DNA of 64,000 nt from the NCBI GenBank assembly GCA_963971425.1, contig OZ020517.1, positions 19,372,904-19,436,903 on the forward strand, given 5' to 3'. The DNA comes from Bryoerythrophyllum caledonicum (lineage: Eukaryota; Streptophyta; Bryopsida; Pottiales; Pottiaceae). Shown here in pieces: positions 1 to 64,000 of this stretch; position 1 is the first letter of the stretch; the number at the start of each line of letters is the position of its first letter. Position numbers and translations under genes: made by a program. The notes below the pieces were generated by a model, which saw only the letters and a list, made by a program, of their open reading frames with translations, made no database searches and was not told the DNA's origin.

Positions 1-830
1 ACCGAGTCTCAACTCTCATACCGGGTATGTGGCAAGTGAAGGTTTCAGCTGCATAGACCTGTATAAAGTGTAATCCGGGTATCACCTATCAAACCCGGAT
101 ATCACTAATCACTCCTGGTTCCGACACTCAATCCGTGTAACATCACTCAACCTGGGTGTCCGCATATGGACCGGATATCAACATATGGATCAGGTCTACA
201 ACAAACCAGGGTATCTCTTACTGTCCAGGATATCAACCAAGCCCCGGGTATACATCTATTGTCCGTGTATGAACCCCCAAACCCGGATATCAACCCACAG
301 ACCTGGGTGCAACCCAGACCCGGGTATACTCCATGCCCTGGGTATACACTAATCACCCGGGTACCAATAGAGTGCCGGATATCAGTAGAAGAAATGGGTA
401 TAAGCTGAAAACCGGGTATCAGACCCTAAACCAGGTATTAACTCTCGAAACGGGTATCAACTGCAGTACCGGGTATCAGACCCACTGCCCCGATATTGAC
501 CCGACGCCCAAGTCACCAACCTCTGCCCCAGATATCAACCTGTCCTGGGTATGAGCATCAGAACCGGGTACGGCATAAGAACAGGGTATAATCATAGGCA
601 CCCGGGTATCCTGGAGTTAACCGGATATCAGCAAGAACCAAGTATCAACCAGCACCGGGTATCAGGTGGAAAATCGGGTACCAGGCTCACAGCGGGTACC
701 AGCCTCACACCAGTGGGTATTAGCCTCGCACCAGGGTATCAGCTAAGGACCGGATCTAGGTAGCAGGGTATAGATAAGTGCCGGATAGAAGTATCAATGA
801 CCGGGTAGGAGTACAGTCGAACGAACCCTG
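1..830. repeat. Degenerate tandem array, about 20-bp period, GGGTATC core
   Basis: The stretch is filled with variants of a core close to ACCGGGTATCA, spaced about 18-21 bp apart, for example near 411, 431, 449 and 467. Roughly 40 degenerate units can be followed. Short open frames on both strands are by-products of the repeat. The array probably continues left of the window. A similar GGTATC core at a roughly 11-bp spacing occurs inside the small transposon at 40692-40936, but common origin is not shown. Confidence 0.75.
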
Positions 831-2204
831 TCTGCGCCGCCCTGTCAATGGTTGTCTGTGCGCACAGACACGATGCGGTGGTGCAGAAATCCCGAACGTC
901 TGCACTCGAAGGAACGCGTCTCACCTCCCGTGTCTGTCTGCAGGCCGAACTTCCCAGAACCGCGGACAATCTCTCACCGCGTATGATACTAACCACGAAC
1001 ACAAGCGCGCTCACCCACACTACGGCTAACCGCAACATTCAAAACTCACTCAGCCGTTCCAACTTCCTCGCATTCCCACAAAAGCTCGTCGCCCGAAGTT
1101 CCCCTGCAATTCCAAGCCTGACGATGACCGTGAGCCCGCAGCGACGGCGAGGACAACTGGTTCTTGTGCACACAGAACTGAAGACGCAGGTACTACTGTT
1201 GCCCTTACTCGAATAAATGCAAACAGAACCTCCTCTCTTTGCAGCGAACATGTTAGAGTTTGGCTCCGCCATCGTCAACTTCCCCTGCTTCGCCAGCCAT
1301 GGTGTCCCTCAAGCTGCAGGCGATCGGACGCACTGGGTCCCGAGGGCACGTGACGCAGGTGCGCGTCAAGTGCACCCAATGCGAGGCCCCTTGCTCAGCG
1401 CCCCCCCAGAACACTGCGATGCCGCTAGACGCACCACCGCACGTCTCGAAAGAAATCGGACAAGGTCACACCTCGCCCCCCTGCAGTCAATCCTCGCACT
1501 AGAACAAGCTCCTGTGACAACCGCCACCCAAAAACCACCAGTGCACAGACGCGTCGTCTCTCTCCTGTGAAAGCGGATCTGAGATCCTCACAGAAAATGT
1601 GGATGAAGACTAAAGGCAACGGACTATCATCCACTTGGATTGGCTTAGAGTTGACATCCGCCACTCATTCTCACCCTTATCCAATGGATTTCATCCACTT
1701 AGCTAAGCACACTTGAGGTTTTGCAACAAAATTTCAGCACTATAACATTGCTCAAAAACACCCTAAACACAACATTTTGAGGGTTTTAAGTGTCACTAAA
1801 TCACTATGAATACACTTATATCTTAGTGATGATCTTTCTCAAGTAATATACAAGTAGAAAATACTCATAAACTACACATAGTCAAGCCAATGCCATTCTT
1901 AAAGAATGAACGCATAATAACAATGAAGTTCAAGAAGTGCACGCACTCTCTCACTCCATCACGTGGGAGACTCAACTTGAGAAAGATGAGTCTCCCCACA
2001 CTACACGTGGAGGTCATTTGGACTCCAAGTCCCAAATGAGGTGTCAAAAGACACCACCAAGGCCCTAAAAGTCAAAGCACACTAACACTAACTCTAATTA
2101 ACAACTAAAGCTAGCATCCAGGGTTTCCTTGGGCCATTTAACCTCCTAGTTGGTTTACAACGCGTAAACCAACCTCCACAAACCCTCCAACGCGTCGAAC
2201 CTGA
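831..2204. other. No gene recognised
   Basis: About 831-1600 is moderately GC-rich with several short overlapping open frames on both strands. None has a recognisable domain, consistent start or splice structure. About 1680-2200 is AT-rich and featureless. Nothing here matches another part of the window until about 2204, where block A begins. Confidence 0.5.
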
Positions 2205-3640
2205 CAACATCTTTGAGTGATGCATGTACATGGTAGTAGCCATTGTGGGACCGTGTTCTCCGGTGGGTTGTTGTGAAAGGTACCAACATTCATATAGATG
2301 AGGCATCTAGATTTACTAGAAGATACCAGCAATTTTCTAATTTCCCATACTGCTTTGTCATGTCTTTTGACCATTAGTGCGTGAATGTGTGGTTGTTGAC
2401 ATTTAAGCAATACATGCAACCAGGTGTCTGGTTCGGTAGAGCTGCAGATGGGACATGTAATGGAAGAGAATCTTTTAATGTCCGAAGAATAGTTGTTTTC
2501 GAGCATTTCCCATATATTGAGATGTTCTAAATTTTATAATACAAGTTTTTTGTGAGTCAGTGATAAGAAGGTTTGATCAGAATTCATTGGAAAGTTCCTT
2601 GTCAATGTTTCTATTACCTGTCCATTGTTCTATGTTGGGAAAGTTTCTGGCCAATTCTGTTAAGTTGTTGTCTAAATCATATCTTTTAAGGTATTTGGGT
2701 AGGAATCTAATGGGGCCTTTGTCTGGGGTGTCATCCATGGAGGGCCATTCTTTCCATTGATAATAGTGTGGTGTGGGATGGGCATGTTCCAATGGTTCTC
2801 AGGCCTCTCTATGTTCTCTTTCTCTACCAATTTTTGCTAGTTCATCGGCTTTTTCATTCCCATCAATGCTCACATGAGCTCTGACTTTGTGTATTGATAT
2901 GGGTTGGGTTCGTGCTTGTAACATTTGCACCGTTGATGCTAAGATAGTTTTGTCAGGTGGCCATTGTGCATGGTTGGGTGTTGAATTTGTGTGTTTAGGA
3001 GGTATAATACATTGATGCAATCTGTAAAAATGTATGCGGGCTCATATGGGTATTGAGCATTTAGGATGCGTAGTGTTTTATGTACAACCATCATTTTGGC
3101 TCTGATGATGTTTTGGAGTCCATGTAGTCTTTTGGCTATTTTGATGTTTTTTGGTGCATTATATATGCCATATCCGGCTTTTTCTCTGTGCCAGTGTCCT
3201 AGGCTTACTTTTTCAGGTTCTTTAAATGATTTGTCCATAAAGAAACAATATCCAGGGTTTAATTTAAGGGGTAGGTTTGTGTTGTAGGGTGGAAGTGGTG
3301 TTGAGATAATTGGAGGTGTTGTGTTTGGATTTGGGTATTTGGCTTGGGACCATTGTTTATGGCGATTAATTGTGATAGGCGTGGATGTGGGTGGGGCTAG
3401 ATTGGCATATATTTGTTTGATATGGAGGGTATTAGTCAATGATTTTAAATGTTCTATGATTATTTTAGTGCCGATTGTGTTGTTTTGATGATGTACGCAT
3501 ATTATTTGTTAAGTGGATTTTTCTTTTCTGGGTTTTTTACCTAGTTCTTCTGGTATGGTTGGTTCAAAATATGTTATGGTATCTGTTGGTAGTGCATGCA
3601 TGTCGGCGAAGGATGAGTATAGAGTGAGCTCCGCATTTCG
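2205..3640 (-). pseudogene. Retrotransposon 3' fragment, RNase H and zinc-knuckle, copy A
   Basis: This is the broken 3' part of a non-LTR-type retrotransposon polyprotein. Reading the minus strand from 3439, an RNase H type-1 fold begins with FMDKSF (first acidic residue), then RAKMMVVH where the second acidic residue should be, then FTDCIN. After a frameshift near 2950 it ends with HKVRAHVSIDGNEKADELAK (2799-3020). Next comes a frame with CPIC-x(10)-H-x(4)-C spacing (about 2138-2506), the cysteine-histidine motif common after RNase H in such elements. No reverse transcriptase domain precedes it: the frame breaks at about 3640, so the copy is 5'-truncated. The catalytic Glu is Lys here, and the copy is dead. 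Sister copies lie at 14308-15720 and 36424-37260. Confidence 0.75.
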
Positions 3641-3950
3641 TGGTTAGAGGAGGCGCCAGGACTTAGACTAGAAACCTTGAACTACGTAAAGTCAGAGGTT
3701 GTTGTCCTCACAGAGAGCCCACATATGTTCAGATCTAGAGGTTGGTGAGGCAGGGGATGCAGTTCACATGTGTTGGAAGTGCTCAAAACCAGATCTGGAA
3801 GTTCTTGAGGGGGATGGACTTGTCTATGAGTGAGAATGTTGCAAGTTCATTCTGAAGCGTGGGAAACTAGTGTTGTTGCGTAGATCTAGACTCATAGACC
3901 CTCCTTACCTTCAGATCTGTCCAGATTGGTGGTGATAGATCTAGATTTGC
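3641..3950 (+). pseudogene. PHD-like zinc-finger fragment, copy A
   Basis: This stretch is homologous to the open frame at 15778-16014, with a CWKCS-like start and a later CDCC-like pair. Here the frame is interrupted by a TGA (TGTCTATGAGTGAG near 3825). It lies between the retrotransposon fragment and the basic repeat in all three blocks. It is probably a captured gene scrap; the PHD identity is weak. Confidence 0.3.
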
Positions 3951-6230
3951 TTACCCACCATTTAGCCCTAATTCCTCCTTGAACCACGATCCCAACACAC
4001 TAGAGATTGAGCGACACCCGGAGCTAACACTGCCACTAAGTTACAAGCATTCAACAAACTCAAGGAAGCCAGATCTGCGCAATAGGAAACAAGAACAACC
4101 CGAATGTTCCAACACATGCTCGGCAGTACATGGAACAAACGCCCAAACCCGAAGATCAAGGAAACAGGCCACCTCTAAACCCTCTATCTCCATTCTAGTT
4201 TTATCAATTACAGATTTGGTCTTTTCTGTTTTGTTACCTTACAAGAGCATGCACAGAATTAACAGCAGTTACAAATGTTAGTACAAACCCAGGCAGTCAG
4301 TACAAGGCAGCATACATTACTGCAAGCATTGAGCTACCCGAAGAAAGCTGAAGACACGACACCCAATTCAAGGGTAGGTTGAGCGCCCGAAACCACACCA
4401 GGCATCACATGGTACAATCGAGCAAGCCCGAAAATCGTACAACCAGGCTATCCCTCAACCGTTTATCTCCTTCTTAAATTATCACCTACATGCTTGGTCC
4501 TTTACATACTTACATCCCACTTCAGCAACTACAGAATTAACAGGAATTACAAGTATTAGCAAGCATCACGAGAGCCAATGTAGGGCAGTTGCTAACATCA
4601 CCAAACTACAACACCCAAGAGGAGCAACTCGAAGCAACAACAACCCGAGGCCAGCAAATACACACAAATATTTGTTGTGTTCAACGGCAGCCTACACCAA
4701 ATTCAGTACCAAGACATCAACCCCTGATCTCAACGTACAACAACAACAAGACAGGAGCACAAGCTATTCATCACACGATCCAGCCCCCATTCCATAGATA
4801 ACCCCTCATCCCCCTCTCTCTTTGCATGCAATAACTACGTTCTATCTGTTATTTCAAATTACACATCTCATATTATCACAAAGTCTACGCTAAATTCACT
4901 AAGCACACACATATTCTATAGCTGCACACTTCTCCTTAGAATCAAACCTACCGTACAGTTGCACAGACCAATATACGAAAGATTTGCAGCTGGAGAAACA
5001 TACGCTGCCGCATAAGCCGCTCGCATCCTCTCCGTACACTTTATAGAGAAGACACCTGCCCACAACACCAAACACATCAAGATTGTGTCACAAGAGTGGT
5101 GATTGGGACTAAGAAGAACGACCGAATCTCAACAGGAAGACAGGAAAGTGAGGACGCAAGCTTACCTTGTAAATTCAGCTCAGACGAACAGGGCAGTAGC
5201 CAGAGAATCTCCACATGCCCCAGAGTAGGCGAGCAACAAAGCAAACAGGGAACAAATCGCAGGACCAGTGTCGAGAGGAAATGCTTGTAGCTGCAACATG
5301 TCAAGGACGACCGCATCAGCCCTCATGTCTCTGGTACAAGTATACAAGAGCTAAAGAGGAGTAGAACACCTAGAAAATCTCATAGCCCAGGAGCCAAAGG
5401 ACAACACCTCAAACGAAGCGAAGTACCCCGACAATCTAGACCTGACGTGCAGCACCTTAACTGGAGAAGAACACGTAGAAAGCGACATATAAAACCAGAA
5501 ACAGAGGAGCCCATTGTCCACATTAAAAGCGAACACACAAACTCGAGTAGCTCCAAAGGCAGCAAGCAACAATCCACAAGAAGGGGATCACCTCGAAGAC
5601 TTTGCGCAGGAAAACAACACAAGGAGAAGAGAGTCTCCCGTAGCCAAAAATCCAATGCGCAACAGAAAGAATGGAGAGCAATTGGCAGACCAAAAGTTGG
5701 TGTGGATAGCCTACATCTACACCAAGAAGCGGTGAAATACATTAGTCCTCAAAGACTTGGTACCAGCGTGTTGTAGATTAGGTGGAGCAAACTTCCCCGA
5801 AAACCCAGAATCAGCAAGCAGCAGATCAAACAGAGAAGACCACGTCAAGCGCGACTCACAAAAGCAGGAAACGACGTACCCGCTGTATACACCACAAGAA
5901 AACGCACATACACTGGTAGTTCCAAAGACGGTGAGAAGCAGCTCAAGAACATGAGGTTATTTTACAACTCCAACAAAGGCGAGCAACACAAGAGACACGC
6001 GGTCTCCCAAAACCCGAGAGACGACATGAAACACCAGAGGCGGAGAGCAACTAAGAGGCCCAGTACCGGTGAGCGATACCTGCAACTACACCGAAACGAG
6101 GAGGAATACATCAGCCCTCCAGACCTTCGAACTAGAGTCACAGAGCTCAAGTAGAGAAAAGAGCCCGAAAACGTTCACAACCCAAACACAAGAGAGCAGC
6201 AGAGAATTTGGGTTCTAGCTTATGAGATCA
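3951..6230 (+). repeat. Basic, glutamine-rich low-complexity repeat, copy A
   Basis: This family occurs three times (here, 26643-28430 and 37566-39175). It is rich in AGCAAC, GAAGAAC and CAGAAG-like motifs and gives Lys/Arg/Gln-rich frames on the plus strand. In this copy the frames are broken many times (pieces at 5447-5776 and 5951-6154). The only long frame is in block B (38056-39021). I see no conserved domain. It may be a retroelement leader or gag-like region, since an ORF1-like frame follows the family at 28436. Confidence 0.5.
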
Positions 6231-6260
6231 TTATCAGAAGAAAAAAGGTTGAATGCTATT

Positions 6261-6352
6261 ACCCTATTGTAGAATGGGTGTAGTACACGTGAGGTACCCT
6301 ATTGTAGAATGGGTGTAGTACACGTGAGGTACCCTATTGTAGAATGGGTGTA
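6261..6352 (+). repeat. 35-bp tandem repeat, 2.6 copies
   Basis: The unit begins ACCCTATTGTAGAATGGGTG and recurs at 6261, 6296 and 6331, an exact 35-bp period. Block B has only about 1.5 diverged units at 39229-39280. The array lies directly upstream of the Tc1-like transposase remnant. Confidence 0.9.
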
Positions 6353-6369
6353 TCACCCATGCTCAAAGG

Positions 6370-7289
6370 CAAGCGTGCGTCAGAGCTATTACACGAGGTG
6401 GACTACATACTACAGTAGATGTGAGAAATGCTTTGAATGAGCAACTGAAGGTGGTAATTAGCACCAAATCAGAGCTATTACACTAGGCAGACAAAATATT
6501 GCAGTAGATGTAAGAAATGCTTTGAATGAGCAACTAAATGTGGTAATTAGCACCAACATAATGAGGGAAACACATCATGAAGTAGGTCTTAGGTCTCTAG
6601 AAAAGCAGAAGAAGCCACTACTCACGACCTAGAATATACGTTCCACGTTAAAATTTGCTCAACAATATAAAGATTTGACTCTGCATCATTGGAATAGGGT
6701 GATTTTTAGTGATGAGACCAAGATCAATCGATTTCAATCTCAAGGTCGTGCTTGGTGTTCGGTACGGGATGAAGAATCTCATTAGTAAGCTCGTCATGTA
6801 AGTCAAACAATTGAACATGGAGGTGGTGCAATTTTTGTGTAAGGTTGTATGACTTCTCGTGGCATGAGATACATGTACAAGATAGAGGGGAAGATGAAAA
6901 AAGATTTATATCTTAGGATTCTTCAAGATGAGCTCATGGATAAATTAAATATTATCATTTCAATCCCTTTCATGTTATATTCCAACATGATAATGATCCT
7001 AAGCATACTGCTAAATCAACCAAACATTGGTTATCAATGCAAGATTTTGATGTGGTTACTTGGCCCCTCCAATCACCTGATTTAAATCCGATTGAGCATG
7101 TATGGACAATTGTGAAACTGAGGTTAAATGAGCATCCAACACCAGCCAAAGGAATGCTTGAGTTATAGGAGCGTGTACAAGATTCTTTTAATTCTATCAC
7201 TCCTATGCAATGTCAATGATTTTATCATAGCATGCCCAATGGCATCCAAGTTGTTTTAGCTTCCAAGGGAAGGTGGACAAATTATTGAT
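6370..7289 (+). pseudogene. Tc1-like (DD34E-type) transposase remnant, copy A
   Basis: Translation in broken frames gives the Tc1 landmarks: a helix-turn-helix-like stretch, FSDETKINRF with the first catalytic Asp near 6710, [10 protein letters not shown] with the second Asp near 6990, and [11 protein letters not shown] with the final Glu near 7090, ending in a GRWTNY-like C-terminus. A frameshift lies near 6950 (the frame drifts just before HVIFQHDND) and several stops interrupt it. An 89-bp segment at its 5' end is tandemly duplicated (starts at 6381 and 6470), which is not seen in copy B. It belongs to a different Tc1 subfamily from the intact element at 12594-14307. Confidence 0.8.
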
Positions 7290-9652
7290 ATGTAGGTCGA
7301 TATTGCTTACAAAATCGAGTCAATGAATGTAGCTTTTTTTGAATCCATGTTGTTTCTTGTATGCCTTTACAATTGGCATGAAACTTTGAATATGATGTAC
7401 TAGACTCTGATTATTAACATAAACAAATGACAATTTTAGTTCATGTCTTTCTTTTTCTGACATTGTGTGTAATGTTTGATGTAAGCAATTATTGACTCAA
7501 TTTTGAGGGTCAGTGTATGTTCTACCATGTGATATGTCATTGCATGCTAAAAAACACGAGTGTTGGAGGGATTTATAATAAGGAAAAAGGCCATGCAATG
7601 ACTAGGGATATGGAATGGAGGCATTTCCCTTCACAAAGCTATATTGTTTTTTAATTAAGTAGATGTTTTTTTGATAAAAATCCAAACAATAGATGAAAGC
7701 TTCATGCCTTATTGTCCTAGAAGAAAAAATAAATTTTAAGAAACGAACCTCCCTCATTTCTATACAACTAAACGTAAAATCAATTGAAGGGTGCCAAAAA
7801 CTTCTTTTACTATTGCCGGCCTTAAAAATTCCACTCTTCACCTCTACAATAGTACTATTTAGCTCTACGGTACCCTTCCTAGCTGCCCAAATGTGCAACT
7901 TTTGATGTTTAAAGTGCCAAAACTTTTTCTTCATAAATCCAAAAAATAAACCCCCATGAAGCTTATCAAACTTTGATCCTCTATACAATTTCCAAATTTA
8001 GATTTTTAAGAACCTACCCAAATCTCACTTGTCCCCCAACTGGACACTTGGTCTTTTAGGGGTTGAAAGACTATGATTAGTTGAGTAATGGACATTTTCC
8101 CTTTTAGGAATGAAATAAATTGATTTAGTAAGCCAATCAACCTCTAAATGGAAAAAGGCCGGAGGTGGGCTTTTCCAAATCTTTGAGCACGTTTCCATGG
8201 TTGCAATTAATATTTGCAATTCTTGAAATTTTGTATGGAGATGCAAAAAGTTGTGCCATCTTGAAGAAACAAATTGTCCAGTGTGGGCATGTTGGGCAAC
8301 TCCAAAATTGAGATTTTCATTTCTAGCAAGTAATATTTATTTCCCTTCATATTTTCAAAAAACACTCTCGTCTGTATTCAAAATATGCATTTTATCCCAA
8401 GTCAAAGATTTTAACACATTGTCACACATTGTCGGGCAAGGAGCCAAAAAAAATTCTTCTTTGCCACACAAAACTTTGAGATCTTCATATTTTTCACTTT
8501 TTATTTTTTCTATTACAAGACGTGGTGTAGGAATTCTTATTCACCATTTGGATTATCATTCTAAAAACATATTTTGTTCCCAAAGAATTTAAAACGTGAA
8601 GTGACACTTTTTGAACCTCCACTCCTTGCATTATTTTTTTGAATATGTTGCACCCCTTATCTACCTCTAAAAATTGGTGTACAGTACAAGGAGTTAATAT
8701 CATGATCAACACGATGAAATGCAATTTAGACCTTACATAGTGCAAAACTTTCACACCAAGCGAAGTCAAAGTTTGCTGATCCACTCAATGTAGGAATGAA
8801 TATGAACCATTTTTCCTACTTCAAACTGTGTAATCTTTCAATCCGTGTGGTCAAAGTTGATGAAATTTGGTGAGTATGTTATTTATGAAGTGTTGGATGA
8901 GATCCTACGGGTTATACTAGATTTGTTCATTTCCTTCCTTACCCATTGCACTAGGACTAACAGTTTTGAAGTGTTTTAGGTGTGAAATCGTCAAGCAAAA
9001 TTGAGGGGTTCATTACTTCTAATTTCCACGCCGCGAGCTACTAACTTATTTCAACTCTCCTCAAGTATAATGCTCAGCATCGCGAGCTCACGGGCGGCGC
9101 GAGTCCATTCATGGGGTCCACTCTCCAACTCAACGCTCGCACCTTCCCCGACCCTGCTATTCACAGTCACGCTCCTTGAAATTCGCCGACACCAGTCATC
9201 TCCTCATCGATCACCCGTTACCGCTCCTTAAATTCGCCGACACCAGTCATCTCCTCATCGATCACCCGACTGCAATAGCAAAGATAGAAAGAGAGAACGA
9301 ACCTTGGTCGCACGCGATCGAGGAGAGGAACTATAAGTCGACATCTCAGCTTGAATCATTGTCCAGGACGACGACATGAGAACAAGGCTCGGAAGCGAGA
9401 AATCCGATTTTACAGTGGATATCAAGCTCGGGAGATGACTTTGTGAAGAAATTTCACGTCGGGGGGAGGTAGCGTGTGAGATCAGAGCATCAGTATTGGC
9501 TGAAACATTCGATCGATTCGCGAAGTTCATGTTGCAGTGCGTTTCAGGAAATCTTCTCACGTGTTTTTCTTCAGAATTCTAGTCGTGTTCATTGATGTGC
9601 GGGGCCCTGGGGATTGGGATGTGATGATGTAGTGGGTGTGGTGTACGTCAAG
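7290..9652. other. AT-rich non-coding spacer and ankyrin gene 5' region
   Basis: No gene is recognised in 7290-9000; it aligns with 40126-43000 in block B. It preserves the empty sites of two transposons present only in B: the TA at 7850-7851 and TTAT at about 8912-8915. 9000-9652 is the 5' flank/leader of the ankyrin gene. A 52-bp direct duplication (about 9171-9222 and 9223-9274, containing CACCAGTCATCTCCTCATCG) is present here but single in block B. Confidence 0.6.
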
Positions 9653-11794
9653 ATGCAGTGGCTTGCTCGCCTTGCAGCCGTTGCGCATGGCGTCGCGGAG
9701 GTGGAGGTGCGTCGTCTCTTGCAGCTTGTAGCGGCCAGCTCGGGTGGCGCCGATGAGCGCGCCTGGAGCGTTCACGGGGGCGAGGCTTTGCACCGGATGG
9801 TGGAGTTCAATGAGGACTGCGGCGCTCTGCAGGCGCTGCTGGAGTGTGCGAATCTGGACGTGAATTGCCGCAGCAAGGACGGGCTGACGGCGCTGCACGT
9901 CGCGGCGCTCAACGGCCGGGAAGCGATGGTGCGCGCCTTGATGAGCCGAGAGGATTTGGACCTGAACGCGACGGCGGACTTTAAGCTGACGCCGCTCCAC
10001 GTTGCGGCGAGGCTAGGACACGTTCGCGTGGTGAAGGAGCTCGTCCGCGACGAGTGCAGGTTGATTCTGCACGCCAAGACGGTGCATGGCTTCACGGCGT
10101 TGCATCTCGTCGCGGAAGGAGGCGCTCGGTCAGAGGTGGTGGCGATCCTGCGCGCGGCGCATGAGCAGAGAATGTTTAAGGTGGGGTTTGAGAATTTTCG
10201 AGATGTTGCTGGACGGACGGCGCTACACTACGCGGCAAGGAATGGCGACACGGAGACGGTGCGGGAGCTTCTGGCCTTTTCGTCCGTGGATGTGGACGCG
10301 GTGGACGGCTACGGCCTCACGCCGTTGCACCTCGCGGTGCAGAAAGGCCACGTGAATGCGTCCTGCTTGCTCATGGGAGCTGACGGCGTCGATCTGAATT
10401 GCGGAAGCGGTGTCAGGACCATTGGATTCCAAGAAGCTATTCCCGATGGCGATCAGGGCATGCGTCTTCTTTACCCGGTTTTGAGCGACGAAGAACCGGG
10501 GCCAGTCGATGTGACGCCCATCCACATTGCGGCAATCGGGAGCCATCACAAGATTCTGAGCTCCTTGCTGAGCAGCATGCGCGTGAATCGCCGCGCCGTG
10601 GATTGTCAGGGTTTCACAGCGCTGCACCACGCTGTGGCGTTCGGAGACATCAGTGTTGTGAAGCTGCTGGTAGACGAGGCGGAGATCGATCTCAACTGCT
10701 GCGACTTCTTGGGCCGGACGCCCTTGGTGCTCGCCGCGACGCACTCGCGGCTGGAGGTTCTGCAAGCTCTGGTTGGAGACGCGACTGCTCTTGCAGTTAC
10801 GCCGGATGATTCGTTGGACCTGGCGATGCAGCTATTGGCCGTGGCCACGCGGCCGGAGGTTGCGGATTACATCATAGACTGCTTGGAAGCGTCTGCGCAG
10901 CCTGAATGCTCGTTGGTGCACTGGGCAGCGAAGAATGGGAACAAGGCGCTAATGAAGCTCGTTCTGGCGTGGAAGCCGGAGGCTGTGAACGCGACGGACG
11001 GGAGGAAGAAGCGGACGCCGCTGCATTTGGCCGCCATCCACGGCCACACGGAGCTCGTGCAGATCCTGTGCAGGGGGAAGCACTGGCCCTTGCGAGCCGC
11101 GGAGGTTGACAAGAAGGGCGCTCTTGCGCTGGACTACGCATTTGAGCAGGGGAAGCGGGCGCGCGAGATCCAAACGGGGCTGCTCCAGAGGCCTGACGTG
11201 AAGGAGTACATGGAGAGGATCTACAGGCTGGACATGAACACCATGAACGCGCTCTTCGTCGGGGCGACGCTCTTCGCGAGCGTAACCTACGTCGGATGGA
11301 TGCAGCCACCGTTAGGATTCGCCGAGGATTACCGATACCCACTGGAATCGCCTCCGGCTCCGGAAGGTACGTACGCCGTGTACGTGAAGACCAGCAACTA
11401 CAACGTGCGGCTTTTCTTCATCTTCAACACCCTGTCGTTCACCTTGTCCCTGGTCACCATCTTCCGGGGGATCGAGACGCTCGCCATACACCGCAGGGAG
11501 CTCGAAGCCGGGTACATGTCGCGGATCTTGCGAGCCGATATCCGTCACTGCTTCATCTACTTCTGCCTGTCTACCAACTTCTTCCTCGCCGCCTTCGACC
11601 AGGCCTTCCGCGCCGTCGTGCCCCCCAACGAGATGTGGTATATCCCCCTCATCATTTACACGCTGTGGGGCTCCTGGGGCTTCCTGTGCATCCTCATTGC
11701 GCGCAAGTGCATGAAGCGCAAGGTCAAGGAGTGGAGGCGCAAGTGGAAACGCATTCCCAAGCGCATCGTATCTCAATTCAAGAGGCTCTTGTAG
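9653..11794 (+). CDS. Ankyrin-repeat membrane protein with PGG-like domain, copy A
   Basis: An intact intronless frame of 713 codons; I chose the ATG at 9653 (MQWLARLAA) because upstream codons lack an ATG. Residues about 76-487 carry some nine ankyrin repeats with recognisable cores (GLTALHVAALNG, KLTPLHVAARLG, GRTALHYAARNG, GLTPLHLAVQKG, RTPLHLAAIHG). Residues about 530-556 (MNALFVGATLFASV, then GWMQPPLGF) match the PGG domain that follows ankyrin repeats in plant ACD6-type proteins. Three further hydrophobic segments lie near 586-606, 632-650 and 663-682, and a strongly basic tail closes the protein. A plasma-membrane or endomembrane protein in defence-type signalling is likely by family, not shown here. 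The frame is much more GC-rich than its surroundings. Its twin is 43610-45751. Confidence 0.92.
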   Translation: MQWLARLAAVAHGVAEVEVRRLLQLVAASSGGADERAWSVHGGEALHRMVEFNEDCGALQALLECANLDVNCRSKDGLTALHVAALNGREAMVRALMSREDLDLNATADFKLTPLHVAARLGHVRVVKELVRDECRLILHAKTVHGFTALHLVAEGGARSEVVAILRAAHEQRMFKVGFENFRDVAGRTALHYAARNGDTETVRELLAFSSVDVDAVDGYGLTPLHLAVQKGHVNASCLLMGADGVDLNCGSGVRTIGFQEAIPDGDQGMRLLYPVLSDEEPGPVDVTPIHIAAIGSHHKILSSLLSSMRVNRRAVDCQGFTALHHAVAFGDISVVKLLVDEAEIDLNCCDFLGRTPLVLAATHSRLEVLQALVGDATALAVTPDDSLDLAMQLLAVATRPEVADYIIDCLEASAQPECSLVHWAAKNGNKALMKLVLAWKPEAVNATDGRKKRTPLHLAAIHGHTELVQILCRGKHWPLRAAEVDKKGALALDYAFEQGKRAREIQTGLLQRPDVKEYMERIYRLDMNTMNALFVGATLFASVTYVGWMQPPLGFAEDYRYPLESPPAPEGTYAVYVKTSNYNVRLFFIFNTLSFTLSLVTIFRGIETLAIHRRELEAGYMSRILRADIRHCFIYFCLSTNFFLAAFDQAFRAVVPPNEMWYIPLIIYTLWGSWGFLCILIARKCMKRKVKEWRRKWKRIPKRIVSQFKRLL

Positions 11795-11940
11795 CTAGAA
11801 GCCCATGCATACTCGGATGGACAGCTCGGCTGGACATGTACAGTATACATGCCTGGATGGGGCCTCTACATGCCGGAATCCTCCGCGGTAGTGCCAGTAT
11901 GTCTCCCTTCTCGGGTACCTCTGTTGTACAATACCCAGAG

Positions 11941-12163
11941 AGGAAGAAGAACTCCGGTCTGCAAAGGAGGCCGGCATGAATAGAGTGTTTGTTTGTACCA
12001 CTTACTAAAACGATGTCCACTGGACAAAGGATTAGCAGGATGGAACTACTTCCCCCTCTCAAGGGTAGACACTATAGTAAAAACATGACAAACCAACGAA
12101 CATGAGAAAATTGAATTTCAAAAACTAGTATGACACGTTTTGATTAGATTAATAGGTGTGGGT
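11941..12163. other. Intergenic, nothing recognised
   Basis: Short AT-rich spacer between the end of duplication block A and the retrotransposon C-terminal fragment. No gene or clear signal is visible. Confidence 0.5.
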
Positions 12164-12593
12164 TTAAGGCATTGGTTGATTATTTTCTAGTCTATGTTTG
12201 TGGCGAAGGATGGCTGTCGCATGTTGGATAGCAATGGTGTTAAGGTTTATGAAGGTATTTTTAATGGAGGACATTGAGATTTTTAATGTGGATTCCAATG
12301 TTTTCATGGAGGGAATATGCGTGGTGGCTTTAGCTCCGGCTGTGATCACAATTAACGGGTCCACTTTCCATCTTGATGAGCTGATTTCATCTAGGAGAGG
12401 TTGGTATTTGTTTGACTAGTGTGTAATTGTTTCCCGGGAGAACCTATCGTTGCAATATGTAGATTCTATAAATTGTATTGTGATGGTAGGGTCTGGGGTT
12501 TTTGGTGGAGGGTGATTGTGTGTCGCACCGCGGATGCATAATAGATCAAGTTTAAATCTGGCATTGCATTGACATCTTTGAGTGATGCATGTA
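12164..12593 (-). pseudogene. Retrotransposon C-terminal extension, separated by Tc1 insertion
   Basis: Minus-strand frames here continue the polyprotein of the third retrotransposon copy beyond the Tc1 insertion. 12416-12658 contains a Cys/His-bearing stretch with HPPPKTPDPTITIQF; 12164-12364 encodes MDPLIVITAGAKATTHIPS and a helical tail. Joining 12593 to 14308 restores the uninterrupted sequence GATGCATGTACATGGTAG found near 2225 in copy A. Several frame breaks are present. Block A lacks this 3' extension. Confidence 0.6.
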
Positions 12594-14307
12594 CAGTACC
12601 TTGCAAATGAGTTACGTTTATTGTATCCACAGGGCAGTAAACAGACATGGAGTTGCAATTTCGAATTGGCATTACAGATTCAATTTTGGGCCAAATCATG
12701 TATGGAAAATTGCATTGGAAAGGTAATGAAGTGGACTTTACTGCAAGAAGAAAATTTTACAACAAACTTGCAAAATCATACAACAATAAAGTATCTTAGA
12801 ATATACTACCTACCATCTTATGCTACCACCTTTAGCTTCAATTACAGCCTTCATATGTTTAGGCATGCTAGCAATGAGGATCTCAATTATTTCCTTAGAG
12901 ATACCTTCCCATGCCCGTTCATTGGATTCAATCATTTCTTCTTGGTTTTTTGGTATCAGCCCATTTTGTACACAATCCTTTACAATCATCCATAGGTTTT
13001 CTATAGGATTCAAGTCCGGCGAGTTTGCCGGCCACTTCAGCTTCTCAATGTGATGCGCCACTCTCCAACTTTCAGCGTATTTACTACGATGCACTGGCGC
13101 GCCGTCTTCCATGAGGATAAGATTCTCACGTTCATCATACATGAAATAAAAGCCACTTAAGCGACCTTCATATACAATATTTACAAAATCTTCACTTGTG
13201 CGTTTGTGAAGTGACATAACAATAATAGGGCACTTATCAAAGCCACTAAAGGCACCCCGAATCATGACGGAAGTGCGGCCCGACTTGAATGTGAGGGCTA
13301 TGTAATCCATTGAGTAGCGTTCATACGCTCGACGCCAAGCCTTGACTTGTCGGGACCTCTTTCCAATTTCAAAAGAAGACTCGTCTGTCCACATAATGTT
13401 GCGCCAATCTGATAGAGTCCATCTCTTGTGTGCCTTTGCAAATGCTAGCCTATCTGCTTTGTGTTTCTCGCTCAAATATGGCTTCTTCACTGCAATTCGA
13501 TTGCCAAAACCCAATTTGTTGATATACGTTGACAATGTGCGCTTGTAGACCTTGACCCTCATCTGCTCAATGATATCTCCACGAGATAGGTGACGATTTT
13601 GGATGAGAATGCGCGCAAGGTCCCACTTATCACGAATTGAAAGTTTTTGAGCCCTTCCACAGGACTTACGCGCTACCACTGTACCACGCTCACAGTAGTT
13701 CTTCCAGATAGTGAAGACAGTTGACTGACTCATTTCCAGTTCCTTCGCAATACTATAAGTTGACATTCCAGCACTCCGCATTCCCACAATGACCCCTCTT
13801 TCTTCCTCACTCAAAGTCCTTGTCTTCATCTCTCTCAAATGGAACCAGTACACAACAAGCATGCAAAGACAACAACAACATGCACAACTTTGCACAGACC
13901 ATATACCCAACAATTTCGACCTCCACCAACACTCAGTTTTGCTACAAACACTCTAGCACTCAAATCCACTATGATTCTTAGAACCCAAGGATCCATTTTG
14001 TAGTTGCAAGTCACAAAAAATCTTTGTTGTGATGGCGTGTTCGCAGTTAACATTGTTGCAAGCATTCCAGTTGTAGTGACAACAAGTTCAAGCTGTCTCT
14101 TAAAAATCCCGAATTTGTAGCTGTTGACATTTTGGTATGTCCTAAATTTAGCAGCTCGTGAGTCACAACTATGATTTTCATGTAACCACTAAGTTTCGTA
14201 GCCAGGTGTTTAAAATTCTTGCCAAGATCTCATTCCGAAGTGACACCACTATAGAAGACGTGTTCTGACACTTCAAGAAATAAACGTAAGTCATTTGCAA
14301 GGTACTG
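12594..14307 (-). mobile_element. Intact Tc1/mariner-type DD34E transposon, 1714 bp
   Basis: Both ends carry a 28-bp terminal inverted repeat beginning CAGTACCTTGCAAATGA, with one mismatch between the ends. The element is flanked by the TA dinucleotide (12592-12593 and 14308-14309) expected for this superfamily. The uninterrupted target is seen in copy A near 2225, so the insertion is confirmed within the window. It interrupts a retrotransposon fragment and carries a complete transposase frame. Near-identical ends and an undamaged gene point to a recent insertion. Confidence 0.95.
12810..13829 (-). CDS. Tc1-type DD34E transposase, apparently intact
   Basis: 339 codons from the ATG at 13829 (MKTRTLSEEERG); an open stretch continues upstream, but this Met begins the conserved region. 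The N-terminal half has paired helix-turn-helix DNA-binding segments (STYSIAKELEMSQSTVFTIW, about residues 23-42). The catalytic core shows WTDESSF (Asp149), MEDGAPVHRS (Asp242) and [11 protein letters not shown] (Glu277). Exactly 34 residues separate the second Asp from the Glu, so it is DD34E as in Tc1 rather than DD39D as in typical plant mariner-like elements. It would cut at the TIRs and insert at TA. No stops or frameshifts are present, so it may be active. Confidence 0.93.
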   Translation of the reverse strand: MKTRTLSEEERGVIVGMRSAGMSTYSIAKELEMSQSTVFTIWKNYCERGTVVARKSCGRAQKLSIRDKWDLARILIQNRHLSRGDIIEQMRVKVYKRTLSTYINKLGFGNRIAVKKPYLSEKHKADRLAFAKAHKRWTLSDWRNIMWTDESSFEIGKRSRQVKAWRRAYERYSMDYIALTFKSGRTSVMIRGAFSGFDKCPIIVMSLHKRTSEDFVNIVYEGRLSGFYFMYDERENLILMEDGAPVHRSKYAESWRVAHHIEKLKWPANSPDLNPIENLWMIVKDCVQNGLIPKNQEEMIESNERAWEGISKEIIEILIASMPKHMKAVIEAKGGSIRW

Positions 14308-15720
14308 TACATGGTAGTAGCCATTGTCGGACCGTGTTCTCCGGTGGGTTATTGTGAAAGGTACCAGCATTCATATAGATGAGGCATCTAGATTTACTAG
14401 AAGATACCAACAATTTTCTAATTTCCCATACTGCTTTGTCATGTCTTTTGACCATTAGTGCGTGAATGTGTGGTTGTTGACACTTAAGCAATACATGCAA
14501 CCAGGAGTCTAGTTCGGTGGAGTTGCAAATGGGACATGTAATGGAAGGGAATCTTTCTCGTCTGAAGAATAGTTGTTTTCGAGCATTTCCCATATATTGA
14601 CATGTTCTAAATTTTATAATACAAGTTTTTTGTGAGTGAGTGATAAGAAGGTTTGACCAGAATTCATTGGAAAGTTCCTTATCAATGTTTCTATTACCTG
14701 TCCATTGTTCTATGTTGGGAAAGTTTCTGGCCAATTCTGTTAAGTTGTTGTCTAAATCATATCTTTTAAGGTATTTGGGTAGGAATCTAATGGGGCCTTT
14801 GTCTGGGGTGTCATCCATGGAGGGCCATTCTTTCCATTGATAATAGTGTGGTGTGGGATGGGCATGTTCCAATGGTTCTCAGGCCTCTCTATGTTCTCTT
14901 TCTCTACCAATTTTTGCTAGTTCATCGGCTTTTTCATTCCCATCAATGCTCACATGAGCTCTGACTTTGTGTATTGATATGGGTTGGGTTCGTGCTTGTA
15001 ACATTTGCACCGTTGATGCTAAGATAGTTTTGTCAGGTGGCCATTGTGCATGGTTGGGTGTTGAATTTGTGTGTTTAGGAGGTATAATACATTGATGCAA
15101 TCTGTAAAAATGTATGCGGGCTCATATGGGTATTGAGCATTTAGGATGCGTAGTGTTTTATGTACAACCATCATTTTGGCTCTGATGATGTTTTGGAGTC
15201 CATGTAGTCTTTTGGCTATTTTGATGTTTTTTGGTGCATTATATATGCCATATCCGGCTTTTTCTCTGTGCCAGTGTCCTAGGCTTACTTTTTCAGGTTC
15301 TTTAAATGATTTGTCCATAAAGAAACAATATCCAGGGTTTAATTTAAGGGGTAGGTTTGTGTTGTAGGGTGGAAGTGGTGTTGAGATAATTGGAGGTGTT
15401 GTGTTTGGATTTGGGTATTTGGCTTGGGACCATTGTTTATGGCGATTAATTGTGATAGGCGTGGATGTGGGTGGGGCTAGATTGGCATATATTTGTTTGA
15501 TATGGAGGGTATTAGTCAATGATTTTAAATGTTCTATGATTATTTTAGTGCCGATTGTGTTGTTTTGATGATGTACGCATATTATTTGTTAAGTGGATTT
15601 TTCTTTCTGGGTTTTTTACCTAGTTCTTCTGGTATGGTTGGTTCAAAATATGTTATGGTATCTGTTGGTAGTGCATGCATGTCGGCGAAGGATGAGTAGA
15701 GAGTGAGCTCCGCATTTCGT
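14308..15720 (-). pseudogene. Retrotransposon 3' fragment, third copy, split by Tc1
   Basis: Nearly identical to 2205-3640. From high to low coordinates it has the RNase H frame (15019-15519) with FMDKSF, RAKMMVVH and FTDCIN, the frameshifted C-terminal RNase H piece (14879-15100), then a 193-codon frame (14291-14872) with FRTCQYMGNARKQLFF and CPICNSTELDSWLHVLLKC. This last frame is better preserved than in copy A. The second RNase H acidic residue is Lys, and the frameshift near 15030 is shared with the other copies, so it predates duplication. The 5' truncation is at the same place as in A and B. Confidence 0.78.
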
Positions 15721-16387
15721 GGTGAGAGGAGGCGCAATGACTTAGACTAGAAACCTTGAACTACGTGTAGTTAGAGGTTGTTGGCCTCACTGAGAGCCCA
15801 CATATGTTCAGATCTAGACGTTGGTGAGGCAGGGGATTCAGTTGACATGTGTTGGAAGTGCTCAAAATTAGATCTGGAAGTTCTTGAGGGGGATGGACTT
15901 GTCTATGAGTGCGATTGTTGCAAGTTTATTCTGAAGCGTGGAAAACTAGTGTTGTTGCATAGATCTAGACTCATAGACCCTCCTTACCTTCAGATCTGTC
16001 CAGATTGGTGGTGATAGATCTAGATTTGCTTACCCACTATTTAGCCCTTATTCCTCCTTGAACCACGATCCCAACACACTAGAGATTGAGCGACACCCGG
16101 AGCTAACACTGCCAGTAAGTTACAAGCATTCAACAAACTCAAGGAAGCCAAATCTGTGCAATAGGAAACAAGAACAACCCGAATGCTCCAACACATGCTC
16201 GGCAGTACATGGAACAAACGCCCAAACCCGAAGATCAAGGAAACAGGCCACCTCTAAACCCTCTATCTCCGTTCTAGTTTATCAATTACAGATTAGGTCT
16301 TTTTTGTTTTGTTATCTTATACGAGCATGCACAGAACTAATAGCAATTACAAATGTTAGTACAAACCCAGACAGTCGGTACAAGGCA
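15721..16387 (+). pseudogene. PHD-like zinc-finger fragment and start of basic repeat, third copy
   Basis: The frame 15778-16014 (78 codons) reads MCWKCSKLDLEVLEGDG, then YECDCCKF, then LIDPPYLQICPDWW before a stop. The C-x2-C, C-x2-C and final DPP-x(5)-CPDWW order resembles a PHD finger (CDxCxxxxHxxCLDPPLxxxPxxxWxCPxC) but the histidine and last cysteine are not in place. It is unbroken only in this copy and is best read as a captured gene scrap. 16015-16387 begins the basic low-complexity family, which resumes at 26643 after the MULE. Confidence 0.35.
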
Positions 16388-16398
16388 GCTGGGAGAAG
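16388..16398. repeat. 11-bp target-site duplication, left side of MULE-1
   Basis: GCTGGGAGAAG lies immediately left of the element and is repeated exactly at 26643-26653 immediately right of it. An 11-bp duplication is within the 8-11 bp range of MULE superfamily elements. Confidence 0.9.
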
Positions 16399-16435
16399 TA
16401 GGATTGCTATCTTGTGAGCGGCGAGCGGTGAGCAC
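16399..16435 (+). repeat. MULE-1 left terminal inverted repeat
   Basis: The outer bases differ slightly from the right end; the shared core is GCTATCTTGTGAGCGG (16407-16422). The right counterpart occupies about 26594-26642 and contains a longer run of GCTCACCGCTC-type repeats. Confidence 0.85.
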
Positions 16436-17167
16436 TGAATTTTTGCATTTTTTTTGGTACTGTTTTTTGAAGAATTTGGGAAGGGTCGCCTATGGCCGTG
16501 GGTTCTATTAAGACTGTGTTGACATATGAAAAGAAAATTGAAATTTACGATGACAATGTAGTTGGACATATGGAAGTAGGAGTAGTTTAGGATTGATTGC
16601 AACAATTCAGTGCTCATTGGAAGGGACGCTTATGGGTGAGGATTTAGATATCAGGGTACTGCGACAAGTTAATAGACTATGAAATACAATAGAAAAAATT
16701 GAAGTTATATGGTTTAGGGTGGCAGGCAGTATCCATGTGATACCTAGTTCATACCCTTATAATACATGGGTGATATCCATGTAATACCTAGGTGGAAAAA
16801 ATTAGATACCATGGAGATACCCGTTGGGTCTGAACCACTCTAAATTGAAACAATCTAATTCTTAGCGAACGGTCGTTTAAATAAGAGCAATGCCTAAGAT
16901 ACAAAGCCTATAAACTTAGAGGACATGTAACCAAGTTACAAAGGTTTTTTATAATGAATCAAATTATAAATCGTAGATAGAACGATATCTTTTCATAAAG
17001 AAGCATGCCATACGATGTTTTACGTAAGACATACGTGAAAGGAAAGGGATTTTGACAGGAATGAAGATGATTCACGATGGGACAATATTGAAGACAACCA
17101 GCTGGTAGTGTGATGGTAAACAAAGCAACAAACCAATGCAGAGGAATCAAGATCCCTCCGCAAAAAG
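16436..17167. other. MULE-1 left subterminal region, no gene
   Basis: AT-rich. 16690-16830 contains phased GATACC/GGTATC motifs (for example GTGATACCTAG and GTAATACCTAGG) about 11 or 22 bp apart. The same segment is found inverted at about 35990-36110 in MULE-2, so it is part of the element. Confidence 0.6.
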
Positions 17168-20100
17168 TCAGCTGGAGTCAGTATCGTCAGAAAAACTATC
17201 ACTATGCTCCGAGCCACTAACGTAAGCCTCCCCATCTATGAACGGACATGTAGTAACTCTACGTGAGACTACCGTTTGAAGACGTGGAGGGGAATGTTGA
17301 GCTGCCATGGCGTCTGCAATCTGGGCATCCCAGGGATTCAAATGGAATCGTCGTGTGGGGCTCTTCACCTCCAACAACAATGAAGACAGCACTCCAACAT
17401 GAGTCCTATTCAATGATGCCATCAACGACGAAGGCCGACTGCACAAATTAAAGTCTCGTTAAGAATTTAAGCTTGAGACAATACTGGAACTGTAAACCGC
17501 ATTCCAAAACTGGAACCGAATCAGGGTAGGACTTACTCACAACGTCTCTTGGGGACGGTCTTCACATGTGGCTTGTCGTCATCAACCTCCAAGGGGCGCT
17601 TGCGAGAGCCCTCTGCCACCACCGGTGGCGGTGCTGACTCGACCTCAACAATGTTAGGGACCAAAGGAAGAAGGACTTCTTCCACCAACTCTCGGTCCTC
17701 CTCCAGTGCCAAAATGTGCCGCTTTAACGCCTTGCAGGCCTTAATAGACGCCCCTTCATTTAAAAAAAATCATACAATGTTAGCATTAGAAAGCGAAAGT
17801 AAAACAAAAGAATTTTGTAATGGAATGAACTAACCAGTAGATGCTGTGAGATCCAGGACAATGTCCTCCTATGCGCAGAGATCAATCAGAGCCTCCATGA
17901 GGTTCGTAGACTTTTCTCGCGCACCATGCCATGGTACGTCGCTATCCGCCCTCATAGTCAGCGTCTCTTGAGTAATAAGATTGGTCATGTGACCATCTGA
18001 AGACAGGTGAATCTCGTCTCTTTGCAGCTCCATCCTATCAAAGAATGAGAATGGAACCGCGAGATCCAGTTTCCTCACGAAGCACTTCACAAGGAAGCAC
18101 TTGTGAGTGCGCCCAGGGTGGCCATCGCGGAAAAATGGTAGCCCGTTGATGGCAAACTACTTTGTCTCCTTGACAAATCCCGCCCAATCGGCCCAGGTTG
18201 AAAGTTCATTGGAGATGAACTTCGAATCCGGGTAGAACACGATAAGCGGCGCCCCATCACGAAGCAACGCCCCAACCATTTCAAAGGCCCGGTAAATCCA
18301 ATGGAATTCTTTCTTCCCTCCGTCTAATAACCGGGTTGGAAGCTTGTTCCAATTCGGTACGTTGATGCCGCCATCAATGTCGAGAACCGGTAAATCCTCT
18401 GGTACGTCGAACATTACCACATCTGCCAAACCTAGAGTGCAATCCAGAGCCTCATGTCGCCGATGCCGTGAGCCCGAGTGCTCCTTCAAAAACTTGCAAA
18501 GCTCCTGCCAAGCCTCTGGTTCGTCATCCTCCACAACGACGCTGTCAAATAGAGACATAATGGAGAGGGCACTCTCACACATCACCTTCACAGCAGCAGA
18601 AGACTGAGGAAGATCAAATAACGGAATCGAATACACCGTCTGAGAGGGCTTCACATCGAAGGTAGAAGGACGGCTGCTAGCTGAGGGTGAAACGCCCATC
18701 GTCAAAGTCACCGCAGGAGGGACTGCGAATCCTCCAAATCCCCCCTATTGACTAAATAACTTCTGGGGCCCTTCCTTCGCCACCAACGCCGCGAACTCCT
18801 TGTACTTCTCCTTCGTCTCTTTCTTCTCCTTCTTCGAACTCTCCTTCTCCAGCCTAGCAGCCTCCCTCTCTTGTTCTTTGATTACTGCCTTAGCCGCTTT
18901 CTCAGCAACCTTGGCTTTGGCCTTCTCGGATTGCTCCTTAGACGCTCTCAATGGAGCCGCCAACAAGGGAAGGACGTTGCCAACCACAAGAGGAACCGCA
19001 ACGGACTTGCAGGCCACTCGAAGCTAGACCTCGTCTCCAGGTGTGGGATCCACCTCACGCATCTCCAAGTACCAGGGGCATTGGAGGAGGTGGTGCACAA
19101 AAAACCGACGCCGCTGAGTATCTGTGAAGATACAGTCTGGAGCCGAAGTATCTATCCACTTTGTGAAGCGGATGGGTAGGTCTCTGGCCACCAAGGATCC
19201 ATTGGCCACGAGCACCCTCCAAAGATACCGCATCGCTGCTCGCTTCAGAGCCTTCTCGCAACCGTCCTGCGCCATAAACTCCTCGCCCTTCGTGTAAGAG
19301 CCCCCCTTCCCAATGTAAGTAGAGAACACCTTAGTCCACATCGTCATGCTCTTTGCCTCAATCCATTTTCCAATGGCGAGAACAAGATTCGATAGCCCTT
19401 CAGTCTTAAGGACAATGTTGTCCTCAAGGAGAATCTCCGCGTAGAGCTTCTCAGACTCTTCCTCAAGCTGTAAAACAAAATCCACATAGTTAGGAATTCA
19501 TCATAGTACAATCATACAAAAAATCTGTGAATGTCAAGAAAGAGTGCACCTTACCCCAGCCCAGAACGTTGCCTTGTCAATCCAGCCACGAAGAACCTTA
19601 TCTGACGCTGGCGAGGCAGGGAAGTTATACTCCATCCTGCTGCTCTTGCTCATGGTCCACCACCTGCACCAGCGCGACTTGAACTTTGCAGCTATCCTTG
19701 CAGTGGCAATGAGCTGGAGTTTCTTGGGAGTCATCTCGGGCCGCACCTGGTAGACATCAAAGTGGCGATTCACCTAAATCACAATATCAACCATTAGAAT
19801 GGAATTTACAATGCCATGAGTTAGGAAATCAATATGGATGTTGTATAAATAAATAAAATTTATCCTACCTCTTTGGAGAAATCCTCCCCGTTAGCCGGGT
19901 TGGCAATTGCCAACATCCGAGTGAGCATGGTCTGGCACGTCGTCTTCTTCTTTTGCACAACTTCAGTGCAACGGCTCACCAACTCGGCGGCACTTCCACG
20001 CCGATTTTCACTAACACCCGTAACCAAGGTGTCCTTGAACTTTTGAATCTGCTCCTCTTGAGCAGCAATCAGGTCCCGTTGTGGCCAACATAAGGACGTG

Positions 20101-21100
20101 GAAAGTTATAAAATTTAATGAAGGAATATTAAAAATAGATATAAGCCAAGTGCTAGCTGGTCTCACACGATCATCACGTACCTCAAACATGAGCTTTACA
20201 AATGCTTCCAAGGTCATGTGATACCACTTTCGTTGTCCCTTCCTTGACCACTCAAGGACACTGACTTCGTAGTCTTCACCGCTGATGAGCCTTTTCAACT
20301 GCTCAAACTCTAAGAGACCGAAATGCTGAACACGCTTGATGTCGTGTGTGATGTGTTGCACGACGTGGTCAGCTTCTTTTTGCCTATGACAAAAGAATGT
20401 TACATTTTAGAAAATTTAAGTCCAATAGTATAAGCAACTGAAACAAACGAAGTTACGAGTATCTTAGTTCATGCATACCTATTCAAGTCAGTCATCACGT
20501 TGAGCAAGATGTGACGGTTCTCGATAGTCGGCTCGATAACCACGGCTCGTACTGGCACGTGAAAGGCAACATCGGATGGGTGCAGTTGGAAAATCGCCTC
20601 GGTCCAAGCCATGTGGCGATGATTACCATCCCACACAAAGAAGAACTTCTCCGAATACGCCGAGAACTCCGAACGAGTCTTCAACAGCTCCTCGAACTTC
20701 CGGTCCTCTTCTACCCAAAGCTCGGACCACATTGACATGTCTGCTGGTTGCACCCGCTTCTCCACAAGGGAGAAACTCTTCACTGAAACGTAAAAACATG
20801 CAAAACCACGCCGACATCCGTTGACAAACTCCCCCTTCAATTTCTCGACATCGCTCCGAAGAGGTAATCTAACCTCAGTCATGGGCACCATCTAGCAGAG
20901 CGGAATGGGGAGATCACCTGCGATAGAGCAGATACTGCTCTGTAGGATGTCGTAAGAGGTCCCACGGATGGACCTCCACAAAGACTGAAGTGTTGGAGCA
21001 AGCCCATGCTCATAAACAAATTCGTCCACGCTAGCGTCGTCCTCTACAATCTCAAGGTCCTCACCCGAAGAACTCGCCCTAGGTTCCAAAGCCTCAACCT
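17168..21100 (-). pseudogene. ParB-like domain plus beta-class DNA methyltransferase-like gene, MULE-1
   Basis: A multi-exon gene with GT-AG introns. Usable exons (high to low): to 20479; 20383-20182; about 20080-19869; 19773-19555; 19467 to about 17853; about 17757-17536; perhaps 17446-17168 with an acidic tail. The first exon has LPIPLC-x-MVPMTEVRLPLR and later FFFVWDGNHRHMAW, resembling the start and GNHR/GxxR box of ParB/sulfiredoxin-like folds. The middle is helical, then Lys/Glu-rich (18745-19017). The C-terminal part has LADVVMFDVPEDL, where a methyltransferase would have its DPPY-type motif IV, then LLRDGAPLIVFYP, VPWHGAREKS and VLDLTASTG, placed as motif I, followed by GASIKACKALKRHILALEED. 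Motif IV before motif I is the beta-class order. The motif IV residues look degenerate. In-frame TAGs at 20894, 19026, 18747, 18159 and 17871 disable it. An upstream exon exists but was not found. Domain naming is from recall of motifs. Confidence 0.6.
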
Positions 21101-21395
21101 GCAACCGTCATTCATTATAAACCAAAGTAAGATACTCAGTCCTGTTAAACAATAAAATGAAATAAACAAAATACTAAAACTAGAAATCCATGGCCCCCAG
21201 TCCATCCCACAGCTCACCTCACGAACACAAGCCACCTGAACCCCACCCCACGACCTCTCATGCACTCACTGACCACTCCCACATATTGCACATCCCGACA
21301 CACACGCTCTAAGTGTGATGACTTAACTAAACGTCCTAACCAACAAACTAGGTGGAAAACTCAACGCGCAACCAAGCGCTCGCAAGCTGGGGAAG

Positions 21396-21495
21396 GATTC
21401 TAAAGTTTTTTTGAAAATCAGTGACCCCTGAAAATGGCTTTCAGATCCGAAAGCCATTTTCAGGGGTCACTGATTTTCGTAAAAAATCTTAAATC
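21396..21495. repeat. About 100-bp palindrome 1, AGATCC centre
   Basis: Symmetry is around 21445/21446. The arms pair for about 50 bp with few mismatches, including AATGGCTTTC against GAAAGCCATT and CAGTGACCCCTGAAAA against TTTTCAGGGGTCACTG. The centre is AGATCC rather than GGATCC. Confidence 0.95.
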
Positions 21496-21957
21496 CCCTC
21501 CCTGCAAGCGAGTTCATTGGCGCGCGCGCTCTTACTAGTTCAAATCATTTAGTTTCAAGCAAGCGCTACTGTACAAATTCCACGCATGCATGCCCCTGCT
21601 CGACCCCAGGCACTACAGTTCATGCACTCTCACACGAGCACTCAGCCCACCTCACGTACATAGTCCCCCCGAACCCCACCCCACAACCTCACATGCACTC
21701 ACATTCAGACTCACATACCCAGCCTCACACTCACTCTCCCTCGTCATCAGCCCCCATCCCACGACTACTCACACCTCACCAACTCACAAGTGCACAAGAA
21801 TATACTCTCCACGACCTCTCATGCACTCACAGTTCAGTCCCACACATTGCACATCCCGAAACGCCCGATCAAGAGTTTGATGACATCTATGAAGGTCCTA
21901 TCCAACAAGCCTAGCAAAAAACTCAACGCGCGACCAAGAGCTCGCAAGCCGGGGAAG

Positions 21958-22057
21958 GAATCTAAATTTTTTACGAAAATCAGTGACCCCTGAAAACGGC
22001 TTTCGAATCCGAAAGCCATTTTCAGGGATCACTGATTTTCGTAAAAAATCTTAAATC
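21958..22057. repeat. About 100-bp palindrome 2, GAATCC centre
   Basis: Symmetry is around 22007/22008, with the same arm sequence as palindrome 1 (CAGTGACCCCTGAAAA facing TTTTCAGGGATCACTG). It lies 562 bp from palindrome 1. Confidence 0.95.
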
Positions 22058-22462
22058 ACCTCCCTGCAAGCGAGTTCTTTGGCGCACGCACTCTCACCAG
22101 TTAAAAACACTTAGTTTCCAACAAGCGCTACTGTAAGAATTCCAAGTTAGCATGCCCCTCGACCCCAGGCACTAAAAAGCGTGCAGTCTCACACGAGCAC
22201 TCAGCCCACTTCACGCACACAGTCCACCGAACCCATCCCCACGACCTCACATGCACTCACAATCAGATTCACCCTCACACCTCACCCACTCACAAGAGCA
22301 CCAGAATATTCTCATCACGACCTCCCATACACTCAAAGACCAGTCCCATACATTGCACATTCCGACAAGACTGATCGAAGTGTGATGACATCAACGAAGG
22401 TCCTAACCATCAAGCCTCGTGGAAAACTCATTGCACGACCAAGAGCTCGCTAGGAGGGGAAG

Positions 22463-22562
22463 GATTCTAAATTTTTTATGAAAATCAGTGACCCTTGAAA
22501 ATGGCTTTCGGATCCGAAAGCCGTTTTCAGAGGTCACTGATTTTCATAAAAAAATTCAAATC
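22463..22562. repeat. About 100-bp palindrome 3, GGATCC centre
   Basis: Symmetry is around 22512/22513; the core GCTTTCGGATCCGAAAGC is a perfect 18-bp palindrome. It lies 505 bp from palindrome 2. Confidence 0.95.
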
Positions 22563-23501
22563 CCCTCCCTGCTCGCCAGCTTTTTGACGCGCGCGCTCTC
22601 ACAACATCAAAACACTTTGTTTCCAGCAAGCGCTACTGTATGATTTCCACGCAAGCATGCCCCTCCTCGACCCTAGGCTCTCCAAATCATGCAGTCTCGC
22701 AAGAGCACTCAGGCCTCCTCACGTACACAGTCCACCCGAATCGCACCCCACGACCACACAAGCACACACCACAGCTGCACCGTCACCCAGCCTCACACTC
22801 ACTCTCCCTCGTCAATAGACCCCATCCCACGACTACTCACACCTCACCCACTCACAAGCGCAGAAGGAAATCCTCTCAACGACCTCTCATGCACCCAATA
22901 GACCAGTCCCACACATTGCACATCCAGACTCTAGTTCACTTAGCGTGATGACTTCTATATTGGTCGTGAGCAGCAAGAAACAACAAGGACATATCTGGAG
23001 TCGTTCTTCCATCTTCTTCAGTGCCTCCTCCGCTGACCTCGAACAACCTCGCTCACAGTCCGCGAACAAAATCTGCACCAGAAATCAGACTCGTTGGATT
23101 TAGATAATCCACCACGAGGTAAAATCGGAGCAAGTGAATTCACGATTTAAGGTTAGGCAGAGTGAGACGACCTCGTCCGAGGAAACAAGTTGAGCAATTT
23201 TGGCTGCACACAATGCAGTGAGATGCACGTGAACTTACAACCAGTCTCCCAAAACTCACGTACAAAGTGCACACAGGGTCAAAACCCTATCCCGAGCGTA
23301 ACCCAAGTTGATCCCATGAAGTAAGTTCTCTTCGCACGAGCAGTACTGCTGAAGCAAAGAAGGAAGGAACGAACCTAGTTCTCGAGTTCTTTTTGACTGG
23401 TAGGAGCTCATTGACCCTCACGAACCACGACAAAACAAGTCACTTATGATCTAAGAACCGTTTTAGGGTCTTACCCGACCCTGCATGGTGACATACCTGA
23501 T

Positions 23502-25888
23502 TTGGTGGGTCCCCTCCCGGTTCGAGTAATTTATCAGCGAGGTCCTCTGCGTCTCTTCGATGAGCCGATACTCCAATACCAGATGCCTTTGATGAGGAAC
23601 CGTTTCCAACCAATGTGGGCCGTGATGGATTTACACGGCTCCCATATTCTTCACTTGAGTCACTATTTTGGCAGTCAGACTGGCCTTTACTGCCTTCTGA
23701 TCCCTTATCTACTTGCAATGAGGTCTCTGCGGTATTGGATCTATGATACATTCTCACTCTCTTATCTTCTTTTTGGTGTAGTATTTCTTTTTAAAATGTC
23801 TGTCAACCGATGTGGAAGTGGTGTAGATCTCGTTAGCCGTATGCAACCCGGGAATGACCTTGAAGATTGTTGGTTGATGTTTGATCATGTCAAACGAGTC
23901 AAGGATTGGACTACCATGGCATGTCATGTGTACGACAGCAAGTACTGTAAGGTCATGACAATTGCCATGTGCGACATGCAATCCAAAGATGCTCAAGCGC
24001 AGGAGTTGTTCTGGGAGAATCTAAATGATACTATGAAACAACATGGCCTAGAAGACGTGAACTTCAAAGGCTTCATGGCTGACAGTGCTGGTGCAAATTG
24101 GCATGCCGTCCCCCGAGTTTATGGCAGCGGCGACAAGGACAAGCCCATGGATAACAAAGAACGGACATGTTTATTTCATTGGACAAAGTGTCTCCAGCGT
24201 GCGACCTCCAGAAGCATTTTTCCTGGCTTCCAAGAGCAACATATTGCCCTCTGTAAGATCTGGAAAAATGCGAAGACCCATGACGAGGTTGAAGCTCAAT
24301 ACAATGTCATTCGAGCGTGGTGGATGTCGTCTGGTGCGAAAACCGAAATCGGACGTCGTGCTCTCGAGGATTGGATGGCATTCTGGCACTTCCGTTATCA
24401 ACAATGGGGAGGCACAATGCAGCTTGTAAGTGGTCTTCATGCTCTATATAGTTTACTAGCGATTAGATTCTTAAAGAGTGATTAGCCCATATCTAATGAT
24501 GATTGTTGCGTTTCCTCATAATCTCACGCTTGACGAGAGGGTTGACATGCCTTCCTACAACCTTGCCGAAACAGTCCACAACCGCTGGCTCCAACAATCC
24601 GGGAACACAATGACCTGTCTATACGCAGCAACCGTAGACGACCTTGTCCGTGCTTTCATGCAGATTACTTTGTATCGAGCATGGTTGAAGGGCGGCGTGT
24701 CGGTAAAAGGTCCGGACAAAGGTACACTTCGGTTGCAGACGGCACAACGTTTGGGTGATCCTAAACTCATAGCTGATGCTGTTAGGAACTTTCCTAGAGC
24801 TGAGGATTTACTAACCAGGACATGCGGTTTAGAAGGTGCGGAGATTTTTGGATCCACGAAGCGCAAGCTTGACATGCCACCCGGGTCGTCCCACAATTCC
24901 CACCGGTCCGATACGGTGAACTATTCAATTCCCCGTGATGGTAAACAGGTGACTCGGGCTCGCATCGAGGAGGCCCTTGGCGGACACGACTCTGGTGTCT
25001 AGCATACAACATCCGTTCTCGAGACGGACTGTGATCCGTCTAAGTGGCATATTGCTCGGCTCCCCAAAAAGTCAGCTCAAAAATGCCAAGCATTGCAGGC
25101 CGACTCTGGGGAGCCGTGCAACACCAAAGTTGCAGGTGGAAGTCATGGAACTCCCGCCCCCACCTATTCGGATATGAAGAAGGATTATAGGTCGCCACGC
25201 AATGTGTCTGCGGAGTTCTGGTTTTGTCTAGACGATGTAGGCCGTTGTGTAAAGGGGTCGAAGAAAGCGTTCATGATGGATTGGCCAGCAGTTCCAATAT
25301 CGTGGCCTGTGAAACTTGGCACAAATTTAACTGTGCAGGAGGTTTTAGCATTGGAGGAAGCAGGTTTCCAATTACAACAGCGTGGAGCTCTTTCACCACA
25401 AAGACAATTCCAAGTGTCTATGGACATGCCTCTTCCGCGTTCTCACTTCCCCATTCCAGCCAATCCCAATTCTCACCACAGCTTTTGGAATGGCTACGCG
25501 ATTCGTAGAACAACAGATGTTCCCACAATTGATCAACGCAACAAGTGGTCAAGCGCAACTCTTATGAATAACTGCTACGTCTCGAACGTGTTTGCCATAC
25601 CGTATCCGGGATGGGGATGCGTTATTCCTCTTGACACGGGGAAGGAGAAGTCCTATTGTGTCACGTTTACGGACCTCCCTGGATGTTCATGCCCTGATTT
25701 TTTGAAGATGCAATCCGAAGCCCTGGAAAAAAAAGGGGCAATGGAAGTATTGCAAGCATGTGTATTACATCTTACGTTACATGTGTAAGATGGACTACAA
25801 AGAAGACTTCTTCATGCATGCTCCAAGCTACAGCTTCAACGAAGTTATGCGCATTCTCGAGTTTGCCAACATCACCAAACAAGCGTGA
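23502..25888 (+). pseudogene. MULE-type transposase with SWIM zinc finger, MULE-1
   Basis: Exon-like frame 23502-24426 contains VYDSKYCKVMTIAMCDMQSK and FMADSAGANWHAV, the conserved acidic stretches of this transposase family, then CLFHWTKCLQ. A donor (CTTGTAAGTGG, after 24426) follows; the matching acceptor seen in MULE-2 has decayed here near 24515. The second part (to 25888) carries CDPSKWHIARLPKK, a long middle, and near the C-terminus CSCPDFLKM, the first half of a SWIM finger (CxC...CxH). The second half, YCKHVYYILRYMC, is readable only after a frameshift in the A8 run near 25727-25734, and then the frame runs to a TGA at 25888. An in-frame TAG lies at 25000-25002. SWIM fingers are typical of MuDR/FAR1-type transposases. 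The protein would have mobilised the element; this copy is dead. Confidence 0.75.
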
Positions 25889-26593
25889 GCTATGCGTTCA
25901 AGTCGTCTATATCAGAATTAACAATGTTTCTAGGCTGCTCAAGTGAAGCATCTTCTAGACACCCACAAACCGTCATTGATTTCATGACTATAGTTGGATG
26001 GTCATGAATTCAATTAATATATTTCGTTATGTTATCATGGAGCAGTAGATTCCCGTACTTAGTGTGTTATACAGTTTGAAGTGGACGATTTGTGTAGGTG
26101 AAGTGCATGGAATGTAAATCCAATGATTTCTGTGCAATTCGTAGTTAAAAGTTAATATCCCTGTAAATCGAACCCTAAACGAGTGAAATATCCACTTAAT
26201 ACCTAGGTGATACCCGTTGTATCAAAAGATCAATATTATCATAAATTAGCAAGTATTGTCCAAAATTGTCCGCTTTGTATGATACTCTACCACGACGCCA
26301 AAACCCTAAACCTAAGCAATATGTGCTTTGTTTCCTAATATGGCAATTTACAAATGTAGGGTTTCCAAATAAAAAATTGTGACATACCTTTAAACTAAAA
26401 CAAGGAACTCTAAAAGGCCGAAATAAAGGAAAAGCATGCAATTTTGCAGTATACCACGGCTATAGGGCATTTACTAAAATTAGATGTTTTTGGAAAATAT
26501 GTCACCGAAATTTGATGATCTGCTGAAAAAACCAACCAAATCAATTTTTTCCCAAAAAAACGGCAAAAAAATTCAAGATTTTAGGATTTTTTC
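25889..26593. other. MULE-1 right subterminal region, no gene
   Basis: AT-rich. Its last part (about 26300-26590) matches 29190-29480 inverted in MULE-2, including AAATTTGATGATCTGCTGAA. One GGTATC-type cluster is at 26190-26220. Confidence 0.6.
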
Positions 26594-26642
26594 TGCTCAC
26601 CGCTCGCTGCTCACTGCTCACCGCTCACAAGATAGCGTCGCT
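26594..26642 (-). repeat. MULE-1 right terminal inverted repeat
   Basis: Read from the outside in: AGCGACGCTATCTTGTGAG, then repeated GCGGTGAGCA-type blocks. Followed directly by the 11-bp duplication GCTGGGAGAAG at 26643-26653. Confidence 0.88.
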
Positions 26643-28430
26643 GCTGGGAGAAGAAACGACATACATTACCGTAAGCATTCAGCTACCCGAAGAAAGCTAA
26701 AGACACGACACCCAATTCAAGGGTAGGTTGAGCGCCCCAAACCACACCTGACATCACATGGTACAACCGAGCAAGCCCGAAAATCATACAACCAGGCTAT
26801 CCCTCAACCTTTTATCTCCCTCTTAAACTATCACCTACATGATTGGTCCTTTACATACTTACATCCCACTTCAGCAACTACAGAACTAACTGGAATATCA
26901 AGTATTAGCAAGCATCACAATAGCCAATGCAAGGCAATTGCTAACATGACCAAACTACAACACCCAAGAGGAGCAACTCGAAGCAACAACAACCCGAGGC
27001 CAGCAAATACACACAGATTTCTGCTGTGTTCGGCGGCAGCGTGCACTGAATTCAATACCAAGACATCAACCCCTGATCTCAATGTACAACAACAACAAGA
27101 CAGGAGCACAAGCTATTCATCACACGATCCAGCCCCCATTCCACAAATAACCCCTCATCCACCCTCTCTCTTTGCATGCAATAACTACGTTCTATCTGTT
27201 ATCTCAAATTACACATCTCATATTATCACAAAGTCTACACTAAATTCACTAAGCACACACATACTCTATAGTTGCACACTTCTCCCTAGAATCAAACCTA
27301 ACCCTATAGCTGCAGAGACCAATATACGAAAGATTTGCAGCTCGAGAAACATACGCTGCCGCATAAGCCGCTCGCATCCTCCCCGTACACTTTACAGAGA
27401 AGACACCTGCCCACAACAACAAACACATCAAGATATTGTCACAAGAGTGGTGATTGGGACTAGTAAGAACGACCAAATCCCAACAGGAAGAGAGGAAAGT
27501 CACGACGCAAGCTTACCTTGTAAATTCAGCTCAGCCGAACATGGCAATAGCCAGAGAATCTCCACATGTCCCACAGTCGGCGAGCAACAAAGCAGACAGG
27601 GAACAACTCGCAGGACCAGTGCCGAGAGGAAAAGCCTATAGTTGTAGCATGTCAAGGACGACCGCATCTGCCGTCATGTCCCTGGTACAAGTATACAACA
27701 ACTAAATAAGAGTACAACACTTAGAAAATCTCATAGCCCAGGAGTCAAAGGACAACAACTCAAGCGAAGCGAAGTACCCTGACAATGTAGACCTGACGTG
27801 CAGCAGCTCAACTGGAGAAGAACACGTAGAAAGCGACATATAAAACTAGAAACAGAGGAGCCCACTATCCACATCAAAAGCGAACACACAAACTCGAGTA
27901 GCCCCAAAGGCAGCAAGCAGCAATCCACGAGAAGGAGATCACCTCGAAGACTCCGCAGGGGAGAACAACACAAGGAGAAAAGAGTCTCCCAGAGCCAAAA
28001 ATCCGACGCACAACAGAAAGAATGGAGAGCAACTGGCAGACCTAAAGTTGGTGTGGATAGCCTGCACCTACACCAAGAAGCGGTGAAACACATTAGTCCT
28101 CAAAGACTTGGTACCAGCGTGCTGCAGATTAGGTGGAGCAGACTTCCCCGAATACCCAAAATCGGCAAGCAGCAGATCAAACGGAGAAGAACACGTCAAG
28201 CGCGACTCACAAAAGTAGGAAACGACGTACCCGCTGTCTACACCACAAGAAAACGCACATACACTGGTAGTTTTGAAGACGGTGAGAAGCAGCCCAAGAA
28301 CAGGAGGTTAGCCATCCACGACCCTCAACTCCAAAGCCCACAGATCCCAGAAGAGCACCAATTCCAAACCCAAGCCCAGCTCACTCAAGACTCATCTCAC
28401 TATACTAAAGCAGTTAGGTAAGCCTCAACC
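26643..28430 (+). repeat. Basic low-complexity repeat, third copy continued
   Basis: Continuation of the block interrupted at 16398, aligned with 4309-5940 and with 37740-38920. Plus-strand frames 26946-27641 and 27798-28421 are Lys/Arg/Gln-rich and not joined. Similarity to the other blocks ends near 28310, where this copy passes into the ORF1-like frame rather than into a Tc1 remnant. Confidence 0.6.
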
Positions 28431-28435
28431 CTACC

Positions 28436-29008
28436 ATGGCAGGGTATACCAAGAGAAATCTTGACATGGAGATGGAGGTGGAGTCCCCAAAGTGGAGTTG
28501 AGCCAAGGCCCAAAGCTCCAAGACAGCAAGAAAAGGAGCAGAGACTACAAGCACCAACAGGAAGAGTAGAGCCTCCCCATCCAAAAAAGATAAGTACACC
28601 CAAACACCCGAACTAATCAAATTTAAATTTTGGTTGAGTTTTCAAGCCATAGAAGCCTTAGCGGTGGAAGAGGGTCAGGAGGAACTCTACTGTGGTGAGA
28701 AGGTGGTGGACATGATGACAAGAGGTATGCGAAAGGATGAAGCGGAAGAGGTAAGTATTGCAAAAATTGCTTTTCCTAGGATTCCACAAACCCTCTACCC
28801 CATGACAATAAAAGGAATTGAAGGACAAGACTTTAACCTAACCCAAATTTCATATGACATCAAGATAAATGAAAATTTTGGTCTCTCCCTTGACTACCAC
28901 GTTGCAATTCACTTTAAACTCCATAAAATCCCCCTCTTGCATGATGTTATTAAGAAGATGGTCCATGAAAGGTGTCGTAGTACGCGTTGGCAAGTATTCA
29001 CATCTTAA
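28436..29008 (+). pseudogene. ORF1/gag-like frame, unknown family
   Basis: Starts MAGYTKRNLDMEMEVESPK, meets a TGA after 18 codons (W-S-stop, likely from CGA), then continues in frame as a basic stretch (RKGAETTSTNRKSRASPSKK) and a mixed helical region, FWLSFQAIEALAVEEG to VHERCRSTRW. The position after a basic low-complexity leader and the basic N-terminus suggest a retroelement ORF1, but I do not recognise the family. It is cut off at 29008, shortly before MULE-2 begins. Confidence 0.35.
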
Positions 29009-29145
29009 CACAAAGATACCCTTAAGGTAATCGTTCCCACAGAGAATCACCGAGAACTACAACGAGTAACAACAAGCCAAGGTCTGTACAATGTCAAGTA
29101 TACAATAGATACATCAAAAGAAAGGAGAGAAGGGTTTAGATCACC

Positions 29146-29983
29146 AGCGACGCTATCTTGTGAGCAGTAAGCAGCGAGCGGCGAGCCGTGAGCATAAAAA
29201 ATCCTAAAATCTTGAATTTTTTGTCATTTTTTTGGGAAAAAATTGAAATTCGAGGTTTTTTCAGCAGATCATCAAATTTGGTGACATATTTTTCAAAAAC
29301 TTCTAATTTTAGAAAATACCCTATTGCCGTGGTATACTGCGAAATTGCATGTTTTTCCTTTATTTCGGTCTTTTAGAGTTCCTGTTTTAATTGAAAGGTG
29401 TGTCACATTTATTTTCGATAAGTGGTACAACTGTGAAATTTGGCCTTAAATGTTGCAAAATTTACTAAATTAAGAAAGTACCCTATAGTTGTGGATACAT
29501 TGACAATTGATAGTTTTTTTTCCATGTTCTTATGCATGTTATGGAATTTTAATCTTTGTGCTTTTTTTTCTTTTGAGGATTACATTTGTACTTTTATATA
29601 GGATGGCAATTTATAAAACATAACCTTCTAATGAAGTGCTAGAGTACTAGATGTGGAGTAAGATAATTTATTTTTTGAAGCAATAACATAAGATGTTTCT
29701 ATAGAAATACCAACGGTCTGTGAAAACCTTAAACTACCGGGTGATGGTGAAAGTTTTCCAACTTCTCCAAATGGAAAGGTGTAGGGTTCAAATCCCCGTT
29801 GTGGTATGTTGGCTCTATCTAACGGAACTGTTGGAAGTTGCCAACAAAACAACTCCTCTGCGGTTTGAAAAAAAAACAAAAATAAATAAACTACCACCTA
29901 CAATCACGCAGTTGGAATATTGACACCACATCAGCTATCTAGATATAGAAAGAGTATTAAAATTTATGCCGTGACGCACATCA
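29146..29983. repeat. MULE-2 left terminal repeat and subterminal region
   Basis: 29146-29195 is the terminal repeat with GAGCAGTAAGCAGCGAGCGG-type subrepeats. 29196-29480 matches the MULE-1 right subterminal region. About 29480-29980 is AT-rich with no recognised gene and has no clear MULE-1 counterpart. Confidence 0.65.
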
Positions 29984-31030
29984 TCATGCGATTTCTGCAA
30001 TATTAGCAAGCTCTAGTATGCGTATAACTTCATTGAAGCTGTAGCTTGGAGCATGCATGAACAGGTCTTTTTTGTAGTCCAGTTTATACAAGTAACGTAA
30101 GATGTAGTACACATGCTTACAATATTTCCATTGCCCCTTCCTTCCCAACGCCTCTGCTAACATCTTCAAGAAATCTAGGCACTACATGCGCGGTAGCCTG
30201 TGATGAGAGCGACGCTATCTCATGAACGGTGAGCGGCAAGTGGCGAGTGGCGCATTTCTCATCAATGTGAGCATACAATGTTTGGCATATTTGCGTCAAT
30301 TTCTTTGGCACGTGAACAATAAACCACTTTGATGGATCACATACCAATTCCACACTGAAGTTGTGTGTAGAACTGTTGAATCTAGTCCATTGAAGGCCTC
30401 TTCTGTACTTGTTCGAGTCACTCTTGTTCCATCTTATGGATTAGAGAAATTCACCGTATCCAATTAATGAAAATTGTGGCCTGACATGAGTGGCATGTCA
30501 AGCTTGGTTTTGGTAGACTTAAAGATCTCCGCACGTTTTAGTCTGCATGTCTTGGAAGGGCCTAGGAAAGTGTTGAACAACTTTTGCAATAAATCTGGAG
30601 TCACCTGAACATTGTATGGATCGCTACCAAAGCGTACCTATGTTGTGACCTTTTTCATCGTGCCATGTTTTAACCAGGCTCAATATGAAGTGATTTTTGT
30701 GAAAGCTCGGATGATATTGTCCATGGTAGCCGCATACAAACACCTCATGGTGGTTTCAAATTTTACGAGGCAATGATAATAGAATGTATCTAAAAGGCTG
30801 AAAGATGGCATGCCTACTCTTTCATCAAGCGTGAGATCTTGCGAGGACACAATAATTCTTATATAAATTCTAATTACATTTCTAAATAGTTTTTAATTCC
30901 AAAATGTACAAGGCATTAAGAGTACTTACAAGTTGCATTGTGCACTCCCATTGTCTATATTGCCATCCAATCCTCAAGAGCAAGACGCTTGCTCTCGGCA
31001 GTAGCACCCAAAGATAACCACCACCTTTAT
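29984..31030 (-). pseudogene. SWIM-finger transposase remnant, MULE-2
   Basis: The C-terminal frame 29984-30169 is cleaner than in MULE-1: DFLKMLAEALGRKGQWKYCKHVYYILRYL, with no frameshift, so it confirms the SWIM CxH half. Upstream fragments align with MULE-1: CDPSKWFIVHVPKK near 30340, a GHNF / DTVNFS-like piece near 30460-30500, and an exon end near 30960-31030 (ALEDWMA then CNL). A GT-AG intron is visible between about 30840 and 30930. The transposase core with the catalytic acidic residues is deleted, and a terminal-repeat-like 47-bp segment sits inside it at 30208-30254. Confidence 0.7.
30208..30254 (+). repeat. Isolated MULE terminal-repeat segment inside the transposase remnant
   Basis: AGCGACGCTATCTCATGAAC followed by GGTGAGCGGCAAGTGGCGAG-like sequence matches the element end but lies within the transposase reading frame, just upstream of the CLDFLKM segment. 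It marks either a second element end left by deletion or a footprint of a nested insertion. Confidence 0.75.
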
Positions 31031-32148
31031 ATAACTTAGTATTGTGCTTCAGCCTCTTCTTGTGTCTTGGACTCTTTCCATACCTTGCACATGGGAATGT
31101 GTTGACCCTGGGTACTTGAGAGAGAATGTTATTGTTGGTGCCTTGTTGCAGGCATATAGTTCAATGGAATAAAAATGTCCATTTTTTATATTCTATAGGC
31201 ACGTCCTTATTGCTACTACCATCAAACTGCTAGATGGCGTGCTAGCTAAGAAGCCTTAAATATGAAATTAAACCCAAAAATTTATTCAAAAATCACAACT
31301 ATCTTAGTTATCATCAAGACACAAAATTTGTTTGCCTCTGTTGTTGCTCTGTTCAAATAATCTGAGTCAATTTATCAATTCCATTTTTTGAATTTTTTTT
31401 CCCAGATGAGCATACATGTATTTTCAACTCTTTTCAAAATTTTGAGTGGCCCAAAGAAAGCCTTTGGATCCAAAACTCCCCTTTGAGCTAGTGAAAAACT
31501 TGGAAATTTTAGAAACATTGTTTGATAAACAAAAATGAATATGAAAATAAATCCAAAAAATTCTTCAAAAATAATATTCATCTTTACTTTCTTACCTTCC
31601 ACCATCGAGTAAATTTTCTTTATAAAATATAAATTATATTTTGGGATTTTCTTTTGTTGCTAGATTGAGATCTTTCAAGTTTTTTGTGAACTTTTGAGAG
31701 CCTCCAAAATGGCTTTCGGATCCGAAAGCCATATTTGGGGCACTCCAAAACTTTTCAAAAATTAAAAATCATGCCTTGATTTCCGAAAAATAATTTTTAA
31801 AAATAGAAAATAGAAAACATAGAGTTTGTCTTGCTTCTGTTGTTGTTTCTTTTCAAGTAAATAAGTAAACCTCATAACTTTATTTTTTGAATATGGTATT
31901 TTTCCGTATGAGCATACATGTATTTTCAACTCTTTTCAAAATTTTGAGTGGCCCAAAGAAAGCCTTTGGATCCAAAACTCCCCTTTGAGCTAGTGAAAAA
32001 CTTGGAAATTTTGGAAACATTGTTTGATAAACAAAAATGAATATGAAAATAAATCCAAAAAATTCTTCAAAAATAATATTCATCTTCACTTTCTTACCAT
32101 GTAACTAATTTTTGGTAAAAATTCAAGGATCTCATCTAGAGGGGGGGA

Positions 32149-32248
32149 GAATCGTGAATTTTTACCAAAATCACTGACCCCTGATTTTGGCTTTTGGATC
32201 CGAAAGCCATTTTCAGGGGTCACTAATTTTGGTAAAAATTCAAGGATC
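32149..32248. repeat. About 100-bp palindrome, GGATCC centre, MULE-2
   Basis: Symmetry is around 32198/32199, with TTTTACCAAAATCACTGACC on the left facing GGTCACTAATTTTGGTAAAA on the right. Confidence 0.93.
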
Positions 32249-32265
32249 TCATCCAGAGGGGGGGA

Positions 32266-32365
32266 GAATCGTGAATTTTTACCAAAATCAGTGACCCTTG
32301 ATTTTGGCTTTCGGATCCGAAAGCCATTTTCAGGGTCACTGATTTTGATAAAAAATTGAGAATCC
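32266..32365. repeat. About 100-bp palindrome, GGATCC centre, MULE-2
   Basis: Symmetry is around 32315/32316 with core GCTTTCGGATCCGAAAGC, only 117 bp from its neighbour. Confidence 0.93.
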
Positions 32366-32778
32366 TCTCCCACCTAGAGAGTTCTTCGACGCGCGTGTAT
32401 AATTCTTCTTTCTTTGACGGTCATGATCATGAGATCGTGTTCACGATTTCTATATTTCTCTCTACCTGATCCTCATGAGAGTGCTGAGGGAGTGCAGATG
32501 CGAGAGGTGGTGAGAGTGGGGAGTGTGGGTGGGAGGGTGGTGAGTGTGTGAGGGGAGGGTGGGGAGTGTGAGTGGGAGGCTGGAGAGTGTGGGTGGGGTG
32601 GGACGTGAGTGTGTGTGTGGGGAGGTCCACGGGAGTTATTGTGTAGTGAATGAGTAATATGTGAGGTCTGGGGTGGGGAGGGGGTACGATGTGATATATA
32701 CTCTGCCTCGACTGCTTAGAAGTATGTGAGTCTTGTTGTTAAGAGAGCGCACGCGAAGGATCTCATCCAGCAGGGGGG

Positions 32779-32878
32779 AGAATCGTGAATTTTTCCAAAA
32801 TCAGTGACCCCTGATTTTGGCTTTCGGATCCAAAAGCCATTTTTAGAGGTCATTGATTTTGATAAAAAATTGAGAATC
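32779..32878. repeat. About 100-bp palindrome, GGATCC centre, MULE-2
   Basis: Symmetry is around 32828/32829, core GCTTTCGGATCCAAAAGC with one mismatch, 513 bp from the previous one. Confidence 0.93.
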
Positions 32879-33299
32879 CTCTCCCAGCTAGAGAGTTTTT
32901 CGAGGTGCGCGCATATTTCTTCTTCCTTTGACGGTCACGATCATGAGATTGTGTTCACGATTTCTATATTTCTCTCTGCCTGATCCTCGTGAGAGTGCTG
33001 AGGGAGTCCAGATGCGAGAGGTGGTGAGGGTGGGGAGTGTGGGTGGGAGGCTGGGGAGAGTGGGTGGAGTGGGAAGTAGTGAGTAAGTGGCTTGAGAGGG
33101 CTAGGCTGGGGTGGGGGAGGGACATTGCTTTATTTCGCCCGAAGTTTTTTTCATGACCATTTTGGCCATACTTGTTGGATTGCATGAGCAGGAATTTAGT
33201 TTACTCGTGTGTTCTAGATTTAATTCTTAATTCATTTCAAGTTTCTAGTTCAGGTGGATGCAATTTGTTGCTTCGGTTTCTCATGCATACTTATTGCAG

Positions 33300-35863
33300 G
33301 TTGAGAGTTTGGGACCTACAACAACTTCTTCACGTGAGGACCTTGAGATTATGGAGGACAAAGCACGCGTCACTGAAATTGTTGATGAGCATGGGCTGGC
33401 TCCTACACTTCAATCTTTGCGGAGGTCCATCCGTGGGACCTCATACGACATCCTACAGAGCAGCATCTGCTCTTTTGCTGGTGATCTCCCAATTCGTCTC
33501 TGCCGGATGGTGCCCATGAGTGAGGTGAGGTTACCTCTTAGAAGTGATGTCGAGAAATTGAAGGGGGAGTTCGTCAATGGGTATCGGCCTAGTTCTGCAT
33601 GTTTTTATGTGTCAGTGAAGAGTTTCTCCCTTGTCGAGAAGCGGATGCAACCACTAGACAGGTCAACGTGGTCTAAGCTTTGGATTGAAGAGGACCGGAA
33701 GTTCGAGGAGTTGTTGAAGACTCGACCGGAGTACTCGGCGTTTTCAGAGAAGTTCTTCTTCGAGCCATATGGCAATCATCGCCATATGGCTTGGACCGAG
33801 GTGATTTCCCAACGACACCCATCCGATGTCACCTTTCACATGCCCGTTAGAGCCGTGGTTATCGAGCCGACTATCGAGAACCGACACATCTTGCTCACCG
33901 TAATGACCGACTTGAACAGGTATGCTTGAACTTAGATACTCTGAACTTTGTTTGTTTCAGTTGCTTTTACTATTGTACTTCATTTAATGACACTGAAATA
34001 TTCTTTTGTCGTAGGCAAAAAGAATCAGATCAAGTTGTGCAACACCTCACACACAACATAAAGCGTGTTCAGCATTTTGGCCTCTTAGAGTTTGAGTAGT
34101 TGAAGGGGCTCATCAACGATGAAGATTATGAACTGAGTGTCCTTGAGTGGTCAAAGAAGGGACAACAAAAGTGGTATCATATGACTCTCGAAGCATTTGT
34201 GAAGCTCATGTATGAGGTACATAATGATCCCTTTGTCCAGGTAGCACTTGCCATTCCTCTCCTTTTAATATTCCAATTCAAAATATTAAAACTGATCACG
34301 ACCTTATGTTGTCCACAACGGGACCTGATTGTTGTTCAAGAGGAGCAGATCCAAAAATTTAAGGACAACTTGGTCACGGGTGTTAGTGACGATCGGCGTG
34401 GAAGTGCTGCAGAGTTGGTGAGCCGTTGCACTGAAGCTGTGTAAAAGAAGAAGACGACTTGCCAGACCGTGCTCACTCGGATGTTGGCAATTGCCAATCC
34501 GGCTAACGGGGAGGATTTCTTCAAAGAGATAGGATAAATGTTTTTCTCCATTCCTTTTCATATTGAATTTCTAACTTTTGCCCTTGTAAATTCCACTCTA
34601 ATTCTTGATATTGTGATGTAGGTGAATCGTCACTTTGATGTTTACCAGGTGCGGCCCAAGATGACGTCCAAAAAACTCCAGCTCATCGCCACGGCTTGGG
34701 TAGCTGCGAAGTTCAAGTCGCGCTAGTGCAGGTGGTAGAACATGAGCAAAGGCAGCATAATGGAGTATAACTTCCCCGCGTCGCCAGCATCAGATAAGGT
34801 TATTCGTGGCTGGATTGACAAGGCAACGTTCTGGGCTGGGGTAAGATCCAATCTTTCTTGACATTCACATCTTTTTTGTATGATTGTTCTATGATCATTT
34901 CCTAACTATGTGGATTTCGTTTTACAGCTAGAAGAAGAGTCTGAGAAGCTCTACGCAGAGATTCTCTTTGAGGAAAACATTGTCCTTAAGACTGAAGGGC
35001 TTCCGAATCCCATCCCCTCCATTGGAAAATGGATTGAGGCAAAGAGCATGACGTTGTGGACTAAAGTGTTTTCTACTCACATTGGAAAGGGAGGCTCCTA
35101 CACAAAGAACGAGGAGTTTATGGCGCATGACGATTGCGAGAAGGTCATGAAGCGAGCAGTGATGCGATATTTTTGGAGAGTGCTCGTGGCCCATGGAGCC
35201 TTGTTAGTCGGAGATCTACCCATCCGTTTCACAAAGTGGATAGATACTTTGCTCCCAAGTGTATCTTCACAGATCTATACTTAGAGGCGTCGATTTTTTG
35301 TGCACCACCTCCTCCAATGCCTGTGGTACTTGGAGATGCGGGAGGTGAATCCCACCCCTGGAGACGAGGTTCAACTACAAGTGGCCTGCGAATCCATTGC
35401 GGTCCCTCATGTTTCCAGCAGCGTACTTCCCTTGTTGGCGGCTCCGTTGGCAGCGTTTGAGGAGCAATTCGAGAAGGCCAAAGCCAAGGCTGTTGAGAAA
35501 GCGGCTACGGCAGTAATTAAGGAACATGAGAGGGGGGTTGCTAGGCTAGAGAAGGAGAGTTCAAAGAAGGAGAAGAAAGAGACGAAGGAGAGGTACAGGG
35601 AGTTCGCGGTGTTGGTGGCGAAGGAGGGGCCTCAAAAGTTGTTTACTCAACTAGAGGGATTTGGAGGATTTGCAGTCCCTCCAGCGGTGACACTGACGAT
35701 GGGCGTTTCACCCTCAACTAGCGACCGACCTTCTACATGTCCCATCGTGAGTCATCTTCATTCATGTCAAAATCCCATTCTTTTCACGTATGTCTATCAA
35801 AAAACATCGTATGTCATGCTGCATGATGAGAAGATTTCGTTCTATCTACGATTAAGTATATGA
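33300..35863 (+). pseudogene. ParB-like/methyltransferase gene, MULE-2 copy, C-terminus deleted
   Basis: Exons parallel MULE-1 exactly: 33300-33919, 34015-34216 (202 bp in both), about 34318-34528, 34622-34840 (219 bp in both) and 34928 onward. The first exon is open and contains LPIRLCRMVPMSEVRLPLR, but the box reads FFFEPYGNHRHMAW, losing the Asp of WDGNHR. Stops: TAG at 34097 (CAG in copy 1), TAA at 34442 (CAA), two TAG near 34725-34737 (both TGG), TAG at 35282 (CAG). The donor after 34528 is AT instead of GT. At about 35738 the sequence jumps from PSTFDV-coding to the equivalent of about 17078 in MULE-1, deleting motifs IV to I. The remaining 35740-35863 frame is non-homologous read-through. 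Confidence 0.65.
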
Positions 35864-36423
35864 TTAATTATAAATATCCTTTGTAACCAAGCTGCATGTC
35901 TTCTGAGTTTACATGCTTTGTATCTTAGGCATTGCTTTTTTTTAAACAACCGTAGTCAAAGAATTGGAATGTTTCAATTTAGAGTGGTTCGTACACAACG
36001 GATATCTCCATGGTATCTACTTTTTATCCCCTAGGTATTACATGGATATCATCAAGGTATTATAAGGGTATGAACTACGTATCACATGGATACTGCCTGC
36101 CACCCTAAACCATATAAATTTGGTTTTTTCCATTGTATTTCCTAGTCTATTACCTTGTCGCAGTACCCTGAACTCTAAATCCTCACCCGTAAACGTCCCT
36201 TCCAATGTCAATTGAATTGTTGCAATCAATCCTAAACTACTCATAATTCCATATGTCCAAGCCCATTGTCGTCGTAAATTTCTGTTTATTTTTCATATGT
36301 CAACACAGTTTAAATAGAACCCACGGCCATAGGCGACCCTTTCCAAATTCATCAAAAAACACTACCAAAAAAATTTTAAAAATTCAGTGCTCTACGCTCG
36401 CCGCTCACAAGATAGCAATCCTA
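35864..36423. other. MULE-2 right subterminal region and terminal repeat
   Basis: Inverted match to 16399-17000. Contains the phased GGTATC/GATATC cluster (about 35990-36110) and the terminal repeat ending at 36423. No gene is seen. Confidence 0.65.
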
Positions 36424-37260
36424 GTTCTCTGGCCTCTCCATGTTCTCTTTCTCTACCAATTTTTGCTAGTTCATCCGCTTTTTCATTCCCATCAATGTTC
36501 ACATGAGCTCTGACTTTGTGTAATGATATGGGTTGGGTTCGTGCTTGTAGCATTTGCACCATTGATGCTAAGATAGTTTTGTCAGGTGGCCATTGTGCAT
36601 GGTTGGGTGTTGAATTTGTGTGTTTAGGAGGTATAATACATTGATGCAATCTGTAAAAATGTATGCGGGATCATCTCGGTATTGAGCATTTAGGATGCGT
36701 AGTGTTTTATGTACAACCATTATTTCGGCTTTGATGATGTTTTGGAGTCCATGTAGTCTTTTGGCTATTTTGATGTTTTTTGGTGCATTATATATGCCAT
36801 ATCCGGCTTTTTCTCTGTGCCAGTGTCCTAGGCTTACTTTTTCAGGTTCTTTAAATGATTTGTCCATAAAGAAACAATATCTAGGGTTAAATTTAAGGGG
36901 TAGGTTTGTGTTGTAGGGTGGAAGTGGTGTTGACGTAATTGAAGGTGCTGTGTTTGGATTTGGGTATTTGGCTTGGGACCATTGTTTATAGCAATTAATT
37001 GTGATAGGCGTGGCTGTGGGTAGGGCTAGATTGGCATATATTTGTTTGATATGGAGGGTATTAGTCAATGTTTTTAAATGTTCTATAATTATTTCAGTGC
37101 CGATTGTGTTGTTTTGATGATGTACGCATATTATTTGTGAAGTGGATTATTCTTTTTTGGGTTTTTTGCCTAGTTCCTCTGGTATGGTAGGTTCAAAATA
37201 TGTTATGGTATCTGTTGGTAGTGCATGCATGTCGGCGAAGGATGAGTAGAGAGTGAGCTC
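36424..37260 (-). pseudogene. Retrotransposon RNase H fragment, copy B
   Basis: RNase H frame 36568-37068 with FMDKSF, IIKAEIMVVH and FTDCIN, then the frameshifted end (36392-36649) with HKVRAHVNIDGNEKADELAK. Unlike copies A and the third block, the second acidic residue is intact (Glu in KAEIM). The shared frameshift near 36580 still breaks the protein. The Cys/His region present in the other copies is missing, cut by the MULE-2 edge. Confidence 0.75.
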
Positions 37261-39228
37261 CGCATTTCGTGGTGAGAGGAGGCGCAATGACTTAGACTAG
37301 AAACCTTGAACTACGTGTAGTTAGAGGTTGTTGGCCTCACTGAGAGCCCACATATGTTCAGATCTAGATATTGGTAAGGCAAGGGATACAGTTTACATGT
37401 GTTGGAAGTGCTCAAAACCAGATTTGGAAGTTCTTGAGGGGGATGGACTTGTCTATGAGTGAGATTGTTGCAAGTTTATTATGAAGCGTGGGAAACTAGT
37501 GTTGTTGCGTAAATCTAGACTTATAGACCCTTCTTACCTTCAAATCTGTCCAAATTGGTGGTGATAGATCTAGATTTGCTTACCCACCATTTAGCCCTTA
37601 TTCCTCCTTGAACCACGATCTCAACACACTAGAGATTGAGCGACATCCCGAGCTAACACTGCCACTAAGTTACAAGCATTCAACAAACTCAAGGAAGCCA
37701 GATCTACACACTAGGAAACAAGAACAGCCCGAATGCTCCAACCCCCATTCCACAAATAACCCCTCATCCACCCTCTCTCTTTGCATGCAATAACTACGTT
37801 CTATCTATTATTTCAAATTACACATCTCATATAATCACAAAGTCTACACTAAATTCACAAAGCACACACATATTCTATAGCTGCACACTTCTCCCTAGAA
37901 TCAAACCTAATCCGACAGCTGCAAAGACCAATATACAAAAGATTTGCAGCTGGAGAAACATACGCTGCCGCATAAGCCGCTCGCATCCTCCCCGTACACT
38001 TTACAGAGAAGACACCTGCCCACAACAACAAACACATCAAGATATTGTCACAAGAGTGGTGATTGGGACTATGAAGAATGACCGAATCCCAATAGGAAGA
38101 GAGGAAAGTCACGACGCAAGCTTACCTTGTAAATTCAGCTCAGACAAACAAGGCACTAGCGAGAGAATCTCCACATGCTCCAGAGCTGGCGAGCAACAAA
38201 GCAGACAGGGAACAACTCGCAGGACCAGTGCCGAGAGGAAAAGCCTGCAGCTGCAACATGTCAAGGACGACCGCATCAACCCTCATGTCCCTCGTACAAG
38301 TATACAACAGCTAAAGAAGAGTAGAACACCTAGAAAATCTCATAGCCCAGGAGCCAAAGGACAACAACTCAAACGAAGCGAAGTACCCCGACAATCTAGA
38401 CTTGACGTGCAGCAGCTCAACTGGAGAAGAACACGTAGAAAGCGACATATAAAACTGGAAACAAGGGAGCCCACTGTCCACATCAAAAGCGAACACACAA
38501 ACTCGAGTAGCCCCAAAGGCAGCAAGCAGCAATCCACGAGAAGGAGATCACCTCGAAGACTCCGCACAGGAGAACAACACAAGAAGAAAAGAGTCTCCCA
38601 GAGCCAAAAATCCGACGCGCAACAGAAAGAATGGAGAGCAACTGGCAGACCTAAAGTTGGTGTGGATAGCCTGCACCTACACCAAGAAGCGGTGAAACAC
38701 ATTAGTCCTCAAAGACTTGGTACCAGCGTGCTGCAGATTAGGTGGAGCAGACCTTCCGGAAAACCCAGAATCGGCAAGCAGCAGATCAAACGGAGAAGAA
38801 CACGTCAAGCGCGACTCACAAAAGTAGGAAACGACGTACCCGCTGTCTACACCACAAGAAAATGCACATACACTCGTAGTTCCAAAGACGGTGAGAAGCA
38901 GCCCAAAAACAAGAGGTTACCTTACAACTCCAGCGAAGGCGAGCAACACAAGAGACATGCGGTCTGCCAAAACCCAACAGACGACGTACAACACCAACAG
39001 TCGTTGGGGGAGAGCATCTAGGAGGCCCAGTACCGGTGAGCGATACCTGCAACTACACCGAAACGAGGAGGAATACATCAAACCTCCACACCTTCGAACT
39101 AGAGACAAAGAGCTCAAACGGAGCAAAGAGCCCAGTAAGGTTCACAGCTTAAACACAAGAGAGTAGCAGAGAAACCGGATTCTAGCTTATGAGATCATTA
39201 TCCGAAGAAAAAAGGTTGAATGCTATTA
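37261..39228 (+). repeat. PHD-like scrap and basic low-complexity repeat, copy B
   Basis: 37355-37565 is the zinc-finger-like scrap with stops. 37740-39175 is the basic family; frame 38056-39021 is open for 321 codons and is the longest of the three copies. It is very rich in Lys, Arg, Gln and Ser (RRTRRKRHIKLET, RRRSPRRLRTGEQ) with no recognised domain or membrane segment. The opposite strand is also open for 120 codons (38340-38702), as expected from skewed composition. Whether any of it is translated is unknown. Confidence 0.45.
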
Positions 39229-39280
39229 TCCTATTGTAGACTGGCTGTAGCACGCGTGAGGTATTGTAGAATGGGTGTAT

Positions 39281-40125
39281 CACCCACGCTCAAAGGCAAG
39301 CTTGCGTGAGAGCTAATATACGAGGTGGACTACATACTACAGTAGATGTCAGAAATGCTTTGAATGAGCAACTAAACGTGGAAATTAGCACCAACACGGT
39401 GAGGGAAACACATCATGAAGTAGGTCTTGGGTCTCTAGAAAAGCAGAAGAAGCCACTACTCACGGCCAAGAATATACGTTCCACGTTAAAATTTGCTCAA
39501 CAATATAAAGATTTGACTCTACATGATTGGAAGAGGGTGATTTTTAGTGGTGAGACCAAGATCAATCGATTTCAATGTGATGGTCGTGCTTGGTGTTGGG
39601 TACGAGATGAAGAATCTCATTTATAAGCTCGTCATGTGAGTCAAACAATTGAACATGGAGGTGGTGCAATTTTTGTGTGGGGTTGTATGACTTCTCGTGG
39701 CATGAGGTACATGTACAAGATAGAGGGGAAGATGAAAAAAGATTTATATCTTAGGATTCTTCAAGATGTGCTCATGGATAAATTAAATATTATCATTTCA
39801 ATCCCTTTCATGTTATATTCCAAGATGATAATGATCCTAAGCATACTGCTAAATCTGTCAAACATTGGTTATCAATGCAAGATTTTGATGTGATTACTTA
39901 GCCCCTCCAATCACCTGATTTAAATTTGATTGAGCATATATGGACAATTGTGGAACTGCGATTAAATGAGCATCCAACACCAGCCAAAGGAATGCTTGAG
40001 TTATAGGAGTGTGTACAAGATTCTTTTAATTCAATCACTCCTATGCAATGTCAATGATTTTTTCATAGCATGCCAAATGGCATCCAAGTTGTTTTAGCTT
40101 CCAAGGGAAGGTGGACAAATTACTG
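39281..40125 (+). pseudogene. Tc1-like transposase remnant, copy B
   Basis: Better preserved than copy A: a 106-codon frame (39306-39626) runs from a helix-turn-helix-like region (DVRNALNEQLNVEISTNTVR) to RVIFSGETKINRF, where the first catalytic Asp is Gly. A stop follows SHL; the frame resumes at 39636 with GGGAIFVWGCMTSRGM. A frameshift before the HDNDPKHTA region and NLIEHIW in place of NPIEHVW complete the damage. It shares the main frameshift with copy A, so the element was dead before the block duplicated. Confidence 0.8.
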
Positions 40126-40691
40126 ATATGTAGGTAGATATAGCTTACAAAAAGAAGTCAATGAATGTAGTTTTTTTGAATCCTTGTTGTGTCTTGTATG
40201 ATTTTACAATTGGCATGAAACTTTGAAAAAGATGTACTAGACTCTGATTATTAATATAAACAAATGAAAGTTTTAATGTTCATGTCTTTGTTTTTTTGGC
40301 ATTGTGTGTACTGTTTGATGTAAGCAATTATTGACTCAGTTTTGAAGGTCACTCTATGTTCTACCACGTGTTATGTCATTGCATGCTAAAAACCACGAGT
40401 GTTGGAGGGGTTTATAACAAGGAAAAAGGCCATGCAATGACTAGGGGTATGGAATGCAGCCATTTTCCTTCGCAAAGCTATATTGTTTATTAATTAGGTA
40501 GATATTTTTTAAGATAAAAATCCAAACAACAGATGAAAGCTTCATGCCTTATTGTCCTAGAAGAAAAAATAAATTTAAAGAAACGAACCTCCCTAATTTC
40601 TATACAATTAAACGTAAAATCAATTGAAGGGTGCCAAAAACTTCTTTTACTATTGCCGGCCTTAAAAAATCCACTATTCACCTCTACAATA

Positions 40692-40936
40692 CCGTACGCT
40701 ACGGTCAGTTTCGGCAGGCAAGTGCCGAAGCACTTTTTTTTTTGTCACATGTGGTTCGACACAATGGATATCACATAGGTATCGCATAGGTGTTGCACAA
40801 GTATCACCTAGATCTTGCACGGGTGTCACCTCGGTATTACATAGGTATTGCGTAGCCAAATCTATTGAAATTTCCAAAATTTTGGACAAGTCCCCATTTT
40901 GAATTAATTATGTACGAAACTGACCATAGCGTAGGG
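40692..40936. mobile_element. 245-bp MITE, TA-flanked, Tc1-like ends
   Basis: Terminal repeats CCGTACGCTACGGTCAGTTT (left) and CCCTACGCTATGGTCAGTTT (right, inverted) with TA on both sides (40690-40691, 40937-40938). Block A has the empty TA at 7850-7851. The interior has about eight GGTATC/GGTATT-type motifs at a roughly 11-bp spacing (about 40765-40855). No coding capacity. Confidence 0.93.
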
Positions 40937-41984
40937 TAGTATTATTTAGCTCTATGGTACCCTTCCTAGCTGCCCAAATGTGCAACTTTTGATGTTTAAA
41001 GTGCCAAAACTTTTTCTTCATAAATCCAAAAAATAAACCCCCATGAAGCTTATCAAAACTTCTATCCTCTATAAAATGTCCAAATTTAGATTTTTAAGAA
41101 CCTACCCAAATCTCACTTGTCTCCCAACCGGACGCTTGGTCTTTTAGGGGTTGAAAGACTATGATTAGTTGAGTAATGGACATTTTCCCTTTTAGGAATG
41201 AAATAAATTGATTTAGTAAGCCAATTAACCATTAAATGGAAAAAGGCCGGAGGTGGGCTTTTCCAAATCTTTGAGCACGTTTCCATGGTTGCAATTAATA
41301 TTTGCAATTCTCGAAATTTTGTATGGAGATGCAAGAAGTTATGCCATCTGAAAGAAAACAAGTTGTCGAGTGTGGGTAAGTTGGGCAACTCCAAAATTGA
41401 GATCTCCAATTCTAGCAAGTAATATTATCTCCCTTCATAGTTTCAAAAAACAACCTCGTCTGTAATCAAAATATGCATTTTATCCCAAGTCAAAGATTTT
41501 AACACATTGTTAAACATCGTCAGGCAAGGAGCCAAAAAAAATTCTTCTTTTCCACATAAAACTTTGAGATCTTCATATTTTTCACTTTTTATTTTTTCTA
41601 TTACAAGACGTGGTGTAGGAATTCTTATTCACCGTTTGAATTATCCTTCTAAAACATATTCTGTTCCCAAAGAATTAACACTTTTTGAACCTCCACTCCT
41701 TGCATTATTTCTTTGAATATGCTACACCCCTTATCCACCTCTAAAAATTGGTGTACAGGGAAATAACATCATGATGAACACGATGATATGCAATGTAGAC
41801 CTTACATAGTGCAAAACTTTCATACCAAGTGAAGTCAAAGTCTGTTGATGCACTCAACGCAGGAATGAAAATGAACCATTTTTCCTACTTCAAACACTAT
41901 AATCTTTCAATCCCTGAGGTCAAAGTTGATGAAACTTGGTGAGTATGTTACTTATGAAGTGTTGAATGAGATCCTACAGGTTAA

Positions 41985-42911
41985 CCCCTAAAGGACCAAA
42001 TCTCCTTCGGGGGGATTTTTGATTTTGGGCAGGTTTCTAAAATTCGAAAAAAAATCCTTTTTATTTGAAATTTTTATTCTAGATTTCCTCTAATAAGAGC
42101 TTTGTGGAGATATTTTTATTTTATTTTTTGGATTTGTGGTTTGAAAGTTAGTACCACTTAAAGCCAAAAGTGGGGACTCTGGGCACCTCCAAAACTTTTG
42201 ACAAAAGTTTCTATTGACATTGAGATTTTTCACACATATAAAGAATATTTCCTTCTATGGAAATTTTCAATTAAAATCCTTGTCTTTAGTGTAAAAAGGC
42301 ATTTTATTCCAAGTCAAACATTTTCACACATTGTCGGGCAACGGGGGAAAAACATTTCATCTTTTCTACATAAAACCTAGAGATCTTCATATTTTTCACT
42401 TTTTATTTTTTTTTAAACAACAATATGTGATGAAAACCTTTGTGGTGACCGTTTGGATTATCATTTGAATACATACGTAGTTAACAAAAAAATAAAACGT
42501 GAAATGGAAATTTTTGAACCTCCAATCCTTGCACACTTGTTTTGAATATGCTACACCCCTTTTTTACCTCTAAAAATTGGTGTTTTGGGAAATAACATCA
42601 TGCTTAAGACAATGGTTGAAGATTTAGACCTTGTACAATGCAAAAATTTGATACAAAGTGAAGTCAAAGTCCACTGATCTACTCAACGCAGGGAAGAAAT
42701 TGAACCATTGTTTTGACTTGAAACACTAAAATCTATCAATCCGTGCGGTGGATTGCAACCAAAATTTTATGGCATGTTTATATAAAAGATTATTTTAAGA
42801 TCTTACGGTTGAAATCCGATATTCACTTTAAAATGTGATTTTAATGTCTCTTTTTGGCAGTGGCAGTTTTGGACTGGTTATAGAGCGAAAGTGGTCGTGG
42901 ACCTTCAGGGG
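41985..42911. mobile_element. 927-bp non-coding element flanked by TTAA
   Basis: Ends CCCCTAAAGGACCAAA and, inverted, CCCCTGAAGGTCCACG, flanked by TTAA at 41981-41984 and 42912-42915. The equivalent position in block A (about 8912) lacks it. TTAA duplication and CCC-starting ends are the hallmarks of the piggyBac superfamily; no transposase is present, so this would be a non-autonomous relative. Confidence 0.75.
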
Positions 42912-43609
42912 TTAAACCGGATTGTTCTTTTCCTACATTACTCATAGCACTAGAACTAACAGTTTTGAAATGTTTTTGGTCTGAAATCGTCAAGCAGAAT
43001 TGAGGGGTTAAGTACTTCTAATTTCCACGCCGCGAGCTACTATTTCAACTCTCCACAAGTATGATACTCAGCATCGCGAGCTCACGCGCGGCGTGAGTGC
43101 ATTCTTGGGGTCCACTCTCCAACTCAACGCTGATTTTGTGTACACCGCCGCACCTTCCCCGACCCTGCTCGTCACGGTCACCGCTCCTTGAATTCGCCGG
43201 CACCAGTCATCTCCTCATCGATCACCCGACTGCAATAGCAAAGATAGAAAGAAAGAACGAACCTTGGTCGCACGCGATCGAGGAGAGGAACTACAAGTCG
43301 ACATCTCAGCTTGAATCAGTGTCCAGGACGACGACATGAGAACATGGCTCGGAAGCGAGAAATCCGATTTTACAGTGGATATCAAGCTCGGGAGATGACT
43401 TTGTGAAGAAATTTCACGTCGGGGGGAGGTAGCGTGTGAGATCAGAGCATCAGTATTGGCTAACCATTCGATCGATTCGCGATTCATGTTGCAGTGCGTT
43501 TCAGGAAATCTTCTCACGTGTTTATCTTCAGAATTCTAGTCGTGTTCATTGATATGCGGGGCCCTGGGGGTTGGGATGTGATGATGTAGTGGGTGTGGTG
43601 TACGTCAAG

Positions 43610-45751
43610 ATGCAGTGGCTTGCTCGCCTTGCAGCCGTTGCGCATGGCGTCGCGGAGTTGGAGGTGCGTCGTCTCTTGCAGCTTGTAGCGGCCAGCTCGG
43701 GTGGCGCCGATGAGCGCGCCTGGAGCGTTCACGGGGGCGAGGCTTTGCACCGGATGGTGGAGTTCAATGAGGACTGCGGCGCTCTGCAGGCGCTGCTGGA
43801 GTGTGCGAATCTGGACGTGAATTGCCGCAGCAAGGACGGGCTGACGGCGCTGCACGTCGCGGCGCTCAACGGCCGGGAAGCGATGGTGCGCGCCTTGATG
43901 AGCCGAGAGGATTTGGACCTGAACGCGACGGCGGACTTTAAGCTGACGCCGCTCCACGTTGCGGCGAGGCTAGGACACGTTCGCGTGGTGAAGGAGCTCG
44001 TCCGCGACGAGTGCAGGTTGATTCTGCACGCCAAGACGGTGCATGGCTTCACGGCGTTGCATCTCGTCGCGGAAGGAGGCGCTCGGTCAGAGGTGGTGGC
44101 GATCCTGCGCGCGGCGCATGAGCAGAGGACGTTCAAGGTGGGGTTTGAGAATTTTCGAGATGTTGCTGGACGGACGGCGCTACACTACGCGGCAAGGAAT
44201 GGCGACACGGAGACGGTGCGGGAGCTTCTGGCCTTTTCGTCTGTGGATGTTGACGCGGTGGACGGCTATGGCCTCACGCCGTTGCACCTCGCGGTGCAGA
44301 AAGGCCACGTGAATGCGTCCTGCTTGCTCATGGGAGCTGACGGCGTCGATCTGAATTGCGGAAGCGGTGTCAGGACCATTGGATTCCAAGAAGCTATTCC
44401 CGATGGCGATCCGGGCATGCGTCTTCTTTACCCGGTTTTGAGCGACGAAGAACCGGGGCCAGTCGATGTGACGCCCATCCACATTGCGGCAATCGGGAGC
44501 CATCACAAGATTCTGAGCTCCTTGCTGAGCAGCATGCGCGTGAATCGCCGCGCCGTGGATTGTCAGGGTTTCACAGCGCTGCACCACGCTGTGGCGTTCG
44601 GAGACATCAGTGTTGTGAAGCTGCTGATAGGCGAGGCGGAGATCGATCTCAACTGCTGCGACTTCTTGGGCCGGACGCCCTTGGTGCTCGCCGCGACGCA
44701 CTCGCGGCTGGAGGTTCTGCAAGCTCTGGTTGGAGACGCGACTGCTCTTGCAGTTACGCCGGATGATTCGTTGGACCTGGCGATGCAGCTATTGGCCGTG
44801 GCCACGCGGCCGGAGGTTGCGGATTACATCATAGACTGCTTGGAAGCGTCTGCGCAGCCTGAATGCTCGTTGGTGCACTGGGCGGCGAAGAGTGGGAATA
44901 TGGCGCTAATGAAGCTCGTTCTGGCGTGGAAGCCGGAGGCTGTGAACGCGACGGACGGGAGGAAGAAGCGGACGCCGCTGCATTTGGCCGCCATCCATGG
45001 CCACACGGAGCTCGTGCAGATCCTGTGCAGGGGGAAGCACTGGCCCTTGCGAGCCGCGGAGGTTGACAAGAAGGGCGCCCTTGCGCTGGACTACGCATTC
45101 GAGCAGGGGAAGCGGGCGCGCGAGATCCAAGCGGGGCTGCTCCAGAGGCCTGACGTGAAGGAGTACATGGAGAGGATCTACAGGCTGGACATGAACACCA
45201 TGAACGCGCTCTTCGTCGGGGCGACGCTCTTCGCGAGCGTAACCTTTGTCGGATGGATGCAGCCACCGTTAGGATTCGCCGAGGATTACCGATACCCACT
45301 GGAATCGCCTCCGGCTCGGGAAGGTACGTACGCCGTGTACGTGAAGTTCAGCAACGTCAACGTGCGGCTATTCTTCATCTTCAACACCCTGTCGTTCATC
45401 TTGTCCCTGCTCACCATCTTCCGGGGGATCGAGACGCTCGCCAGACACCGCAGGGAGCTCGAAGCCGGGTACATGCCGCGGATCTTGCGAGCCGATATCC
45501 GTCACTGCTACATCTACTTCTGCCTGTCTACCAGCTTCATCATCGCCGCCTTCGAACAGGCCTTCCGCGCCGACGTGCCACCCAACGAGATGTGGTATAT
45601 CCCCCTCATCATGTACACGCTGTGGGGCTCCTGGGGCCTTCTGTGCATCCGCAAGGCGCGCAAGTACAGGAAGCGCAAGGTCAAGGAGTGGAGGCGCAAG
45701 TGGAAACGCATTCGCAAGCGCATCGTATCTCAATTCAAGAGGCTCTTGTAG
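43610..45751 (+). CDS. Ankyrin-repeat membrane protein with PGG-like domain, copy B
   Basis: Intact 713-codon twin of 9653-11794 with the same start, ankyrin repeats and PGG-like region. Residue changes against copy A are unevenly spread: nine in the first 569 residues, twenty in the last 144. The clustered changes lie in and around the three final membrane segments and basic tail, among them Ile to Arg, Val to Asp, Leu to Arg, Ile to Lys, Cys to Tyr and Met to Arg. In that C-terminal stretch I see only two synonymous codon changes. Both copies keep full frames, so both are probably expressed. Divergent membrane segments could mean altered partners or gene conversion from another paralogue. 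Confidence 0.92.
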   Translation: MQWLARLAAVAHGVAELEVRRLLQLVAASSGGADERAWSVHGGEALHRMVEFNEDCGALQALLECANLDVNCRSKDGLTALHVAALNGREAMVRALMSREDLDLNATADFKLTPLHVAARLGHVRVVKELVRDECRLILHAKTVHGFTALHLVAEGGARSEVVAILRAAHEQRTFKVGFENFRDVAGRTALHYAARNGDTETVRELLAFSSVDVDAVDGYGLTPLHLAVQKGHVNASCLLMGADGVDLNCGSGVRTIGFQEAIPDGDPGMRLLYPVLSDEEPGPVDVTPIHIAAIGSHHKILSSLLSSMRVNRRAVDCQGFTALHHAVAFGDISVVKLLIGEAEIDLNCCDFLGRTPLVLAATHSRLEVLQALVGDATALAVTPDDSLDLAMQLLAVATRPEVADYIIDCLEASAQPECSLVHWAAKSGNMALMKLVLAWKPEAVNATDGRKKRTPLHLAAIHGHTELVQILCRGKHWPLRAAEVDKKGALALDYAFEQGKRAREIQAGLLQRPDVKEYMERIYRLDMNTMNALFVGATLFASVTFVGWMQPPLGFAEDYRYPLESPPAREGTYAVYVKFSNVNVRLFFIFNTLSFILSLLTIFRGIETLARHRRELEAGYMPRILRADIRHCYIYFCLSTSFIIAAFEQAFRADVPPNEMWYIPLIMYTLWGSWGLLCIRKARKYRKRKVKEWRRKWKRIRKRIVSQFKRLL

Positions 45752-45885
45752 CTAGAAGCCTATGCATACTCGGATAAACAGCTCGGCTGGACATGTACAG
45801 AATACACTCCGAGGTATGCCGGAATCCTCTCCGAGGTAGTGCCGGTATGTCTCCCATCTCTGGTACCCCTGTTGTACAAAGTGTG

Positions 45886-46394
45886 AAATTAGGTAACTCA
45901 GGATTTGTAAGCTTATCATCGCCTTGAAGGAAGTGTGTTGCTTGTTCGTGTAACAAGCTGACGATATTCGTACGTGATTCAACCGGCGTAACTCTGCAAG
46001 TGTGAGTGTAGTGACTCGATGCTTGCAAGTTCGATGTGAGTCAGGAGCAAAAGCAATGATGGAAGTGCTCAAGTTTGCAATGACGGAGTAAAATAGTGTT
46101 CGGGGTACAGAGTCTTTCCTGATCAGTTTGCACCTACATCCTTGTCATTGTCCGCCGGATGCACATTTCTGGTAGAACTCAACTTCTGAGACGCAGTGGG
46201 CTAGAGGAATTAGTCTCACATGGAGATACCTAGTATAACGGCATTCATAATTTACCTGCCAAAATGAGGTTCTGAGTCTGGAACAATCTAAACATGCGTG
46301 AGCTTCCAATTCTACTTCTACAGTTGCCGATAAATTGTATATTTCCAATCAATCTCGATATTACATCCTCCAGTATTACATACCAACGGGATGA
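45886..46394. other. Intergenic, nothing recognised
   Basis: Sequence between the end of duplication block B and the left arm of the HMA inverted duplication. Short open frames only. Confidence 0.5.
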
Positions 46395-46633
46395 CTCAAT
46401 TTGAGCCCTTCAATTTTTCTCGAACTAATGTGTGCTACATCCTCTAGTATGTACTCAACTCAATTTATCACCTCACAAATACAACTAAAACTTCTCGCCC
46501 GACCCGGAGCACCTGCCTCTCACGATTCCTCTTGGTTCAGAACGTGCTCGCTAACACTATCTCCGCCACCACCTAACTCTGCAATCAGCTGCAGTGCTGC
46601 TGTAGACCAAAATTGAAGAGAAACTGTAATCTC

Positions 46634-47646
46634 TCAGTAGCGGTTGAACATCGGATACTCTTCCACGTATTGCTCCTCAGTGTAATAATTCTCCGCCAAA
46701 GGGGGCACCGCATCGTACCGCAACGATCGGCCCCGCGGTACATCACGGAACCATATCGTGCTGGAAGGCGACACCCCATCGACCTCGTATCTATTTCTGT
46801 AAGAGAATCCATCGTCACGGTAAGAACCGTACTTCTTTCTGTAGTCTGAGACCCTATCGTCATAAGAGGCGTAGCTCGTTCTGTAAGAAACCCCATCGTC
46901 ATATGAAGCGTGGTTCGTTCGCTGAGAGGGTCCTCGAGAGTTTCGTGGACGGAGGTCGGAGTATGAGACCCCATCGTCATAAGAGTCTACGTGGTTCTTT
47001 CTGTGAGAGCTGGAGCCGCGGTTGTAAGAGACCTGGCTCGGGGCGGACCGGTACACCGTCTCGTGGCTGGGGTAGTCCTGCTTGTGAGAGATTTTCTTGT
47101 GGTGGTTATGGCTGTGGCTGGATTTCGCGGTTGGGCTGCTCCCGCCCCAGAACTCGGATTTCTTCTTGATGCGCTTCATCTTCTTGAGCGCTTGGAGCGG
47201 GTCCACGAACCCCGTCACGGCCGCTCGCTCGCTGAACTGATCGGCGAACACCTCGTACACGCCTTCCAGCTCCGAGAGCTCCTCGCGGACTTTCTCCTCG
47301 CACTTCGAGCAGCACATGGGAACTCGGAACTCGTATGTCTGAAACGAGCACGGAACAGCTTCAATGCAAACGAACTTTCCAGTAGCCGATCAATTCAGAC
47401 CAATTCAAAGAAAGCATCACGCATTGGAAGGCGAGGTAACGTACCGGAAGCGTTCGCCCGGAGGAACGGCGATCGTAAGGACCCCGAGAACAGTCGATCT
47501 CCCCCCAGTGCGGCTGCTCGTTGCCACCGTAAAAGAACTGCAATGTTCAACCAACAGGATCAGCACACCGAGCACTGAGAAAAACGAATAGAAACAAACA
47601 TCTACCACTGACACTGGATACACACCTCATTCATCTGCATTGTCAT
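46634..47646 (-). CDS. HMA-domain (heavy-metal-associated) protein, copy 1
   Basis: Three exons with GT-AG introns: 47646-47626 (MTMQMNE), 47537-47445 (FFYGGNEQPHWGEIDC...), 47338-46634; 272 codons. Exon 3 begins TYEFRVPMCCSKCEEKV, the beta-strand and MxCxxC metal-binding loop of the HMA fold (about residues 39-100), continuing VREELSELEGVYEVF to ALKKMKRIKKKSEFW. The tail is low complexity: a His/Ser/Lys segment (SSHSHNHHKKISHK), then repeated YDDGVSY/YDDRVSD units rich in Tyr, Ser, Arg and Asp. It resembles HIPP-like metallochaperones but lacks a C-terminal CaaX box (ends EEYPMFNRY), so prenylation is not expected. A role in binding Cu, Zn or Cd is inferred from the family. A TATA box is at 47788-47794. 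Confidence 0.88.
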
Positions 47647-47787
47647 CGTAGTGAAACAAGTGGTGAGCGATCGCAGTTCGACACACTAGGCCCACTGCTT
47701 CAAAACTGAGCCTTGACGCTTACAAGCTCAAGCTCTAGTGAAGGTCAGAATAGAATGCGTTGAAGGGAATGAGAGGAGTTGCGGAGC

Positions 47788-47794
47788 TTATATA
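47788..47794 (-). promoter_or_regulatory. TATA box, HMA copy 1
   Basis: On the minus strand the sequence reads AAATATATAAGCTCC, about 140 bp upstream of the ATG at 47646. The same element and spacing recur in copy 2. Confidence 0.65.
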
Positions 47795-48818
47795 TTTCGA
47801 GGAGCTAGCACGCGAAGGCGCGTTCACAGCAGGACGCAGCTGGTGGGGGCAGCTGGGATGGGCTCATGATCGGCCTGATCGGGGAAGCTGCTGAAGGCTG
47901 ATTCCTGGCAGCACATGGGGTGGTGCATGAGGACAACGGGTGATAGCTCCCTCAACGGCAGAGCACGGAGGTGCGGGGCGGTGCAGCAGCGGCAAGGTCC
48001 TCGATGGATGTGACAGCCTCCAGCTACTTGCTCATCGATACCAACTTGGTACGATCACAGTGTAAGAAAATCTGGAATGAACTGTCGTCGTGCTTTCTGT
48101 GAGCCAACTCATGCTTTCTAGTTCACATGAATCCAACTTACTGTATCTCATTCATCCGCGAGCTTCGACGTCGATGCCCGGAGTTCCTGCAGTGGATGTC
48201 AGGTTCTGACGAGCGGACATTCCAATGCCACGGCGCTTACGGTGTAGATTTAAGTCATGTGTCCAATAATGCTACGCTAAGTCAGTCAAGGGACTGGTTT
48301 TTTTAACAGGGTTGGTGGTGTTTGATGAACCAGTCAAAAGAAGGGATTTGGGTAATGGAAACCAAAAAAAAAGGAACTTTGACCAGACTATGGATTTTAT
48401 CGTTCTTATGGAAATACCCTAGATGGAATGTAATTCTGTTTGACCTCGAATTCCGTTTCATTTTCTGCAGATTCCGCTCACTTGGCAGAGGAAAGATGGA
48501 GATGTAGACTGTGTTTTAAAGTTTTGGCAACGGTAGAACTATTGAGGTGATGAATATCCATGTGACGGAATTGGAATGTGAAATATCGCATCTGCTAGAA
48601 AAGATAACCACCGATAATACCCAATTCCGGAAAATTGTACTCGTTGATCGTCTCTTACTGGCATCCTTTAAGAAGTTTTGGCAAGATTTTGCTGGCTCGT
48701 GACTCGATGCAAGGACTTGTACAGCTCTCGCCTACATTCTTGCGTGCTCAGTGTTGCAGGCTTCAGCTGCAACTGTGTGACTTGTCTCGATGTGAGGCTA
48801 TTTGTCGTTTGCAATTAT

Positions 48819-49162
48819 GGTAAGCCTCCCCATAACCCAGAAAAACCCATAGCCAACGCCTGTAAAATTGGGGTATATCCAACCCTCTTCCATCCCGTTA
48901 CCACCAACTCAGCTCCAAATGGAGGTTTACTATTAGTCAAGACCCTTACTTTTGGTCCTTGGTTACCTACTGCTGGCCACCCACTAGACATGGCTGCACA
49001 GTTTGAAAATTCATAACTAATTTTGTTTTCATCGAAAAAATATGAAATCACTCGGGTTTGAATTGTAATTCTATTGGCTATCACTGGAAAATAATAGTAT
49101 AATTATCTCCTCTCTCCATATATGCACATTCCTTAACTTGTCGGTTTAAGGGGGGGCTTACC
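48819..49162. mobile_element. 344-bp MITE with GGTAAGCC ends
   Basis: Left end GGTAAGCCTCCCCATAACC; right end, inverted, GGTAAGCCCCCCCTTAAACC. Flanked by TTAT on both sides (48815-48818 and 49163-49166). A related piece, inverted, follows the right HMA arm at 52934 to about 53108. Superfamily unknown. Confidence 0.7.
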
Positions 49163-49390
49163 TTATTGGCTTGTATGATATCTTCATGCTGTGTCTTTTC
49201 CGTGGATTTCAGTGTCCTCATACCGCAACAACCTTTCACAGTCGATGCATGTGCACGAAAGCTGGTGGCAAAAGACAGACTTGGAGTAACTGTGGAAGAT
49301 ATTGGTGGCATTCGAGGAGGCAATCTCGTCTTGAGAAAGGCCATGTTGATATTGTAAATGCTCTGCCATTCGAATTAGGAAGTTTTTTAA

Positions 49391-49597
49391 CCTCTGAAGG
49401 ACCAAGTGTTCTTTCGGGGGCCAAAAATCTTCACTTTAAATGCAATTATCTTTCAATCCGCACGGTGGATATTCAAAATATCTTTAACACATCATTTCAT
49501 AGAAGTTTTGAAGAAGATCCTATGGTTACATTCTCAAAAAGTTCATCAAGTTGGCAAATTTTTGAGATTTCTCAAAAATGTCTTGGACCTTTAGGGG
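49391..49597. mobile_element. 207-bp relative of the TTAA-flanked element
   Basis: Ends CCTCTGAAGGACCAAG and, inverted, CCCCTAAAGGTCCAAG, matching the ends of 41985-42911. Flanked by TTAA on the left and TTAG on the right, consistent with a mutated duplication. Confidence 0.65.
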
Positions 49598-51526
49598 TTA
49601 GTAATGAACTATTTATCTCTTGTTTTAAGATCTATTCGTCAAACTAGGGTTTTCATGAAGGTGAAAGGGGGTGACCTTGCATGTCACCTTATACTTTATG
49701 ATCATATTTATATAATTAGAACCACATGAATGACATGGTTTGGGAAAGGTGTGGGGAACTATCATTTAGTTCTTTAGGAACTTGGGGTACTATGGGAAAC
49801 TTTGGCTTGCATTGAGTAAGGTCCAAAACGTAGACTACCATCACTACATTTCATTGGTGTCAAAAAATGGGAGCATGAAATTCTTCATGTATTTAAATCT
49901 CATCTTACCTTTCAATTTTCTTCCTTCTTAAAAACTCTAATTTTGTTTATGGAATCTCAAGTAGGTGTATCGTCAGATATAGAAGATTATGTTGGTGACG
50001 ATATAGAAGATAATGCTGAATGCTGAGGTAAAAATCAATGAGATCAAATAAGGAATAATTGAAGTATAATAAGGAATAAAAAGGAATAAGGAAATCCTCT
50101 ACAAGGACAATTTTGTAGCAAAAATTGAAGAACTGATTGGGCTAAGCTTGGACTTCAAGGATGATCAATTTTTTTAAAGGCCATGGTGATGGCAAATTTT
50201 CAAGGAGCTTGAAGACTTGAGGTTGAAGTTCTTAACCAATCTAAACCTCTACAGGACAAAATGTCTACAAATTATGGGCTTATTTGAACCATGGCAACTT
50301 TCTACAGTTTCAATTTTCAACAATTTTCTTTGAGATTTTTATTATAGAATGGTACTTGTACAAGTTTTGTAGGAGTACAATTATTTTTTAATCCAACATT
50401 TGATGAAAACGTTATGCAACTCAAAGGAGTTTTATGGGAAGGCTAGTAGATTGGGAAGTTTAGTAAAGTTACTCCAAAAAAGTTAAAACTTGGTTACAAC
50501 TAAATAACATGTTAACTTCCTTCAGATTTTACTAAAGAAACTTTCTATGGTGCAAACATTTCACAACAAGAAGAGTCAATGTTTTTGGGCAGTGTGCAAA
50601 AGAAATCCATTCTTTTACATAAATAAACATAGAATTTTAAGTTATTTTACTCCTCTTCTATCTCAAGAAGATATAACAATATTTATGTTCACAATTTAGA
50701 TTAAGATTTCATATGAAATTGAGATCACAAAAAAATAAAAAATTTATTTGTGTTATTTCAAACCCCTTCACATTGCAAATAAAAAATTCATACATTAAAC
50801 ACTGTTAACATGACTAAATTTTATAAACATCATACATATTGTGATGGTAAAGAATATCAAATTTGCACAGTGTAAAAACCTCATATTATCAGCAATAAAA
50901 ACTTAGAGTGCTAACCTTGTAAAATCTAGGCACAAAACAACCATTGAAAATATCTTAAATGCTATAATCTTCTAATTGGTCTGGTCAAAAACAATAGAAC
51001 AACATGATATGTTTGTGTACTAGTAAAGTATACAAGATCCTACGGATAATAGGGGAATGAGATCATTTATTTGTGATTCTGATATGTTGGCAATAAACAA
51101 GCCTTCCTAGGGGGTTGAATTTAAATAAATAGTGCCAAGTGCAACCTACTAAATACCCCTAATGAGTGTTGCACCAAGGGAGGCTTAGAAAACTCATTCC
51201 ATATTTTATGATCCTAATGTTGAAGCTCTTCAAGTAAAACCTTTCGAGTGAGAAAAAAATTGTTGGAAGGGGGCCCTATTTTTACCACGAAGGTGAAGCC
51301 ACGAAGAGTAACCAGAGTCCATCGAGGACCTTGCCGCTGCCGCACCGCCCCGCACCTCCGGCGTTCGCTGCCAGTGAGTGGCCAATCACCGGTTGCTCTA
51401 GTGCACCTCCCCATGTGCTGCCAGGAATAGGCCTTTCGCAGTTTCCATGATCTTGCAACTGTGAGACCATCCCAGCTGCCCCCACCTGCGTTCGCTCTGA
51501 ACGCGCTTTCGCGTGCTAGCTCCTCG

Positions 51527-51533
51527 TATATAA
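51527..51533 (+). promoter_or_regulatory. TATA box, HMA copy 2
   Basis: TATATAAG within CCTCGTATATAAGCACTGC, about 137 bp upstream of the ATG at 51670. Confidence 0.7.
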
Positions 51534-51669
51534 GCACTGCATCTCCTCTCATTCTCTTCAACGCATTCTACTCAGACCTTTACTAGAACTTGAGCTTGAA
51601 AACGTCGAGGATTGGTCTTGAAGGAGTGTGCCTGTGTCGAGCTGCGATCACTCACCACTTGTTTCCACG

Positions 51670-52724
51670 ATGACAATGCAAATTATGAATGAGGTGTGTA
51701 CAGTACAATGCAGGTTTCTGGTGTCCAGTGTTGGTAGATGTTTGTTTTCATTCATCTTTCATTGTTTTTCTCAGTGCTCGGTGTGCTGATCCTGTTGGTT
51801 GAACATTGCAGTTCTTTTACGGTGGCAACGAGCAGCCGAACTGGGGGGAGATCGACTGTTCCCGGGGTCCTTACGATCGCCGTTCCTCCGGGCGAACGCT
51901 TCCGGTACATTACCTAGCCTTCCAATGCGTGATGCTTTCTTTGAATTGGTCTGAACTGATCAGGTACTGGGAAGTTCGTTTTTATTGAAGCTGTTCCGTG
52001 CTTGTTTCAGACATATGAGTTCCGGGTTCCCATGTGCTGCTCGAAGTGCGAGGAGAAAGTCCGCGAGGAGCTCTCGGAGCTGGAAGGCGTGTACGAGGTG
52101 TTCGCCGATCAGCTCAGCGAGCGAGCGGCCGTGACGGGGTTTGTGGACCCGCTCCGAGCGCTCAAGAAGATGAAGCGCATCAAGAAGAAATCCGAGTTCT
52201 GGGGCGGGAGCAGCCCAACCGCGAAATCCAGCCACAGCCACAACCACCACAAGAAAATCTCTCACAAGCAGGACTACCCCAGCAGCATCGGCCACGAGAC
52301 GGTGTACCGGTCCGCCCCGAGCCAGGTCTCTTACAACCGCGGCTCCAGCTCTCACAGAGAGTACCACGTAGACTCTTATGACGATGGGGTCTCATACTCC
52401 GACCTTCGTCCACGAAATTCCCGAGGACCCTCTCACCGAACGAACCACGCTTCATATGACGATGGGGTTTCTTACAGACCGAGCTACGCCTCTTATGACG
52501 ATAGGGTCTCAGACTACAGAAAGATGTACGGTTCTTACCGTGACGATGGATTCTCTTACAGAAACAGATACGAGGTCGATGGGGTGTCGCCTTCCAGCAC
52601 GATATGGTTCCGTGATGTACCGCGGGACCGATCGTTGCGGTACGATGCGGTGCCCCCTTTGGCGGAGAATTATTACACTGAGGAGCAATACGTGGAAGAG
52701 TATCCGATGTTCAACCGCTACTGA
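51670..52724 (+). CDS. HMA-domain (heavy-metal-associated) protein, copy 2
   Basis: Exons 51670-51693 (MTMQIMNE), 51812-51904 (FFYGGNEQPNWGEIDC...) and 52011-52724; 276 codons. All junctions are GT-AG and in phase 0. Exon 3 has TYEFRVPMCCSKCEEKV with MxCxxC, and the same His-rich and YDDGVSY-rich tail. Against copy 1 it has a few small insertions in the tail (for example SIG before HETVY) and scattered substitutions. Both copies keep the metal-binding cysteines and complete frames. The tail has no CaaX motif. Function as a metallochaperone or metal-responsive adaptor is inferred. Confidence 0.9.
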
Positions 52725-53108
52725 GAGATTACAGTTTCTCTTCAATTTTGGTCTACAGCAGCACTGCAGCTGATTGCAGAGTTAGGTGGTGGCGGAGATA
52801 GTGTTAGCGAGCACGTTCTGAACCAAGAGGAATCGTGAGAGGCAGGTGCTCCGGGTCGGGCGAGAAGTTATAGTTGTATTTGTGAGGTGATAAATTGAGT
52901 TGAGTACATACTAGAGGATGTAGCACACATTATGGTAAGCCCCCCTAAAACCTACAAGTTAAGGAATGTGCATATATGGAGAGAGGAGATAACTATACTA
53001 TTATTTTTCAGTGATAGTTAAGGGAATTACAATTCCAACCCAAGTGATTTCATTTTTTTTTTTTGATGAAAACTGAATTAGTTATGAATTTTCAAACTGT
53101 GTAGCCGG

Positions 53109-55724
53109 GCACATGTCCAATATAGGTATCCAAAAGGATTGTCTCGTTCTCATTTTAGTCGCCCCCCTCTCAAATAAGCTTCCGGCAACATATGTTCGGT
53201 GCCATTGTTGCTCTTGTAAATTTGGTCCAACAATATCTTATCTTTCCATGAGTCAATGAACTTGATCCAAAAGAATTTTTGAAAAGTCTATGTTGTCCTA
53301 ATTTGTCCTTTTGTAAAATAAAAGGAAACTGTCTTAATTCCGGATAAATTGAAAAAGGATATAAACGGATAAGCAAATTGTCATGCTTAAGGCCGAAACT
53401 TTTATAGTGTATGTAAATGACTATAGTCTTCAAAGACATGAATATAGAGTGCATAGAAAATACACCTCTAGCGGTATATTCAATTACAAAGTATCATCTC
53501 ATATAGTTTTAGAAATATGTCCTGAAAGGCATCATATCTCAAATTTTTTTATTATTATTTTCCCTGTAGCTATTGAAAATGATTAAGTGCAAGTACTTGC
53601 ATTGATAAATTATCTCAGAATGTGATACATTGTTTAATGTTGTTTCGAGTGCACTATCTATCCTTAAAGGAATTTTGAAAGGACTCATGTATCCTGAATC
53701 ATCATAGTCCATATGAAAAGGGATCAAATGCAATGATTGTACTAAAAAGAAAAAAGAAAAATATATAAAAAAGAAAAGAAATAAACAGGGAGGGAAATTG
53801 GATGGATTTAAAGGACACTGCCAAGAAACGTTAAGTATGACAGTTTACAATATGACAGATGTTCAAATACGTACAGATTTGTAGGTTTTGGACAGATGTC
53901 AAAGTTTGTATGGCGATATGAGATGTTGTCGATATCATTGGATCCATGCTGATGATGTAATTGGAACCAGTCTGACATGTGGACAATGGCTCTAAATTAC
54001 GAATACACATTCCTAGAAATCCTCACGGGGCAGATTGAGACAAAGAATGAGCAGACTGCGGTGGGCAGTGTGATTAATCAACAGAGTCTAGGGTTGGTTT
54101 AACCCCAAACCCCAAACCCTAAAACATTAAATCTAAACTCAAACCTAAACCCTAAAGTCACTCAAGAAATTATGTTGTACCCTTTACCCTATACCTTTTA
54201 TCCTAGGTATTCTTTGTCTTTCACCTAATCATCTTAACCCTTAAGTGCCCAGGAGACCCAAAATGGGACTCTAGAGGTGTTAAAACTCAATTTTTATGAA
54301 ATCCATGAGGAACTAGTTGTGAAATTTGAAGTTCAGATTTGTGCACACATTACATGAACATTCTCCATCAATCAGATCATGATTTGGATTCATAGAACTC
54401 TTGGAAAAGCTAGGAATACAACACAAAATACATCAAATACACTAACATACAATGAATATAGTGATACCATGCTACATACTATGTTGTATTTCACACACAT
54501 GCACATTGGTTTTGGTCTTAAATTTTGATTGAACTTTGTCTTTAAGACATTCTTCATTGTTTTGTGGTTGTTGATCTCTCTCTTCACATACGAAACTTTT
54601 GTTTTGATTTGTATAAGGTTGGAAGGTTTCTGTTTACAATCAAGTAGAAAAAAGCAAAGAAATCACCAATAATTGTGTATTAATATTTTCTTCACATGTG
54701 ATATGTCAATGCCAAGCTATCAACCTAGTGCACATGTAAACTGCTCTAATTCTAAGTAAAAAAATTCTTGTAAGAAGCTATTGATGGTTAAAGTAGTACA
54801 CCCTCTAAATCCACAATTTTCACTACCAATATACGATAACTTTAAACACTATAATCTATTCCATCAACCGTTGGATGTTGTGCAAAATTTCCCCAAAGTT
54901 CAGGTCATGGTTAAAGTTGAATTTTGTAAGGTTAGATATTAATATTAGGCATTGTATTTCCATCAAATCCGGTTCAAAGAAAAAAATCAACAGATATCTT
55001 GGTTGTTCCATTCACATAGCTAGGCGGTAAAGGATTAAGGGCTTCTTCATTGTTGTGATTGTTGATCTCTCTGATCGCATACAAAATTTCTGTTTAACTT
55101 TGCATTCATTTGGAACATTTTTGTATACAATCAAGTAGGCACAAGTCAAAAAATCATCAATAATCATGTATACATGTTTTTTTGACGTATAATATATCAA
55201 TGCAAAGCTATCAACCTAGTGCACATGTGAACCTTTTTTTAATTCAAAATACAATAATTCTTGCAAGATCAATTGATGGATAAAGTGTACCCTCCAAAGT
55301 CCACAATTTTCATTACCAATATATGGTAGCTTTAAACACTATATAGGAATTAACTACTTGTTGCAATTTAAAGACACATGTTGCATCTTCACTAACCTTT
55401 TATTTTATTATTTCCTTGTGTAAGGGACAATTGCCAATGAGAATTGCACCTCAATAAACCAATTGCAACATACAACTACCAAATGACAATATGATTGTTT
55501 TCAAGTTGGACTTCTAAAATAATAGCTATGCTATTCTAAGTGCAAAGAGTAGGGTTTTTTTCCCAAGAAGCTCCAAAAATTTTGCTAAAAACTGCTATTG
55601 ACATTGAAATATCTTATACATATAGAGAATTTGTTTTTGAGATTGTCAAGTTCTTAGAGATTGTCAAAGTTATTTCAGATTGTCAAGTTTTTAGAGGTTT
55701 ATTTATTTTTTACTTGTCAAGAAT
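53109..55724. other. AT-rich intergenic region
   Basis: No gene is recognised; only short open frames. A short telomere-like tract (about 54094-54155) has AACCCTAAA-type units mixed with AACCCCAAACCCC, as scattered in plant genomes. 54660-54900 and 55130-55360 resemble each other (ATCAACCTAGTGCACATGT in both), a diverged direct repeat about 490 bp apart. Confidence 0.55.
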
Positions 55725-55835
55725 GACCTTGGCATTACATGGATATTACCTTAGATAAATTCCTTGAATTTTTCAATTTTTTTGGACAGACTCCATTGTG
55801 AATTACTAATGTATGAAACCGACCAACACATAGGG
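55725..55835. mobile_element. 3' remnant of the TA-flanked MITE family
   Basis: ATGTATGAAACCGACC followed by ACACATAGGG and then TA matches the right end of 40692-40936, as does the AT-rich stretch before it (TTTTTTTGGACAGACTCCAT). No left end is found. Confidence 0.55.
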
Positions 55836-55959
55836 TAGCTTGGTGGGCAGTTTGAAGTATTTTTGAAAAGAAACAGTAAAATTTATAACTAAAATAGGAA
55901 TTAAAAAACAAAAGTATTTTTTTCTTAATTTAGAAGTACATTACATCTTCTATTACTTA

Positions 55960-56530
55960 AAACTAGTAAAAACCCCTGTCGTCTCCAACGGAGCAATATA
56001 TAGTATCAAAGTAGAAGTGTGAAATAAAAGTATCAAATCTTTCCAAAACATAGATAAGCCTGGCTGCAATCATAAAAAACAATTCTATTATATATATAGA
56101 CTAGGGAATCTTGTGTCTTCCGGACACCATAATTTTTTGTGTTGAGTCCCCACCTCCCGGTCCTCTAGCCCTTTGCCTCCAACCCATCGATCCCTTGTCC
56201 CCTGTACCCGTCTTTGTCTCCCGTCCCCGTCCCCTATCCATGTCCCTCATCCCCGTTCTTTTAGAGAATGTAACCATAGGATCTTCTTCTAATTTTTATG
56301 AGATGAAAGATGTGGTCAATATATAGTATTGTAAAGTATATAATAATATTTTCTATTATTATATTAAGTTAAAATTAAAAGCATCATAAAGGAAAATTCT
56401 AAAAATAAAATTTGCAGGTAAAAGTTTGTAAAACAAAAGCCTCAAGGTAAAGCATGAAATCTTCTTAACACGTAGATAAGCTTGACGGCACAGATGAAAA
56501 CCAATTCTATTATATATATAGACTAGTGGA
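55960..56530. repeat. Diverged direct repeat, about 416-bp period
   Basis: CAATTCTATTATATATATAG occurs at about 56082 and 56497, each followed by ACTAG, then a GTGTC motif and TTTTTTGTGTT/TTATTTTGTGTTAAG and preceded by a GATAAGC-containing segment. It may be repeat ends of an old element; no gene is seen. Confidence 0.6.
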
Positions 56531-58311
56531 ACTCGTGTCCACTAGACACAATATTATTTTGTGTTAAGTCCTCACTTACGTCTAAATATTAAGTTTAATT
56601 AAGTTAAAAAACATGTCTTCTTCCTTGGAAATATCTCCAAGTCATCTCCAAGTTAAGTCCCCTAGTTTTAGGAATCCATGGAAATGAAAAAGCATCTTAG
56701 TTTGATTTTTCATGTCATAGTTTTTGATCCATTTACATCTACTTCAATCTAAATTGTATATGTTTGTTGTAATTAAAAAATGGAAAAAGGTTTCTAGTCA
56801 CTTAAAAAAAAAAAAAAAAAACTCACTTCCCGCTCACCTGTGCTCAAACTCACTTCCCGCTCACTTGTTAGTTGCACTCTCGTCATACATTCTTGACACT
56901 CATTTCTTTTTGTGCTTGTCGTCATGCTCGTGTACGTTGCAGCTATGGATATGATCCTTTTTGTATGATCAAGAAGCCTGCAAATTTTGTCAAGTTAGTC
57001 TTCACCTCTTCACATGTCCTGAACATTTTTGAGAATATACTACTTGTTCTCATTGAAGTTTCCCAGTAATTTATTTGATCACATATAACTCATGCATGCC
57101 TTGCAGCATGAAGTGATGCAAGCTGCGAAAGACACACATCACTTCTTCTCTGGATGTTGCTGCGGAGGCGCTGAGAAACGGGTCGCTCAAACCCGTCATT
57201 CTCCGTGTACGTACCACACCTGCATATTCCATTTCCTGAAATCTACTATCGCAGAGTTTCTTGATTGGAATCACAACTTTCTATAACGTGCAATATGTGT
57301 GGTGCTCATACAAGAGGGTTTTGAATGGATAACTTGGTTTAAAATTGATCTGATGGAGTTTGGAAGCGCTGCATATTGTTGCGTGAACAAGTGAATCTAG
57401 CTTTGGCATCTTACACTATTTTTTGGTCTGTGGCTGACAGGAGTGTACTGGTACCTGCTTCGAGCGTCACTTGGAGCCGGTGATCCACATGGAACTTGTG
57501 TTTGCCCTTTCACTGCTCAAGACACGTTTATTCATGACTTGAGGTGACTGATTATGGGGTATAATCTCATTGATAAGTGAATTGATACATCAATAACTAC
57601 TTGCAGGTTTAGAGGTGTGACATCTACACCTCCCAATATATAATTTACCATTGTGGCATGTTCATTTACAGTTTATGTTCTTCATTAATACCACTTTTAG
57701 GTGCATAATTCGACATGGTAACATAGTCCTTCTATGGTATTTAAACCTGTATTTAAACAATGGTATTTAAACCTGCTTCGCAGATTCCATTTGCTGTCCA
57801 CGGGACACAAACAATAGCCATCAGAAGAGCTAAAACAAACATCAACACGGAAGTGGAGGGAACTCAAACCATCAAGACTTGAGGTATTGATACTGCACTT
57901 CTTCTTGGTAATACTGCATGTGACAATAATTCCAAAAGCACGTTCATTTTTTACAGCCTCAAATTTAGTATCACCTTCCTGTAAATCCACACTTTGTATT
58001 AGCAATGATAATTGAAGTTTTATTCCAAGGTAGACCTAATCCTTATGAGACTGCAAAATGTGCTGATGGCATCCTAAACTACCAACAAGTAGCGTGGATA
58101 TGTAGCACTATGACTAATCTGTTTGCTTTATACTCATACATGCAAATGTGGTACTTTGAGGAGCTTTTCGAGATCAGGTTCAAGTCAATCTTGTCATGGG
58201 CCAAACAACATATTGCCAAACTAATTATTCACTGACTAGTTTTGCAATATCCTAATCGGCAATATGCTTGTGTTGATGCTTGCGCTGATTGAGAGCTTGC
58301 TTGTGTTGTAG
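56531..58311. other. Intergenic, no gene recognised
   Basis: Short frames only. One (57092-57286) reads HHFFSGCCCGGAEKRV and could be an exon scrap. A TTGTGTTGTAG just before 58312 could be a splice acceptor for the next gene, so an upstream non-coding exon may lie here. Confidence 0.4.
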
Positions 58312-60282
58312 ATGGAAGAATCTCGGTTTCAATGTGAGGGGCTTCCGGAAGGTGAGATCATTGTTGGCGACATAAGAGATGAGGTTCCTGAGGAACTTGT
58401 TTGTAAATATTTTGGCCCTAAGTCATCAAAGAGTGGGTGGAAATATACTGCAAGGACCACACCAGATGAGCAAGCCGCCATTCTTTCGTTGTACCAGCGA
58501 GTGTATGATGCAGATGAAATGCCTAATAAAGAGATCACTCTTCAATTCGCTAGAGGTTTGATTATGATGTCCCTAGATAAGAGTGTTAATTGGTCTCAAT
58601 TCAGCCATGAGAGACTTGAGTATCGGGCTATACTCAAGACTAAGAAAGAAGAGAATGCCAAGAAGAGATTTGGTAGAGAGGTTGTGGAGGCTGTTTCGCT
58701 TCCTTCCAATCTTGCTAAGAAGCGTTGTGTTGCCCTTGGTGCACGACCTTTGTCGTTCAAGTTGACCATGAAGTCCGAACAAAGTAGCAGTTTGATGGAA
58801 AATAAGGGGCTTGGAGCATGGAAGAAGGTGGGTCCTTTCTGGCTTGCGAGTGAAATAGATGATATGGGTGGGACAATAGAAAAGAGGTCTGCTCTTGTCC
58901 AAGTATTTCGTAATTCTTTATCAAATGTGAGTTGTGATAGAGTTCTCTTGGATGACAACCTTCGTAGAGCTCGGATGTTGTTGACGGATAGGCAAGTGCT
59001 CATTTGTGAGGCCCAAGATAGTCTTGTGCAATTAAATGGCCAAGAGTTCAATGTCCGCTCGTTGATTGAAGAGAGTGCTTCATCTCCAGATGTAGAAAGT
59101 GTAAAAGCGCTCATGGAACAATTAGACACCATTTTGTTTGAGAAATCCTGTCAAGAGCGGACGGAAAGACTTTCTAAGAAAACCATAGTTGAGTGCGAGT
59201 CTACCATCTCTTCCTTGGAGTCCAAATTAGAAGCAGGAATTCGCCACGAGAATGACCTACACCATAAAGTTATTAGTCTCGAGGGTTTTGTAGAGGGTTT
59301 AAATGAGCAACTACGAGCAATGACTAACGGAGAGGGAGCAATGTTTTGGCCCAGACCCCTCCCTGAAAGCCCAGAGCTTCCTATGACTGTAACCCACACT
59401 CTCAACGCATGTCCCGTGTGTTGTATGTGGTATTCTTGTTTCGATTATGTCCCTATATCGTGCGGACATTGTTATCATCCTTGGTGCCTCTATGAGCACA
59501 CAAAGAAGTCCAACTCGTGCAAGATTGAGGGTTGCAATGCCAAGCTACATGGACAGCATGGAATTGCATTAGGCTTGCGCCCTCAAACAACTGATTTAAA
59601 ACCTTCAATGGAAGTGCCATCGTTAAGCATGCCTCTCTCTAAAGGTGAGTTTTTTGCACTTTCTTAAATTATGATGTAAATTTGTTCCATGTTTGTGTTT
59701 AGAGTTTTGGTGTTCCAAATTGGACTTTGATAATCTTTAAGTCTTTTTCAAAAGCTTTATTTCTTGGACCTTAAATAAAAAATTTAAATTCGATAAGTAC
59801 AAACTATGGTTCACATGCTTTTTTATCTCGTTCAAACTGATTTCTAATCTTTCTTGAGCTATATTTAGATTCTAGAAAAAAATTCAATTATTAAAAATGG
59901 ATAAAAGGGAGGGGGATTAGACTTATTCAAGTCTTGCATGGGCTGCATGAATATTTTTTGTTGTAAATAGGTGTTTGACCAATTCTAATTTCTTGTCATC
60001 TTATCTTGATGTTCCTCGTTGTGCAGTTCCTCACAAGGAATCACCTTCAGAAATTCCGGCTGTGCATAGTGGACAGCATGGACACCAACTTTATTCCTCT
60101 TTGCCTCGATCTGGTGTAAGAGGTACAAAGCCACTTCTAACTCTTGGTCAGAATGGAACTGTGTTGTGATTCCAAATACATGATTTTTAATGGTGATGCT
60201 TGCAGGGCATGAATCTGAAATTGATCATGATGCCCTTGTACTGCATGAATTTCACCTTGTCCTTAGACAACAACTTTTATAA
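58312..60282 (+). CDS. Coiled-coil protein with RING-H2-like zinc finger
   Basis: Exon 58312-59644 gives 444 codons from MEESRFQCEGLPEG. Residues about 220-345 are heptad-like and charged (LSKKTIVECESTISSLESKL), probably coiled coil. From Cys367 the protein has CPVC-x13-C-x-H-x2-H-x2-C, then C-x4-C (CKIEGC), a RING-H2-like zinc ligand pattern with uneven spacing. The donor GTGAGT after 59644 joins in phase to 60027-60122 (PHKESPSEIPAVHSGQHGHQ); a further GT-AG intron joins to 60206-60282 (GHESEIDHDALVLHEF). If that last intron is retained, the protein stops at 60169. A nuclear or ubiquitin-ligase role is possible but not established; I do not recognise the family by name. Exon choice is by eye. 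Confidence 0.65.
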
Positions 60283-60699
60283 AAGGGAAGACCGCGTCTG
60301 TGTCGGGCTTTTATGAAAATGTGTTGTGCTTGAGTTCGTTCAAAGGAAGAGTAGAGTCCTTGATACAAATTTTTGTACTTCTGTAAATACTTCATGAGAT
60401 AGGAATTAGATGGAATTCTTGGTTCCTGAGCAAGACAATCAAGATGATCTTAGATCAGGACAATTTTATCAGGATTCAGGACTGTGAGGACAATTCTTGG
60501 TTCTTGATATGGACGATTAGAGAGCTATGAGGATGATCAGGACTATCAGGAACGATGGAAACAATCAGGAACATCGGGAAGATTAGGACGATCAAGATCA
60601 ATTAGAACTAATTGGATTCAGTATCAATCTGGATTTAGGAACAAATCCGAAATGGATTTGGTTCTATTCCGTTTTTGTTTCTGTTCCGTTCCGTTCTGT
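60283..60699. repeat. Degenerate AGGACNATCAGGA short repeat
   Basis: 60440-60620 contains many variants of ATCAGGA/ACGATCAGGA spaced about 10-16 bp, on one strand. No gene is seen. Confidence 0.6.
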
Positions 60700-61040
60700 T
60701 CCATTCGTTTGCGTTTGCGTTTCCGTCTCCGTCTCCGTGTCCGTCTCCATGTCCGTGTCCGTCTTTGTGTCCGTCTCCGTGTCCGTGTCCGTCTTTGTGT
60801 CCGTCTCCGTGTCCGTGTCCGTCTCCGTCTCCGGTTCCAGTCCGGTTCCGGTTCCAGTTCCGGTTCCGTTTCCGTTTCCATTTCCATTTCCGTTTCTGTT
60901 TCCGTTTCCGTTTCCGTTTCCATTTCCGTTTCCGTTTCCATTTTCGTTTCTGTTTCCGTTTCCGTTTCCATTTTCGTTTCTGTTTCCGTTTCCGTTTCCG
61001 TTTCCGGTTTTGTTTCCGTTTCCTTTTCGTTGAATGGACT
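60700..61040 (+). repeat. Hexanucleotide satellite, TCCGTT/TCCGTC/TCCGTG
   Basis: A pyrimidine-rich 6-bp tandem array, with sub-blocks of TCCGTC/TCCGTG first, then TTCCGG, then TTTCCG. It produces long meaningless open frames on both strands (Ser-Val and Glu-Thr repeats). Confidence 0.95.
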
Positions 61041-61928
61041 TATTTCCGTTTTGTTCTATCGTAGATTTACTGGATGCTAATGTCGTAGGAGAATTCCACA
61101 CCGCGTTTCCCACTGGTACAGACCAACTCTGCTTCAAAGGTTTCACCTAGTATGTATGATTTACAAAATCTATATACCATTCTCGGATCGACATATTGTA
61201 TTTTTTGTTTTGATTTAGTTTGGAGTGGTGTGGGGTATGTAACCAGATGAGGGAGAGGTTTATACGACAGGAAACAATGCTTACGATCAACTAGGAGCTC
61301 AAGGCCAGGAAAAGCATGTGGCGCCCAAGCGTGTTGCTGCCCTAGATACGCACGTATTGACACATATTGCGTGTGGATCGACTAAAACCGTAGCTATTAC
61401 AGGTGAGTATCAAAGTTGTTGTCCCAGATTCAATTAAAACTATGTTTGTTTCTATTAGTATTAATTTATGGAGTTCTTGACTGTAGTCTACTTGTCTACA
61501 ATCCTACGATTACCTCTTTGCATGAGCTGCAAAGAAGCTGCTCTTATACACAATGAAATAGCGTTCTACCACTAACATACTAAGGGTTCTTCAAGTATTC
61601 TTGTAACATGCTGCAGATTATCCTTAAATGCACGTGCATATTAGACATCATGTCTGTGCACGTTGACACGACGTCTGTGAACATTGAAAGAATATTCCTG
61701 GAGCATCTTGGTGAAGATTCCCGAAATTGCTAGAGTCTGTTTGCATGAATGTTTGCATGCTCAGTCTTACGTCTCCAAGTCATCGTTTTCTTCCTTATAT
61801 TTCATGTGCATTTGTTTATTGTTACTGTAACCAAACCAGAACCTTATTCTAAATTGTTATTGTAAATTATTAGTAACATTTTAGATCTTTTTTTTTTCCA
61901 GAACCTGTACATTTATCAACTTCTACAG
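61041..61928. other. Upstream region of the RING gene, exons uncertain
   Basis: The RING gene must begin here or further left, since its first certain exon starts at an acceptor at 61928. No convincing first exon was identified. Confidence 0.4.
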
Positions 61929-62655
61929 GTTACAAAGCTCTCTCACAAGGTTTGGACCAACAACAGCTGACTTGCAGCATGTGTTTATCAAAACTTGTTG
62001 CTGTGAAATTGACTGTACGTGGTTTTTTATCATTTATATTAAATATATTTTTTATCATTTTTAAAAAAAATTCGTGAACATAATTTTAATATTTTTGGTT
62101 TCTTTTAATGTATATAGCATTATTTTCCTTTGTACATGACATCAAAAGATCCTATCTTAAACTTGCTTTATAATTGTTTTTTTCTCAATGTGGATTTTTC
62201 TTCTGTAGGCTTGCGAGCATTCATTTTGTTTCAGTTGCATTCGAGGCCTGAAAGAATGCCCAGATTGCAAAAAAAAGATTCTTGGATGGAGGCGACAACC
62301 TCAACCTCAGCCACAACCACCTCAACCTCAACCACTGCTACCCGATGGAGATAGTGATAATGATGACCTGGGATTGCAACATTATTGCAACGACGACATC
62401 TTCAAGAACGGAGGGATGTGTTCTATTTCAGTTATAGAAGAAGTTCAATCGATAACTGAAAAAGTAGCACCCAAGGTCCAGAAGAAGAAGCAAACCCGTC
62501 CAACATTCAATATTGATACATTGAATCATACTCGAGTCCTAGAAAGACCCATGGCTGAGATATTGGAGGTTGCACAATCAACCGAGGTGGGTAAGGAGCG
62601 AACAATAGAGCTGCCAAAACGTAAGCCCGCACGTCCGGCTAAGTTTAGAGTCTAG
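61929..62655 (+). CDS. RING-HC zinc-finger protein, 5' end not found
   Basis: Exon 61929-62014 ends LTCSMCLSKLVAVKLT at GTACGT; exon 62209-62655 starts ACEHSFCFSCIRGLKECPDC. Joined in phase they give C-x2-C-x11-C-x-H-x2-C-x2-C-x6-C-x2-C, a textbook RING-HC finger interrupted by an intron inside the zinc-binding loop. A PQ-rich spacer (QPQPQPQPPQPQP) and a basic, unrecognised C-terminal region (KRKPARPAKFRV, stop at 62655) follow. An E3 ubiquitin ligase role is inferred from the domain. It could share a transcript with the upstream coiled-coil/RING-H2 gene, but stop codons between them argue for two genes. Confidence 0.72.
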
Positions 62656-63704
62656 ATTTTTGATAGCTGTTGCTAGTTATCAGTATATAAGAGCTACTTA
62701 ACGATAAATAAGAGTTGCTACTAGTTGACGAGTAGCATCTATGTGACAACTATATGATGAAGTACCTGGCTCATATCTCGCTCATATCTAAGAAGTTTGC
62801 GATCACTAGAATCCCACCCTGATAAGAACATCAGATGAAGTCATATTTAAGAACATCGGATTACCTCTCATTCAGACATACAACTTTGATCAAGATGCGA
62901 CTTACTTAAGAATGAGTTGCAGAATGGAAACAAAAGGAGAAAAACCACAAAATGAACTAACATTGTGAGAATTTTTGATTTTTTGGAAACACCTGTTGGA
63001 GGGAACAAACAATCAATTGACACGTGCAATTACACAAAGAAATAAGAATGCAGACCCTTGCATGAAATCGCAGCAGTCAACTGTGATAGGCATACTGAGA
63101 AATCGCAGGATTATACCTGCTTGGTGAAATGCTCAAAACGGGCATCGTATAATTCTGTAACTGCCTTGCAATCAACAGATGCTAGTTGACGAGTAGCAAC
63201 AAATCTTGATTGATTTTCCAGCGACCAGAGCCTTCTAATGTGAGCATCATTAATAATGGTGGTTAGTGCTGAAATCATTAGGAACTTCATTCAGACTTTG
63301 TTGAATGATCACCAACTCGTTCACAACAATGAATAAGTCAACTCAAAGTCCAGCATTGTGCCGTGATATAACATGCTTGACCAATCCTTATTACTTCATG
63401 ATCAACAACAATAATTTTTTTTGTTGAAGTATAAATATTGGATTATTGGATGTACATTGATCTCAGCTATTGCATAGAAGAATTTGATGGAATAGTTGAT
63501 TGTCTAATAGAACATCAATTTCTTAGTTGATTGCCTTGGTATGATAGCTATAGTACATGCAATGCAATACAAGTTTACAGCTTGAGGTGGGTACTAGTTT
63601 CAAACACCTCTAAGACAAAATTCATATGATCAATAGAAGAATTTGATGGAATAGTTGATTGTCAATTGGATTGTCAAAATAATAGATGTAATAGTCAAAC
63701 CTAA
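62656..63704. other. Intergenic, nothing recognised
   Basis: AT-rich. GCTACTAGTTGACGAGTAGC (62714-62733) and GATGCTAGTTGACGAGTAGC (63178-63197) are a short direct repeat, and GATCAATAGAAGAATTTGATGG-like sequence occurs near 63480 and 63632. No gene is seen. Confidence 0.5.
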
Positions 63705-64000
63705 TCAGAGGTCTTCTGAGCCTGAAGACTCTGAATCTAAAGAATCCATATTGCTAATTGACTCGCTACCATTGTCTGACAAACCTTCTTCATTATCAGC
63801 ATCATCAAGATCCTCTCGTTGTTGACGTGCTTGTATAGCAGTGTTAATACGTCGTGCAGCATTGTTGCTAAGATGGTACACTGACAAACCTCCTTTCTGT
63901 TTGTGAGGAGACAAAGTCATTGCAAATTTTGTAGCACACACCAAATGAGAGTACACTCGAGCGATTCCAGCATCATGAAGTTGTACGTACGAATTTTGGT
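63705..64000 (-). CDS. Unknown protein C-terminus, truncated by window end
   Basis: A minus-strand frame open from the window edge to a TGA/TAA-type stop at 63705. It reads QNSYVQLHDAGIARVYSHLV, then FAMTLSPHKQKGGLSVYHLS, then an Arg/Gln-rich helix and an acidic Ser/Asp/Glu tail ending SESSGSEDL. I recognise no domain. The acidic tail suggests a nuclear protein or a transposon-derived protein. No start is within the window. Confidence 0.5.
   Translation of the reverse strand, partial: QNSYVQLHDAGIARVYSHLVCATKFAMTLSPHKQKGGLSVYHLSNNAARRINTAIQARQQREDLDDADNEEGLSDNGSESISNMDSLDSESSGSEDL

What the first reader, a model, noticed from the sequence alone, without database searches (positions are those of the whole stretch)
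16399..26642. A MULE transposon whose second gene joins a ParB-like domain to a beta-class DNA methyltransferase-like domain
The sequence shows matched ends, an exact 11-bp target-site duplication (GCTGGGAGAAG) and two divergent genes: a SWIM-finger transposase and a multi-exon gene with a GNHR box (WDGNHRHMAW), then methyltransferase-like motifs in beta-class order (FDVPED in place of motif IV, later VLDLTASTG in place of motif I). ParB-like nuclease domains next to adenine/cytosine-N4 methylases are known in bacteria and phages; the combination as cargo of a eukaryotic MULE would be new to me. It could protect, mark or regulate the transposon's own DNA, or be a domesticated DNA-binding factor.
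Basis: partly seen in the sequence, partly recalled or inferred. Interest (0 to 1): 0.9.

Follow-up and report, generated by a model that had tools for sequence, protein, structure and literature searches.

The report
Transposon carrying ParB–methyltransferase-fold fusion gene
A family of jumping genes carries, beside its transposase gene, a second gene that fuses a fold like the bacterial DNA-partition protein ParB to a DNA-methyltransferase fold with an altered catalytic signature; selection has kept this gene, and a short repeated palindrome inside it looks like a landing site, so it probably acts on the jumping gene's own DNA.

Summary
Window 16399-26643 is a decayed, internally deleted copy of a large Mutator-type (MULE-like) DNA transposon family with a 10-bp target duplication. 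Its second gene (seven exons, 1,119 codons plus stop) joins a ParB/sulfiredoxin-fold domain to a circularly permuted amino-methyltransferase fold. The ParB exon lies divergently upstream of 63 of 77 scored transposase loci in this genome (shifted control: mean 0.4). dN/dS is 0.13-0.25 in 26 of 28 pairs of copies, so the gene is a selected part of the element. A second lineage, with a transposase only 43% identical, also carries both genes. This looks like a binding-site array. Active methylation is not supported: none of the 27 rows with residues at motif IV has DPPY (18 have DVPE). Best reading: a DNA-binding accessory protein (pseudo-methyltransferase) acting on the element's own DNA, for anti-silencing or transposition. 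The mechanism is inferred. No earlier report turned up in the library searched.

The parts
16389..16398 (.). left target-site duplication CTGGGAGAAG (10 bp)
   Evidence: sequence; same pattern in other copies
16399..26643 (.). transposon copy, 10,245 bp (internally deleted)
   Evidence: ends and duplication; its left 1 kb matches 40 places (42 rows, two of them short)
16399..16434 (+). left terminal inverted repeat, TAGGATTGCTATCTTGTGAGC (CAGGATT in other copies) followed by 7-bp repeats
   Evidence: 27 of 30 bases match the right end from GCTATC on
26607..26643 (-). right terminal inverted repeat, ...GCTCACAAGATAGCGTCGCTG
26644..26653 (.). right target-site duplication CTGGGAGAAG
23497..23751 (-). 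gene 2 exon 1 (85 codons, starts ATG, low complexity)
   Evidence: in frame in 11 of 12 copies tested, two of them with one stop; no match in the diverged copy C12
20479..21098 (-). gene 2 exon 2 (called exon A in scripts): ParB/sulfiredoxin-fold domain with WDGNHRHMAW
20182..20383 (-). gene 2 exon 3
   Evidence: frame and splice sites in copies
19869..20078 (-). gene 2 exon 4 (acceptor mutated in this copy)
19555..19773 (-). gene 2 exon 5
17835..19467 (-). gene 2 exon 6: linker rich in K and E, then methyltransferase-fold domain (motif IV DVPED from 18408; motif I LDLTASTG from 17856)
17533..17753 (-). gene 2 exon 7: rest of the motif I region (ASIKACKALKRHILALEEDRELV) and tail, stop
21248..22929 (.). 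tandem repeats of about 530 bp in intron 1 (intron 21099-23496)
21439..21452 (.). 14-bp palindrome site 1, TTTCAGATCCGAAA (one mismatch), at the centre of a 70-80-bp palindrome
22001..22014 (.). 14-bp palindrome site 2, TTTCGAATCCGAAA (one mismatch)
22506..22519 (.). 14-bp palindrome site 3, TTTCGGATCCGAAA (exact)
23799..25885 (+). remains of the SWIM-type transposase gene: 5' part deleted, in-frame TAG at 25000-25002, frameshift near 25730 within the CxC..CxH finger
29145..36423 (-). second, more deleted copy of the family on the other strand: keeps both ends and the ParB exon (33300-33917, +); lacks exon 7, the 3' half of exon 6 and most of the transposase; no target duplication seen

Best explanation
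The locus is a decayed copy of a MULE-type DNA transposon family whose second, divergently transcribed gene is an integral, selected part of the element. Its protein (1,119 residues in the model) has a low-complexity N-terminus, a ParB/Srx-superfamily domain, an uncharacterised middle, a charged linker and a C-terminal permuted amino-methyltransferase fold with altered catalytic motifs. Most likely mechanism (inferred): it is a DNA-binding accessory protein, a pseudo-methyltransferase, that acts on the element's own DNA, probably through the iterated 14-bp palindrome in its first intron; it either relieves host silencing in a sequence-specific way, as VANC proteins of VANDAL elements do, or regulates or assists transposition. 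Shown here: anatomy, folds, family size, linkage, purifying selection, conserved palindrome array, loss of the DPPY signature. Inferred: DNA binding, which protein reads the palindrome, and the anti-silencing or helper role.
Against: No biochemical, expression or methylation data; nothing shows that gene 2, rather than the transposase or a host factor, reads the palindrome. No HTH or other dedicated DNA-binding domain was identified, and the middle was not modelled. C4_66 has only one degenerate site. None of the 11 window-type copies aligned has an undamaged full-length gene 2. No ParB Pfam model matches any of 37 sequences, and Foldseek's best E for the ParB model in the PDB is 0.011. The methyltransferase model has mean pLDDT of only 55.7.
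Confidence: 0.57

Rival explanations
1. The protein is an active DNA methyltransferase with a changed motif IV that marks the element's own DNA (6mA or 4mC), so as to shield or regulate it.
For: Fold and motif order are kept; some homologues read LDLTAGTG at motif I; the motif IV aspartate is kept in 26 of 27 rows.
Against: No row has DPPY, SPPY or NPPY. In the rotifer enzyme N4CMT, changing SPPY to APPA abolished 4mC addition (PMC8885841, passages).
Confidence: 0.13
2. The palindrome array is read by the transposase or by a host factor, and gene 2 is a transposition helper (as proposed for MudrB, recalled) that does not bind it; the ParB/Srx domain binds a nucleotide or nicks DNA.
For: Divergent arrangement, selection and long association fit any accessory role; ParB/Srx proteins are said to nick single-stranded DNA (PMC12839542, passages).
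Against: The array sits in the intron 1 region of gene 2 in each of the four copies tested, and a ParB-fold protein with iterated palindromes in cis is an obvious pair; neither point is proof.
Confidence: 0.25
3. Gene 2 is passive captured cargo, as MULEs often capture gene fragments.
For: MULEs tend to acquire host gene fragments (PMC6446971, abstract start in listing).
Against: A complete multi-exon gene under purifying selection across subfamilies and beside a 43%-identical transposase lineage; three contig lengths recur between the two homologue lists.
Confidence: 0.03
4. The element is not a MULE but another SWIM-finger DNA transposon superfamily (for example Kyakuja-Dileera-Zisupton, recalled). 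This bears on the element's class, not on gene 2.
For: No significant Pfam MULE or SWIM hit; Transposase_mut only at E 0.012 to 0.15, below its cut-off.
Against: 10-bp duplication, inverted ends and the CxC..CxH finger fit MULEs; Transposase_mut is the only family matched by more than one of 8 scanned pieces (3 of 8).
Confidence: 0.15

Closest known systems
VANDAL / VANC elements of Arabidopsis (MULE class)
   Same: MULE-type element with a second protein; [quoted passage not shown]
   Different: VANC is not known to me as a ParB or methyltransferase fold (recalled); binding and self-targeting are untested here.
MuDR (mudrA/mudrB) of maize
   Same: Mutator element with a SWIM transposase and, in some members, a second ORF (MUDR group: 1 or 2 ORFs, SWIM; table of PMC6446971, section 6 read).
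   Different: The second gene here has folds not listed for any MULE group in that table; arrangement is divergent (mudrA/mudrB convergent, recalled).
Phage ParB-domain DNA methylases
   Same: A 479-aa 'DNA methylase' of Mycobacterium phage Vincenzo is among the viral fold matches of the ParB-part model (E 0.012), which suggests the same pairing of folds.
   Different: Here it is a seven-exon eukaryotic gene of 1,119 codons with a long middle and non-canonical motif IV; no phage record matched by tblastn at E <= 1.
ParB-parS partition and Noc-NBS systems
   Same: ParB fold plus iterated short palindromes in cis; TTTC...GAAA arms recall parS and the Noc site (recalled, untested).
   Different: No ParA partner, HTH or C-terminal dimer domain was sought or found; nucleotide and site binding untested.
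Bdelloid rotifer N4CMT
   Different: N4CMT is a host gene with SPPY that deposits 4mC at transposons (PMC8885841, passages); this one is carried by a transposon and lacks the motif.

Membership tests
Mutator-like element (MULE) | 8-11 bp target duplication flanking terminal inverted repeats | tested here: met
   8 of 8 copies with both ends among 11, and C7; the second window copy has both ends but no duplication
Mutator-like element (MULE) | transposase matching a Mutator/MULE profile | tested here: inconclusive
   Transposase_mut E 0.012-0.15, below cut-off; PF10551 genome search did not complete
Mutator-like element (MULE) | SWIM finger CxC..CxH at transposase C-terminus | tested here: met
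   CSCPDF...YCKH in C11 (L026), CTCPDF...YCKH in C12, CSCEDF...YCKH in C7; pattern read by eye, no Pfam SWIM hit
ParB/Srx superfamily | ParB/Srx fold | tested here: met
ParB/Srx superfamily | GxxR-type nucleotide box (name recalled) | tested here: met
   WDGNHR in 33 of 36 rows with residues there, of 37
ParB/Srx superfamily | match to a curated ParB profile | tested here: not met
   0 of 37 sequences match a ParB model at E <= 1; DndB in 2, best E 0.087
ParB-parS partition system | iterated palindromic sites in cis | tested here: met
   sequence only:
ParB-parS partition system | CTP binding, HTH reader of the site, ParA partner | not tested
   middle region not modelled; no biochemical data
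beta-class N6/N4 amino-methyltransferase | methyltransferase fold, motif IV before motif I | tested here: met
beta-class N6/N4 amino-methyltransferase | catalytic motif IV (D/N/S)PP(Y/F/W) | tested here: not met
   0 of 27 rows with residues there, of 28
beta-class N6/N4 amino-methyltransferase | motif I DPFxGSG-type SAM loop | tested here: not met
   LDLTASTG, LDLTAGTG and variants; glycines partly kept
VANC-type anti-silencing protein | loss of methylation on tandem repeats of its own family | not testable with these tools
   no methylation or expression data

The most novel reading that the evidence does not exclude
A eukaryotic transposon carries its own ParB-like loader and its own parS-like array: the ParB/Srx-methyltransferase protein recognises TTTCGGATCCGAAA, iterated 1-12 times in its first intron and conserved while the surrounding repeats turned over, and clamps or spreads from there to keep the element open to transcription, free of host silencing, or organised for transposition.
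Probability: 0.2. Interest if true: 0.93.

Novelty: new variant of a known kind. Interest (0 to 1): 0.8.

Why it matters
If right, a large transposon family has recruited a bacterial/phage-type ParB-methyltransferase fusion as a standing second gene, together with an iterated palindrome that survives the turnover of the repeats around it. That would add a new class of accessory protein to Mutator-type elements, a eukaryotic use of the ParB/Srx fold outside sulfiredoxin, and a protein-site pair that can be tested directly for how such elements escape or exploit host chromatin.

Tried and rejected
Active methylase as the main reading: set back by motif IV. The long (70-80 bp) palindrome as the universal target: at my cut-off it is in 10 of 14 copies; C12 has another long palindrome and C7, W2 and C4_66 none of it at that cut-off, though both-strand BLAST matches show decayed forms in C4_66, W2 and C12. 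Only its 14-bp core is common to all. I had first drafted the report without that core, made while checking the draft, brought it out, and I raised the novel case, the confidence and the interest for that reason. Relatives in viral contigs: 18 and 74 pattern matches, none confirmed. Phage tblastn: no match. The whole spliced protein found nothing among 7,991 scored candidates, while its parts did, probably because that database holds single-exon ORFs (inference). The hosts of the homologues are not named; some may be this species or close kin. Literature: ten searches, of which I saw listings, showed no report of this combination; read beyond listings were PMC6446971 (passages and section 6), PMC10398659 (abstract and outline), PMC12839542 (passages) and PMC8885841 (passages). 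Three further papers are not held.
Full report
What is there. Window 16399-26643 is bounded by TAGGATTGCTATCTTGTGAGC... on the left and ...GCTCACAAGATAGCGTCGCTG on the right, with CTGGGAGAAG directly outside both ends. In the seven other copies whose two ends I read, the repeat is 10 bp in six and 11 in one, at nearly constant distances from the ends, so I take 10 bp as the family's duplication. The left 1 kb matches 40 places of this 437-Mb genome at 89-100% (42 rows, two of them short). I read ten further copies chosen from that list. With the window copy, 8 of 11 had both ends within what I read, and all 8 had the duplication. C3_345 showed no recognisable right end in 14.1 kb; C8_245 and C3_134 were not read far enough. 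The second copy in the window has both ends but no duplication.

Gene 2. Aligning 11 copies gave the exon limits on the minus strand: 23751-23497, 21098-20479, 20383-20182, 20078-19869, 19773-19555, 19467-17835, 17753-17533. The window copy has five premature TAG codons and a mutated acceptor. Two other copies have a single stop from exon A onward. Exon 1 is in frame in 11 of 12 copies tested, two with a stop; C12 gave no match.

Selection. dN/dS is 0.13-0.25 in 26 of 28 pairs of 8 copies; the other two are 0.42 and 0.70, the latter being the window copy against its nearest relative, as expected for decay after insertion. Intron divergence is close to dS. In five pairs the ParB part gives 0.08-0.22 and the methyltransferase part 0.13-0.23. 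The method is simple Nei-Gojobori with stops and gaps skipped.

Altered motifs. In 28 aligned rows (27 homologues and one copy) 27 have residues at motif IV: DVPE 18, DVPK 3, DIPE 2, and DVHE, NVLE, DMFE, DMPE one each; none is DPPY. Motif I reads LDLTASTG, LDLTAGTG and variants. Replacing the catalytic Ser and Tyr of SPPY abolished activity in the rotifer enzyme (PMC8885841, passages), so I expect no amino-methyl transfer. WDGNHR is kept in 33 of 36 rows with residues.

Relatives. Searches found 27 homologues of the C-terminal part (40-72% identical) and 38 of the ParB exon (35-75%) in the tables. Their hosts are not named. Three contig lengths recur between the two lists (5331, 289902, 219580), which suggests both exons sit together there too.

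Linkage. A search with the ParB exon scored 150 places of 1,826 first-look candidates, one with the transposase 77 of 5,103. Of the 77 transposase loci, 63 have the ParB exon upstream on the opposite strand within 40 kb, 56 of them within 10.1 kb; 200 random shifts gave mean 0.4 and maximum 3. In the other direction 37 of 40, 20 of 74 and 7 of 36 ParB places in three identity bands have a scored partner; both lists are capped.

A second lineage. Twenty-two ParB places are 73-75% identical to the query over residues 20-206. One of them, on C7, lies in an element of about 12.6 kb with left end CAGGATTGCTAGTTTGTGAGC, right end GCTCACAAACTAGCGTCGTT and the duplication GGGTATTGCG. Each ParB-to-tail exon lies in an open frame (splice sites not checked one by one), and its SWIM transposase is 43% identical to the window family's over 588 columns. 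The C1 relative shares only the first 6,794 bp at 99.5% and looks truncated.

A conserved palindrome array. Intron 1 of the window family holds repeats of about 505-565 bp, each with a 70-80-bp palindrome. About 70 bp of that palindrome match at 94-99% in C10_50, C3_134 and C8_245, where longer alignments around it fall to 81-87%. Checking the draft, I found that its core, TTTCGGATCCGAAA, recurs in the other lineages within wholly different repeats: 12 sites 64 bp apart in C12, and 4 exact sites 116-118 bp apart plus 3 looser ones in C7. Within 2 mismatches it is in 15 of 15 copies (1-12 sites; exact in 14; C4_66 has one degenerate site) and nowhere in the remaining 46.5 kb of the window. In the 64-kb window there are 7 sites at up to one mismatch, all in the two copies, against 0.00 expected. 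In four copies from three lineages no site lies outside the intron 1 region, and this word and its sub-words are the only words of 9 or more bases shared by their intron 1 regions; Markov controls gave at most 4 shared 9-mers and no 10-mer. The ends of intron 1 are approximate in C12 and C7. A short palindrome that persists while its repeats turn over is what a binding site does. VANC proteins bind noncoding, tandemly repeated regions of their own elements (PMC10398659 abstract). The arms TTTC...GAAA recall parS and the Noc site (recalled). A genome-wide count did not complete.

Element class. The transposase ends in CxC..CxH, but Pfam gives only a sub-threshold Transposase_mut match. I call it MULE-type and leave the class open at about 15%.

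Verdict. Real, selected, and undescribed as far as my ten searches show. Function is inferred: a DNA-binding accessory pseudo-methyltransferase acting for the element, probably through the palindrome array in its own gene.

Noticed in passing
window 29145-36423: A second copy of the same family on the opposite strand, keeping both ends and an unbroken ParB exon but lacking exon 7, the 3' half of exon 6 and most of the transposase; its flanks show no target duplication.
   Followed up: partly
window 21248-22929 and intron 1 of other copies: Long palindromes whose arms differ between units yet stay complementary (for example TTTTTACGAAAATC facing GATTTTCGTAAAAATT, and TTTTAACAAAAATC facing GATTTTTGTTAAAATT).
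   Followed up: partly
window gene 2 compared with C3_345 and C11_234: 49 of 84 window-specific changes are C>T or G>A, as expected from decay of methylated cytosines; cause not tested.
   Followed up: partly
terminal repeats 16399-16434 and 26607-26643: The ends hold a run of 7-bp repeats (GTGAGCG/GCGAGCG) whose number differs between copies.
   Followed up: no
window 15019-15588 (-): An open frame that by eye resembles a retroelement RNase H domain, outside the left end; not searched.
   Followed up: no
G000:C7:27588500-27604500 (L061, L062): An element of a second lineage with both genes in open frames; 22 places carry its type of ParB exon, nine with the same score, and the two read are 99.5% identical over 6.8 kb, which suggests recent spread.
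   Followed up: partly
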